Positions 1 through 64,000 of a stretch of DNA of 64,000 bases are shown piece by piece. Each line of letters starts with the position of its first letter. The first letter of the stretch is position 1. The translations under genes and the position numbers were made by a program. The stretch is from Peribolospora baueri (Eukaryota > Basidiomycota > Peribolosporomycetes > Peribolosporales > Peribolosporaceae): NCBI GenBank assembly GCA_029717555.1, contig JAMDHS010000056.1, positions 62,001 to 126,000 of the forward strand, read 5' to 3'. The notes below the pieces were generated by a model. It ran no database searches. It worked only from the letters and a program-made list of their open reading frames with translations, and was not told where the DNA came from.

Positions 1-317
1 GAAGGTCTTCTTTGCTCTCCTCTCTTGTCTCGTCTGTCTGTGTGTGGTGGGTGTGCTGGCAAATGGATGTAAAATCCGGTCGGTCACTGCCACGCACTGG
101 CCGGCGACGGTGGGCCGAGAGGGCGGCGAACAGAAAACGGATGGATGGCGTCCGGTGGCGAGGTGGTCGTCCAGGTGGTAGCAATCCGGCGGCAGCGCGG
201 TGGACGGCCGGCGATGATGCGATGATGGGATGCGCAGGGTGAGATGGAGGTGGATAGGGTGCGATGAGGGGAGGCGGTGAGCGGCGGCGATGTATGCGCG
301 GTGGTCGGAGAGCACGT

Positions 318-342
318 GGGTGTGTGTGTCTGTGTGTGTGTG
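318..342. repeat. (TG)n microsatellite
   Basis: Alternating TG run interrupted once by a C. It lies in the gene-free first 1.1 kb of the window. Confidence 0.85.
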
Positions 343-430
343 CGGCGGACGGTGGCCGTGCGGGAGGTGGTGAGTCCGGGCGGTGGTGGGTGTCGGAGGA
401 GGGGGAGGAGGAGGAGGGGGAGGAGGGGAA

Positions 431-477
431 GGTGGTGGTGGTGGTGGTGGTGGTGGTGATGGTGGTGGTAGTGGTCG
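431..477. repeat. (GGT)n trinucleotide tract
   Basis: About 15 GGT units with two interruptions. On the minus strand this reads as a His run in an otherwise unconvincing open frame (84-671), which I do not accept as a gene. Confidence 0.9.
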
Positions 478-785
478 ATGGCGGCAGATGACGACGACGA
501 AAGGGCCGGGACCGGTTGAGAAGCGATTGTGCGAGCGAGGCCTATCAGATGGATCAGCGAGCGGCGCTGGGCGGGCGAGGGCGACGGCTTGGAGGCGATG
601 GCAATGGCGACGGCGACGGCGAGCGTCGGGCAAACGTCGAGGAGGATGACGACGAACGACAACGACGACAACCAACCGATCCACCTTTTTTTTTTCTCCC
701 CTCGCCGTGGCGTGCTCAGCAGGCTCGGCCGCGGAGGCGTACGCTTAGCCGGCTGGCGGGTGGCTCGTGCGAGGGCCGTCGTCGA

Positions 786-813
786 TCAGTCAGTCAGTCA
801 GTCAGTCAGTCAG
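786..813. repeat. (TCAG)n tetranucleotide repeat
   Basis: Seven tandem TCAG units, between the GGT tract and the lysidine synthase gene. A shorter run of the same unit occurs at 12887-12902. Confidence 0.9.
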
Positions 814-868
814 ACACAGAGGCAAGCGTCCGACAACCGTCCATCAGTCGCAACGTCGCTCGCTCTCG

Positions 869-929
869 ATAGAATAGGATATGATAGGATAGGATAGGAT
901 AGGATAAGTTAGGATAAGTTTGGATAAAA
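869..929. repeat. degenerate (GGATA)n pentanucleotide repeat
   Basis: Imperfect GGATA units with drift to GGATAAGTT. It lies about 175 bp upstream of the TilS start, so it is probably in the promoter or 5' UTR. Just after it, at 933, an ATG in a strong context opens a four-codon reading frame (Met-Ala-Leu-stop) that could act as an upstream ORF if transcribed. Confidence 0.8.
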
Positions 930-1104
930 TACCATGGCCCTTTGACTCTCCCCTTCTCCACCATCTTCTTTCTTCCACCCCCCCCCTTCCCAGCGTCCTC
1001 TTCATCGTCATGGTCATGACACGCCACCGCCGATAGCACCCATCCATCCACCGCCACCACCACCGACCGAACGACCGCCAGTCTACGTTCAGACCGCCCG
1101 CACC

Positions 1105-3333
1105 ATGCGCCGCCCCGCCGCCGTGTCCGACGCCGAGTTCGTCCACCACATGCGCTCCCTCATCGACGCGGCCGCAGGGAGGGCGTCCGCCGTGCTCCGA
1201 CGCAAGCCCAACGTGAACAGCGACGGCGGCGGCGACAGCGATGGCGACAAGAGGAGGGCAAGAGTGGGCATAGCCCTCTCAGGCGGCGTAGATTCGATGG
1301 CCCTCCTCGTCCTCCTCCACCGGTACTACTCCCAGTCCTCGTCCTTGCACAACAACGTCCACCTCGCCGCCCTCACCGTCGACCACGGCCTCAGGCCCGA
1401 AAGCGCCGACGAGGCCAGCGCGGTGGGCGAACTGGCGAGGAGAATGGGTGAGCCGGCGCGAGGGGATCGCATCATCTCCTCCTCTCTGTCCTTCTGACTC
1501 TTTCGCCCGCCCACAGGCATCCAACACACCATTCTCAAAATACCATGGTCCCAGCCGCCTTTCCCACCATCGCCCCTCTCCTCCTCCCCCTCCGCACCAT
1601 CGTACTACGAGCACGCAGCCCGTCAAGCCCGGCTGCTCCTCTTCCACACCTTTTGCCGCCAGCACCACATTCACGCTCTCTTCCTCGCTCACCACGCCGA
1701 CGACCAGGTCGAGACGGCCCTCTTCAGGCGTTTTACCCGTCCTGCACTCGCCCGTCCCGGGGACGACCGTGGGCCCGACGCTAGGAAACTCGGCTGGGGT
1801 GGGATGAGAAAAGTGAGCCGCTTGTCCGGCTGGCAGGCTCTACCTCACCCCGCGCCCGTTGACGCGCAGAGGTGGGCGTGCAGGCCGTTGCTGGAGATTC
1901 CCAAGGTGAGCGGGCGGTCAGGTCAGTCCGTTTCTTTTAGGGATCGCTGATCACGCGTAACGAACGGCACGCGACTCGACTCGGCTCTTGGCCACCGCTA
2001 TCCAGTCCCGTCTCATCTCCACATGCGAGTTCCACAACGTCCGCTGGTTCGAGGACCCGACAAACGCCGAGACGTCGCACAACCCGCGCAACGCCGTTCG
2101 TCGGCACCTCCACCAACTCGAGCTTTCCCACCACGCCGCCCGTCCGACGTCCGAGGAAGACGGGCAGGAGAAGGATGCGGATGCGGTGAAGACCGTGGTG
2201 GAGATGACGGTCGACGAGGCGAGGGACGAGGAGGCGGTCGCGGAGGCGGTGGCCGAAGAAGAGGCGCTGTCACCCACGTTGCTGCTGCGAAAGTGGGTGA
2301 GACGGAGGAGCGAGGAGAGGGACGAAGTGGACCGGCAAAGTGGGTGGGTGGGTCGACCGACGTTCGCCTTTCGCGAGCTCCTCCTCCTTTTTTCGGGCCC
2401 AGAGCTTTGCGCGGGTGCAGCTGACGAACGAACGCGCTCTCTCTCGTCTATGTCGCAGTTGCTTCCCTCCTCCCGACCATACTATCTCCCTCGCCAACTC
2501 CGCCGTCCACACTCCTCATTCTTCCCTCCCGCCTCCCATCCACGACAACCCCCCTCGTCCGCCAAGCCCTCGTGGCCCGCATGCTCGACCTGTGCTCCCC
2601 CTCCCCACTCGGCTCGAGCCGTGCCAGAGGCGGGCAGAAAGCCGTGCTGGACACGATCGCTAACGTCGCCCACGTCCTTTTTGGCACCCGTCGCGGCGGG
2701 GAGGAGAGGAAAGCTTTCACGCCCGGCAGTCGCGTCCTCTTCACACCCACCAAGGTCGCCGTCCCCTTCCCCATCCCCGTCGACGAGGCAGGACACGGCG
2801 GCAGACCGACGAGCACCGGTCCAGCTCCAACTCCCGCAGACAGCGACGAACCAAATCCAATTCCAGAATCAAATCCAAAGCGGGCATCCACAAAAAAGCT
2901 ATCCGCATGGCGAATCTCAAGACAGCCCTTACCGCGTACAGACCTCCACCTAGGCGCATTGCGTGTCCGCCTCGCAGCCGTGCCGTCCACGGTGGGCGAG
3001 GACGAAGGGTGGACGTTGTGGGACGGCCGGTTCTTTGTCCGCTTGCGGTCACGTTTGGTGGAGGTCAAGGAAGAAGAACAGGGGAAGAAGAAGACGCGGG
3101 GACAGGTCGTTGACGCGCTTGTCGAGCCGCACGGGCCTTGGGTCCTTCCTCGCGTCGTCTTGCGGCCCCTCGGTGACGACGCCACCGAGCTCGCCTCGTC
3201 GGCCGAGAGCGAGGCGAAGGGCGAGGCGTGCATCATCGGAGGCGTGAACCTGAGCAAAGACGAGGAGAGACAGGCACAGCGGGCCTGCGCGACGTTCGGC
3301 TTGACGGTGGAATGCGTCTTTGCTCGTCACTGA
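1105..3333 (+). CDS. tRNA(Ile)-lysidine synthase, TilS family
   Basis: PP-loop ATP pyrophosphatase of the TilS family, which converts C34 of tRNA-Ile(CAU) to lysidine so that it reads AUA. In a fungus the expected site of action is the mitochondrion. My exons are 1105-1447, 1517-1905, 2006-2339 and 2459-3333 (about 646 aa). The ATP-binding SGGVDS motif is at residues 59-64 and is followed by LTVDHGLR. Exon 2 carries AHHADDQVET and the RPLLEIPK segment. Exon 3 carries WFEDPTN followed by an RNAVRRHL segment, both typical of TilS. The last exon is long and poorly conserved and has Lys/Glu-rich stretches. The junction after exon 3 is the weakest: I used a GTGGGT donor at 2340 to keep phase. No obvious cleavable presequence was found, but the N-terminus is Arg/Ala-rich. 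Confidence 0.88.
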
Positions 3334-3404
3334 ACTGTACACCGACCGGCCGCCCCATGTCCAGGCTCGGGCTCGGGCCGGGCCATGTGATAGATACGAA
3401 CTAC

Positions 3405-3431
3405 GCTGAGCTGAGCTGAATTGAGCTGAGC
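3405..3431. repeat. (GAGCT)n pentanucleotide repeat
   Basis: Short run of GAGCT units in the 207 bp between the convergent TilS and dioxygenase genes. It is probably in the 3' UTRs. Confidence 0.75.
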
Positions 3432-3540
3432 ACGCGGTGCGTGTCGAAAGGCAAGGACGAGAATCATTCTCGACAGACAAGCAAACGAAGAAAAGTAAAA
3501 GGTACGATACACGCCGCCTACGACCCCGCCGCCGTCACCG

Positions 3541-5447
3541 TCACCCCCTAGCAATCCTCTCGCTGAGCACCCTCCACCGATCCCACACCGCATCGCCTCC
3601 CACATAACAACCCTTGAGCCACCTCTTCACTCCGTCTCCGTCCCCCTCGTCGTCCTGGCGCCATTCAAAGCCCCTCCTAGAGTGAAGGACCCGGCGGTTA
3701 TCAAAGACGACACACTGGCCTTCCTTGAGCGTCGTCTCGTACCGTGCCTCGGGCTCGTGGGTGAGTTGGGCAAAGCGGGCAAAGGCGGCGTAGAAGCGTT
3801 GTCGGTCTTGGACGTCCGCGAGAAGCGGGTGGTGTAACGGCAAGGGCGCCATGAACGGCGGCGAGTAGTTGACGGCCAGGAGCGTCGGCGGCGGCGACGA
3901 CGCCGAGCCCCGGCGTCGTCCCACGTCGACGTCGACGTCCTCGTTCGCAAGCCTCTCCCGCTCGCCCGGCGCGAGCTCCAAGGTAGGATGCTCCCATCTC
4001 AAATGATGTCCATCGTTGACGTACTCGAACCCCACAGGAACGGTCGCGAGCAGCCGGAACGCCTCCCTATCCTCAGCCCAGAGACGACGGGCGGCGTGGA
4101 AGGCGTCGACGAAGATGGAGGCGCCGCCGGTGACCTTGTTGCGGAGGTTGTGGAGGAACTGGAAGCGGGGCGGGTTTTGGTAGTACCTGGGAGGGACGGA
4201 AGGGAGGACGCTTCGATGTCAGAAGGGGACAGAACGGGCGAGCTGACAAGAGAGAAGATGCAGGACAGGGGAAGGCGACTCACAGGAGGTCCATGTGAAA
4301 GCCGAGGTCGAGATTGGTATACGCAATGTTCCGACTGTCCTTGATGCTCCTCACTACGGACGGCGCGGCGGGAAATGCGAATGAAACGAATGAGCGGGGA
4401 ACCGAGCAGCAGAAACCGCATCGATCCGATCCGACTCACCGTCCCAAAGCTGGCCATAGAACGTATGGCGCACCTCTCCGATCCTCTCGGCCACCTTGCG
4501 GAGCCAGGCGTCGTCGTGGCCGGTGGGCTCGGTGGGGACGTGGTCGAGGAAGGCGAAGCCGTCGCGGAGGAGCGCGTCGAGCACTGCGTGGAGGGTGCGG
4601 TCGCGGTCTGCTTCGACGTCTGCTTTGGCTTCGGTGTCGACGCCCATGTAAGCGGAGAACGGAACGCGAAGAGGCGGGCGGCGGTCGAGGGTGGCGCGGG
4701 ACCAAGGGGTGGCTAGGCGTGGGAGGGCGTGATGGGTGTGGAGGTGGGAGCGGAGGTGGGAGGAGGGGGCGTGGAGGCGGAGGAAGGAGAACGGGTAGGA
4801 CGAGACGTGCGCCGGCGGTTTGGTTTCCGACGACGACGACGACGACGACGAGCTAGGAGGGTTAGCGATGGCGGCAGTGAAGCCATTGGACACAGCCGAG
4901 CCGGCGGCGTTCCATTCTATGCGCAGAAAGGGCTCGCTCTTGGCGGCCGACTCGACGTCCACGCTCACCGCGCCGTCCGCGCCGTCCCTGAGAGAGACGG
5001 AGATGGAGATGGAGGTGACGACGGCGGTTGGTGGTCAAAGCAAGCGGGCAGCTGAAAACAAAAAACGAAAGGTGCGCACCTAGCAGGCCCCACACCACCG
5101 CCCACCCTCCCGCCCGCATATACAACATCAGCAACGCCTCCAAACAACTTCTGCGTCGTGCTAGCATGTTTACAGAGCGGGCAGGTGCACGCATCACGCA
5201 GCCATGTCCAGTCGAATTGGGCGCTGTCGAGGTCGTGTGCGGGGGAGGAGAGGGCAATGTGGGTTTTGTGGAGGGAGATGTGCACGGCCGAGGAGTTGGA
5301 GGCGACAGGGGCGGAGGCGGAGGCTGGGAGAGGAGACGCGAGGCGGTGGTTGGATCGGATGGAAGAAGAGCGGGAGAAGGAGCGGCGGCTCAACGTCGGC
5401 CTCGCTCGGACGGCGACGATCGTGACCGGCCGGGGCAGTCTGAGCAT
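3541..5447 (-). CDS. gamma-butyrobetaine dioxygenase-like (mitochondrial carnitine pathway)
   Basis: Fe(II)/2-oxoglutarate dioxygenase of the TauD/GBBH group, which hydroxylates gamma-butyrobetaine to carnitine or trimethyllysine in the step before. Exons 5447-5080, 4987-4440, 4353-4284 and 4186-3541 all agree in phase and give about 543 aa. The start at 5447 gives an Arg/Ser-rich, acid-poor N-terminus that looks like a mitochondrial presequence. The N-terminal zinc-binding GBBH domain shows WLRDACTCPLCKHAST. The catalytic core shows YGQLWDV, then NIAYTNLDLGFHMDLLYY, where H-x-D is the iron motif, and a distal His in VLHSRRGF. NPPRFQFLH and GGASIFVDAF match fungal GBBH. Trimethyllysine dioxygenase is the main alternative, since the two share the fold. 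It is convergent with TilS. Confidence 0.85.
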
Positions 5448-6352
5448 GGCCTTTGCTGAGCGAGGCGAGAATGGAGACGAGACGAGGAGCGGGGTGGGAA
5501 GGGAGGTGGAGGAGAAGAAAGACAGACGCACCGCACCGGGGAGATGATCTGTTATCTCATATCATATCTCGTCCATCGCTTGCCGTTCTCCTTCGTCGAT
5601 CGAACTGCGACGAAAAGACGAGACGAGAGCCTCCACAACCTGCGAATGCACATATACTTTGAATACTCACGAGCGCACAGACGTCATGTCATCCAACAGG
5701 ATATGTATTTCGCATTCCGTTCCCATCGCCTCGCCTCCGAGATCGAAGAGAAGCGAGGAGGACAATGGTGCACTGCTGTCTACATACATGGTGGATAGAG
5801 GGTACGCGGACGGGGGAATGCTAGCGAGACGGGCCGAATCGGACCAACGTTTGCTTGAAGGGTGGAGAGGGGCGATGGTGGTGGTGTGTCGGGTTACCGT
5901 ACCGCTGGGTCGGGGCGGATCGGGTGAGACGGAGGGGAAAAGGGGACGAACGCGGAGAGGAGCCAGTCCGGGCCGGTTCGTTCTCGCTGGGATCAACCCA
6001 GTCAAGCGAGCGGGGAAAAAGGGGAAAAAAAAGGGATAAAAAATGTGAAAAGGGGTGGTGAGAGGGAGGGGAGGGTGGCGGGGGAGATGCTACTGTAGCT
6101 ACAGGTGGACGAAACCGGTCGGTTTGACGGATACGAGACAAGACGAGAGATGAGGGAAGGAAGGAGCGTGAGTGTGTGTGAGCGCGAGAAGGAATGAAGA
6201 GGAATGGGAGTAGAGTACTGACGAGAAGCAGGGACGAGGGATGAGAGAAAGAAGTCCAGGAGTCCAGATGGGAGATGAGACGGGAGAGGAAGGACGAGAG
6301 ACGTAACCAGACGGACCCAGCGAGATGAGGAGACGGGAGGGGAAGGGTTGAA
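5448..6352. other. intergenic: dioxygenase promoter and cyclin 3' end
   Basis: About 0.9 kb without a supported gene. It must hold the promoter of the minus-strand dioxygenase, next to 5448, and the 3' UTR of the minus-strand cyclin. The 6.0-6.3 kb part is purine-rich on the plus strand, with GGGAAAA and GAGGGA runs. I see no clear TATA box or RNA gene. Confidence 0.6.
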
Positions 6353-8173
6353 CTAGAGCACAGAATGGGATGCGAGACAAGAGGATGAAGAAGACGAGGG
6401 GGCGGCGGCGGCGTGTCGCAAACGTCCGTTGGGGTCGTCGGAGGAAGAGCGAGAGTTCGAATGCGACTGGAGTGACGCCATGCTCGTCGTCCGTTTCGGC
6501 GGGTGAGCCGTTTTCATCGTCGTCGTCGCCGGCGGAGGTGGTCGTGCGGCGGCAGGGACGGAGACAGGCGCATACCTTTTCACAGCGCCCGCCACGGCCG
6601 CCGCCTTGTCCGCAAAGTAGAACGCACGCTTGTAGCCTGCCGGGATGCCGGTGGGCGGGACGGGCGCGCGGACGTCGACGAGATCGAGTGCCTCCTCGGC
6701 CTCTATGAACTCATCGACCTCCTCCGGAGACGTCGGAGGACTCGAGCCGCTGGACCGATGCGAGCCGCTGGAGCCAAGGACGCTGTCGAAGCCCTTGCTG
6801 CTGACGCCGCTTCGACTGCCACTCCCGTTGGATGCAGCGGAGTGGTAGCCGGCAGACTCGTCGTCCATCTCCGACCCAGAGCTGTGGCCTGACAGGCCCG
6901 TTCGACTGCGATGGCGCGTCATCTGGGGCGGAGCGGCCGAGGGATGGTGCTGCGGCTGTGATGGAGCGCTGAGGGCGGTGGAACGGAGCATGGAAATGGA
7001 TCGCGAGTGGCGCGCGGGACGTCGGACGGGGCTCGAAGGGGGCGAAACGGGAGCGCCGACGGGTTGCTTCGAGTGATGCTTGATTTGGCTCGTGCACCGG
7101 GAAGGGGACGCGATGGACACGGACGCGGCGGCGAGGTCGACGTCGGCATCGCGGGGAATCTCGTGCGCGGGCGCGTCGCGCCACTGTCTCCTGTACTCGG
7201 TCGCTCGCTCGTACCGGATGAGCTCGCGACCGTACTCGGACCCAGAGAGGAGAAGGGCTCGGTCGCGCGCCTCTGCGGCGCTCTCAACGCCACCGTCGCG
7301 GAGGAAAAGGTCGAAGTGGACGAGCAGCTCGTCTTCCTCCATTCGAAGGTCGTAGTCGAGCAAGTAGAGGAGCTGCTTCTCCATCAAGTTGACCTCGGCC
7401 TGGGAAAAGAGCGCAGCATACTTGGTCCAGTGCTTGTTTTTGGGCGACGAGTCGTTGAGGTACTTGGCGGCGCAGATGAGCGCGGCGAGGAAGACGCGAT
7501 GGCGCGTGCAGGGCATGCCTGTATGCGTACGAGTCGACGAGAAGAGGGACGGAGTGAGCGACGCGTCCTAGGACGCGAAACGCGGCGGTGAGGGACTACT
7601 CACCCTTGGCTACCCTGGGAAGGCGGGTGCGAAGCCTCTCAAGGTAGATGAGCGTGCAGAGCAAGGTGGGCACCTGCACGTTGGACTTTTCGACGAGGAT
7701 GGCGATGAACGTCTCGAGGCTGGGCAGAGCGGCCGCCGCATCGTCCGCGGACGTGACCGACCGGTCGTCGAAACCGGCCTTGGTAGGCGTCGTGGGGGGT
7801 GTGGGCAGGGACGAGGGCGCGGGTCCGCATGCGATGACCTGGGTTGCCTTTTGAGCGAGATAGGCTGAACAAGACACGGAATACGAGGTGTGAGCATGGC
7901 CAAGAGCGCGACGACCGCCAATCTCCGCGCGGTGCCAAGCGCGGGCGATAAGCGAACGTCGCGTCCCGTCTGTGCTTCCATCGACGTTGACATCAGCGTC
8001 CGTCCGTACTCACCGACCATTTCTCGAGTGACGGGCTGCTTGACGAGCTCGAGCAGTGTCTGGTTGTGGACCATCTTGGGCAAGAGCGACGCGGGGTGTT
8101 TCCGCCGCATGCTGGACACGGACACGCCGGAGTAAGTGGCCGACGCGGAGCAAGACGGCGCGGTCGCGGCCAT
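6353..8173 (-). CDS. Pcl-type cyclin (PHO85-class CDK partner)
   Basis: Cyclin of the PCL1/PCL2 class, which activates a Pho85-like kinase in budding, polarity and G1 control. Exons 8173-8014, 7864-7604 and 7518-6353 agree in phase and give about 528 aa. The cyclin box spans exons 2 and 3: [20 protein letters not shown], then [14 protein letters not shown], then [39 protein letters not shown] and [11 protein letters not shown]. The C-terminal half (about residues 250-528) is Ser/Pro-rich and predicted to be disordered. It has many SP/TP sites and could be phosphorylated by CDKs. The gene has a very long repeat-filled upstream region (8174 onward), which is unusual beside the sub-kb spacers elsewhere in this window. 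Confidence 0.9.
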
Positions 8174-8732
8174 GGTATCGAGGGAGAGGGTAGAGGGCGG
8201 TGGAGGACGAGTTGGGATGGAGCTGCGTCAATGAGGCAGATATGAGGGAAGAGAAAGAGACGGAAAGAGGTGCGAGTGGGAGGTGGGTGGTGGTGATGGG
8301 GGAGGGGTGGCGCGGCGTCGATGAGGCCTTGATGGAGGGATAGAGAAATAGGAACGGCGGACGGTAAGGGAGTTGGTGGAGGAGGAGGAGGATGCTGAGG
8401 AGAAGAAATGGACCAGCCGATTTATGGAATGAGGATGTGCGAAGAAGAGGAGGGGATGGAGTAGGAGGATGGTCGAGAGGGAGACGATGGTGGTGGTGGG
8501 AAGAGGGGGAGGAGGAAGTAGGGGGTGAGAACGACGTGCGGAGGGGAATGGGGGGGTAGGGGAGTAAAAAGGGCGATGGGCGAGGTGGCGGCGATCCAGG
8601 AGGGGTCGTCGTGGGTGCGACGGTGGCCGACGCACGGGCGGGCAGGGCAGGGCGGGAGGTGCTTTGGCTTGGCTTGCTTGGACGGATGGTGATGGCGAGT
8701 GGGCGAGCTGGGACGAGCTCGAGCGCGGAGGG

Positions 8733-8753
8733 GTCGAGTCGAGTCGAGTCGAG
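8733..8753. repeat. (TCGAG)n repeat
   Basis: Four TCGAG units upstream of the cyclin gene. Confidence 0.75.
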
Positions 8754-8836
8754 CCCGGTCGACGTCGGTGCCGGTCGTCGTCGAAATGGACGGCGGCGGA
8801 TGTGGTGTGGGGGTTGGGTGGGCGAAGAACTGGTTA

Positions 8837-8864
8837 ATCCATCATCCACCATCCATCATCCATC
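8837..8864. repeat. (ATCC)n-type imperfect repeat
   Basis: Alternating ATCC, ATC and ACC units. Confidence 0.7.
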
Positions 8865-9065
8865 GTCGCCGACTTCACTGCTCCCCACCTCCTTGATTGT
8901 CGGTGCCCGGCGCGGCGGTGGTGGCACGCACGCGGCGGCAACGCCAGGAGGTCTCGCTGGATCGCTCCCGGCGAGTTTCGAGTCCGAGCGAGGCGCGTTG
9001 TCGTCCGCTCCCGACGGCACCGACGCCGGCCACCTTTGCACAGACAGACAGACGTCACCGAGGGC

Positions 9066-9066
9066 G

Positions 9067-9097
<31 letters not shown>

Positions 9098-9121
9098 AGG
9101 ACGGAGGGAGGGAGGGAGGGA
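9066..9121. repeat. (CAAG)n followed by (GGGA)n
   Basis: About seven CAAG units (to 9100), then four to five GGGA units. These are two different tetranucleotides back to back. Confidence 0.85.
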
Positions 9122-9144
9122 AGGGGGGTGGGTGCAAAGCAGAA

Positions 9145-9155
9145 GCAAGGAAGGA

Positions 9156-9195
<40 letters not shown>

Positions 9196-9197
9196 AC
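9145..9197. repeat. (GAAA)n microsatellite
   Basis: About eleven GAAA units preceded by GGAA units, giving a purine-only strand. The flanks again contain CAAG/CAGG units. Confidence 0.9.
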
Positions 9198-9399
9198 AAA
9201 GCAAGCAGGCAAGCAAACTCGCTTTAGACGTTCCTTCAGACGCCAGCCAGACCTCCGTTTTCTCCTTTCTCCGGCCTCTTGTCCGTCCGTCCGTCCCTGC
9301 GCTGGCCCGGCGCTGCATGCTCGCTCAACGTCCAACGAACCGTTCCTCCGCATCGTCGCTCTGCATCCCCAGACCGACGCGCTGTGCCTCTGCGACGAG

Positions 9400-9440
9400 A
9401 TAGACAGACAGACGGATATACAGACATACACACAGACAAC
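9400..9440. repeat. (ACAG)-like imperfect repeat
   Basis: Mixed ACAG, ATAC and ACAC units. Confidence 0.65.
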
Positions 9441-10933
9441 AATAGATCATTTCGACGCGGGTCGTCCAGTCGAGCGGGGCGATGGGATGTATGAATGCGT
9501 GGAAGCGCATCTATCTGTTCCAAGCGCGCGAATTCCCTCTTTCCGTCGACCGGGGTCACACTCGCTGCTGGCTGGCTGGCTGCCATCGACCACATGCATC
9601 GATCGTTACATCCATTCCCCCCCATGGCGACGGACGAATGGATGCCTGCCTGTCAGCCAGGGCGAGATAGATAGATGAACCCGCTCGCCGGCCCCGTTGG
9701 TTGTTGGGAGTGAGCATGCCCCCGCGCCACCGGACGCGCCTGCGCGGCTTGGGCGGAAGCAGGTGGCCGTTTCATGCTCTGCAGCCGATCAGCTGGAGCG
9801 GAACGGAGGGAGGAAGAATGGATGATGGTTGACCCATCCAAAGTGCCTCGTCGCAGCCCTAACCCTTCCTCCCGTCCTATTCCAGCTCGTTCAACATGTC
9901 CGATTTCATTCCCCCCGTCGTCCATCGCCACGCAATCCCACCGCACCGCCCCGGCGCGCCAGCCGTCGTCCATCGTTCGTCGAGCACAGCCAGCCCGACG
10001 ACGACAGCGGACCGGACCGGGTCGGCCGAGAAGGCGATTCATTCCTGCCCTCTCCTTTCGTCCGCTAGCTCAGCGGCGACAGGTGCCCGTACATGGGATG
10101 GATGGGACGATGACGTCGGCGATGCTGCCGCGTGAGAAGCGAAGCGTATATGATCGAGGCGAGGGAGAGACGGGAGACGAGGCCGGGCGCAGATAGGGAA
10201 GAGGGGTGGGAGGGGGATGGGTGGGTAGATACGGGCGGGGCGCACTGCCGTTGCCCTGTTTCGGTTTCGGTCTCCCAGCAAAGAGGGACGGACCAGCTAG
10301 CTAGCTGCAAGGCGGGGGGAAGGCGGGGGAGAGCAGGAGCAGGTTGTTGCTGCGGCTGCGGCTGCAAGCGCTTTGTATGCGTTTTCGTAATGGGCGTTAG
10401 AAATCGAGGGCGATGAAGGCTTACGGGTGTTTGAAAGGAGCGACGTAAGGTCTGGCCGCCCTGGCCCCGTTCGTGGTCGGGTCGGTCGTATGGAGGGCCA
10501 GTTGCGCTGCACTGCGAAGGCCAGTCTCGCTCGCTCGCTCGCGCGCCCTCCCTCCTTTCTTCCTTCCGTCCCTCTTCCCACCCAAACAAACGTTCCATTC
10601 CCACCTATCTTGCGCCCATGAGAGGAGAAAGAGAAAAGATAGAGAGACAGGAGAGAAACAGAAAGGGCCTGCGGGCGCACACAGCCTCCGCGGCTACGGT
10701 CGTCGTGCGAGCGAGATCGGGCGTCGGAGATCCGTGGTACCTCGCTAGCATGCTGGACCTTGCCTTGCCTTGCCTCGCCAAGTTCCCTCGCTTGCCCTCG
10801 CTCCCTCGACGCTTCTTTCTCGACGCTTCTTTCGTGCACGGCGGTCACATCGGGCGGAACTCGGGTCGTCTCGTACCTGTCGGCTCGCCGACTCGATCGA
10901 CTCCAAGTCGCCCGAGAGGGCAGTGTACGTTAA

Positions 10934-10991
10934 TACATACATACATACATACATACATACATACATACATGCATACATACATACATACATA
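10934..10991. repeat. (CATA)n microsatellite
   Basis: About fourteen CATA units with one C-for-T type interruption near 10971. Confidence 0.92.
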
Positions 10992-11360
10992 GAGATAGAC
11001 TAGGTCGTGCGTGCTCGCGTCGATCGCTCCCAGTCTCCCCCTTCCTGGTCGGTATGGAGACCGGCGAGCGAAGGTTCTGGCTGCGCGGCGTAGGCGTGGG
11101 CGTGGGCATGGCGTGGTGGTGCCGGCGTACCGTGCGTACGACCGGGGCGTGCGAACGCATCGTCAAGGGGACGACTGCCTCGGTCCGCGGAAGCTGTCGA
11201 CGCAGCACCAATCTACCGGTCGTCGTTCGTCGTTCGTTTGCGATGCGTGCTCTGGTTGCCCGCCCACCCACGCGTCCGGGCCCCTGCTCGCCCCGGAGAA
11301 TAAGCAGGAGACGGCTCCTCGCACGCGCGGCGCTAACTTATTATTAGCCGCTATGCCGGA

Positions 11361-11380
11361 CTAAGCTAAGCTAAGCTAAG
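11361..11380. repeat. (CTAAG)4 repeat
   Basis: Four exact CTAAG units followed by one diverged unit. Confidence 0.8.
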
Positions 11381-11719
11381 CGAAGCGCAAGCGGCCCTTC
11401 TTTCTGGTCCAAACCTACTTGTACTTGCGCCGCTGTTCCCCGTCATCCGTCCGTCTTCCATCGGCACATCGCACGTGTCATATCACGTCACCCACGCTCC
11501 TTCCTTCCCCCTCGACTGCCCGATCCGATGACGGCGTGCGACTCGACACCACGCTCTCCCTCCTCGAGATGCCCGCGTCGTGAGCCGCCATCGCTCAGCT
11601 ACTCAGCTATGGACAGACTGCGCGGCGAACGGCGAAGCGACGTGAGTCAGGGGACTCGTGCGTGCATACGTCGTCTGCACGTCTCGCAGCCAGCCCGACC
11701 AGTGCACGGACAGGCTGAC

Positions 11720-11808
11720 TGGCTGGCTGGCTGGCTTGCTTGATTGATTGCTTGCTTGATTGCTTGCTTGATTGCTTGCTTGATTGCTTGCTTGATTGCT
11801 TGCTTGTT
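11720..11808. repeat. 12-bp tandem repeat built of TTGC/TTGA units, after (CTGG)n
   Basis: Starts as CTGG units and passes into a 12-bp higher-order unit (TTGCTTGATTGC), present in about five copies. This nested arrangement points to successive slippage expansions. Confidence 0.88.
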
Positions 11809-12290
11809 AGCGAGCTGGGATTGTCTCACCCCTCCTCCGACACCCCTGTCGCCACACTGCGCCCACCACCCAGACCACCCATTTGCGCCCGACCGAACCC
11901 CTTCCCCATACCCAACCCCTCTCTCGAGCGCCAATGTCGGTCGAAGACGCAAGGTCGAACCTCACAGCGGATCCATGCCATGCGCCCATCGATCGCCCCG
12001 GCGACGATCGCGATCACCGTCCCCCCTCTTTCTTTCTGACAAACGCCGACGTCGACGCTGATTGGCAAACAAGGCGCAAGGCGCTACGCGCGTTCGTTCA
12101 CACCAGTCCTTGCCTTTGCCTTACCTATCCGTCCGCTCGTCCGTTCGTCGCACATCGGCCGGCCGGCCGTCGACTCCGAAGCCGAACGGGCAAAGGGGCA
12201 TGTACGGAGAGAGGCGCGATCCACGTACAGGCGCCGTGTACAGGGTCGCACAGGACACGCACGCTGTATGTATTTGCGCCCTACCACGCA

Positions 12291-12325
12291 TGCAGTCAGT
12301 CTGTCAGTCAGTCTGTCTGTCTGTT
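12291..12325. repeat. (GTCA)n/(GTCT)n compound repeat
   Basis: Alternating GTCA and GTCT units. Confidence 0.75.
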
Positions 12326-12383
12326 TGGCCCGCCGAGATGAGGCGTAGCGAGTCCTTCCTCTCTCCCAAGATGGCCGTCGGAG

Positions 12384-12410
12384 ACATTGACATCGACATT
12401 GACATCGATT
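12384..12410. repeat. (GACATT/GACATC)n hexanucleotide repeat
   Basis: Four hexanucleotide units alternating GACATT and GACATC. Confidence 0.75.
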
Positions 12411-12501
12411 CGACTCGAGTGGTCGCATCGCATCGCATCGCGCCGTCCTGCGCACGGTGTGTACCGCACGTGCCATATGCGCACAGGACGATGCCCGCCT
12501 A

Positions 12502-12520
12502 TACGTACGTACGTACGTAC
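12502..12520. repeat. (TACG)n self-complementary repeat
   Basis: About five TACG units. The unit is its own reverse complement in the repeat phase, so the tract can form a hairpin. Confidence 0.8.
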
Positions 12521-12886
12521 ACGGACGGCAGGAATGACCGAACGTAGATCGATTCGTCGATCCCTTATCATCGTCGTCCAGTGTCAAACGCGCTTCAGTC
12601 AGTTGACATGGACTTCCATTTCGAATGACATTCCACCCGACGACACAATTTCCTAAACCAGTCCGTTTTACTAACGTCAATGGGAGCGGGAGCGACCACA
12701 GAACGTATCTGGTCGAGGCGCGAAGAAAGACACAGAGAGAGACGACCCATGTCCCTAATGTCACCGAGAGAGGCGAAGCGAATCGATGGCAACCGACGTC
12801 CCCGAAAGGTCGACGCCAGCCGGACGTCTAATCTATTGCTCGTCATCTGACCGCTCAAACTTGATCGAGCTGTTCGACGCCCAAGC

Positions 12887-12902
12887 CAGTCAGTCAGTCA
12901 GT
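12887..12902. repeat. (GTCA)n repeat
   Basis: Four units, just beyond the stop of the Nopp140-like gene, probably in its 3' UTR. Confidence 0.7.
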
Positions 12903-12941
12903 TCGTCCATCCATTCGTCCGTCCACCAGCCAGCCGCAAAC

Positions 12942-14872
12942 TCACTGGGTTCCCATATCGATCATTCCGCCCCTGTAGCTGCCCCTCTTCTTCTTGTTCT
13001 TCTCCTTCGTAAATCCTTTGCCCCGCGTCACGATCAAGTCCGCGTGCGCTCGGGAGCCGTACGAGTTGGTTGAGCCTCGCTGTTGGACGAGAAGGACGGG
13101 TGACGCATGAAGGAGCGGAGCGCGAAGTGGATACGAGGGGTGTGGTGACAATGAACCGGGAAAACGACGAGCAAAAAAAGAGAAATGAGCATTCTCCTAT
13201 GCTCCCGCCCACCCGCGCGAACGACGGGCGAGGAACGAACGAACGAACGAACGCACCTTGGAGTCAAAGCTCATGTCCTTGAGCCTTTCGTCGTCCCAAA
13301 CGATCTCCTCCGCCTTGACCCTCCTGAACGGCGTGTTCTGCTGCTTCTGCTTCCCCTTGTTGCCCGCCGACGTGCTCCCCGGAGTGCTTGTACCAGAAGG
13401 CGTGCCGCTCAGACCCGCTGGGCCCGTCTTGAGTCGCCCTTCTGCCCCGTTGGGCGTAGATGCGGCACCAGCACCGCCGACGGCCGCAACGGCGAGCGGA
13501 GTCGCCCCAGCGCCCGACATGACCGTCGTGCTCGTCATCCCCGTAGATACTGTAGGACTGTCGAGCTTTCGCTTCTTGTTGGAAGACTTGTGTGCCAGAG
13601 GCGTTTTCCTGTTCCTGTCATCGCTGATCAGCGAGGGACGGCGAGAGACAGTGAGAAAAGAACGAGGCAGTGAGAAATCGAACGCGGCCAGAGATGGAAA
13701 GTAAAGTAGAGCCAGCCACAGTGAAATGGCTACATACCTTGATGAGGACGACGAAGAGGAGGAGGAGGAGGAGGAGCTGCTGCTGCTGCTGTCCGAGTCG
13801 CTGTCGCTGTCACTGCTCTCGCTGCTGCTAGAGCTGGAACTGCTCTCGCTCTGCGCCTTGCGCTTCTTTCCTGCCAGGTTTCCGCTCGCTGGGGCGGAAG
13901 CCGCAGGAGTGGATCCAGGCGTATGTCGCTGTCCGCCAATCACTGCGTCCACCTCAGTCTTCGAGCCCACGCTGCTCGAGTCTCTGCCCGCTGTCACTGA
14001 TGATGAGCGGTTGGGTGTAGATGAGGAGGCCGAAGACGAAGAGGACGAAGAAGATGACGAAGACGACAAAGACGACGAGGACGAGGACGAAGACGAAGAT
14101 GACGAGGACGAAGACGAAGACGAAGACGACGAGGACGAGGACGACGAGGACAAGTCGCTAGAGCTGCTGGAAGAAGATTTGTCTTCAGAACCAGACTCCG
14201 ATCCGGATTCAGAGGAAGAGGAGCTCGACGAAGACGACGAAGACTCCTCGGAGGCCGGCGCATCGCCTTGAGCCTGGGATGTTGTGGTGGGCACTGTCAG
14301 AGCAGTCGTACCCTTTGCAGGTTTGGCATCAGATTCAGACTCGTCGGAACTTTCACTGTCCGAGGAAGAGGAACTGCAGGAAAATCGTTGTAGAGTTTAA
14401 GACGTTTGGCGTCAGCTCAGCGACGGCCGATACAAGGGATCCAGTGGAGAGGATATCGACAAGGACACTAACTCATCGCTTTTAGCGGCCTGCTCAGCCT
14501 TGGTCTGCGTAGTCCTCCATGCGGTGACGAGATGGACCAGCGTGGAGCCCTGTCCGGCTTCGAGCTTTTTGATGTGGTCGGGGCCCTCGGTATTCAAAAC
14601 TTCGTTGAACAGTGTTTCCGCGAGCTTGGTATACGATCGCGAGACGAGGAAAGCATAAATGAGCGAGTACGTGTCTGTCAAAACGAGCGATGAAAAAAGG
14701 TAAGGGGAATGAGTGAAGCTGTAAGTGACCGAAGCATGAGCTCTGCCCGGCTCGCCCCTCGCCCACCTGTGAGAGCTCGATCGGAAGCAGGGCCCGAGTG
14801 CAACACCTTGGGTTTCTCGTTTTCGTAGCGAGAGCTGGAAGACGACGACGATGACGATGATGAGGAGCTCAT
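12942..14872 (-). CDS. Nopp140/SRP40-like nucleolar phosphoprotein with LisH motif
   Basis: Likely nucleolar chaperone of snoRNP and Pol I assembly. Exons 14872-14767, 14674-14473, 14373-13738, 13614-13257 and 13079-12942 agree in phase and give about 479 aa. The start is followed by a pure Ser run. Exon 2 has a LisH-type helix (SLIYAFLVSRSYTKLAETLF). Exon 3 is a very long Ser/Asp/Glu tract of the kind phosphorylated by CK2. The C-terminus is the diagnostic SRP40/Nopp140 domain: NTPFRRVKAEE, then SYGSRAHADLIVTRGKGF, then EKNKKKRGSYRGGMID, closing shortly after. The acidic tract is encoded by TCG/TCC/TCA codons, so both strands look low-complexity at 13.7-14.3 kb. An intron near 13.2 kb holds a (GAAC)n repeat. 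It is divergent from Med16. Confidence 0.9.
13232..13254. repeat. (GAAC)n inside a Nopp140-like intron
   Basis: Five GAAC units, wholly within the last intron of the minus-strand gene, directly beside its GTGCGT donor at 13256. Confidence 0.8.
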
Positions 14873-15126
14873 GGTCGCTCAAACTCCTGTTGCTGTTCTG
14901 ACGGACGTCCTAGTAGACTTCCGCTGTGCTGCTTCCCTTTTCCGACGGTAGCACAGCGAGGAAGAACGCTCTGGGGAAAACTGCGGCAAATTAACAATTG
15001 ACACGTGACTAGTTATCGCGGTAATCCCGCTCAGGCCCCCGTTGTCTGGAACAAGCGGGTGGGCGGGTTGAGAGCGATCAATGCCTAACATCAGCTCGAC
15101 ACTTCATCCCCCGCTTCGCCTCTTGA
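14873..15126. promoter_or_regulatory. bidirectional promoter, Nopp140-like / Med16
   Basis: Only 254 bp separate the two divergent start codons, so both promoters lie here. A CACGTGA box is at 15002-15008, roughly midway, next to the AT-richest part (TTAACAATTG). I see no canonical TATA box in either direction. Confidence 0.65.
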
Positions 15127-18100
15127 ATGGCTTCAACTAAACGGCCTCGGTCTCCGGAGCAGAAGGGGCTGTCTCCAGGTACGAAGGACATCTCAAACGG
15201 CGCCGCAGCCAGCGACACGGTCGACGATCGCCGTGCAGGAGAGCCCGCATCGCCGGTGAGGAAGCGGCCTAGGACGACAAGCGAGGGCAAAGGCAAAGCA
15301 AAAGGGGAGGGCGATGGAGGGCCCAGAGACGGAAGATCCGAAGAGACAAGGGAACTGCGAGACTTCGTTATCGAGGCGCAGAGGAGCTGGAAGATGGCGG
15401 AATTGGAAGTGCTTGTGAACGAGTGGCAGGCCGGGAGGGGAAGGGCCCAGTGAGTGAATGCGTTCTTTCTCCCCATTCCCATTTCTTGTCTCGGACCTTC
15501 TCCGAGCCGGTACTTATTGTATCTGTGTGCTTACATGGATCTGGCCCCATTTTTGTTTTGACAGCACTGTTGCGTGGTCCCGGCACAATCTGATTGCCTA
15601 CTCGTCGCCCCAACCTCGGACTGCCTCTTCACCTTCTCTTCCATCTATAACCCTTTTCTCGATCCCTTCTTCACCCTTCCGGCCCCTCAAAACTGTCTCT
15701 CTGTTCCCTCCGCTTGGGTCGCCACCGCTGGACAGTGCGACGTATATTTCGTTTTCGCCGACCGGCTTGACGCTCGTCGCCTATTTTCCTCCACCTACGG
15801 ACGGCACATTCAGCGTTCAACGGACGGATGATTCGACCACATTGCCAGGCCTCGAGGACTTAGCGGGTGTAACTGGTTCGACGCCGTACGCGATGCAGAA
15901 TCTCACTGGGGCGCCCAGCAGCGGCATGGCAAGGACCAGCGGACCTGATGGTACCGGCGCCTCAGGCGGTTTGCTGTGCATCTGGTCTTGCGGCTCCTCG
16001 GGCTGTATGAACGATTGGATCCTTCGGCAGTCAGTCTCTGTAGCACCTCTGGACGAGGTCGGGGTAGACCTAGCGGGCGTCAGTGGTGGCCAGAGAGTAG
16101 GGCTTGGACTAGGGCTGGATCACATGCCTGGGACATCGAGCACTTCACAGAGGAAGATTGGCGGTGCTGTGAAGGAGCTAGTTTGGTTGGGGAGCGGGAG
16201 GCAGGTGAGTTCCACGCCGTACCTCCTCCATCGTTATGCAGACCCACTGACATTTTCGTCGTGTTAGTGGTATGCCGCACCGCGCCCTACAGACAAATCA
16301 GCAGTCAGCGGCGCTCCGTCTTTCGTGCGCGCCCCTGTTCAAGGCCCACAATTTTACGGTGGTCCGCACTCGGCAGAGGCGTTTATTGTTTTGGACGAAG
16401 CAGCAGGACTCCATCTTTTCATAACTCAGGCACCGCGCTCCCCCACCGTGCCTTTTCAGATTGCACACACCACCCTTTTGTCGCCGTCGTTCAGCGGTTC
16501 GAAGCCCTCGACGTCAGGCTGTTCCGCACCTGGAGGGCTCAAAGTAACGCATTCTGCGATCGGCTTTGTGGGCGATGGTCAGTTCACCTCTCTGTCTTCT
16601 TCCACAGACGATAGGAATGGCTTCTCACGCGCGTTTATTTATATGTTCCTTCAGAGCCCAACATATTGGTAGCAAGCCGACTCACAGCACGTGCGAAGCG
16701 TCTAGAGCGATCACTCTCTTCCTTAGAGCCATTTCCTAGCACCGCTGTCGACCCGCTGGGATTTGGCGCCGACCTCGGCGCGGGGCCCGATTCCGGTGCC
16801 TCAATTGGTGGAACCGGTCAGGGAAGTGAATTAACCGACTCAGCCGCTCAGATATTCGACAAAATGGTAGCTTCAGCGGCTGATGAGGACCGAATAGAGT
16901 TGACGGAGGTGAACGTGCAGCTTGATGGGGAGGCAAGCAGTGAGTTTTTCCCATTTGGCTAGCTGTGCGAAGAACTTTGTTGCTCATTCATCTGCCCATC
17001 TGATTCAGCTCTCTCTGCGCGGCCGCTTCCGCCAATCTACCTTACGACCGCATCGTACCCTCCATCTCCGAGCCCCTCGGCGACGGACAGCCAACATGTT
17101 CTCGCGAATGCCCCGACCCACCTGGTGTTCCTTCCCGTACATTCGAACTCAAGTACTTCTTTGCAAAGCAACGGACCCACAGCCCGATTAGCGGCCGTTT
17201 TCCCTTTTGCTGCCGCAGATCCATCGGCAATGGGCGACTCGGTCGTCCGTACGTGGGAACTGACCAGACGCCCTAGAGAGATATCGGACGTGTTCGCTCA
17301 GCTCGAATGTAAGAAGGCGGACGTGGGCAGTGGTCCTAACGATTGGGTGAGTTGTCAAAAACCAGTTTTTCGGTTTAACGAAGGATCTGCTACTCATGCA
17401 AGCATCTCGCGTCGTGAATCTGACCTCCATAGACACATCGAGAATTGCCTCTCTGCCGACTTCAAGGCGAAGTAGTGACTTCGCTCTGCTCAGAGGACTC
17501 TCCGACCCCATTTACAGTTGTCCTCGGCTCGTTCAAGCTGGGAGAAAGCGGGCGCATCAGCGAGTCTTTGCGGGTGGTAGATCCGTGAGTTGGACCACGT
17601 TTCAGGCTTTCAAGTCTAGGCGAGTATGGATGAGAGGAGTGAAGGAAGGTTTCGCTTTTTACAGGACATCTTTTGAGGCCCTTTCAATGTTTGAGCCTGT
17701 CTATGTCCCGTCCAAGGTGTCCCACTCTTCAGGTGCAGTGCTCTTTGTCTCTCCTCGTGCGCAACTTTGCAGCTGAATTCCGCCCCATTCTTCTTCCTCT
17801 AACTTGGTCTTCACAGACCTCGCCGTCTCTCCGAACCGTTCTCTTGCCTGTTCATCGCCCTCCACACATTTTCCGCGTGTGACTTTTTTGCCTTATTTCC
17901 GATCCAAGCCAAGCGACGGTGGGTGATTCCCCCTTTTTTCCGGCTTACTTTTAATTCTTTCACCTCCATCTGCACCTATTGATTATTCGATTGGGCTCAA
18001 ACAGACGTCAAACCTTTGGCGCACGTGGAACACCAACTGGGTCTTGATCTCGTCCTTTCCATGCTTCGCGACAACAATGGCGTCGATGTCGTGAGGAGGG

Positions 18101-19458
18101 CAGTTGGCCTTGACAGGGGTGAGGAGCGGGTAAAAGAGGATTTTGCGAAGGATGGGTTTCTCCGTTTGACTAATCTTAAAACACTGATGCGTTCAGATGC
18201 TCTTGTTCGAGTCCTTCGGGCCACTTGGGAAGCGGCACATGCGCAATTGCATGGCAAGTCGGACCCGCGTTTGATTTTAGAGCTGCTTCGCTTGCAGTTT
18301 GCTATGTTTCGGTATGTAATCTCCGTGTTCGGGTGCTTTATAACTCAATGTATTAGCGAGTTGACCTTCATATTGGATTTCGTAAACCTAGGGCAACGGA
18401 GCCGAAATTCGAGGCTCGCCAGGTTAACGACTTGCAGCTGCTGCTGGAGCTCATTATAGCCGACCGAGCGTTCAATTCCTGTCAAGCACCTGCAACAGAG
18501 GCGAAGATGGCCGGCATGGCTTTCAAGCAGGGTGAGGACAAGTTTTTGTCCCAGTGTCGTTTGATCGTGGTTCCGGTCCTGATGGCGGCGCTGATATGCT
18601 TCGCCAACTTGAAGACATCGTATGGCCCCTTATTGGCTACACGAGCTGGCTCCTTTATACGTTCGGGGATCTCGTGCGTAGTGCGAGCTTGGAACGAGCA
18701 CGGAGAGATTTTCAAATCGATTCTGGAGCAGTGGCCGTTCCCGATGGTCTCTTCCTCCTCCTACACCCTTTTTCGCGCCAAGTCATTCACAAGTTGGTCA
18801 ATAAGGCACTCAGTTTTCGATCTTTTATCAACGAGCCCAATCCTGTCCTGTCCGGGAGTGCCAAAGTGACCTTTGACGTTGCGAGGGACGTGGTGCGGAA
18901 TTTGTTCGTGGAGGCGGCGATCGACTTGGAGGAGATGAAGAAGATGCTTGACGAGACAGCAAGGGACGTCGATGGAGCGTGGAAAGGTGAGCCAACGAGG
19001 ACTGCTGGATCCCTAGCGCGCAATTAGACATATGATAGATCGCCTCATTCTTCTGCTGTATCACGACACTGGACGTTTCAACAGGCCTGCAGCCTCGGAC
19101 GGCAGTCCGCGATGCGCTTATCGACCTGTCCCTCCCCGAACCCGTCTTACCGCTCGCGACCCGGCTGCTAGAAGAACTTGCCACTCGGCCAGGTTTGGCT
19201 GACCGCCTGTCCTTGTTCATGCCCACGAATGGCGACGACACCGGGGACCCACTGCGGCAGCTGAAAGCACTTTCCAACACTATCGACGTAATCCGGAAGG
19301 CAAAGCTACCTCTCGGTTCGGCACCTGGTACAGTGAAGTGCTGTCTCCGGTGCGGAAGTTTGTCGTCTGTGGATCCGCTGCCCGGAGCTTTGCTGCCGCT
19401 AATAGAGCTTGCACACGAGCTTCACTGTGTATGTGGTGGACCGTGGTGGGCAGAATGA
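15127..19458 (+). CDS. MED16: Mediator complex subunit 16 (Med16/Sin4)
   Basis: Tail-module subunit of Mediator, relaying activator signals to RNA polymerase II in the nucleus. The N-terminal exon (15127-15449) is Lys/Glu-rich. Exon 2 (15565-16204) starts the beta-propeller (VAWSRHNLIAYSS, then YISFSPTGLTLVAYF) and exon 3 starts at 16268 (WYAAPRP). Many small exons follow. The C-terminal region has the Med16 helical part (TFDVARDVVRNLFVEAAID). It ends with the family's zinc-like signature, CCLRCGSL followed by HELHCVCGGPWW, just before the stop. I place the protein at about 1,100 to 1,200 residues. Exons in the middle (17.5-18.5 kb) were only checked for open frame, not each junction. The pairing of the propeller start with the CxCGGxW end makes the identification strong. 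Confidence 0.88.
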
Positions 19459-19625
19459 TGCGAATCCAGGCCAATGCGAATGGATACACGTGCCGGGAAA
19501 AACGAATATGGAGAAATGAGGGTATAACACGGTGTACGGTTACAAGGAAAGAAACGGCCTGCACCGTCGTCAAAGGGGCGGTGTCGGGCAAGTGACGAAA
19601 AGGAATGACTAAACACCAGCCAGCA

Positions 19626-22600
19626 TCAGGACGCCCGGTAGGCGGCGAGCTTAGCGCTCAAAGCCTCGGCCGTCGGAGGCTCCGTATCGCTTTGCGGTTT
19701 CTTTTCTCGTGGCGGACCTCCAGCGCCGTTGGCCGTGTAGTTGAACATCTTGTGTAGCTCTGCGAGCTTGCTGTCCGGCGCTACTGTCGGTCGGGGCGGC
19801 GTGGGGCGAACTTCGCCGCTTCCGGAAGATACTCGGCTACCAGTTACCGGACTGGCTGGTGGCACCTCCTCTGCAAACAAAAATAACGATTTGTCAGTCC
19901 AGTTCGTAGAATTTCAGTCTGCAAGAGAACTTACGGGCATCGGCCATATCGACGAGATGTTTCTCGTGTTCGTCCTCCGCAGCATGATTGGCTAGCGCCC
20001 GTTTGATATACCGTTGGAAGATCGGACCAGTCTCCTCCAGCTGGTAATTGATCCGGCCATTCATATGGGGATGTGCCTTCTGGAACTCGTACAGCTCCCG
20101 AATGGCCTGTTAGATAGGACGACAGAGTGACAGCATGAAAGCGGTCAGTTGGCGCAACGACATATTGACAAACAACGAGACATGAGCTCACCGGTCGAGA
20201 CTCGTTCTTGTTCGCAATCTTCTTGAAGATGGCAGACAGCTCAGCATGCAACTTGTCCTCGTCAGAGATAGTAGACTGTCTACGGTCTTTCGAGCGGGCA
20301 GCTGAGGTGCTAGCCGCATCCGATGCAGACGAAGGGCGACTGATGACGCCTTCTTCTGTTGGCCGGCCTTCCTCCGAGGGACTGGTTGGCTTTTGGGCCG
20401 CTACAGGCGCGTTGTCGTTCAAAAGGCGCATCAAATACGGGTAGATGAAGCTGTTCTCCGGGCTCTCAATGAGCTCGAGCTTGTCATATACGTCCTCGCC
20501 GAAGGCTTGCACGTAGTTGGTTAAAATGACCTTGACTGTTCGAAGAGGCAAGTCGCTGAGCGGCAGGTCGTCTTGTGCGCGGCGCTTCCACTCCGCCGGC
20601 GGGATCGCCGACAAAAAGATGTCCACGTCGACGAGAAGCTGGCAGGCGTCGATCGAGCCGTCCTCGAGCGATGTTGGCAGCCGCTTCGAGATCTTCCAGA
20701 GACATTTGACCACTAGCTCGGCGAACTTTGCTCGTTTGGGCAACGTTTCTTCCGAGAGCTCCCTCATGTCTTCCGTCGCCTCTCTCAACATGCTGAACAA
20801 TGCACTATGTGAAGAAACGTAGCGAGACGCACTTGCTCAGCACGAATCGCTTTCTGAGAAACCCACACGACGTATAGCATGACTTACCTGAACAGGTTAT
20901 TGAGGCTGCAGGCGTTGAAGCTTCGGAGAACTATAATGTTGAGGTACTTAGAGTACGTCTGCGCTTGTTCGTCGTCTGGTCGGAAAGATGCGTCGATCAA
21001 GCGGGTCAAATACTCCGTGAGAAGGTGAAGGAGGGCGGTAGAGGAGACACCAGAACCGAGAGCATGGTCGTCGACCTCGGCAGCGGGGTCGAAGAAGCTA
21101 TTGGCGGTCGAGATGAGGTGCTTGCAGAGTCGCTGGTAGCCCTTCGAGTTCGGCTCGCTCCCAAGGCCATCAAAGCCCTTGCGCGTTTGGATAGCCATAG
21201 CCTCGACAAACTGGTCGGCGTGGACCATGAGCGAAGAAGAGCGCTTCTCGATGTGCCTATCAATCCTTTTAAGGGCCTCAGAGCTCCGATTCGGGTCGTT
21301 GCTGAGGATCTCGTTGATGATCACATCCACCATCGGACCGGATGCCGATGCGGACTGGACGGCTTCGTCGACCGTACCTCGCCTCCGATGCAGATCTTCA
21401 TGCGCAGACGCCGAGTCGACAGTCGCTGCGTCGCTTCCCGCATGCGAAACGCCAGACATTGGACGTACCTGCTGGGCGGCGTGTTCATCCTCTCCGTCGT
21501 AGGCAGACGTGGTTGGGGAGCGCATTCGCGAGGCCGGCCTAGAGACCGGTCTGGACACTTCCGAACCACGTCTTGACCGCGGCTGGGATCGCGTTGGAGA
21601 AGATGGCGTCACTCGGCCATCTTGGGAGCCAAGGCTACCACGCGGGGAAGGAATGGTCGATTCGCGAGCCGGGCGGGGAAGACCAGGCAGCTTAGACTTT
21701 GGTGGTTGACCGGCAGCAGGAACGTGGACAGACGACGGCCGAGCGAGACGGGAAGGGATCGCTGATGATCGTCCGATCCTGGAAGGCGTCGCAATCGCTG
21801 AGGCTGCGATGCCAGATGCTGGACCTGCGAAGCGTGCGCTGGTCGCTCCTGGCGGTGACGGCGCTACGGGCGTGGAGCGTCCTGGGGTGGCCGACACTCG
21901 AGGCGAGGCGGCGACCTTTCCGAGCGGACCCTCCGTTCGCTTTAGCCTTTCCGTCAGCAGGCTCTTGTCCTTGTCCCCGAGCTTGCCGACTAGTCCCCAA
22001 ACATCATCACCAATAAGCTTGTAGCCTTCGCCGATCGTATTAAGCGCCGCAGTGCGCACGTTGGCGTCACGGTCCGCTATAAGCGCCGCAATCGTAGGGA
22101 ATGCCTTGGAAGGCGTGCAGACCTGCAAAGAGTTTTTGCGAATGAGAGAACCGAGCTCTTCCAGCGACTCGGCTCTGGTGCGAGCGTTCTTCGACGGGAG
22201 GCCAAGCTCCAAGAGATTCGCAAACATCCTGCTCGGGGGATAGACACGACAGAGAGATTTGAAAAGACCTCGGATCCGTACACGAAAGACCTCTTTCGGA
22301 TCGCCGGACTGATGGGAAGGTAAAGATGGAAATCATTCAGCAGGGCACTCCTTTCAGCACCCGACAACTGCCGGGACCTACCTTGGCGATCAGACACGGC
22401 AGGAAGCAGGTAGCCTCATATTCGGTGATGTGGTAGTCCTCCTCATCAAGCACGGCGATGAGGTGCTCGAGGAGATCCAAGCACTTGACCGTCATGCTCG
22501 TGTTGTTGTCGGCGAAGCGAAGGGCTATGTACTTGAAGATGAGATCGGCGTTGGCGACGAAACGCCCGTTAATCTCCACATTAGACATTCCGTACTCCTT

Positions 22601-25600
22601 CTCGGCGACTGATGGATTGACTATGCAGTCGTTGAGGGTGTTTAAGCCGGAGAGATAGTCCCGCTCGCGTTGGTGGTCTTTGCTGAACAGCAGAGTAACA
22701 AGGTCCGCGCTGCTGCAGGGCTCGAACTGTTGACGGAGGTGATCGGTCATGTCCGCCCGCGGCTTCTCCTCCGTTACCCAGGCAAATGCTCGCCCTTCCT
22801 TCGCTGCCCGGAATTGCTTGAATTTAGGGTCAGCGCTGACGAAAAGCGGCGACTTGTCTCCTGCTGGAGCGGCAACAGTGGGCGCAGCCGCTGCCGGAGG
22901 ACGAAGACCGACTCCCGGCCGTTTCAAACCAGGACCGCCGATCCGAGACTTCGGCAAACCTACGCCAGACGTCGACTCAGGTCCCGGACTGTCGGGTGGT
23001 CGAAGGGAGGACGTTGGCGCCTTCAAGGAACGTGCAACAGCTGACGGCGCCTTGAGGCCACCCGGTCGTGGCAAGCCGGGTTTTGCAATACCAGGCCCGG
23101 CAGGCTTTGGGGAGGGTGCTGAGGAGGATACCGCGGAGGACGTTGCACGAGCAACTGGTGCTGCCGCAGCGGCAGGAGCAATAGCAGCGCCGTTCGGCTT
23201 CATCGCAGCGGCAGCAGGTTTTGCGGCGTCAATCATCGGGATGACGGTAGCGCGAGATGCAGCCTTGAGACCAGAAGTCTGGTCGACGACGTGCTTGTAC
23301 CCAGCGTTGGCGATGATGGCAGGCAGCAAGGCTTGCGCGGCTTTGCGAACATCACCGGACTTGTCCTCGAGGCAGACGATGACGGGCCCAGCAAGGGGGG
23401 CGAGGTCGAGCGAGGGGTTGGGATGATGTTCCTCGAACCATCCGGCAAGCCAACTTAACAAGTCCTTGCGCAAGGCTGGGTTAGCGCCCTTGCCCTCGAG
23501 TCCGGTTGCGAAGGCGGTAACCATGGGGTCGACGCCGCATTGTTCCGCAATGGCGGCAATGGCGCTGATGCCGGCGGCACGGATGTGGGCCTTCTGGTCG
23601 GCCAGCACAGCGACGATGCCCGGAGTGAGGTTCTTGGCGTACTTCTCGAATGGTTTGTTCATTCCGATGGCAATTCGCGCGACGACGCCGAGCGCAAGCA
23701 CCTGGACCGCCTTGTTGCTGTCAGTCAAGCGTGACTTGAGTGGAACGGTCAACTCGGCTGCAACAAGCAAAGAAATGTGATCAATCGACAATCGGACACG
23801 ATCGAAACGCCAGTGTCTTTCCTGGAGAGGGTGCACGCTACTCACTCATATTCGGTTTGAGCCGTTTGTGGCTTTCCAAAGTTGCCTCAATCTCCTCCAA
23901 CGCCTCCTTGCGCTCCTTCCAATTGGCGTTGTTGAGCCGGCTCACTGTAGCGGACGACACCAGCTTATCGAGATCTTGTCGCGGGAACAGATTGTCCAGG
24001 GCATCACCTCCACCTCCACCGCCGCCTCCACCGCCAGCGCCCGCTTTCCCGCCTTTCCCACCCCCACTAGGCGCCGCGTTGTCAGCAGAAGTGCGTGTCG
24101 GCGTCGGCGCACTCTGACCCTCGACTTTGGCGAACTCGCTCTCAATGGTGGACAGCAGTTGCGGGTTGAGGTCGGTGATGAACGTCATGATATCCGAGCC
24201 GACAAGGAGCTTGAGCGTCACGAGGGTTTTGGTCGCATTGCTTCTCACAGCCGCGTTAGAGGACTTGAGGTTGGTCTTGAGGAACTCGATCAGGTCTCGT
24301 ATCGGCACACCGGTGATGCCAAACTCCCTGAGTGCTTGCTCGATCCAGAGCAGCGAGTCGGCTTGAACTTTCGGCGCTTTTTGCTTGCTCATCGGTTCGA
24401 AGGCTGGCCGAAGGTCGAAGGGGCGAGACATAATCTCAAGTCAGACGAAATGATCGATAGAGGCGCCAGTCTCACCACGATGTTCCTTACCTTGAATGAG
24501 CACGAAGCCGAGCGACGTCTTCTCGGCAAACACCATAAGTGTCTCTCCCGCTGCCTGCTTCAGCTTGAGATCACCGAGCTTGTCGCAGAGTGGCTGAACG
24601 GAGATGGCGATGGACGATTTGCCGAAGGTGGGACATTTCTGCGCGAGGATGCTGAGGACGTTGTACACTTTGGACAAGACCTATGAACGAGGGACGACAG
24701 TCACCAGATCAATAATCAGTTGCGAGAAAGAAAGGGAGGAGCGAAGAAAATACGATGGCGCGACTCACCTGGAAGTTGCTCTCCTTCCAGCCCGGCTTCT
24801 TGGCCAACGCTCTAACGATCACCTCACTCTCCACCACCTCCGCCTGACCGCCCTCAAGCCACAGCTCCAAAGCCTCCATCCCAGCCACACGCTCCTTCCA
24901 TGCCGAGCTGGCGAGCCCTGCCGTGATCTCGCTCGGAATCAGCTCGGCAGCCCGCGCCTCGGCATCCTCTTGCGAGAAGCGGTACTTCACCGGCTCGGAA
25001 GCTGAGGAGCCGCCTTTGGGAGGCGGCGGTGGCGGCTTTGCACCGCCACCCCCCGCTGGAACTTTCTTGGCCGCTGCTGACGGAGCGGCCGTGGTGGCTG
25101 CTGCAGGTTTCTCCCCCAGAAATTTCGCTGGTGGCTTCGCCCTTGGCTTGGAAGGTGCGGGTGAGGAAACGTCAAGGCTGTTTGGCGGGTTGTTCTCCTT
25201 ACCCACGACCTTCGCAGCCGGTGGGCCGGTGGTTGGTTTCTGCAAAAAGGCAGATATCGGGGAAATTCAGATGTCATTATGGTGTGAAACCAATGTCGAG
25301 CAACAAGGGTACTCTAAAACGCACCTTGACGACCTTCTTTACCGGTGCAGCAGCTGTTCGTGGAGCGCTGGCTGGCTTTTTAGGTGGGGCAGCGGCGGTG
25401 GGCTTGTACTTGACGACGGCCTTCTCGAACTGCTCCTTGACCTTTACTTTCTTGATATCGTCCAAGCCCTCTACGAACGGGGCGAGCTGCCTCTCCCCGA
25501 CGACCTTCATGAGGCATCCCAATCCCTCTGCTCCGGAATCTCGGACCGGTGCCGCACCATCGTCAATGGCGGCGAGGAGGGCATCAGCGACGGTCTTAAT

Positions 25601-27614
25601 GTCCCCTTTGGCGGGAGGTTGGCGGGTGATCTTGAGGCAGCGGACGAGCCATTTAATCGACTCTGCTTTCACTTGCGGGTTCTTGTGCTTCGTCGCGGCG
25701 AGGATGTCTTCGAGAACGTCCGAGAGGGTGACCTATGAGCGGATCGGAGTTGACAGGCACGTCAGATGGAAAGATCTTAAGAGCGCAGTGCCCAAAGGCA
25801 AAGCGGAGGAGCAGATTTTACTCACGGACATGAACACGCCGTCCAGAGCATTAGACAGAGCTTCGATGACGTTAGCTTTACGTTCCTTGAGCTTCTCGAT
25901 CATAGGCGGCACGACGACAGACTTGTACTTGGCAAACCCCTCCCGAAGACCCTTGGCGAAGGCCTCGATACAGTTGACAGCGATGAGGACGACATTGATG
26001 TTGGAGTCGCCTTTGACCCTCTCGGCAAAAATGCGCACCAGGTCGTCGTGGCTCCTCCCGCCGTCTTCCGGCTTGATCTTCGGGGAGCTCTTTGCGGAGT
26101 TCAGGACGGCCTCCAACGCCTCCTTGCGCTCCTGCCACTTCTTCGACGCGACCAGGTCGTGAAAGCCTTCAGGCAGCTTGATTTCCGCCGGCTCGGCGAA
26201 ATCGAACGCGTCCAGCTCCTCTGGCTTCCCATCATCACCCGCCCCGCCTTCATCCCCCCCGCCCTCTCCATCCTCACCTTCACCCCCACTTGAGCCAGCA
26301 GCCGCAGCCGCTTCCATGGCCGCTCGTTGGCTGGCGAGATATCGGGTAGGCGTGCCCTTGCCAGCGCCTTCGCCCTTGGCGTCCAGCGCCTCGAACTGCT
26401 CCGTGAGCTCCTTGACTTGAACGGGCTTGAGCTCCTGCAGGGCTGGTTGGATAGCCGGCCCGATGAAACGGTAAATCCCTTGGCAAAGCAGGGCTCCCTG
26501 ATCAAGTCGTAGGAGCGAGGGACCAGAGTCGATCGTCAGTCGCGCAGTCCTTAAGAGGTCAACACGACGAATGGCCTTGGACTAGCGCGCACACACCTCT
26601 GCCCGAACGTTCTTATCAGAGTGGCCGAAGACCTTGGGAAGCTGCTTGAGGATAAGCTGAATCTTGACTGCTTTGTGACCGTAGGAGCTGCAGAAGCAAA
26701 GATCAAGGGGTCATTAGCAGATGAAGCGGACGGACGCCCTCCTCCGGATGTTCTCCGCTCACCCGACCATCTCCTTCAACGCCGTCACTGCTCCCGCAAC
26801 GACCTTTGGTTGTTTAGCCTTCAACCCTTCGATCACGTCGTTCTGAATATGCAGGCGGAGCGACGACGGATGGTGTGAGCGCGCGTGAACGAGGCCAAGA
26901 TGGCCCAGAAGGCTCAGAAGGCTCAGAAGAAGGGAATGGCGGACCATTCGCTCACCACCGGACCCTCAGACCCCTCCTTGTCCTCCATCTCGACATACAG
27001 CAGAACGACCTCGAGGCCATGCTTTCTTGTTCCCGCCCGCGTCGACCCCAAACACTTGTCCACGACCGATGGCAAGACAGCTTCTCGAGTACTATCGAAG
27101 GGAGAGAAAGAGAAATGATGGAGTGAGTGACCCGCAAGGGAACGACACGGTTCGGATACCTCCTCCGGCTGGCCCCATCCCCGATGTTCGAGTCCACAAT
27201 AAAGAAGCTTGAAAACCTACCTGCCCGCTCGCCTCCCTCCAAACTTCAGAAAGGCACTCAAACACTCCACACCCTTCTCATGCGCGACAGCGTTGGAATC
27301 AGTGACGATCTTCTTCAAGAGATCGGGGTTTCGGACGTAAGGTGTGAAGACGGGGTCGTCCTCGTCCGGCGTTACGGAGAAAGCTTTTTGGAGGTCTTCA
27401 TAAGCCGATAATCGGGCTTTCCAGACCTGCCGGTAAGGGCGCAGAAAGTGGAAGAGTGAGATGTGCAAGGGTGAGACGCCAGGATGCAAGGTCCTCTCGG
27501 CCGAGCAACGGCACGAGAAAGAGCATAGAGGCTGGCAAAGCACACCTTGTGAGCCAACCGATCCTCAATGGAGAGACTCGAAAAGTCCTCTTGAGGAGCG
27601 GGAGCGCCCTCCAT
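19626..27614 (-). CDS. XMAP215/Stu2/Alp14 family microtubule polymerase, five TOG domains
   Basis: Processive plus-end microtubule polymerase acting at spindle poles and kinetochores. Start at 27614 (IEDRLAHKVWKARLSAYEDL opens TOG1). Five TOG arrays follow in order: TOG1 to about 26.3 kb; TOG2 about 26.2-25.3 kb (SKKWQERKEALEAVL); TOG3 about 25.0-24.1 kb (SSAWKERVAGMEALE); TOG4 about 23.98-23.2 kb (NANWKERKEALEEIE); TOG5 about 22.8-21.9 kb (LLFSKDHQRERDYLSGLNTL). Ala/Pro/Gly-rich linkers separate them. A Ser/Pro/Arg-rich basic stretch (about 21.9-21.4 kb) is the likely lattice-binding linker. The C-terminus has the family's conserved tail (IFKKIANKNESR, IRELYEFQKAHPHMNGRI), ending at 19626. 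The protein is roughly 2,100 to 2,300 residues. Ascomycete yeasts have only two TOGs, so this is the long, metazoan/plant-like form. Confidence 0.92.
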
Positions 27615-28213
27615 CCCAGTTACCTAGCGAGGAAGGAGTGGCGAGCGATGGAGTATGGAGTGGACTGTCGGAAGATCCCCAAATGGCAATGAAAGAGGAA
27701 AGTCGGGGTGGGGGGGCGGTTGGCGCGGACAGGACGAAGCTGAGAGCAGAAGTTGGACGTGGTCAGCGATTGGGCGTAGCAGAGGGCGGTTGGTTCGTAT
27801 TTCTTATTGTGCCACCGTCCTCAAGGCGAGTTGTGTGTTGGGTGATGGTGTGTTGACGTTGCTGCGAATCGCTTGGTCGTTTGCTTGGCGTGCTGGCGAA
27901 GTGCGGAGCGACGCGACGCAAGTGAGGTGCAGAACGAGTGGGACAATTTGAGCAAGTGAAGAGGGTATGTCGTAGGGGATGGGTAACTCGCCGTCTGTCT
28001 CCTCTTCGTCGTCGTCGAAGCCACCTCGCCTTGCGTTCTGTTCTGTCTGGTGTCACTCCTCCGACCGGGATCGCAACTTGCGCGTTGACCGTGCCGCAGC
28101 AAAAACACGCACGCGCGCGTCCGCCCTTGGTCCGAGTTAGGGTTATCGATCGCGCCCTGCGTTCGCGCCGACCATATATATATACACACGGCTTCGTAAC
28201 CACCCTCCCCGCC
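27615..28213. promoter_or_regulatory. divergent promoter, XMAP215-like / ING-like
   Basis: The 599 bp between the two start codons hold both promoters. An 11-bp AT-alternating TATA-like element lies at 28174-28184, only 30 bp before the ING-like ATG. It is therefore either in a very short leader or not used as a TATA box. Confidence 0.5.
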
Positions 28214-30720
28214 ATGGCACCCAAGTCCGGCCGTGGCGTCAAGCGGAAACGCACTCTTGTTCCCTCCGCACCCCCTTCGGCCTCGTCGGCTTCAGGGACA
28301 GGGGGTGCGGACAACACTTCTTCCGCGTCCTTGCCTTATCGCACCAGGTCGAACGGCGCCAGGAACGGCGACGAGGACAGGGATGGGAAAGAGGAAGAGG
28401 ATGAGGAGGAGGCGAAGCGGATGAAGGAGGAGGATCTGAGGCGGGAGAAGGAGGAGGAGCTGCTCAGAGGGTGGATGGAGGAGTATTACGAGAGTGAGCG
28501 CCATTTGTATCTGCAATTCTTCTCTCCTCCACATGTCACTGCTTGTCGGCTCGCGTATGTATTCGCCTTGGTCGCTCATGTGATTTGCCTCACCTCAGTC
28601 GTCGAACAACTCCCTTTAGAACTGCAGCGCAACTCGGCGCTTATGCGCGAACTTGAGGATCAGATGCAGGGTCAGTGAGATATTCCTCAGAGCTGTCTCC
28701 CTCCCTCTGAACGGATTCCGGGGAGTTGTTTCCTTGTTGAACTTCATGCGCGATTGTCTGCTTTATTTATACCTGCCTTTGTACTTCAGCGCGGACGAAA
28801 TCTCTCGGCGACACGGTTCATGCATACCTCGCAGCTCGGAAAGCATTGCGCGAATCGCACGTACGAAGGCGGAACTTTCTCGATGATGAAGATGGTGGGA
28901 TGAAGAAGGGCGGTGATGACAAGATGGAGAAAATGGACGTGCCGAAAGAAGGCTTGGGATCTCATATGAATGGAGTGAAGGTGAAGGATAACGCGATCTC
29001 AGGAGATCACGAGCGGTCGAAAGGTTTGGAGGAAGCGAACGGAGGCGGTCCTTCGGAAGGGGACGCTCGGGAGCCGAAGCAGGAAGAGGCCAGCCAAAGT
29101 CTTTCAGCTGCCCAGCCCACCCAATCGTCGCGAGAAGAGCACGAGCGTTCGGACAAAGAAGAGGGCTCTGCAGAAGCTGGGCAAGGTACGCCAACCCCAC
29201 GCCGAGGAGGAAGCGACGACCAAAAGGAGAACGTCACGCAAAATGGCATCGCTCAGGGTAAGGACGACATCTCCAACAGGTCTCCTAGTCAAGATGCAGA
29301 CGACAGGCCGAAAGGGGATGACGAGCAGTCGGCAGGATCCTCCACTCTTGCTCCCCGCTTGAACGGTCATGGTTCAGACTATACCACATCTTCCACCTCA
29401 TCCTCCACCGACGCACTCGCGCCCACGTCCACGTCCAGATCCCCCCCTGTACCCCGCGCTCCGCCGGCACCAAACCAACCGACGGTACCGAACAAACAAG
29501 ATCGTCGCAAGCTCCTCATCAAAGCCGCCCAGGATGCGGAGGAGGCGATCAGAGCGGCCGAGGAGAAGGTCGGCTTGGCCGTCACAGCTTATGATTGGGT
29601 GTGTTTTTGTGTCTCCCTTGTTTTCTTCTTGGACTTGCGCATCGATCTATCATGGATAGCAGCTATCGCTCACCCCCTGACAACCGAATGTTTCTGCTAT
29701 ATAATATACATCGCCCGCATTCCTTCCTCATTGTTGACCTCTCCCAATTTCTCACCCAATTCAACTTGCTCAGGTGGACCGTCACATTCGCCGTCTCGAC
29801 TCCGACCTGCTCAAATCCGAGTCCTCCCTCCTTCTTGGACTGCGCTCCGGCACGACGAAGTCAATCGGCACGGCGGAGCACATCGGCGGCGGTGGTCTCG
29901 CCGGACCGGGTATGGGCGGGGAGTCGATCTTCTCTGTTACGAGACTCTCTTCCCTCCATGATGGCGTGGGTGATATGGCAGGTGGGGAGGTTGGGCCGGG
30001 AGGAAGGAGCGGGCTGCCAATGGCATCTGGTGGCGCAGGAAAAGATGGTGCGGATAGGAGGGTTACCAGAACAAGGAAAGCCGCTGCCGCCGCCGCAGGT
30101 GGTGGTGGTACGCCGGGAGCAGATTGGAAAAAAGGAGGCCGAGGACGGGCGGGAGCGACGTCGACTCCCGGTAGCGGGGGCCAAGCCGGCCCTGCGTCAT
30201 CGGCGACGCGCAGAGGGGCCGGTGTTGGCGTAGGTGCAGTCGAAACTCAGCGGGGCATCACGCTCAAGCTGCCGGCCACGGCGGGAGCGGCTGGAGTAGT
30301 CGGTCTTGGCATAGGCACGGTGCTGTCTTCCGGAGCGGGCGCCGAACCTGGCGGAATGGGAGGGATAGCAGGCTTAATGGGCGACATGCCCATCGATCCG
30401 AACGAGCCGAGGTACTGCTACTGCAACCAGGTCTCGTACGGGGATATGGTCGCATGCGACAACGATGACTGTCCGAGGGAATGGGTGAGTCGACCGCCGT
30501 TTTGGTACGCGGAACGGTACTGGAGGGGGGAACAGGGACGGACGGGAACGAACGGGCGCGCTCATGGCGATGTGGCGTCGTTGCTCACACCCCGGTCGCA
30601 CCTATGTTTTTGCTTCGCTTTCGCTGAACCCAGTTCCACTACGGTTGTGTCGGGCTCACCGCACCTCCGAAAGGCAAATGGTATTGTCGCGATTGTGCTC
30701 CTCGCTTCAGAAGGCGATAA
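28214..30720 (+). CDS. ING family PHD-finger protein (Yng2/Pho23-like)
   Basis: Chromatin reader that binds H3K4me3 and anchors a histone acetyltransferase or deacetylase complex. Exons 28214-28493, 28599-28670, 28790-29598, 29774-30484 and 30634-30720 all agree in phase and give about 652 aa. The ING N-terminal domain is split over introns ([17 protein letters not shown], then MRELEDQMQ, then [19 protein letters not shown]). A long Ser/Glu-rich insert (about residues 150-350) separates its halves, and a Gly/Ala-rich stretch precedes the finger. The C4HC3 PHD finger is at the very end: [20 protein letters not shown], then WFHYGCVGL and [13 protein letters not shown]-stop. Canonical ING proteins are usually 200-400 aa, so this one is enlarged by insertions. 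Sequence alone does not decide between the NuA4 (Yng2), Sas3 (Yng1) and Rpd3L (Pho23) type. Confidence 0.92.
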
Positions 30721-31072
30721 CTGGCGCATCGCTCTCTTCAAAGTCATGAGCGCCTTCCTTCGCGTTCATTCAACAACTCCGTCTCGATGGCTCTTCCTCT
30801 CTCTCTCCCCTTCGCACATGACTGTAACCTGCACTTGTACTTTTACAGGATCACACGGCATGAAGAAAGTCGCGCGAGCAGAGCGCGAAGCGAGCCGAGC
30901 GGCGCTTCCGAAGATGATGAGACCGGACGTCGGCACGGAAACCTAGCCTTGGATCGTCTATCGTCTCTTATCACCCTTCGTTATCGGCTCTTCATCTCTC
31001 AGGTCTATGCGTCCACGCACACCAATACTTCTACCTCACGTGTTGCCTCCCTTCCCCCGTTCTCCCCGAAAC
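30721..31072. other. 3' convergent spacer, ING-like / TACO1-like
   Basis: 352 bp shared by the 3' ends of two convergent genes. It is pyrimidine-rich with CTCTCTC runs, and I see no other feature. Confidence 0.6.
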
Positions 31073-32487
31073 TCACCGACCCAAGCCCCTGACGTTGGTC
31101 CACATTCTCACCATATCCGCCTCATCCTCCAGCGCGTCCGCGAGCTTATCCACCAGCTCGACCGTCGCAGCGTCCACCGTTGTCCCATCGTCTTCGGCCG
31201 CGGCATCGTTGGAGGAGGTGGGCGGTGCTTCGTCGGCGGAGGATGAAGGGGATGAGGGAGAGGGACGGACGCGAAGGACGTCATTTGGAAGGTAGGTTGG
31301 CGCGGCGTCGTGGAGGACGTGGCCGTGGGAGGAAAGCAGGTTGGAGATGGAGGACAGATCGGAGGGCGAGCAAAGGATCTGAAGGAAAGGGCAGGAGGGT
31401 CGTCAGATGTTGAACGAGCAAGTGGAGCGATCGGTCAAATTCACCTCGATCGCCTCCTCGACTTCGTCGATATCCTCCTCCGAGGCGGCCTCCCTAACGT
31501 CCTCGGCCCCACCTTCGATGGCGAGGGCGAAGACGTCGTCAAACGTCTTGCCCGGGGCGGGTGAGACGGTGACTAAACCAGTGCGGGTGAACAGGAAGGA
31601 GGTGGGTGCTATTCGAGCACTGTCGATATGAGATTGGGAAATGGTCAGACGAGTCCTCGATAGGGAAGTAGGTAGCCCACGCAGCAGACTACACACTCAC
31701 CCAGACTTGTTTAGGAACTCCCTGACTTTGGAGAAAGTCCTGGTCGGACTATCCGTCGCGCACTCAATGATCATGGCCACCGTGCCACCGCCGAAGAGAG
31801 CCTCATACGTGACGCTCTCCAACCGGTCCTTGTCGTCCTTGCTCACGGCCTTCTGGATCGCCTTCTCAGCGATCTCCTTGGGCACCGAGAGCTCCTTGGC
31901 TTTGGCTAGGACTGCGGCCAGGCGGGCGTTGATGAGCGGATCGGTAATGCCGCCGTTGGCTGCAGTGAGCAAGGATGAAGAGGAGTTGGACGTGGGCAGA
32001 GAGAGGGGAGAAGGAAGGAATGAGCGACGATGATCGCCAAAAGGGTGGGGTCTAAGATCGTACATCGGCGCCTCACAAGATAGGAGAAGCGGACTCACAT
32101 CGTACAGAGACCATGATTTCCCTTGCGATGTAGGAGTGAATCTTTCCTCGCTCCTTGTCCATTGCTCCCTTCTTGTGTCGAATTTTGGACCACTGCGCGA
32201 GAAAAGCAGGGAGTGGGTCAGGAAGAGCTCCCAAAAATGCAAACCTTGGTTACAGGGCGCTAAAAGAGAACAGAGTCGGAAGGACGGCCGGCGCTCACCT
32301 TGTTATGGCCCGACCATCGCACAGTCGAGGAGTGAAAGCCAGCCGAAGCCGATCGCCCGGTGCCGGAACTCAACGTCGGCGCGGAAGCGAGCAGGGCATG
32401 TCGAGAAGCGCCAGCCAGTCCGCCGCTCCATGACGCTGGGCTGGAGGGAAAGGAGAGCGCGCGACGAAGACAGGAGCGACAGAGCAT
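31073..32487 (-). CDS. TACO1/YebC family mitochondrial translation factor
   Basis: YebC/PmpR family; the mitochondrial member TACO1 helps translation of organellar mRNAs (COX1 in animals). Exons 32487-32299, 32192-32099, 31959-31701, 31619-31445 and 31378-31073 agree in phase, about 340 aa. I start at 32487 because it opens a typical presequence (MLCRSCLRRALSFPSSP) running up to HSSTVRWSGHNKWSKIRHKK, the family signature where the mature protein begins. The second signature follows: NARLAAVLAKAKELSVPKEI, then AIQKAV and YEALFGGGTVAMIIE. An acidic patch (EGGAEDV...EEDIDEVEEAIE) precedes the last exon. The tail is longer than in bacteria. The protein is divergent from the Con-6-like gene and convergent with the ING-like gene. 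Confidence 0.92.
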
Positions 32488-32979
32488 CGGAGGGTGCGGG
32501 CGGCCGACAGTTTGGCGGCAGGGACGATTGTCGCGACTTCTTCCCAGTCGGCGGCTGCGGCAAGGCGTCTCCTCCGTTGGTCCGTGCTCGAGAGGGAACG
32601 GCAAGGAGTGACGTCATGGGTTGTGAGGATCATCGAGGACGTCGCATGGAATCGATGCGTATACAAGAAGGGGACAGTGGTAGCGTAGTGTGAAGGAAGG
32701 TCTAGGCGGTCTATGGACAGACGAAGTAGCTGACGTCTTCGCCATGCACGTCATCTATACGGCGTTCGTACAGAGATGCGTGCGTCACCATCGGCTTGGG
32801 TACGGACCCCCGGTAAACGGCTGATCGATGGCGAGGCAAGCGAGGACGGCGCAGATAAATAGAGGATCAGAACACTCCGGACCGTCGTTTCTGCCAAGCG
32901 CAAGCACAAGCACAACTCGTCGAAACGTTCATACCGCCACCCGGCCAGGTCACCTCTCATCGCACCCGAGGAAACTATT
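32488..32979. promoter_or_regulatory. divergent promoter, TACO1-like / Con-6-like
   Basis: 492 bp between two start codons. A TATA-like element (ATAAATAG) at 32855-32862 lies about 118 bp before the plus-strand ATG at 32980. It suggests a TATA-driven, inducible promoter for the small stress or conidiation-type gene, while the mitochondrial factor side lacks one. Confidence 0.55.
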
Positions 32980-33499
32980 ATGTTCGGCTTCCACCGTCAC
33001 CATCACCATCACCATCGCCACCCCGAGCACTATCACTACGAGGGAGATCATCGCCGGGGAGGCCGGTTCCACTTCAGGAACAGGGATCGCCGCGCCGGGG
33101 GTTATAAGGTGCGTTCGCCCTGTGCACGCGCCGCCACGACCGACTGGAAGCAATGAGGTTTGAAGTTGCCTGACTCTCTCGCGCCTCCTCCTTCCGCACG
33201 CCACGACCGACAGGCCGCTCTGTCAAACCCGGCCACGTCGTCCGAAGGCCGTCGACACGCCAAACACGAGCTGCGGATGATGGTGAGTAAGAAGCGAAAG
33301 CCGATTCGAGTCAAGCCAGCTAAACACGGATCACCAATCGTCCGCCCACAACCACCTCCGCTTCCTTGCTCGCGACGACCACCAGGGCGGCGGCTACGAG
33401 GCGCACGTGCCCCTCTCCACGCGCATCAAGCACGCCCTCGGTCTGAGGAGCCGGCACCACCACCACCACCATCACGACTACCGCGACAGGCGGTACTGA
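32980..33499 (+). CDS. histidine-rich Con-6 family small protein
   Basis: A 103-residue protein in three phase-0 exons, 32980-33108, 33214-33282 and 33386-33499, each with GT-AG introns. The middle is a conidiation-protein-6 type repeat running across the first intron: RRAGGYKAALSNPATSSEGR then RHAKHELR, which fits the family pattern G-(G/H)-KA-x-L-x-NP-x-x-S-x-E-x-(K/R)-x-x-A-(K/R). The N-terminus has a near-continuous His stretch (MFGFHRHHHHHHRHPEHYHY) and the C-terminus a second His7 run before DYRDRRY-stop. Con-6 proteins are small, hydrophilic and abundant in spores or stressed cells; their biochemical role is not settled. The His runs, unusual for the family, suggest metal binding, which is inference. 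Short exons make it easy to miss by ORF length. Confidence 0.8.
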
Positions 33500-33914
33500 G
33501 TGTACATACATATGGCACGGCGCAACGCGATGCGATGCGATGCGGGCGACAAGCCTCCCATTTCCTGTTGTCTGTCGCCCCCGAAGAACCTGTCCATACC
33601 CCATTTTAGTCCATATCCCGAGCTCGTGACCTTTTTTCGCGTCCATTCGTGCGGACTAACATGTGCCTTAGATGGTTGGGCGTCCAGCTCGTTTGCCAAC
33701 GTCGGTCCGATCGTTTGCGTGTGTGTCGGCTCGGCCCATCGAGCCCGCCAGGCTCACATGTTCATCCTATTCGTCCTCGGAAGTCTCGACGAAGAAGCAA
33801 GGCGATTTATTATGTGAATTCAGATTTCAGACTCGTCTTCAACATCAGAAGCGGGAACTTGTATCGGGAGTGCGACGGGTCAAGCCACATCGGGTCGGAT
33901 CGTTCATGGTCCGC

Positions 33915-34831
33915 TCAGAGCTTCTTGAGGATCTCCTGGGCATCGGTGACGGTGAGCTGCGAGGGCTGATCCCTGTGAGCCGGGACGAGGGAGGGCGAGG
34001 TGGAGGTAGATTGGACGGAATTGGATCAGATCAGGTGCGTACGGAGGAGACAAACTACACGGTGTGTACGACGTCACGGGGAACGAAACTCACTCGACGG
34101 CCACGTCCTTCACCTCACCGTTCTCGACGACCACGACGGCGCGCTTGGCGCGTTGGGTGCCGAGCAGGGGAGTCGCGTCAAAGACGAGGCCAAGAGACGA
34201 GACGAAACTGCCGGTGTCGTCGGCGAGAAACTCGACGTTCGACGGAAGGGACGGCGCAAGGTGCTTCTGCCAGGCTGCGCACATCAGGTCGAAACGGGAG
34301 CGCAGGGAGCAGTGCAGACGGGTTGAGGTCATGAGGATGCCCTATGCTGCTGCCACGTCTGAAACGACCGACGCCGAGCAAGCGACTCACCGCCGAGCAC
34401 TAGGGCGTCATTGACGGCGACGACGACGATCTTGTTGACGCCCTTGGCGGCGAACTCGTTGGCGGCCGAGATGTAGCCCGGGACTTGGTTGGAGCAGGTA
34501 GGAGTGAATGCGCCGGGAACGGTCACGATCACCGTCTTGCCCTGCGCCAGCTCTTCCGATGGGACTTGCGCACCGGGGTCACCGGCCTTGGCGTCGGGAA
34601 AGAGAAGGGACGGTGTGAGATGCGCACGCGGGGAACCATGAGGCAAGGCAAGGCCATCCAATGGTATGCTCACCTTCTTCAGCTTGTAGCCTGCGGGCTA
34701 AAAGAAGCGGAACGAAAAGGACGAGCAGGAGAGTCATTTGAAGAGTCTACTCGACAAGCCGATCGATCGTGGACATCGACGACACCCACAAGCTTGGAAC
34801 CGGGCTTGATCGGAGCGGCGGCGGTGGACAT
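33915..34831 (-). CDS. peroxiredoxin, Prx5/Ahp1 type (possible dual start)
   Basis: Thiol peroxidase reducing H2O2 and alkyl peroxides. Exons 34831-34790, 34697-34674, 34586-34391, 34274-34094 and 33972-33915 agree in phase, giving 166 aa from the MSTAAAPIKPGSKL start. The active site is VPGAFTPTCSNQVPGY, with the peroxidatic Cys in PTCS. VVAVNDALVLGAWQKHLA, FLADDTG and a KRAVVVVENGEV strand follow, and the last residues are EILKKL. Exon 2 is only 24 nt. The open frame continues upstream without a stop to an ATG at 35080, adding 83 residues rich in Arg/Ser/Leu with few acids, like a mitochondrial presequence. Human PRDX5 also has a mitochondrial form from an upstream start, so dual targeting is plausible here but inferred. 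Confidence 0.88.
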
Positions 34832-35080
34832 GTTGACAATCTGCTGCCTGCGCAGGAGAACAATGCGATCGATGGTAGAGGGGCGAGAAGAAGTGACGCG
34901 AGAGACAGGTCCACAAAGGGGAGGGCGACGGCCGAGCAAAGAGAAGAGACGTTGACCGGGGGCGAGGGGGGTGGAGGCGGATGCGGACACGGACGCGGGA
35001 GTGGCGCGCAGGAGAGGCGAAGAAGGCAACAGGAGACGGGAAGGGTAGGAGGACAAGGCGGTGAGCCGGGTTGCAGTCAT

Positions 35081-36010
35081 GACTGGATGCCTAGAGCGGA
35101 CGGGCGAAGGAACGACGTACGAACGAGCAGAAGGACGGCGCGACGAAGGTAAAACGAGGCGCGAAGGTGGAGGTGGGAAAGGAAGCTGGGACGTGACTAG
35201 AAGCCCTGGGCAACGCTGGCTATCGCACGAGAATTGCAGGTAGGCGGCTTACCTTGGTAAGTGTCTTGAGTGTAGATGAGAGAACGACGGTGTGCGAGGT
35301 GGGAGAAGGACGGAGCGGGCTGGCTGCCGACGTGGGCGGGTTATGCTCCTGGCCGATCACTCCCCGCAGTCGACGCCTGCTAGCTGGCGTAGGGGAAGGT
35401 ATGCGGCGGAGATGAACGGGGAAGCGCGGGATTCGGCGTTCGGGCCGCGGGTGCGAGGGCCGACCGTGGATTCGTGCGAGTCAAGGCACGCAAGGCCGGC
35501 GGCCTGCAGGCCGATCACATGGTGGTGATGATGGTGCTGCTGCTGCATAGCGACGATGATGATGATGGTGATGACCAGCTGCCGGCTTGGGCCACACTTG
35601 TCGGAGCTGTCCAGCGTTCGGCTTGCTGGCTGTCATTATCCAGCTGCGTGTCATATGTCGTCCCCCGCGATGGGCGGAGGGCCGAGTCTAGTGCGCCCCA
35701 CGGAGCTTGGAGCCCCAAACTGAAATTCGACGGACGGAACCGTCGCTAGGACCGCTTGGACAGTGCGGGTGTACCTCTTATCCGTGTCTGCAAATGCTTC
35801 CTGGAAAAACTGTCGGCCCTGATCGAGACCGCTGGCGATGCCACTGCTATTTCTCCCCTTCCTCTTCTTCCTCCTCATCCTTCAGCCTCCTCGCACCCTC
35901 CTTCGCCCCTCTTCAACGGCCAGCCAGCAACGTCGCTCGTTCTGGCTCCTTCCCCCCACCAGGCCTGGCTTTGTCCGTCGCTCTCATTTTCGCCCCTTCT
36001 CCGCGCACGC
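35081..36010. promoter_or_regulatory. divergent promoter, peroxiredoxin / MFS transporter
   Basis: 930 bp between the upstream peroxiredoxin ATG and the transporter ATG. It contains short CAT/GAT-rich stretches near 35.52-35.58 kb (ATGATGATG) and a pyrimidine-rich run directly before the transporter. I see no clear TATA box. Confidence 0.5.
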
Positions 36011-38226
36011 ATGTCCAGGTCGCAACTTCAGCCAGCGACTCACCCGGAGGAACCCCAGTCCTCGATGTTTACGAGGCCTGGAGATGAGGCGAGGGACGTC
36101 GACGTCGAGGACAGAGGGAATCAGGCGCTGGACGACCCGAGCGAGGTCGTCGTCAGCGATGATCCTAACGACCCTCTGGTGAGCATCTTCCTTCATTTCC
36201 CCTTGCGCGTGCGTTTGGCTCGCGTAGGCAGGTCTGGCGCTCATGTCCATCCCTCGTTTTTTTCGCCGAATTCTCTCTTCTCCTGGCCACGCCCACCCCC
36301 GCCCACAGAACCTGCCTCTTTGGAGAAAAACTACCATCCTCTGCACCATCACGCTTGCCTCGTTCGTCGGCAACTACGTAGCAGCCGCCCACCTGACGGC
36401 CTTCCCCGAGGTCGCACAGTACTACGGCGTCGGTATCCCATCGGCTGCTAACGCCATCGGCATCGGCATCCTCGGCCTAGGCGTCGGCCCGCTCTTCTTC
36501 AACCCTCTCTCGCGCACCGTTGGCCGGCGTCCGACCTATATCCTCACCAGCGGCCTCTTCTTTGCCATCACCTTCTGGATCGCCTTCTCCCGGTCCTACC
36601 ATTCCTTCGCCGCGGCCAGGTTCTTCGCCGGCGTCACTGCCTCACCCTTCCAGACGCTCGGCTCGACAACCATCTCGGACATTTACAGGAAGGAAGTCCG
36701 CGGCTTCGCCATCGCCCTATGGTCTTTGGGCATTGTCGCTGGGCCGCTCATCGCGCCGTTCATCGGCGGTCTGGTCATGCTAAGACAGAAATGGCGTGAG
36801 TCTGCCCGCCGTCGCTCTTCGTCCGTCCTCCGTCGTTGTCTCGTATCCGCTCATTAAGATACTGGCCCCTCCCCTTTTCGCTCGTCTCTTCCAGAATGGC
36901 TCTACTATATAACCATCATCATGGCCGGCACCTGCTTCATCTCCTTCCTCGTCCTAGTCCCTGAGACGCTCTACACTCGCCACGTCGTCTCCACGCAACA
37001 GCTCAAAGCCAAAGCCGAAGTTGGCTACATCGAGGATGCCAACTCCAAAGCTACCGCCGGAGGTGGCGTCTCCTCCATCTCTTCTTCTCCTACCTCCGCT
37101 GACGCTGGTGCTACGGCTCACGATCAAGAAGACCCTGAGAAAGGCGCGGAAGGCAAGGAGGCCGGGGAGACCGAGGAGGCCAAAGCGCTCACCATCGGCA
37201 AGCTCGGCCCGACCTGGATGCCCTGGTCGAGGCCAGGAGTGTTCGCGTACATGATCGTCAGGCCGCTCGAGATGAGCAAGTACTTGCCCATCCTCTTGCC
37301 ATCCATTTACTACGCCCTCGTCTTCGGCTGGAGCGTCGGTTTGGTAAGTGCTCGTGTCTTCCTAGGCTTTATTTCGTCCGTCGTTCTGGGATCGGACGCG
37401 TTCGTTGATCGAGCGACTGGCCGCCACACGCGAAACAGACCGTGACGGTGCCGCAAGTGTTCGCAAAGCCCCCTTACGGATTCAAGCCGAGCATCATCGG
37501 TACCTCCTTCCTGGCCATGTTCATCGGCGCGGTCATCGGCAAGTTCGGCGGCGGCATCGTCGGAGACCGCACCGTGACCTTTTTGCAGTGTAGGAACGGA
37601 GGCGTGAGGGAGCCTGAGTTTAGGCTATGGGCCATGGTGAGTCGACTGGCTCTTCTTCTTTCCAAGCCGCTCCTCAGTCCGTGCCCATGCTCGACCTCAC
37701 ACTTTGGTATCCCACCATGTGTTTTTTTCTTACCTCATCCAGGTCCCTCCGCTTATCCTGCTCCCCCTTGGCCTACTCCTCTACGGCATCGGTATCAACG
37801 ACCAAAAGCCCTGGCCGATGCCCTTAGTCGGCACCGGCATCTATTATTGCGGCGTCACGGCAGCGACGGGATTGATCCAGACGTACATCGTAGACTCATT
37901 TGTGAGCGAGTCGATGAATGGAATTGCCACTTTCAACTTGTGAGTCAAAATTGAACTTTTCCTCCTCGTACGCTCTCGCTCACCTTCTTCTTTCCTCTTC
38001 TTCTCCTTCCATCCGCTCCTTCACTCCAAGGTACAAATGTGTCTTCGCCTTCGCCGTCCCCTTCTTCGTCCCCGAGTGGGCGCTCGCCAAGCCGGGAGAC
38101 GCGACCAAGTCGTATATCACCCAGGCCATGCTCGCCTTAGGCCTCGGCATCCTTCTCACCTTCGGTTTCATCCTCTGGGGCGCTAAACTGCGGAGACTGC
38201 AGCGCATGCCGACGCATCACCGCTGA
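36011..38226 (+). CDS. MFS transporter, DHA1-like drug/polyamine efflux family
   Basis: Plasma-membrane H+ antiporter of the fungal DHA1 (12-TM) type. Exons 36011-36178, 36309-36795, 36895-37343, 37439-37636, 37743-37939 and 38031-38226 agree in phase and give about 564 aa. A 56-residue acidic cytosolic N-terminus precedes TM1. Signature features include PLSRTVGRRPTYI (the TM2-3 loop motif A type), LWSLGIVAGPLIAPFIGG (motif C like) and PYGFKPSIIGTSFL. RNGGVREPEFRLW lies between the later helices, as in fungal multidrug MFS proteins. The central loop is long, Ser/Glu-rich and about 70 residues. The last helix ends in a basic tail (KLRRLQRMPTHHR). The substrate cannot be told from sequence. Confidence 0.88.
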
Positions 38227-38937
38227 GCGTAGTGAGATCATATAAGATCGCAGCGAAGCGGTGGCCTGTCTCTCCCACCACGCACTCCACTCTCCCTTTA
38301 TCCCGTTCTCCCGTGCATTGCTAGTTCCTGTCCAGTCCTGTTTGTCCTGCCCTAGTCTGCTGCGCTCCGCTTCCCAATCCGATTCTCACCTTCCGGTCGG
38401 GCCCATACCTATATCCTGTCCACATCTGTCCGTCCGTTTCTCCGGATCACCTGGCCCTCTCAAAGAAGCCAACCCAAAGTCAGCACGGTCTCGCACAATC
38501 GCGCTCGCTGCGTTGCGTGTGGCATCATCTATCCGACTGATATACCTACGCCTCCCAGGGCGTCTGGGTCGAAGACACCCCCGTCTCTAAACGGCCCCTA
38601 TCTCCGATGAAGCCGAAAACAGGCAACGCGGAGTAAGTTGCAGATATCGGAACGACCACGTTGTCACTTGAACCATCCTGACGAAAGCGTATCCGTCCTT
38701 CGGGTCGCACAGAATGGCGCGAAGGCGACCAGAATGCGTTGGAGTAGGGGGAGGAGGGGGAGGAGAAGGAGGGCGGAGGGCATGGTAGATGGTCGAGGAA
38801 GACAGGTCGAGCGAGTGGAGCAGCGTCCCATTGACCATTGCTCCGTCTCCGGCTGCGGCGTCGCCGATACAACCCGGTCGGACGATCGCCACCGTCGCTG
38901 TTGCACCAGCAGGACACACCGGCCACCTTCCATCACC
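38227..38937. other. intergenic between MFS transporter and Skn7-like gene
   Basis: 711 bp holding the transporter 3' UTR and the promoter and 5' UTR of the Skn7-like gene. The 38.74-38.78 kb part is a GGA/GGGA-rich purine tract. No RNA gene or clear promoter element was seen. Confidence 0.55.
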
Positions 38938-41900
38938 ATGTCCGCCAATTACCCCACACCGTCGCACCGGGGCGGGGGATGGGCCCATGACCCTAACGCA
39001 GGCGTCCATCCACAATCACAACATCAACACCACCACCAGCCGTCACCCTGGGCCCCACCGCAGGACGCACAGCAGGCGCCGATGTACGGGCAGCAAACGT
39101 CGATGTATGGCCAGCAGCCGGACATGGGCAATCAGGACGCCCATATGTTCTCCCAGCAACACCACCTCCAGCAGCAGCAGTACTACCAGCTGCCAGCGCA
39201 CGACCAGCAGCCCCAGCCAGGTCAGATACATCACAACCAGGCGTCCACCCAGCACCAACCCACTCCGATCGCCGCCGCTCAGCAACAGCAGTTCTACCCT
39301 CCCCAACCGCATGGACGACATCCCCTCCCCGTGCATGCGCCTTATCAGCCCCTCGAGCAGCTGCCGTACCATCTTCATCCCACCGCCGCGACGACGGCTC
39401 AGCAACATTACGACCAGATCTCCTCGCGCTCGGCCCCACGAGACATCGCTCACAAGCGGGCGCCTGCACCCACGACGACCGTGACGGCGACCAGGAGACA
39501 CAAGAAGGGCGCGACCGCAGGAACGGCGAAGGGATCCGGGTCGGCAGTGCCGTCCGGTTCAGGATCTGTGCCGTCCACCTCCTCCGGCGCGGCGGTGGAG
39601 GGCGCGCAAGATGGAGCAGGGGAGGGGTATGAGGAGGGGGTCGCAGAGGGTAAGGCGCCAGGGACGGGGACTACGAGCGATTTTGTGAAGAAGCTATACA
39701 AGTAAGCTCGTGTTTGCATTTCTGCCTTTCCTCTTTGCGCGCGCGATCGAATGGGTTGGAGTCGTAGATTGGCCGTCGATCCTTTCCAATGGCCTAGGAA
39801 GGGAATTGGTGGACCTGACACTCCGTCTTCTTTAACCCCCGTCATCACTCGGTAGGATGCTTGAAGACCCCTTGTATGCGCATGTTGTTTCCTGGAATTC
39901 GACAGGCGAATCTTTCATCGTCAAGGCAAGTCTTTCCTCGAGTTGTTCGTGCCGTGGCTGTCGCTTTTCGCAAGTCACTCATCATCTTTCAACCCTGACC
40001 TCGCCTTGTTGTTGGTCCGCTCCTGTAGGATATGAACGACTTCACCAAGTTGGCTCTACCTCGACACTTCAAGCATTCGAATTTTGCGTCATTCGTCCGT
40101 CAGCTCAACAAGTACGATTTCCACAAGGTCAAGAGTGGGGAGGAAGGTGCTTCCCAATATGGAGAGCACGTGAGTATTCGCCGTGTCCCTAGTCTTTGCG
40201 TTTTTTATGGTCATGGGGCACCTAACGGGCTCATAAATATGTTTTCCGCGCCGACATGCTTTGTACGACTAGAGCTGGGAGTTCAAGCACCCCGATTTTC
40301 AGTGCGACAAGAAGGAGTTGTTGGAGAACATTAAGGTACAAGCTTAACGCCGCCGATAAATGCTCTTCACACGCCTTATTAACCGTCTTCATCTTTTTCC
40401 GTCTTTTTAGCGTAAGGTGCCATCACAGAAAAAGGCGAAGTTGCTGGATGCGGGGTCCGATGGCGCGCAAGAGGGTCCATCTGTACCGCTCTCAACTCCT
40501 TCCACCGAGCTTGCTCAGGCCGCCACCGCTTACAACGAGCTCAAGGCACAGGTGGAAAGCCTGACGAGAATTCAGGACACGATGAACACCCATATTTCGA
40601 CTCTTACCAAGAACTATCAGGGTGTCATTGGCGAGATGTTGACTTTCCAGAGAAACATGATCGTGAGTTGCTGTCTGCTGTCTGCTGTTTGCTCGGCTCC
40701 TCGGGTTCTCTCCGGTTTAAGTCGTCCAGTGCTGACGGCCTCCTGCTATAATCCGGCGCGTCTGTGATCCTCATCCTCCAGGCGCAAGATCAACTTATGC
40801 AGAATCTCATACAATATCTCGCCAACCTGGAGGCTGGTGAGTCGTTGGTTGTGCTCGCCTTTCGTCTATGACAATCCGTGGCTCACGGCTTTCTCTTGTA
40901 CCTCGATGCCCACAGACAGAAAGGTCGATACCTCCATCGCCGCAGGGGGCAGTGTCTCCAGCATTGAGAGCACACCCTTCGTGCCGTCGGACGAAGCTCA
41001 GGAGCTCATCACGTCATACACAGACGTGGCTCGTGCCAGTTTTGCCCAGATGAACGAGATCGCACGAAGAGCATCCCTCTCCAACTTTATCGGCCCGTCG
41101 CAACCGAACCACCATTCGTCTCACCCGCAGTTGCCGTCGTTGGATCAGCAGTCGCATGACCAGCACTTGTCCGACTTCCATGCTCCGTTCGACGACTCCT
41201 ACCAGCCGCATACGACCTACCAGTCAGCCCCTCACTCGGCCGCGAGTGCCGAATTTTCAAAGTCCCCTCAAAGCGCAGATTCCGCCATGTCAGCGGCGGA
41301 CACGCCCCATGACCTGGCCTCTCATCACCAGTCACAGGGTCAACAGCAGCGTCCGCACGGTCTGCCTCCGCATCAACACCAGCAGCATTCGTCGAGCTCG
41401 ATTAGAGCGGAAGGGCCACCGAAGGTACCTTCCTCAGAGACCGACGGCGGCAAGCTTCCGGCTTTTTACATACACCCGCCGCACTCCAACTTGTCTGATA
41501 ATACGCAAGACATGTTGGATCCGCTCGGTTCGGCGGGTGAGGATCCCAATGCTGCCAACGCGGCGGGAAAGGGCGGGTTGCGTGTGTTCACCGTCGGGAC
41601 ATTGATGCCGAAGAGGGAGTCTGAGGATCCTTCCTCTCCTCAGCGAGCGAGTCCCGGCGCGGGAGCGAAGGGCGCGTCGACTGGCGGAAGACGAGCGAGC
41701 GCGACTCCGAGAGGGGATGACCAGCCCTTCGGGATCATGGTCCCGCACCTTGACGAGCTTCCGAGCAGTATGCCGCGACTAGACGCGACCACACCGCAAG
41801 CCAGTCCTAGCGGCGCTGGTGCCACGGCAGGGGCAAACCCATTTCATCCCCAGCAAAGCAAGGATGGGACAAGAACAACGCCTGATGAAACGGAAGAAGG

Positions 41901-43110
41901 CTATGACAGCGGTACCAAGACCTTGCGCGTGCGCCGCTCCACCTACGTTCCCGGTTGGGCGGTGCCACCCAAAGTGCTCCTCGTGGAGGATGACGCGGTT
42001 TGCCGTAAGCTGAGCTCCAAGTTCTTGCAAGTGTTCGGGTGCGAGATCGATGTCGCTGTCGATGGCGTGAGCGCCGTTAACAAGATGAACCTAGAGAAGT
42101 ACGATTTGGTGCTCATGGTGAGTGATGTGAATCATCATTCGCGTTGCTGAATGAAGCGGAGGGCATTGTTGGTCACCCTTTGGCTGATGTCTCTTGTACC
42201 CTTCTGATTCCCCTTCTGCGGTGGTTCACAGGACATTGTCATGCCCAACCTCGACGGCGTGTCAGCCACTTCTCTCATTCGGCAATTCGATCCCATGACG
42301 CCCATCATCTCCATGACGTCCAACTCGAACCCGAACGAGATCTTGACGTACTTTTCTCATGGTGAGTCCGCGGCTGGGGATTCGCGAAAGCCTATCGTCC
42401 TCGGCAGGTGTTCACTGTTTCCCACGATGCGCGTCCTCGACCTACAGGCATGAACGATATACTCCCCAAACCTTTCACAAAGGAGACGCTGTTGAATATG
42501 CTCGAGGTGAGTGTTGTCGATTTGCATGTGTGCCATTAAAGGCGCAATCTCGCCTCACTTCTCAGCTTTCCTTCCTCTGGCTCGTTCCTGTCCACAGAAA
42601 CACCTCATCCATCTCAAGACGATGAAGCAAATGGCGGAGATCCCGAAAGCGCTCGGGTTGCCTCCATTATCGGAGGATGTCCTGCAAGAAGCACTTACGA
42701 CGGCCGCCGCGTCGTCGCATGCGAATGGAGGAAAGCCGCCAACGCCGCTGGCAGCCGGACTTCATTCTGGCAGCGCGGAGTCCGGCAAGGAGGCCACGCC
42801 GCAAGGCGAAGAGGTGGTCAATCCGCTGGCCGGCATGGGCTTCAGCGACGATGAGTACGTGACCATGCTTCAGAGCCTCATCGCCGCCGGCGCCGTCTCG
42901 GACAATTTCTCCAACCCGGCCTCTGCCGCCGTCTCTGCCAGTCTCGGCAGCATGGGGTCCGGATCTTCTTCGGGCAGAGGCAACGTCGGCAATGGCGGTG
43001 CGCCCGGACCGAGCTCGCTCAAGCGCCACCCTTCTAGTGGGATGCCTAGTGGCGTTGAGACGGAGCGTGCTGAAGGGCGCAAACGAAACAGGTCTGAAGA
43101 GATGGCATGA
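38938..43110 (+). CDS. SKN7: Skn7/Prr1-type HSF-response regulator transcription factor
   Basis: Two-component output regulator for oxidative and osmotic or wall stress, combining an HSF-type DNA-binding domain with a receiver. Exons 38938-39701, 39856-39925, 40029-40169, 40273-40335, 40411-40662, 40782-40836, 40916-42117, 42232-42361, 42448-42506 and 42598-43110 agree in phase, about 1,082 aa. In order: a Gln/His/Tyr-rich N-terminus (about 1-180); the HSF domain ([20 protein letters not shown], then [20 protein letters not shown] and KYDFHKV); a coiled coil ([20 protein letters not shown]); a long Ser/His/Gln linker; and a receiver ([20 protein letters not shown]) with the phospho-Asp in [13 protein letters not shown], the conserved Thr/Ser in SMTSNS and Lys in LPKPF. 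The intron after 39925 has a GC donor (GCAAGT). It is longer than yeast Skn7, mostly from the N-terminus and linker. Confidence 0.95.
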
Positions 43111-43779
43111 TCGCGAACGCGCGCACCTTGGCGGGTGTAGACGGATGGATAGCAGTACATGGACATTTTTTCTTCGTTATCTTGGGCTTTTTTTTCGCTT
43201 TGTGCTTTGCTCGTTCTAGCTCAGGTCTCTCCAGTCACCCGTTCCCTCCTGCCTAACATACTGGTCTCCCGCCGCCTTCGTCTGCCAGTGCGGCATTCTC
43301 GGCGCTTAGTCCCTTCTTCCTGTCCTTTTTCATACTCGGGTCTTACTCGTGGTGTGTGTGCGTGTCTCTCGTGCGCTTGGGATAGCTTCACCCTCGTCGG
43401 CTCTTATCTCATCCTCCGGCCTACTTCTTTAGTTGTCACATCTGCTTTCCCCAGCCTTTTCTTCCTCCCCCCTGCTCCTCGGTCGTCGGATGGTCCGCCC
43501 TCACCCTTGATTGGTGCAAGGGAGGCACGTAGATGTTCTGCCTGTATCACCATTTCGCTCTCCACCTCGGTCTCGGTTCGGTTCGGCGCTGTGCTGGTGC
43601 CACATGTCATGTCGTGTTGTGCCTTATTTAGTATGAGAAGATCATGCTTGCCCTCCTTTGCTCGTGTCCTTTCACTCATTCTCTCGTGCCACGACGCCCG
43701 ACGCACGAAGTCGAGGTAACGGTTGTTAGCCAAGCGGCAAAAATATGTGGGGTGGCAAGCGCAGAAATAATTTATGTCC
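43111..43779. other. 3' region after the Skn7-like gene
   Basis: About 670 bp of pyrimidine-rich sequence, including T-runs near 43167-43195, up to the tRNA. It is probably the 3' UTR and terminator of the upstream gene. I see no coding signal. Confidence 0.55.
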
Positions 43780-43894
43780 GCCGGAGTGGCCCAGCGGGTA
43801 GAGGCACGGTCCTTATAGAGTCGCATTTCCCCTTTTGGGAAAGCGTCTATACACTGCAAGGCCGCAGTCGTGGGTTCGAGCCCCACCTCCAGCA
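43780..43894 (+). tRNA. tRNA-Ile(UAU) with a 41-nt intron
   Basis: A cloverleaf can be drawn. The acceptor 5' strand is 43780-43786, the D arm has the A box TGGCCCAGCGG, and the anticodon stem is CGGTC at 43807-43811 pairing with GGCCG at 43860-43864. The anticodon TAT is at 43814-43816, the T arm is GTGGG/CCCAC around TTCGAGC (B box), and the acceptor 3' strand is CTCCAGC ending at 43893 with discriminator A. The intron (43818-43858) sits at the standard place, one base 3' of the anticodon. The acceptor stem has one C-A mismatch at pair 3-70. A T5 run beginning at about 43903 fits Pol III termination. Codon read: AUA. Confidence 0.88.
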
Positions 43895-44186
43895 CTCCAC
43901 ATTTTTGACATATTTACCCACGTTTCTTTCCACAGCCGTAACTTGCGCACACAAAAGCGTATTTACTTATTTTTTTTTCTATTCTTTTTGTCGCCGAGTC
44001 CCATTCCGTTCCTCACTGCCACTCCGCCGGTTTCTAAAACCTTCTCAAGCGCCATCCTATGTTCGAAAACGTTGAAATGGGACAAAACTACTGTACACGA
44101 ACGGCTTGCGAGCAAGGCCAATGGTCTAAGGTCCTATCCTATCGGTACAATGGGTGGAGGCAAGTCTGTCCCGGATGTCGCCGTTT

Positions 44187-48012
<3,826 letters not shown>

Positions 48013-48419
48013 GCTCGCTTTTTCCGTCGATCCATTCGCAGACGTGGTGGCACGCGTGATCGTGAATTCGCGGGACGCCGACGCGCCTCGGGACGGCCCG
48101 AGGAAAGAGCGAAGGTAGTCCAGCTTGGCTGCGGGCTCCAATCCGGAGCCCTGACCATGTGCGGACAAGACGGAAGAGGGGGGTGAGAGGTGTATGGGCG
48201 ATATGACGAGCGGACAACTGGCTGCCGCTTTGCCGTCCGCCGAGCGCTGGACTGCTTGGGAGGGAGGGGGGGGGGGGGAAAACCGAAAGCACGTGACTTT
48301 GCCACTTGCGATGCGAGTCGCTCTTTGCACGTGAGCGCACGTGATCTGGTCATTCCACCCACTTTCGTTCCATCCAGTTGAGCGCATGGTGTTCACATCA
48401 CGAACACGGCATATCAAAG
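48013..48419. promoter_or_regulatory. divergent promoter, MYST HAT / 88-aa protein, with three CACGTGA boxes
   Basis: Three CACGTGA sites lie at 48290-48296, 48328-48334 and 48338-48344, all in the same orientation. A run of thirteen G (48266-48278) sits beside them. CACGTG is the core of Cbf1/USF-type bHLH sites in fungi. The boxes lie inside an open frame of the MYST gene if the most upstream Met is used, which argues for a later start. Confidence 0.6.
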
Positions 48420-48827
48420 ATGTCATCCGCCCCACCACCGACAGCGGCAGAGACAGCAGAGCTGGAAGCGCTGCGCACCATGCGCGCGTCGCTGCAGTCG
48501 CTGAAATATTTTTCCGACGGTCTGTTGAAGGACTTGGAGGTCGCGAGGGCTAATTGGCGCGGTCTGGATGGTGAGCGCGTAACGAACGCGCTGCTGTGTT
48601 CAGGACGAGCGAGGCTGATCGTTTCGGCTAAAGGCCAATTTTCCGCGAACGCCGTCCGGATTGACAAGTCCGTTTCTTTTCTTTTCTGCATCGCTCTTTG
48701 AATCTCGTCAGAGGTTAGCCGAGCGTATTCGGACATCCGGTCGACGACGAGCGCGAGTGCAGGTGCCGAGGCGACTCGGAGCGGAAACTCTACTTCGGCT
48801 GGTACTGGCCGTACCAACCCATCCTGA
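48420..48827 (+). CDS. 88-residue coiled-coil protein, possibly a DASH-type kinetochore subunit
   Basis: Two exons, 48420-48570 and 48712-48827, joined in phase 1 by a GTGAGC...CAG intron. The product begins MSSAPPPTAAETAELEALRT, has an amphipathic helix of about 40 residues (SLQSLKYFSDGLLKDLEVAR, then ANWRGLDEVSRAYSDI) and ends in a Ser/Thr/Gly-rich tail (SAGTGRTNPS). The helical pattern, with L-E-x-A-R-x-N, resembles the first half of DASH subunit Duo1, but the later LLDxWxxILSQ part of Duo1 is absent. Dad2 is another candidate. The family assignment is weak; the gene model itself rests on an ATG, a clean intron and an in-frame stop. It is divergent from the MYST gene. Confidence 0.55.
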
Positions 48828-49386
48828 TGCGCATGGACAAAGGAAGAATGTCGCCGCCGTTTGTTTGTGAAATCGACACTTCGGTCCTTTAAACCGGGCG
48901 GCACGCAAGTTGATAGATAGATGGCCGCTTCGGCGACGTCGTGGTCGCCGGCCGTCGCCCTGGAGTCGTCTTCATATACAAGGATAGCCTGCAGGACTTA
49001 TTTCGGACACGTGCTGCGCGTCCTCTGCACTCCCGGCTACGGACCTCGGCAGACTCCCATCTCAAGCGTCACCTGCCGGCCAGCCAGCCAGCGTCGACGG
49101 ACACCAGAACTTGGCGTGTCCCACAACCCATCTCAGCCGTTCCGTCTTCCGATGCACTTTGGGAACGGACGATGCGCACGGCACGGTAGACATCCCGCTT
49201 ACGCTCTTTCCTCGTCAGCGGCCATCCGACGCGCTCGGGACTACGTGCAAACGAACGAGATGTATTCATGGTATATAGAAATGGAATGATGGCCCCCAAT
49301 TTATGCCCGTTAGTTCTAAGATCCCGATCCGATCATTCTTGTCTCCGTCGCATCGCCAGCGTGAAACCCTGCCAAAGTTCGCCCCA
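48828..49386. other. convergent 3' spacer
   Basis: 559 bp between the 88-aa gene and the hydrolase gene. It holds both 3' ends, and nothing else was recognised. Confidence 0.55.
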
Positions 49387-51623
49387 TCACAGTCCCTTGA
49401 AAACGCCAGTCGTCTTGCCAACCGTAAAAATCCCCTCGTCGTTCCGTCCGCCGAGCGACTCCATAGGCACCTCCGCAAACCCGACCTCGGGCCTGTTTTG
49501 ATCCCTGTACATAGTCAGCTTGACCGTCTCGCTTGGCTGGTCACGCAAGGACGGGTCGGAGGATTTGGACGGGTCGGAGAGCTTGTAGGTGGGGGAGAGG
49601 GAGACGTCCAGTAGCTGGGTGCGAAGCCAAGCGGTACGAAGCTTCCGAGGCGTCTCCGAAGAAGAAGGAGAAGGAGGCAAGGCGCCTCGGAGTTCCACCT
49701 CGACCTCCACCTCGCTAGTCCCATCCGCACTCGCCCACCTGCTCGTCCCCGCCCGCACAGAGCCGTAGCCCGGTCCCTCGCGCCGCTCAATCTCACCGAC
49801 GAGGGCAGAGATAAACTCGACGATCGGACGCGGCGACCACCGCGTCGGGCGAGTGCCCGTCCACCAGCCGAGATGGCCTCCGCCGGGGGTCGTGACGAGG
49901 ACGATGTTCTGGTTCGCTTTGTGGGCAGAGGGGCCGTCCGGCGTATCTTTGTCCTTGGCACTACCATCCATTTCTCCTACCCCATATCCCACCCTACCCG
50001 CCTTGAGTTCCGACGGCATGGGCTCGCCGCCGAGACCCATGGTCCTCCTCACTCCGGCGACGACCTTGCCAGAGACGACGGGATCATCCAAAGCATTGAG
50101 ACACAACAGAGGCCGGCGCACGCCCTCGAGGAACCTGATGCTGCTGGAGTGGGCGTAGTAGTCGTCGGCGCCGTTGAACGGGAACTCTCCCAAGGGCCTG
50201 CTCAATCCGCCGACCTTGGAGGTGAAAACGTCGTCAAAACTCCTGAGCGTGTGCGAGGGCTTGCGCCCGTCCGGAGTAGGGAGGATAGCGGCGAGGGGCT
50301 TGTCCATGACGGGGCAGAGCGCTAGCGCGGGGAGGTGATGCGAGACGACTCGGCTGTGGGAAGGGGAAATAAGAGAGGGCGAGGATAAGGCTAATCGTCG
50401 CACCGCATCGCATGCATCGCGAGGAGACAAAACTCACGTCAAGTTTGACGCCATCGTCTTGCTATACACCTTCTGCATCCAACCGCCATTCTCGAGCTCG
50501 TCGCCGGCCAAGACGTTATCCCAAGGATTGCCGACGACGACGGCGCCCTGAAGCGGCGTGTCCTCGCCTTCCTCGCCGACGTACTTGGCGAGGATGTTGG
50601 CGCCGAGGCTGAAGCCGAGGCCTATGAGCGGACTGTCGGGGAAGCACTTTGTGAGGTAGAGCAGCGCGCAGCGAACGTCGGCCGTCTTGGATGCTGAGTA
50701 GAGGGAGCCGGAAGTCAATGGGGTGCCTCCCGTGCCGCGCGAGTTCATGACCACACCTGTGAGAAATGGGATCCCGCGTCAGCCTGCGCAAGAAGAACCG
50801 AACCAAACGAGCGAAAGCGGTGGGTGGCCCAGCTCACCTCGGAAGCCACATCCTCCTTCTTCCTTGGGTGCGGTCAACTTGGAGAAGCAAGAACTTATAT
50901 AAGTCTCCAACACTCCCGATTCGCCGCCGCTGAGGCCGTGCAAGCAAAACACGGTCGGTATCTGAGCGTCTGAGCCGGAGACGGAAAGCGGAGAGGAGGA
51001 GGCGTCGCCGTTCGATTGGACGCCAGGGTGGGGAGGGGCGAGGCGTGGGGGAACGAAGTCGAGGGCGAGGGTGCCTCCGTCGGGGCAGAGCAGAACGCGG
51101 CTGAAGGCGTGGTCGCCGTAGGTGGAGAAGAGAAGTAAGGCAGAAGGTGAGAAGAAGAGAATAGACGGAGGGATCGAAGAGAGATCGATGGCCAACGCAC
51201 CGCTCGAACGTCGCCTTCGTCTTGCTAGAGTCGCCCAGGACGCAGTAAAGGGTTTGCAAGTGACCGCTGGCGTGCGACGACCGAGACGGCGAACGGGAGG
51301 ACGTTTGGTGAGCACGCCCATCGCCACGTCCGCCGAGCCGCGGGGCTCCACCGAGCATACGCCTGCCTGCCTCACTTGTTCAACCACCAGGTGGGCTCGA
51401 AGTGACCGTCGACGAGGCTGGGACACTGCTTGGCGACGAGGGCGCGCAAGTCGGTGCCGTTGTGTGTCTCCTGGACGTCCCTTCCATTGCCGTTGCTGTC
51501 TGCGCAGGCAAACTCGACATTGACCCTCGTGGCCGACGCGGGGGCAAGGCCGAAGGGCGCTAGCAGCTTGGAGGGCAGGCTGGCCAGTGCCGAGAGGTAG
51601 GCAGTCATGATCGATCCGAGCAT
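49387..51623 (-). CDS. alpha/beta hydrolase, YheT/EMB8 (Eht1/Eeb1) class
   Basis: Serine hydrolase of the AB-hydrolase-4 group. Yeast members Eht1, Eeb1 and Mgl2 make or cleave medium-chain esters, and animal members are ABHD1-3. Exon 1 (51623-51376) ends FEPTWWLN. Exon 2 starts NGHLQTLYCV, the conserved start of the family, and a later exon has LLCPDGGTLALDF. HGLSGG gives the oxyanion region. The nucleophile is in GLGFSLGANILAKYVG (G-x-S-x-G). The acid is the Asp of LNALDDPVV and the His is in TPGGGHLGWW. After the fold there is a C-terminal extension of about 120 residues (LPPSPSSSETPRKLR, ending KTTGVFKGL) not usual for the family. The N-terminus (MLGSIMTAYLSALASLPSKL) could be a membrane anchor. 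Stop at 49387. Confidence 0.88.
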
Positions 51624-52968
51624 GCGCTGCGAGAGAAAGCGGACGAACGAGGGCAGTGGCAGCAGGCGAGCGAGTCTAGAGAAGAAGAAGGGAGTGAGAG
51701 CAAGAGTGGGCGACGTACGGGCCGGAGGATGGAGATGGATGCGAGCGCTGGGGCTCGAGCACGAGCGGCGATGCGGATGTTAGCACCGGCTACGGCGTCG
51801 GCCGACGCCGGCGTCCGACGAGGCCGAAGAAGGAGGAGTGCGTGCACGAGCCAAAGCTGGTTTCCTTGGTTCCCCGGTTGCCCAGGGCAACGGTCAAGAT
51901 GATCGCGATCTCATATGTCTCGTCCCGGCCGGGCACTTCCCGGGTCTGATCTGACTGCGACAGTTTTGGCAACGATCGGAGGATTCGGCCCTGCCTTGGC
52001 CCTCGCACAGACAGATGCCGGGCGGGCCGCCCGTAAGCGTCCGCTTGCCAGGACAGGCGGAAGTGCGCCTAACGCCGAGAGAGAGACGCCGGCGGTGGTC
52101 GTCGGTCGGAGGAGAGTTCCGCTGACACGGCTCACGTCTTCCGTGCGTCGTCGCAATCTGCGACCTGCGACCTCCGTCGACGTCGAATCACGCGTGGAAT
52201 ACGGAGGAAGCAGAGCGAGACAGGAGGGAGGGAGAAGGAGGGGAGGAGGGAAAGAGGCAAGGAAGGAAGGAAGGAAGGGACCATCCATCCGTCTCGGAGA
52301 CGCATTGCCGAGAGCGAGCTAGCTGACCACAGCACCACCGTAGCTGCCCGGCCCGCCCTGCCCCTTCCTCCTCGCCTCCAGGGGCAGCCGGGCCGGGACG
52401 ACGTCGTAAGCCCGTCGAGGAAGAGAGAAGAGAAGAGAAGATGGATCAGATCAGATTATATCGTCTTCAGGTGTCAGTCAAGCTGCTGCTCATCGTACCT
52501 TCTTCACTCCGCTTTCACTCTCCTCTCGCTATACGTCCACCCGCGAACACCCTCGCTCCGCCCCTCCCTCTCTGCGCGCTCATTTCTTCTTTTCCTCTCT
52601 CCTTCTCTCTCCTAGTCAGCGCTCATCGGCATCGCCTTCATCTCGTCATCTCGCCCTGTCCACACCGCAGGCGCACGGCGTCAAGCTCACTCAGCTGGAC
52701 ACGGGCAGCACAAAGACCGCTTCGAATCACGTAGGCAAGCCTTGGTCGCTACGCCCCTCCTCCACCTCAATGACGACCTCGTAGTCTCCCACTTGATCCA
52801 CTCTTTCTTACCGACTTTACGTCCTGAGCAGCCCTGGCGGCAGACGTCAAACAAGCCGAGGTCTACGCTACGTCACACGCGCCCTTTCTCGTTTCCAGCG
52901 GCCCATCCGTTCTCGCTCCTGTCTCGACCAAATTCGCCACCATCTCGGCCCACCGTCAGCCGTCGGTC
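51624..52968. other. 1.35 kb divergent intergenic region
   Basis: Between two divergent genes. It contains a (GGAA)n run at about 52259-52277, a GAGAAGA-repeat near 52423-52440 and a pyrimidine-rich stretch at 52.5-52.95 kb directly before the plus-strand gene, probably its 5' UTR. Open frames here look random. Confidence 0.55.
52259..52277. repeat. (GGAA)n repeat
   Basis: Four to five GGAA units in the divergent promoter region. Confidence 0.7.
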
Positions 52969-55198
52969 ATGTCGGCACATGCCCCACGGCGACGGTGGGA
53001 AGAATTCTCGCTTTCGTGGAAGATCGGCGTCTTCGCTGCCTTGTTCGCTGGAATCGGCGTTGCGACCGCTCTGGTCAGAACCCTGTTGGCATGCGTAAGT
53101 CCCACTCCGGCTCTACCGCGTGTCGTCAGCCGAATGGCTCCACGTGCTGACCATCGATCGATCGCGTCCATCGTCGTTCCTTATCCTTATCAGCTCGTCC
53201 TCGGTCGAATACAATGCATCTTTTGCTTCGCCGTCGTTCTCGCGTGCGCCTGTTATCTCCCTCTCCTCGACCATGCCATGACGTTCGGCACGAGCTTGGT
53301 GGTCGTGAAGAGGGTGAGTGTCATCCTGCATGCGCTCAAGTTCGTCTCTGATGGTCTCCACCGAGTGCCATTCGCTCAAGGACCCCTCTCCATGCGCCCT
53401 ACCATCACTCCAGAATACTTCCTATCCTCTTAGCAAATGTGACGGCGCTAGCCCCCCACCCCTCACGCAGCCCAGCGTTCGACCCTCGCCTTCGCCCATC
53501 GTTCGTCGGGATGATCTCTCACGATCACCACGCAGTCCTACGCCGGCCAACCTGTCTACGTCTAAACCCCCCGCCGTCTCTGCCAGCTCCTCCCTTTTAT
53601 TCCGCTCCCCCGGTCCCTCCAGTCCGCCCTCTCGCACAAAACTTGTGCGCACTCCCTTGCCCATTCTGCAAGACGCAGACAGACTTTCTGTTTCGTCAGC
53701 GTCTGATGAGCACGCGACTCTGACGGCGGCCTTGGCACGGGTACCCAAGTCGAGCGAGGGGCGCGATCGCCAGTACCGCTCCGAAGGGGCCGGCCCGTCC
53801 TTGTCTCCGGACGACTCCTCGCCCGTCGTCCAGTCTCCGACGTCAGACGGGGAGGGCAAGCGTGAAAAATCGCCTAAACGTCTATCGTGGCTTCAGAGCC
53901 CTCTCCTGGGCGGAAAGGCGAGGTTAAGGAAGTCGAGCGAGGAGGAGAGGGAGGAGAGCAAGGGAGAGTCGCCACCTTTCAGTCCTTTTCCTGTCCCTGC
54001 GCCGCATTCGTCCCACGAAGGCTTTTCAAACCTCGGTTTGCATGTTCACCCCGACGTCGGCAGCAGCCGTGCGGCCGCCTGGCGCCCGGACGGACCATCC
54101 TCTCTTCGCCTCTTTTCCCACCCTGACGTGTCGTCCCCGTCGTCGGCTCTGGAGGCGACAACGGCTGACGCGGGAGGTACGCTCTTTCCGCTCTTGCCCA
54201 AGAGGATGCTCTCCCTCTCGCGTCGCAAGTCTCGCTCGCCTCACAACGAGGCTTCGACTTGCACGCTCCCCTCCATGGCCGCCCTCGACGACGATGCCCT
54301 CTCCAGCGGGAGCGCCAGCCCGTCCACCAGTCCCTTGCTGCATCCCACCGGCCTCCCTTCTTCCACTCCAGGCGAATGGACCGCCACCTATTTTACCAAC
54401 CCTTGTGCCAATCGCGCCCTCTTCCCCACCAAAGCGGCCGCTGCCGCTCTGCGCTCTCCTAGATGCTCTCGACGACCGGCGTCGGCAGACTTGTCCACCC
54501 TCCTCCGCTCGTCCTCCTCATGTTCTTCCTCACCCCCAGCGCCATCCTCCTCCCACGCTCGTGCACAGGCCGCCGCATCGAGCGGCAGCAGAGCCGCTCA
54601 GGACAGACATGCGGTGTGGGAGAGGGCGCGCGAAGAGTGGGATCGTGAGAGGACGGCTGCGGCTGCGGCTGCGGCTGAGATGATGGCCGATGCCCACGAC
54701 AGAGGGCACGCGTATACGCGACTGCGAAGGTTCTCGGACGTGGCACCAGTTTCGTGGATGGCGACACCGGTGGGAGAGAGGGAGGGGGAGAGCGCACATC
54801 AGAATCAGAGCAGAAGGCGCCAGCGGCGCAGGCGGACCGAGTTTGCCGGAGGGACGCAGCTCATGCCCGTCCCCAGTCTGGGCGACCTGGAGCGAATTGT
54901 GGCCGCCGAGGAGGACGCGAGCGGGGGTGGGGATGTGCGGAGCGAAGTGGGCGGCCGGGCTCACCCACCGTTATCGCCCGGACGCGTGCTCCGCCATGAT
55001 GGGGGAAGCGGGGCCGGTATTCTCGATGGCGGTTCGCCTAGCCCGGACGAGGTCGTAAGTGACGGCATGATGGACGTTCAGCGCAGGGCGGCTGTAGCCC
55101 TCTCCAACCTGCGCTCCAAGACTCGACGCCACTCCACCGAACTTTTCGCCGCATTCAAAAAGGCCGCCTGGAGGCCTGACGGCGGCGCTCAGTCCTGA
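52969..55198 (+). CDS. unrecognised two-TM protein with long disordered Ser/Pro-rich tail
   Basis: Exons 52969-53094, 53194-53313 and 53414-55198, all phase 0 with GTAAGT/GTGAGT donors, give 676 aa. The first 82 residues contain two hydrophobic segments, KIGVFAALFAGIGVATALV (about 18-36) and CIFCFAVVLACACYLPLLDH (about 50-69), separated by a short linker that is Cys-containing at both ends. The rest (about residues 83-676) is Ser/Pro/Arg-rich, with many SP/TP and RRxS-like sites and two short basic helices near the end (NLRSKTRRHSTELFAAFKKA). I do not recognise a family. The layout suggests a hairpin anchored in a membrane with a cytosolic phospho-regulated tail. This is inference from composition only. 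Confidence 0.65.
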
Positions 55199-56278
55199 CG
55201 AAGCGCGACGCTTGCGAGCTCGTCACCTTCCTGTCGTTCCTTTCGGCTCTTTGTTTGTCTTTTCTCACCATCTTATCTCCTTCGTTCGCACTCTTTTCTC
55301 TGTTTTGCCTTCATTCCGAACGCCATCCCGGCGTGTTCCACCCGATATTTTTTCTACCATCTGCTTCATTGGATTCCTTCCCATTCTTCCCAACCCCACG
55401 TCTCCCGCACGTCTCGGCACCGTTCGCCGTCTTCTTCTCCTTTACACCAGTCCACCAAACCAAGCTCCTCTGTACTTGTACCGTCTTACCTCCCCCATGA
55501 ACGAGAAGAGAGAAAGGAGTCAGTGACCCCCCCCACTCGTCCTTATCCTCCCTCGTGCCTCCTGAAGGACTTGCTCCCTCATTAGGGCTAGGGCCATAAA
55601 GGATTTTTGTTTAATCGCTGCAGAAGCGCTGCGCTGGTAGACTAAAGAGGCGGAGGCAAAGAGAGCCGATAGAGCAAAAACAGCTGGTGACGGAGGATAC
55701 GATGATTTTTGCCTGCGCGTACTTGTTTGTACCACACATACTCCCGTCCTCTCCCATCTGGCCGCGAACGACTTGGTCCTGCTCAGGCGACGTACCTACC
55801 TATTGGTAGGGGTCCTTAGCGGCGAACACCCGGTCTTATGTCCTCCTTTTTCGACGGCATCATCAAGAATAGGCGCGGTTGGTAGAAGGAGCCACGAGGG
55901 GCCATGTTTGTTTCAGGATAAGGACAGTGGAGAGGCAAAGCACAGGAACGAGCAAAGCGGGACAGCTAAGGTGGAGGGAGCAGCGTCGTCGTCATCACCT
56001 TCATTCAGAATTAGTAAAAGATACCGCAATGCGGAGGATGAGCGGGAGAAAGATCCATGGATGGTTGGGTGGAGGGGGGAACCGACAACGATGAGGTCGA
56101 ACATAAAGGAATGGGGCGAGAGAAGAAGGGGCGGGCGGGCGCGAACATCGCCGTTCCTGCCAATTCTTCAGACGAAAACACCAATGTAGCCCGTGACGTC
56201 GTTCCTCTCATTCTGCTGAAGGAGCATGGGTTTAGGAAGGGCCTGTCAGCATGCACACCTGATAAGAGCGAGAAATGA
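55199..56278. other. 1.1 kb convergent spacer
   Basis: Between the two-TM protein gene and the RGS-LOV gene, both 3' ends facing. A TTCTC-rich stretch follows the first stop. A minus-strand frame at 55520-55735 has a hydrophobic run but no start, intron or homology support. Nothing else was seen. Confidence 0.55.
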
Positions 56279-59240
56279 TTACGTGCTCATCTTGAGCGGC
56301 GTGAGATGGAGAATGCGGAAGCGAGAGTTCATGCCCTCGTCCTCGCCCAAGCTCTTGTCTGTCCCTACACGGATGCCACACATGGTTGACATGGGCAAGC
56401 CCTTACGGATGCCTTTCTTGATCTTCGACTTGAGTGCCTTCGTCTCTTTTCTCTGGCCGGCCGTCAAGCCATTGAGAAAGTCCTTGTACATGAGCTGCGA
56501 ATGATAGAGCTCCCTGGGAGTTGAGCAAAGCAGACCTGAAGGAGAATAAACAAAAGCCGGAGGCAGAAGATATCGTTGAGCTGCTGGCTGCGATGCGATT
56601 TAACGGAGAGACCTGTGACTCACCGAGGAACTGTAGGAGCTCTTTGCTCACAGACACCGTCCGCCGCTTACGCCTCTCGAGGATGAACACCTTCGAGTAC
56701 ATGGACCGGAAAGAAACGAACTGCTCCTCCAGCGGGTCGGTCAAGTCTTCAAGGGCTGATTCCGTTCCTCGCTCTCCTGAGGAGGCTGTACGACCGAAGG
56801 AGAAACCGGTAGAGGATCCGGCCAATTCCCGAAGATGAGGCTCGAGACAGGTGTCGTCCTCTCCAGTTCTGACGCTGTGTTAGCTCGGATGCGGAGGTCG
56901 GGTACGTCTCCATTAGCCAGGGGAGGTTCGTCGACTTGGCCAGAGACCGGAGATGTCCACTTGCCCATCTATGAAGTAGCATAACCTTCCCACGTCGTCT
57001 GGAACGGGGATGATGCACAGAAGACACCAAAACGGTTTACCATCTTTTCGATAGTTGATGAGGAGCTCACAGCAGGGCCGTCCAGCCTTGAGCGCTGCTC
57101 GGATGTGCCTCACCGCATCAGGCGCTGTCGCAGGGTCTTGAAGCAAGCGGCAGCTGCGACCGACGATCTCTTTCCGTGTGTAGCCCGTAAGCGCGACGAA
57201 GCGGTCACTCACCGCGACGACGGGGTTACCAGGTTGGCGTGGGTTCGTCAAACAGAAACAGTCGCCCAGCCCGGACCTCACGTCTGCGCTCAGGTGCGGC
57301 TTTGTGAGGAGCACTTTGCTCTCCTCGGCGATGCAGTGCCGGATGTAACGCTTGAAGTGAACATCGTATAGGCTACGTAAAAGTTCACTCTGGGACCTCG
57401 AGAACAGCGGCTTGAGGGATGCGATCTGATTCAAGGAAGAATTGAGCTCTCCTTGGTTTTCTGCCTCGAGCGGAAAGCACGTCAGAGAGTTGTCCACGAC
57501 GTAGGCACCTGCGGGATGAGCACGAACACGTCAGCCAGAATTGGACCTGGAAGCCTTGAGCGGAAGGGCTCATTCACAGATAGGGCGTTAGCACGCGAAT
57601 GAGCCTCAGGAGCACAACTCACGGTACAAGTGGGTCGCATGCCACTTTGCCGAGCGCCAGCCTGTCGAGGGTCCGAATCTCTCGCCACATGTCCACCTTG
57701 AACTCTGCTCCATTCCCCTCCCCCTTGCACCACTCTATGAAGTGAGCCCGTCCCAGCTCGTGCTCGAGGACTCTCTCAAGCGCTCCCTCATGCAAGAGGT
57801 GCTCGACGGGGAAATCCAAATCGGTTCTCAGAGATCGGCTCGGCCACGATCGGGACTACGGCTGATTTGAGCGCGAGCGGGATCAAGTCGTCCATGGTCT
57901 GTCGAACGAATCTGCCGCTCGACCGAGACAGGTATTCGTCAAGCGCCCAGTTTTCCATCAGCCTGTTCGGCTGGTGACGGTGCTCAGGGCTAGGCCCCTC
58001 TGTGCCGGTAGATGGGCGCCCCTGAGAAGAAGGTTCGGAGTGAACGCTAGTCGACAAGACGACGGCCGGATGGAGGCCTGGTGGAGTCTGGGCTAGGCGT
58101 TGATCCATTCGCCCTTTGTCGACAGCCTTGGGTTGTCCCAAGCGCATTAGCTGGCCAGGGGCAGAGGTGCGTCGTGATGGTGTCCAGAAATCGGAGGGAG
58201 TGAGCACCTTCTGCTTCTGATCGATCTTCTCCTTGCCATCGATGGATCCTGTTCGCATGTGACAGACACCCTGTCGTTGACCATGAGCGGCACTCCCCAC
58301 CGCTTCGCTGGCTTCAATATGACCGTGAACCGGGACCGAAGTGGAGGTGGCCTGTGTCGAGCGCTCGGTGTGCTCTACCCACTCGTCTTTAAATAAAGAA
58401 GTGGAGATTACATGAGGGAAATTCATAAAGTCGGTCAGCCACGTTTTCTGTCTCTGCAGAATGAAAATTAAACCAGAGGAGAAAACACAAAAAGTTCCGG
58501 GAAAGGTCGGCCACAGCCAGAGGGACCTCACCTTCGGACTCCTTGATCGTCTCCAACTGCTTCCCAAGGCCACCTACACGCCCATCATCACCATTACCAC
58601 CAGACCCCCCGCCGACGCTACCACCTGCTCCCGCATTATCATGTTTATCTTCATCGCTAATCTGCGCTGTTAGTCGATTGCCCGAGACGTTGGAGTTGCC
58701 GCGTTGGATTGCTCCGGGTTTTCCATGGCCTTTGACGAGGATCTCATGGACGACGAGGACGACGAAACGAGTGAAGAAGAGGAAGCCGATACGCTCTCGT
58801 TCCCGGTTTCGCCGCAGGAGGTGGGGGTGGGGTAGGAACGATGCTTGTCCCCCTCGGAGGGCAAAGAAGACGGCATGGGAGGGAAAGGGCGGGCGAGTTC
58901 CGCAAGCAATGTGCGCATGGCGGCGAAGGCGTTTTCTCCAGTGTCCACGGACCCGGGCGTACTCCAAGGGCTCATCGGTCGGGTACTTTACGCTCGCCAC
59001 TGGAGGGTCTGCGCGGTTGGACCCAGTCTGGGAAGGCGAGAGGAGATCGAGGAAGGTCATCTCGGGGTCGACGGCCGGCTTGAATCCCGGCTCCCTGCCT
59101 TTGCCCTCAGTTGAGGCGTAGGGCGGTTGAGGAGGACGCTGAGGGGAGGACGTGCCGAATAGTTGCGGTGAGAGTGTTAGTGAAGGTGAAGGCAAGGAAA
59201 CGTTGACGTGTTGAATCAAACTTGAGTCGGTTCCCGGCAT
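56279..59240 (-). CDS. RGS-LOV blue-light receptor-like protein (BcLOV4 type), frame apparently broken
   Basis: RGS domain followed by a LOV photosensor, the order of fungal RGS-LOV proteins such as Botrytis BcLOV4, which binds membrane lipids in blue light. The N-terminal exon (59240-58532) is disordered and acidic. A canonical intron leads to DEWVEHTERSTQ (58386). RGS: HEGALERVLEHELGRAHFIE, then MWREIRTLD and HATHLYRAYV. LOV (about 57.3-56.95 kb): CFCLTNPRQPGNPVVAVSDR, GRSCRLLQ with the photoactive Cys at 57150-57152, LLINYRKDGKPFW and FIDGQV with the key Gln. The Asn of the usual GxNCRFLQ is Ser. The C-terminus (MYSKVFILERRKR, LYHSQLMYKDF, a Lys-rich helix, HLTPLK) also matches. No canonical intron explains two frame changes in the RGS part (near 57815 and 57660) and one after the LOV (near 56945). 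It is a pseudogene, or there are sequence errors. Confidence 0.72.
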
Positions 59241-60914
59241 GTCATCTTCGTCGTTGTTATCATCGCCGTCACTTGGATCAATGCTACCGGCTTGCCTCGG
59301 GGGTTGCTCACCGCGGATGGCTACGGATGACTGGGTGGATGCGACAGAGCCGTCGTCGTCATCTTCACTCGCGACTGTAGACGGAGCTCGGCGGGGAAGA
59401 GTTGCAGACGACGGAATCGATGTGCTCTCGCCCGGGACGCGCTCGTTAGATTCGGCGGTCTCTTTACTCGAAAGTCGGCGGGCGTCCTCTGGAGCGCATC
59501 GTACCGGGCGATCGTCGAAGACGACCGAACCGATGCGTCGTCCGGGACAAGTTCTTCAACTTGGGTGTTGGGGGTCTCGTTATCGGGACGACTCCCGGCG
59601 TCCTCTCGAACGCTTCGTTCTCTTCCTTTCCCCCTCATAAAGGGACCAAAATCGCGCTCTAGATGCCCTCCCCCTCGGCCGAGGCTCCCTCCCCCTGCAG
59701 CGCCCGGAGATCTGGCAACGAGAAGGGCCTGAAGAGATTCAAACCATTGTAGAGATCGAAAGAGAGCTTGCCTTTGAGAAACAGCGAGGTCTCGGAACGG
59801 CTGGAGGCAGTTGTGCGGCGGCGCTGGAAAAGGAAAGGGGGCGTGCTGGAGTCCGTTTTCCCCACATGACGGGCCGTCTCAGGTTTGCTGGAAGCCGTCG
59901 ACGCTGGGGGACAAGCGGTCGAGCACGCTTGGCCGGTCTCAACGAAGCTCACCCTGTCCAGCTTTGGAAAGGGCTTGCGGGTGGCACGCTTCATTCGATG
60001 AGAAGACTTGACATCCGACGTTGTGCGGTGTCCATGGCGATGTGCGGAAGAGGCGAAACAAGTCAACGCCGACCATCGGTAGTCCAAGGACGCTCTGAAT
60101 GGCTCGAGCACGGAAGTGGACATATGCGTATACACTCACTTCGACCAGTCGTTGATGACTGTATGCGGGGGGACGCGTTTGGTCGGCCTGCTAGGAGTGA
60201 AATAAGGCGGATTGGCGAGAAAGGGTCGAAGGGAATACCAACGTCGCAGACGTCGTCCGAGTCCAGCGCGAGTCTAGCCGGTTTAAATAAGGACCAGGCG
60301 TCGGTCAATGGAACCTCCCCTGTTGTCCATGGGCCCAGCATCCCCTTGACATGAGGGCTCAGAGGTCGTAGCGCTCCTTCCATACCGCCTCGAGCCGGTT
60401 GGACTACTGTCTCCAGGATAGGAGGTGAAGGGAAGACGGAAGTGCGAGCGGACGCGCTTCACTTGCCGTCCGCGAATTTCGAGGTCAGTTGCAACAAAAT
60501 GTTGTTTGACATTGTGATATGGGAGAGGGACGCGGCGAGGTCGGCTCGTGCGCTTCGAAAGGAGCGATCGCTCATGGACGCCGGTGGATGAAAAGAGGGG
60601 TCCGAGCCAACCAAGGCGAGAGAGCGAGAAAGGAGGGACGTGTTGCGAGGAGCGAGACAAAGGCCACTTGCGGTCGTCGAGGTTGGAGCGCCGATTCGGT
60701 TCGTCATGAATGGGATGAAATGCCAACAACACGGGCCCAAGCGACCTCGCTCGCTCCCCTTCGCATACTGTGGACGCCCACGTCTGGCCGATGGCATACA
60801 CACACCAAGATGACGGACGACGCCGACGCCGCCGCTCTTTGGCCAATCCAGCGGGTATCCGGCCCTTGGCAGAGGGATTTTGCAACATGGCGTAACTGGT
60901 ATCAGCGAGAGCAC
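59241..60914 (-). other. uncertain minus-strand coding remnants upstream of the RGS-LOV gene
   Basis: The RGS-LOV frame stays open from 59240 up to about 59540 (RRLSSKETAESNERVPGE, then an Asp-rich run), so exons may continue upstream. Other protein-like pieces on the same strand are ARYDALQRTPADF (about 59.5 kb), ETSLFLKGKLSFDLYNGLNL (about 59.8 kb), ALDSDDVCDVGIPF (about 60.25 kb) and MSNNILLQLTSKFADG (60.5 kb), the last ending at a possible GTGAAG donor. I could not join them with good junctions. They may be N-terminal exons of the RGS-LOV gene or a separate small gene. Confidence 0.3.
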
Positions 60915-61542
60915 ACGAAGGAGGCCGTCGTACGCACGTATGTCAGGAAGGAGGTGGTCTTTGGCCGGCGTACACCAGCATCAGCATGTGGCCTTTGTCC
61001 GAACGGGAGGAGCGGCGGTGGCGAAGGTGGTCGTGGCCTGGCGAGCTACTCAAGCGGTCTCTCTCTTCCTTGCGACACGAAGACGTGACATCGTCGGTGA
61101 CGTATATGCGCACCGCTGTATTCGCAGAACATGATCACCACCGGTGGGCGTGTCAGGGCCGGCGTTCCTGCCTCCATCCGTCCCACCTCGGACACGTTCC
61201 TCGCTTCGCTTCTTGCGTCGCCTCGGATTCCGTGACCTAATAATAAACGTCGGTTCGTCGCTGTCGCCCAGCTTACCCCCCCGTCGGCCACGCGTACGGC
61301 CACATGGACGGCGGCAGCAAAGAAGCGCTCCCACGGTGGCTTTTCCGACCTCGCGCCTGAAGGGAGGGAGCTGCTGCCAACTTTGCTAACGTCTTGCTCG
61401 CTCTCGGGCGTCATTGCGCGTGGCAGGCACACCACATCCAACGCACACACCGCTCTCGGCGCCGAGCTCACCGACCTCGGCCTGCGCGTTATCGAGCAGA
61501 CTCGAGTGCTCGCTCGGTCCCTTGCAAGCAGTCAGCATGGAC

Positions 61543-61583
61543 AGTGTGTGTGCGTGTATGCGTGTGTGTATGTGTGTGTGTGC
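61543..61583. repeat. (TG)n imperfect repeat
   Basis: TG run with several GTAT/GCGT interruptions. Confidence 0.75.
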
Positions 61584-62110
61584 GGAGCACTCGCATGGTC
61601 GTCGGCTCACGTTTGTCTCCGGCGACTACTTGCCTTAGCACCTGGTAGTCCGCTAGTCCGCCCTCCTCCAACCACTTTTTCGACTCCGAGAACGCGCTTC
61701 TATACACGTAGCTTTATACCTCCATCTGTGGAGCACCATCGGCGCAGATCTTTTCACTCTCCCTTTTCGCATTCGTACCCTGTCCGGCCCCCCTTGCAGA
61801 GTCAGAGTCTCTTTCTTGTCAATGAAAGAAGAAATGGACGTATGTCGTCCTCAGGCTCCCCCGGCCCACCCTGGGCTTTATTTGCCGTGCCCCCCCCCCG
61901 GCGTCTTGGGTCCTTCTCTCGCAGACACGCGTGTACGACATCAGGAGCACAAATGCGAGTGTGGGCACAGCGTTGGTCGTCGTCCTCTTCTCACCCGCTG
62001 CCAACGAAACTGGGGTCGCCACCTCGGCCGTTTCCCAACAAGCCCAAATCGAATGCCTGCCTGCATGCACACACACCCGCCCACGGCGTGCGCTCCCGCT
62101 CGCATGCAGT

Positions 62111-62178
62111 GGCACCACCGCGTAGGGCTGCACGTGACGCAACCCTACGGTGCCGGTGCCGGGGCGCACGTGCGCCCC
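62111..62178. promoter_or_regulatory. nested palindromic cluster around two CACGTG boxes
   Basis: The first dyad is CGTAGGG (62121-62127) paired with CCCTACG (62143-62149), enclosing CACGTGA at 62131-62137, with an outer GGCACC/GGTGCC pair. Directly after lies a perfect 18-bp palindrome, GGGGCGCACGTGCGCCCC (62161-62178), centred on a second CACGTG. It lies about 0.5 kb upstream of the acyltransferase coding region. The palindromes look like dimer sites for bHLH factors or a cruciform-forming element. Confidence 0.6.
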
Positions 62179-62670
62179 ATCGGACGATCGGATGGGGATG
62201 GGGTTGTGGGGAAGCGGATTGAATGCGGCCGAAGATGGGGCGGGCCGGGAGAGGGGGTGACGACGACGAGCACGGCGGCGGCGGCGGCGGCGATGGACGT
62301 GGAGGCGAGGGAGGCGAACGTGTATGGAGAAGGAAGGAGAGGATATATACGACCTGGATACGAGTGGAGAACGAAGAACGAAGCGTCTATCTACGGTCTG
62401 CCAGCGAGCAAAGGAAAGCTTTCTTCGACACCGCTCGGCTCAGCTCGGCTCGACTTCTTTACCCGCGTCGTCGCCTCTCGGCGTCCCACGGCTGCCCCAC
62501 TGACGACGGCTGCCGCAGTCACATCTTCCATTGCGCGCGCTGATCACTCACGACTCGACACCGACGTTCGTTCGCAGACAGACACAGAGAGAGACGCTCA
62601 CCAACATCGACGCCGTCGCGGTCATCGCCCGTAACGCCAAAGCCATCTTCTGTCTTCCTCCTTCGCCATC

Positions 62671-64000
62671 TTGCCCAGCGTGGCCTCCACGTCAACCCCT
62701 CCCTCTCCTTCCCGAGCCACTCCTGCGCCCGGCCCTTCCTCCCCTCCACCACCGTCGCCGCCCAACGACGGCCAGGGCCAGGGCCAGGGCGATCCCTCCG
62801 CCGCGTCCCCAACACCGCCCGCCGCCGGCTCGGGGGAGCCACGACAAGGAGCGCCGTCACCACCATCACCTTCATCACGAACGCCGCTGCGGCCGCCGAC
62901 AACAAAAACAACAGCAGCAGCGACAAAAACAACGACAACGTCTAACACAACCGATAAGCAGCCCGTCGCCGATCGACCGCGTCCCTCCTCTCACCCAGCC
63001 GAACCTCCACCCACCTCCAAGGTCTCGCGCACCCTAGCCGACCTACAATCTTTCCTGAGCGCCTTCCCTCTACCCATCCATCGTCTCCTACCCAACCTCC
63101 TCCTTCGCGTCGCCGCTCGCGTCCTCGCCCGTCGCAACGTCATGGCCTCCTCCCTCGCCTTCGACATCACCCTCCTCTTCTGGAGGGTCGTGATCAACAT
63201 CTTCTTCAGGGAGATCAGACCCAGGGGTAGCTACAACATACCCAAGGAGGGCGCTGTCATCTTTGTCGCCGCCCCTCATCATAACCAGGTGCGTATATCC
63301 TCCAGACGACGGACTGGCTCGGCGTGGGCAGATGGATAGCTCGTTCGGGTCCTTACCTTCTCTTCCCTGTCAGTTCCTCGACCCGCTCCTCCTGGCGTCC
63401 GAAGTCCGTCGCGAGGCCGGCCGGCGCGTTGCCTTCCTGATCGCATCAAAGAGCATGAACCGGAGGTGGATCGGCATGGCGGCCAGGTTAATGCAGAGCA
63501 GTAAGCATCCAATTCGCCCTCTTTTTTGTTCATCCTCCGTCTCACCTCTTCTTGCCTCCGTCCCTCCAGTTCCCGTCGCCCGCGCCGCCGACGACGCAAA
63601 GCCAGGCATCGGCACGCTTACGGTAGACAAGAACGACCCTCTCCTCCTCCATGGCCACCGCACCCAGTTTACAAAGCAGCTCGTCCCACGCGGCCAAGTC
63701 GTGCTTCCCAAGTCGGCCGAATACGCCTCGGCCGAGGTGGTCGAAGTGCTCTCCGACGACCTGGTGCGGATTAAGAAGGAGTTCAAGAACGATCGAGCCA
63801 GGGAAATTCTCAAGGAAGGCTCGGGCAAGGACGGGATGGGGTGCGAGTGGAAGGTTCTGCCGTACATTGATCAGACAGAAATGTATGCGCACGTGTATGC
63901 GAGGCTCAAGCAAGGCGGTTGTTTGGGCATCTTCCCAGAAGGTGAGCGGCGTTCGTTGTCCTACCGCGCTCCTTTTGGACTCGCTGCGCAGGTCTCAGGC
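62671..64000 (+). CDS. glycerol-3-phosphate/DHAP acyltransferase, Gpt2/Sct1 type (3' truncated by window)
   Basis: ER membrane enzyme for the first acylation step of glycerolipid synthesis. Exons to 63288, 63374-63500 and 63570-63940 agree in phase, and a further exon runs out of the window. The conserved region starts FDITLLFWRVVINIFFREIR, a membrane segment, then GSYNIPKEGAVIFVAAPHHN and QFLDPLLLAS. HHNQFLD gives the HX4D catalytic motif, split by an intron, and CLGIFPEG is the third acyltransferase motif. A Pro/Ser/Thr-rich segment (62671-63130) precedes it. There is no ATG in that segment before 63142, so either translation starts at 63142 (MASSLAFDIT) or an unseen upstream exon joins at the acceptor near 62679. 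The start is therefore not fixed. Confidence 0.88.

Follow-up and report, generated by a model that had tools for sequence, protein, structure and literature searches.

The window, a stretch of 64,000 nucleotides (59% GC) from the basidiomycete Peribolospora baueri, forms part of one contig (C130) of an intron-rich genome of 22.1 Mb in 178 contigs. On its minus strand, from 59240 to 56279, lies a gene of the RGS-LOV type, in which an RGS domain is followed by a LOV domain and by a pair of exons encoding a basic C-terminal part (Table 1). No second copy of this gene, intact or otherwise, was found by DNA and protein searches of the genome. Elsewhere in the window, a large minus-strand predicted gene composed of many short exons (19626-27614) gave TOG/HEAT-type Pfam matches (XMAP215/CLASP type), and a tRNA gene is located on the plus strand at 43780-43894 (Rfam RF00005, 37.9 bits).

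Table 1. Features of the RGS-LOV gene of P. baueri, numbered as in the window.
Feature	Position	Strand	Evidence
Predicted N-terminal exons and introns	58387..59240	-	low-confidence, low-complexity protein starting from ATG at 59240; path of the model when frame changes are disallowed
Pre-RGS stretch, frame 1	57791..58386	-	open up to TAG at 57790
First frame change, frame 1 to frame 0	57790..57855	-	open frames; model at 57824
First half of RGS, frame 0	57652..57810	-	Pfam RGS in read-through
Second frame change, frame 0 to frame 2	57623..57734	-	open frames; most likely ~57672-57640 (Pfam scores); model at 57647
GT-AG intron, 114 nt	57509..57622	-	donor 6.6, acceptor 3.8
Second half of RGS, frame 2	57267..57506	-	Pfam RGS in read-through
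LOV domain, frame 2	56949..57266	-	PAS_9 74.1 bits; PDB LOV domains down to 2.4e-27
Strong unused splice donor GTGAGT inside LOV	57207..57212	-	score 7.5
GRSCRLLQ, photoactive Cys motif	57138..57161	-	direct reading
FWCLL, Cys where PDB relatives shown have Asn	57018..57032	-	alignments to PDB LOV domains
GQVDIS, last LOV strand with conserved Gln	56949..56966	-	direct reading
Candidate GC-AG intron spanning both TAA	56869..56964	-	GCAAGT donor, acceptor 56875 or 56869; would remove LOV Gln
C-terminal exon 1, frame 2	56624..56879	-	open frame, model
GT-AG intron, 88 nt	56536..56623	-	donor 7.5, acceptor 4.6
C-terminal exon 2, basic stretch, HLTPLKMST end	56279..56535	-	model, direct reading
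Possible short-LOV frame, 228 residues	56913..57713	-	ATG 57713, intron 57622-57509, TAA 56915-56913

Gene structure was assessed with a coding and splice model trained on approximately 255 kb, comprising the window up to 55500 and 200 kb of another contig (C93), with the target gene excluded. The trained model held 145.6 kb of coding sequence and 456 introns, which are predictions without cDNA verification; they have a median length of 103 nt, a GTGAGT or GTGAGC donor in 232 of the 456, and acceptors distributed as CAG (353), TAG (77), AAG (25) and GAG (1). When GC donors were permitted at the stricter penalty, 12 of 365 introns on C93 (about 3%) were placed as GC-AG, and those placed on C93 (1-190000) and in the window had mostly GCGAGT or GCAAGT donors. 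At the locus itself, the N-terminal part gave no positive homology and the pre-RGS open frame (frame 1) no Pfam match. Without frame changes, the model prefers an unbroken path from 59240 to 56279 that splices out both the RGS core and the LOV core. We take that path as an artefact because homology shows the parts spliced out to be coding, although it is plausibly what an annotation pipeline would have recorded.

The identity of the LOV domain is certain on sequence homology. It lies within a 205-codon minus-strand frame (56913-57530) with a PAS_9 match in Pfam of 74.1 bits, and its homology to solved LOV domains extends across the entire domain, the closest being those of bacterial LOV kinases and plant phototropins (E values to 2.4e-27, frame residues 94-194). 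A bacterial and archaeal scan returned 6 relatives at 24-38% identity, and a viral scan returned no relatives; neither result entered the assessment of the gene. Within the flavin pocket, FWC stands in place of the FWN of the aligned PDB relatives, and the Asn replaced presumably contacts the flavin. Given that a change of Asn to Cys requires two base changes, this substitution suggests an older divergence rather than fresh decay. It is more unusual than the Ser for Asn in the photoactive motif, where GRSCRLLQ retains the Cys and does not match the consensus GXNCRFLQ (PMC12202551). The preliminary description had called this second substitution unusual, but it is not evidence of decay: WC-1-like frames of the same genome (C93, ~242.2-245.6 kb) read GKGCRFLQ, and a partial copy of them (C89, ~188.8-189.6 kb), which ends inside the LOV and looks like a duplicated fragment, reads GKSCRFLQ. 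Judged from these sequences, the consensus is not strict, because the WC-1-like frame departs from it too. The PAS_9 score of the LOV in the RGS-LOV gene was 74.7 bits in this comparison, as against 60.6 bits for the WC-1-like LOV. The LOV exon also contains three strong unused splice donors in 564 nt, a number reached by one of 246 predicted-exon windows and by one of 188 windows taken from long unspliced open reading frames, which provides an indirect hint of relaxed constraint.

Other photoreceptor genes were sought across the genome. A WC-2-like frame, with a PAS domain and a GATA zinc finger recognized by eye, is located on the same contig at ~143.3-145.9 kb, about 25 kb from the RGS-LOV gene; the names WC-1-like and WC-2-like follow what we take to be the domain architecture of these families. 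Together, the WC-1-like and PAS-GATA frames would point to a fungus. Phytochrome (PHY) and photolyase/cryptochrome (FAD_binding_7) domains gave no match genome-wide in an exon-by-exon search, which may miss intron-rich genes, and the same type of search returned one borderline piece of an opsin (C22, 24.7 bits against a cut-off of 24.6).

The RGS domain precedes the LOV and exceeds the Pfam cut-off (23.9 bits) only when read across a frame change, with 25.0, 26.3 and 29.0 bits for three read-throughs that connect the frame-0 first half to a short frame-2 end and, beyond the intron, to the frame-2 second half. Keeping frame 0 up to the intron donor was rejected, the score falling from 29.0 to 18.6 bits; it was 13.3 bits with the core skipped, and neither the second half alone nor frame 1 gave an RGS match. 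A phmmer search of the read-through against solved structures found no RGS at a significant level (E 0.39 for RGS14, 0.022 for an unrelated protein), and hence the RGS assignment rests on Pfam. The earlier reading of an RGS-then-LOV order with the photoactive Cys and Gln is thus borne out by the RGS read-through and the LOV homology. It had also placed two single-base frame changes, about 155 bp apart, within the RGS. Two changes do occur, and the positions called by the model (57824 and 57647) fit that spacing, but only one is inside the RGS proper: the first, at query residues 51-52, precedes the Pfam match, which begins at residue 63.

Both changes shift the frame in the same direction, and hence they do not cancel one another. 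For the first break, 112 intron candidates with GT or GC donors were enumerated, and the best summed score was 3.1, with 0.7% of training introns at or below it; the best eight all combine a GC donor with a GAG acceptor, and every GT candidate scores 0.0 or less. At the second break, just two candidate introns spare the second half of the RGS, both with weak GC donors. GT-AG introns as the cause of these two breaks (30-600 and 30-300 nt enumerated) were rejected on score. The possibility that the RGS core begins a gene of its own was rejected because frame 0 has no ATG ahead of it.

A third frame change had been proposed after the LOV. There is no net change at this point: the LOV and the C-terminal part are both in frame 2, each reading open as the preliminary description had stated, and TAA occurs twice in the stretch between them (56915 and 56882). 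An intron may be present here. Among 22 candidates in which the final LOV strand is retained, the top GT donor is poor (0.2% of training) and the leading GC intron is weak, with 6.4% of training introns at or below its sum. The GC-AG candidate at 56964-56875 or 56964-56869 has summed scores of 10.2 or 9.6 against a training median of 9.74. Beyond the stops, the C-terminal exon pair is joined by a GT-AG intron with good scores and encodes basic stretches (24 K+R against 14 D+E), for which no convincing solved relative was found (best E 0.8). After splicing, one continuous frame through the gene is therefore absent, given two changes without an acceptable GT-AG intron and two TAA codons after a LOV that carries its photoactive Cys and Gln.

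To place the breaks against a background, frame changes were allowed in the model at penalties of -30, -16, -12, -9 and -7. None was called at the first two. At -12, the model made one call in the window (57824, in the RGS-LOV gene) and one on C93 (111.7 kb of coding sequence). Relaxing the penalty to -9 gave 3 calls in the window, of which one lies in the RGS-LOV gene, and 4 on C93 (112.1 kb); at -7 there were 12 in the window, 6 of them in the region of the RGS-LOV gene including 57824 and 57647, and 13 on C93 (112.6 kb). A third piece of the genome, of 5.8 kb, gave no call at any penalty. Of 62 simulated deletions, the model recovered 28 at -12, 40 at -9 and 46 at -7. The calls thus single out the first break, whereas the second rests mainly on Pfam because the model calls it only at -7. 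Of the 6 calls outside the gene at -9, five appear by eye to be leader or exon-edge artefacts; a frame change at about position 27225 of C93, in a predicted gene, may be genuine or may reflect an overlooked intron. The calls at -7 in the low-complexity N-terminal part (58699 and 58959) were discounted as the predicted-intron path reads through both, and those at 59462 and 59660 as they are upstream of the predicted start. Frame changes are thus rare in the other predicted genes of C93 and the window.

Signs of relaxed constraint were also sought in the coding parts. Synonymous codon usage in the homology-supported parts is ordinary: it equals or exceeds that of 26.5% of control samples, and a value as high was not attained in any of up to 1000 noncoding draws. 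The coding-model score of the LOV, lower than that of all 211 control exons, was rejected as a sign of decay since the synonymous-codon control pointed to amino-acid composition. The domain stretches contain no stops, though they were picked as open frames; given two or three frameshifts and indel:substitution ratios assumed at 0.05-0.2, 0.37-2.19 nonsense mutations would be expected, with a probability of none of 0.11-0.69. Of the earlier suggestion that the gene is decaying, the part that stands is that no acceptable GT-AG intron accounts for the two changes; decay itself is unproven, the codon usage being ordinary and the domain stretches free of stops.

The explanation we favour, with confidence that is evenly balanced, is that this RGS-LOV gene of the BcLOV4/MoRgs5 type, the sole one found in the genome, recently lost its continuous frame. 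We infer that the breaks are probably true mutations and that function would have been lost with them; if the gene is dead, its death would be recent, as the LOV and C-terminal exons still read cleanly. In favour of a loss are the RGS match that requires a frame change, the lack of an acceptable GT-AG intron at the first two breaks, the rarity of frame changes elsewhere and the unused donors in the LOV exon. Against it are the ordinary codon usage, a PAS_9 score above that of the WC-1-like LOV, domain stretches free of stops, the intact introns and the dependence of the second break mainly on Pfam. A gene that is intact, with breaks that are local sequence or assembly errors, and that makes an ordinary RGS-LOV receptor is a possible but rather unlikely reading. 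The LOV, the C-terminal part, two introns and the codon usage resemble those of a living gene, changes of the single-base type in otherwise clean stretches look like sequence errors, and an intron at the third spot would leave two changes to explain; with frame changes so rare in other predicted genes, however, a pair inside some 180 nt would imply a fault particular to this locus.

Improbable, by comparison, is a surviving short-LOV protein of 228 residues, cut off from the first half of the RGS and from the C-terminal part. Its spliced frame is open from ATG to stop with the Cys and Gln retained, the LOV is the best-preserved part of the gene, and short LOV proteins are noted in fungal genomes in a review. 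Such a protein would nevertheless keep only half an RGS, probably unable to fold, its ATG frame may be a matter of chance, and the C-terminal exons remain open with a good intron and coding-like codons, which would not be required of them if cut off. That a membrane receptor has been converted in this way to a stand-alone soluble switch, caught early, appears a shade more improbable again; if true, light signalling through membrane and G protein would have been swapped for a soluble LOV switch with its own ATG, intron and stop. A continuous product by unusual splicing, through the GC-AG intron at 56964 or the path that removes the RGS and LOV cores, is very improbable. The GCAAGT donor at 56964 scores at about the training median, a weaker GC candidate (56917-56786, sum 5.5) spares the LOV strand, the model does use GC donors on C93, and the unbroken path exists if both cores are removed. 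The good variants, however, come at the cost of the RGS core, the LOV core or the Gln strand of the LOV, and the first break is without an acceptable intron, GT or GC. Moreover, the model chose the intron at 56964 at neither penalty, and a CTAAC branch site for it would be 5 or 11 nt away from the acceptor. Sites of this kind occur in 181 of 429 training introns, at a median distance of 34 nt, and in 16 of these 181 the distance is below 12 nt.

Under the favoured explanation of a recent loss, and by analogy with what is described for BcLOV4 and for RGS proteins, the protein of the ancestor would have used a LOV-bound flavin to sense blue light. Light would then have exposed the basic segment after the LOV, permitting it to bind anionic membrane lipid, and the RGS thereby carried to the membrane would have accelerated GTP hydrolysis by G-alpha; two G-alpha matches in the genome are possible targets. 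In the present gene, the RGS would be disrupted by one internal and one just-upstream change, and stops part the LOV from the C-terminal part, such that standard GT-AG splicing of the gene as assembled would yield no full-length protein. A gene caught soon after breaking would make it possible to date the loss and to ask which light responses disappear alongside it. Should the breaks be sequence error, the known RGS-LOV sequences would gain one whose flavin pocket is unusual and which is of possible use to optogenetics. No broken RGS-LOV gene was described in the titles and abstract openings of the open-licence literature matches listed in a narrow search.

Of known systems, BcLOV4 of Botrytis cinerea is reported to bind anionic membrane lipid upon exposure to blue light; according to a review, its N-terminal RGS seems to prevent membrane association in darkness, and illumination is considered to uncover an amphipathic, polybasic linker that follows the LOV (PMC8993538). 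Compared by architecture, not sequence, the P. baueri gene likewise has an RGS, a LOV and a C-terminal part with basic stretches; unlike BcLOV4, its frame is broken twice around the RGS, stops follow the LOV, and FWC replaces FWN. MoRgs5 of Magnaporthe oryzae is described as having an N-terminal RGS and a C-terminal PAS/PAC, and LovB of Fusarium fujikuroi as a flavin photoreceptor type with an RGS domain (PMC10056346). By description only, the P. baueri gene shares with both the combination of RGS and PAS/LOV, whereas they are described as intact ascomycete genes and its frame is broken. Its ATG-to-stop frame resembles fungal short-LOV proteins (BcLOV3 and LovA) in presenting a LOV without a full effector domain, and differs from them in retaining the second half of the RGS. 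A review reports RGS-LOV proteins in Magnaporthe, Botrytis and Fusarium and not in Aspergillus or Neurospora (PMC10056346), a patchy distribution with which losses are to be expected.
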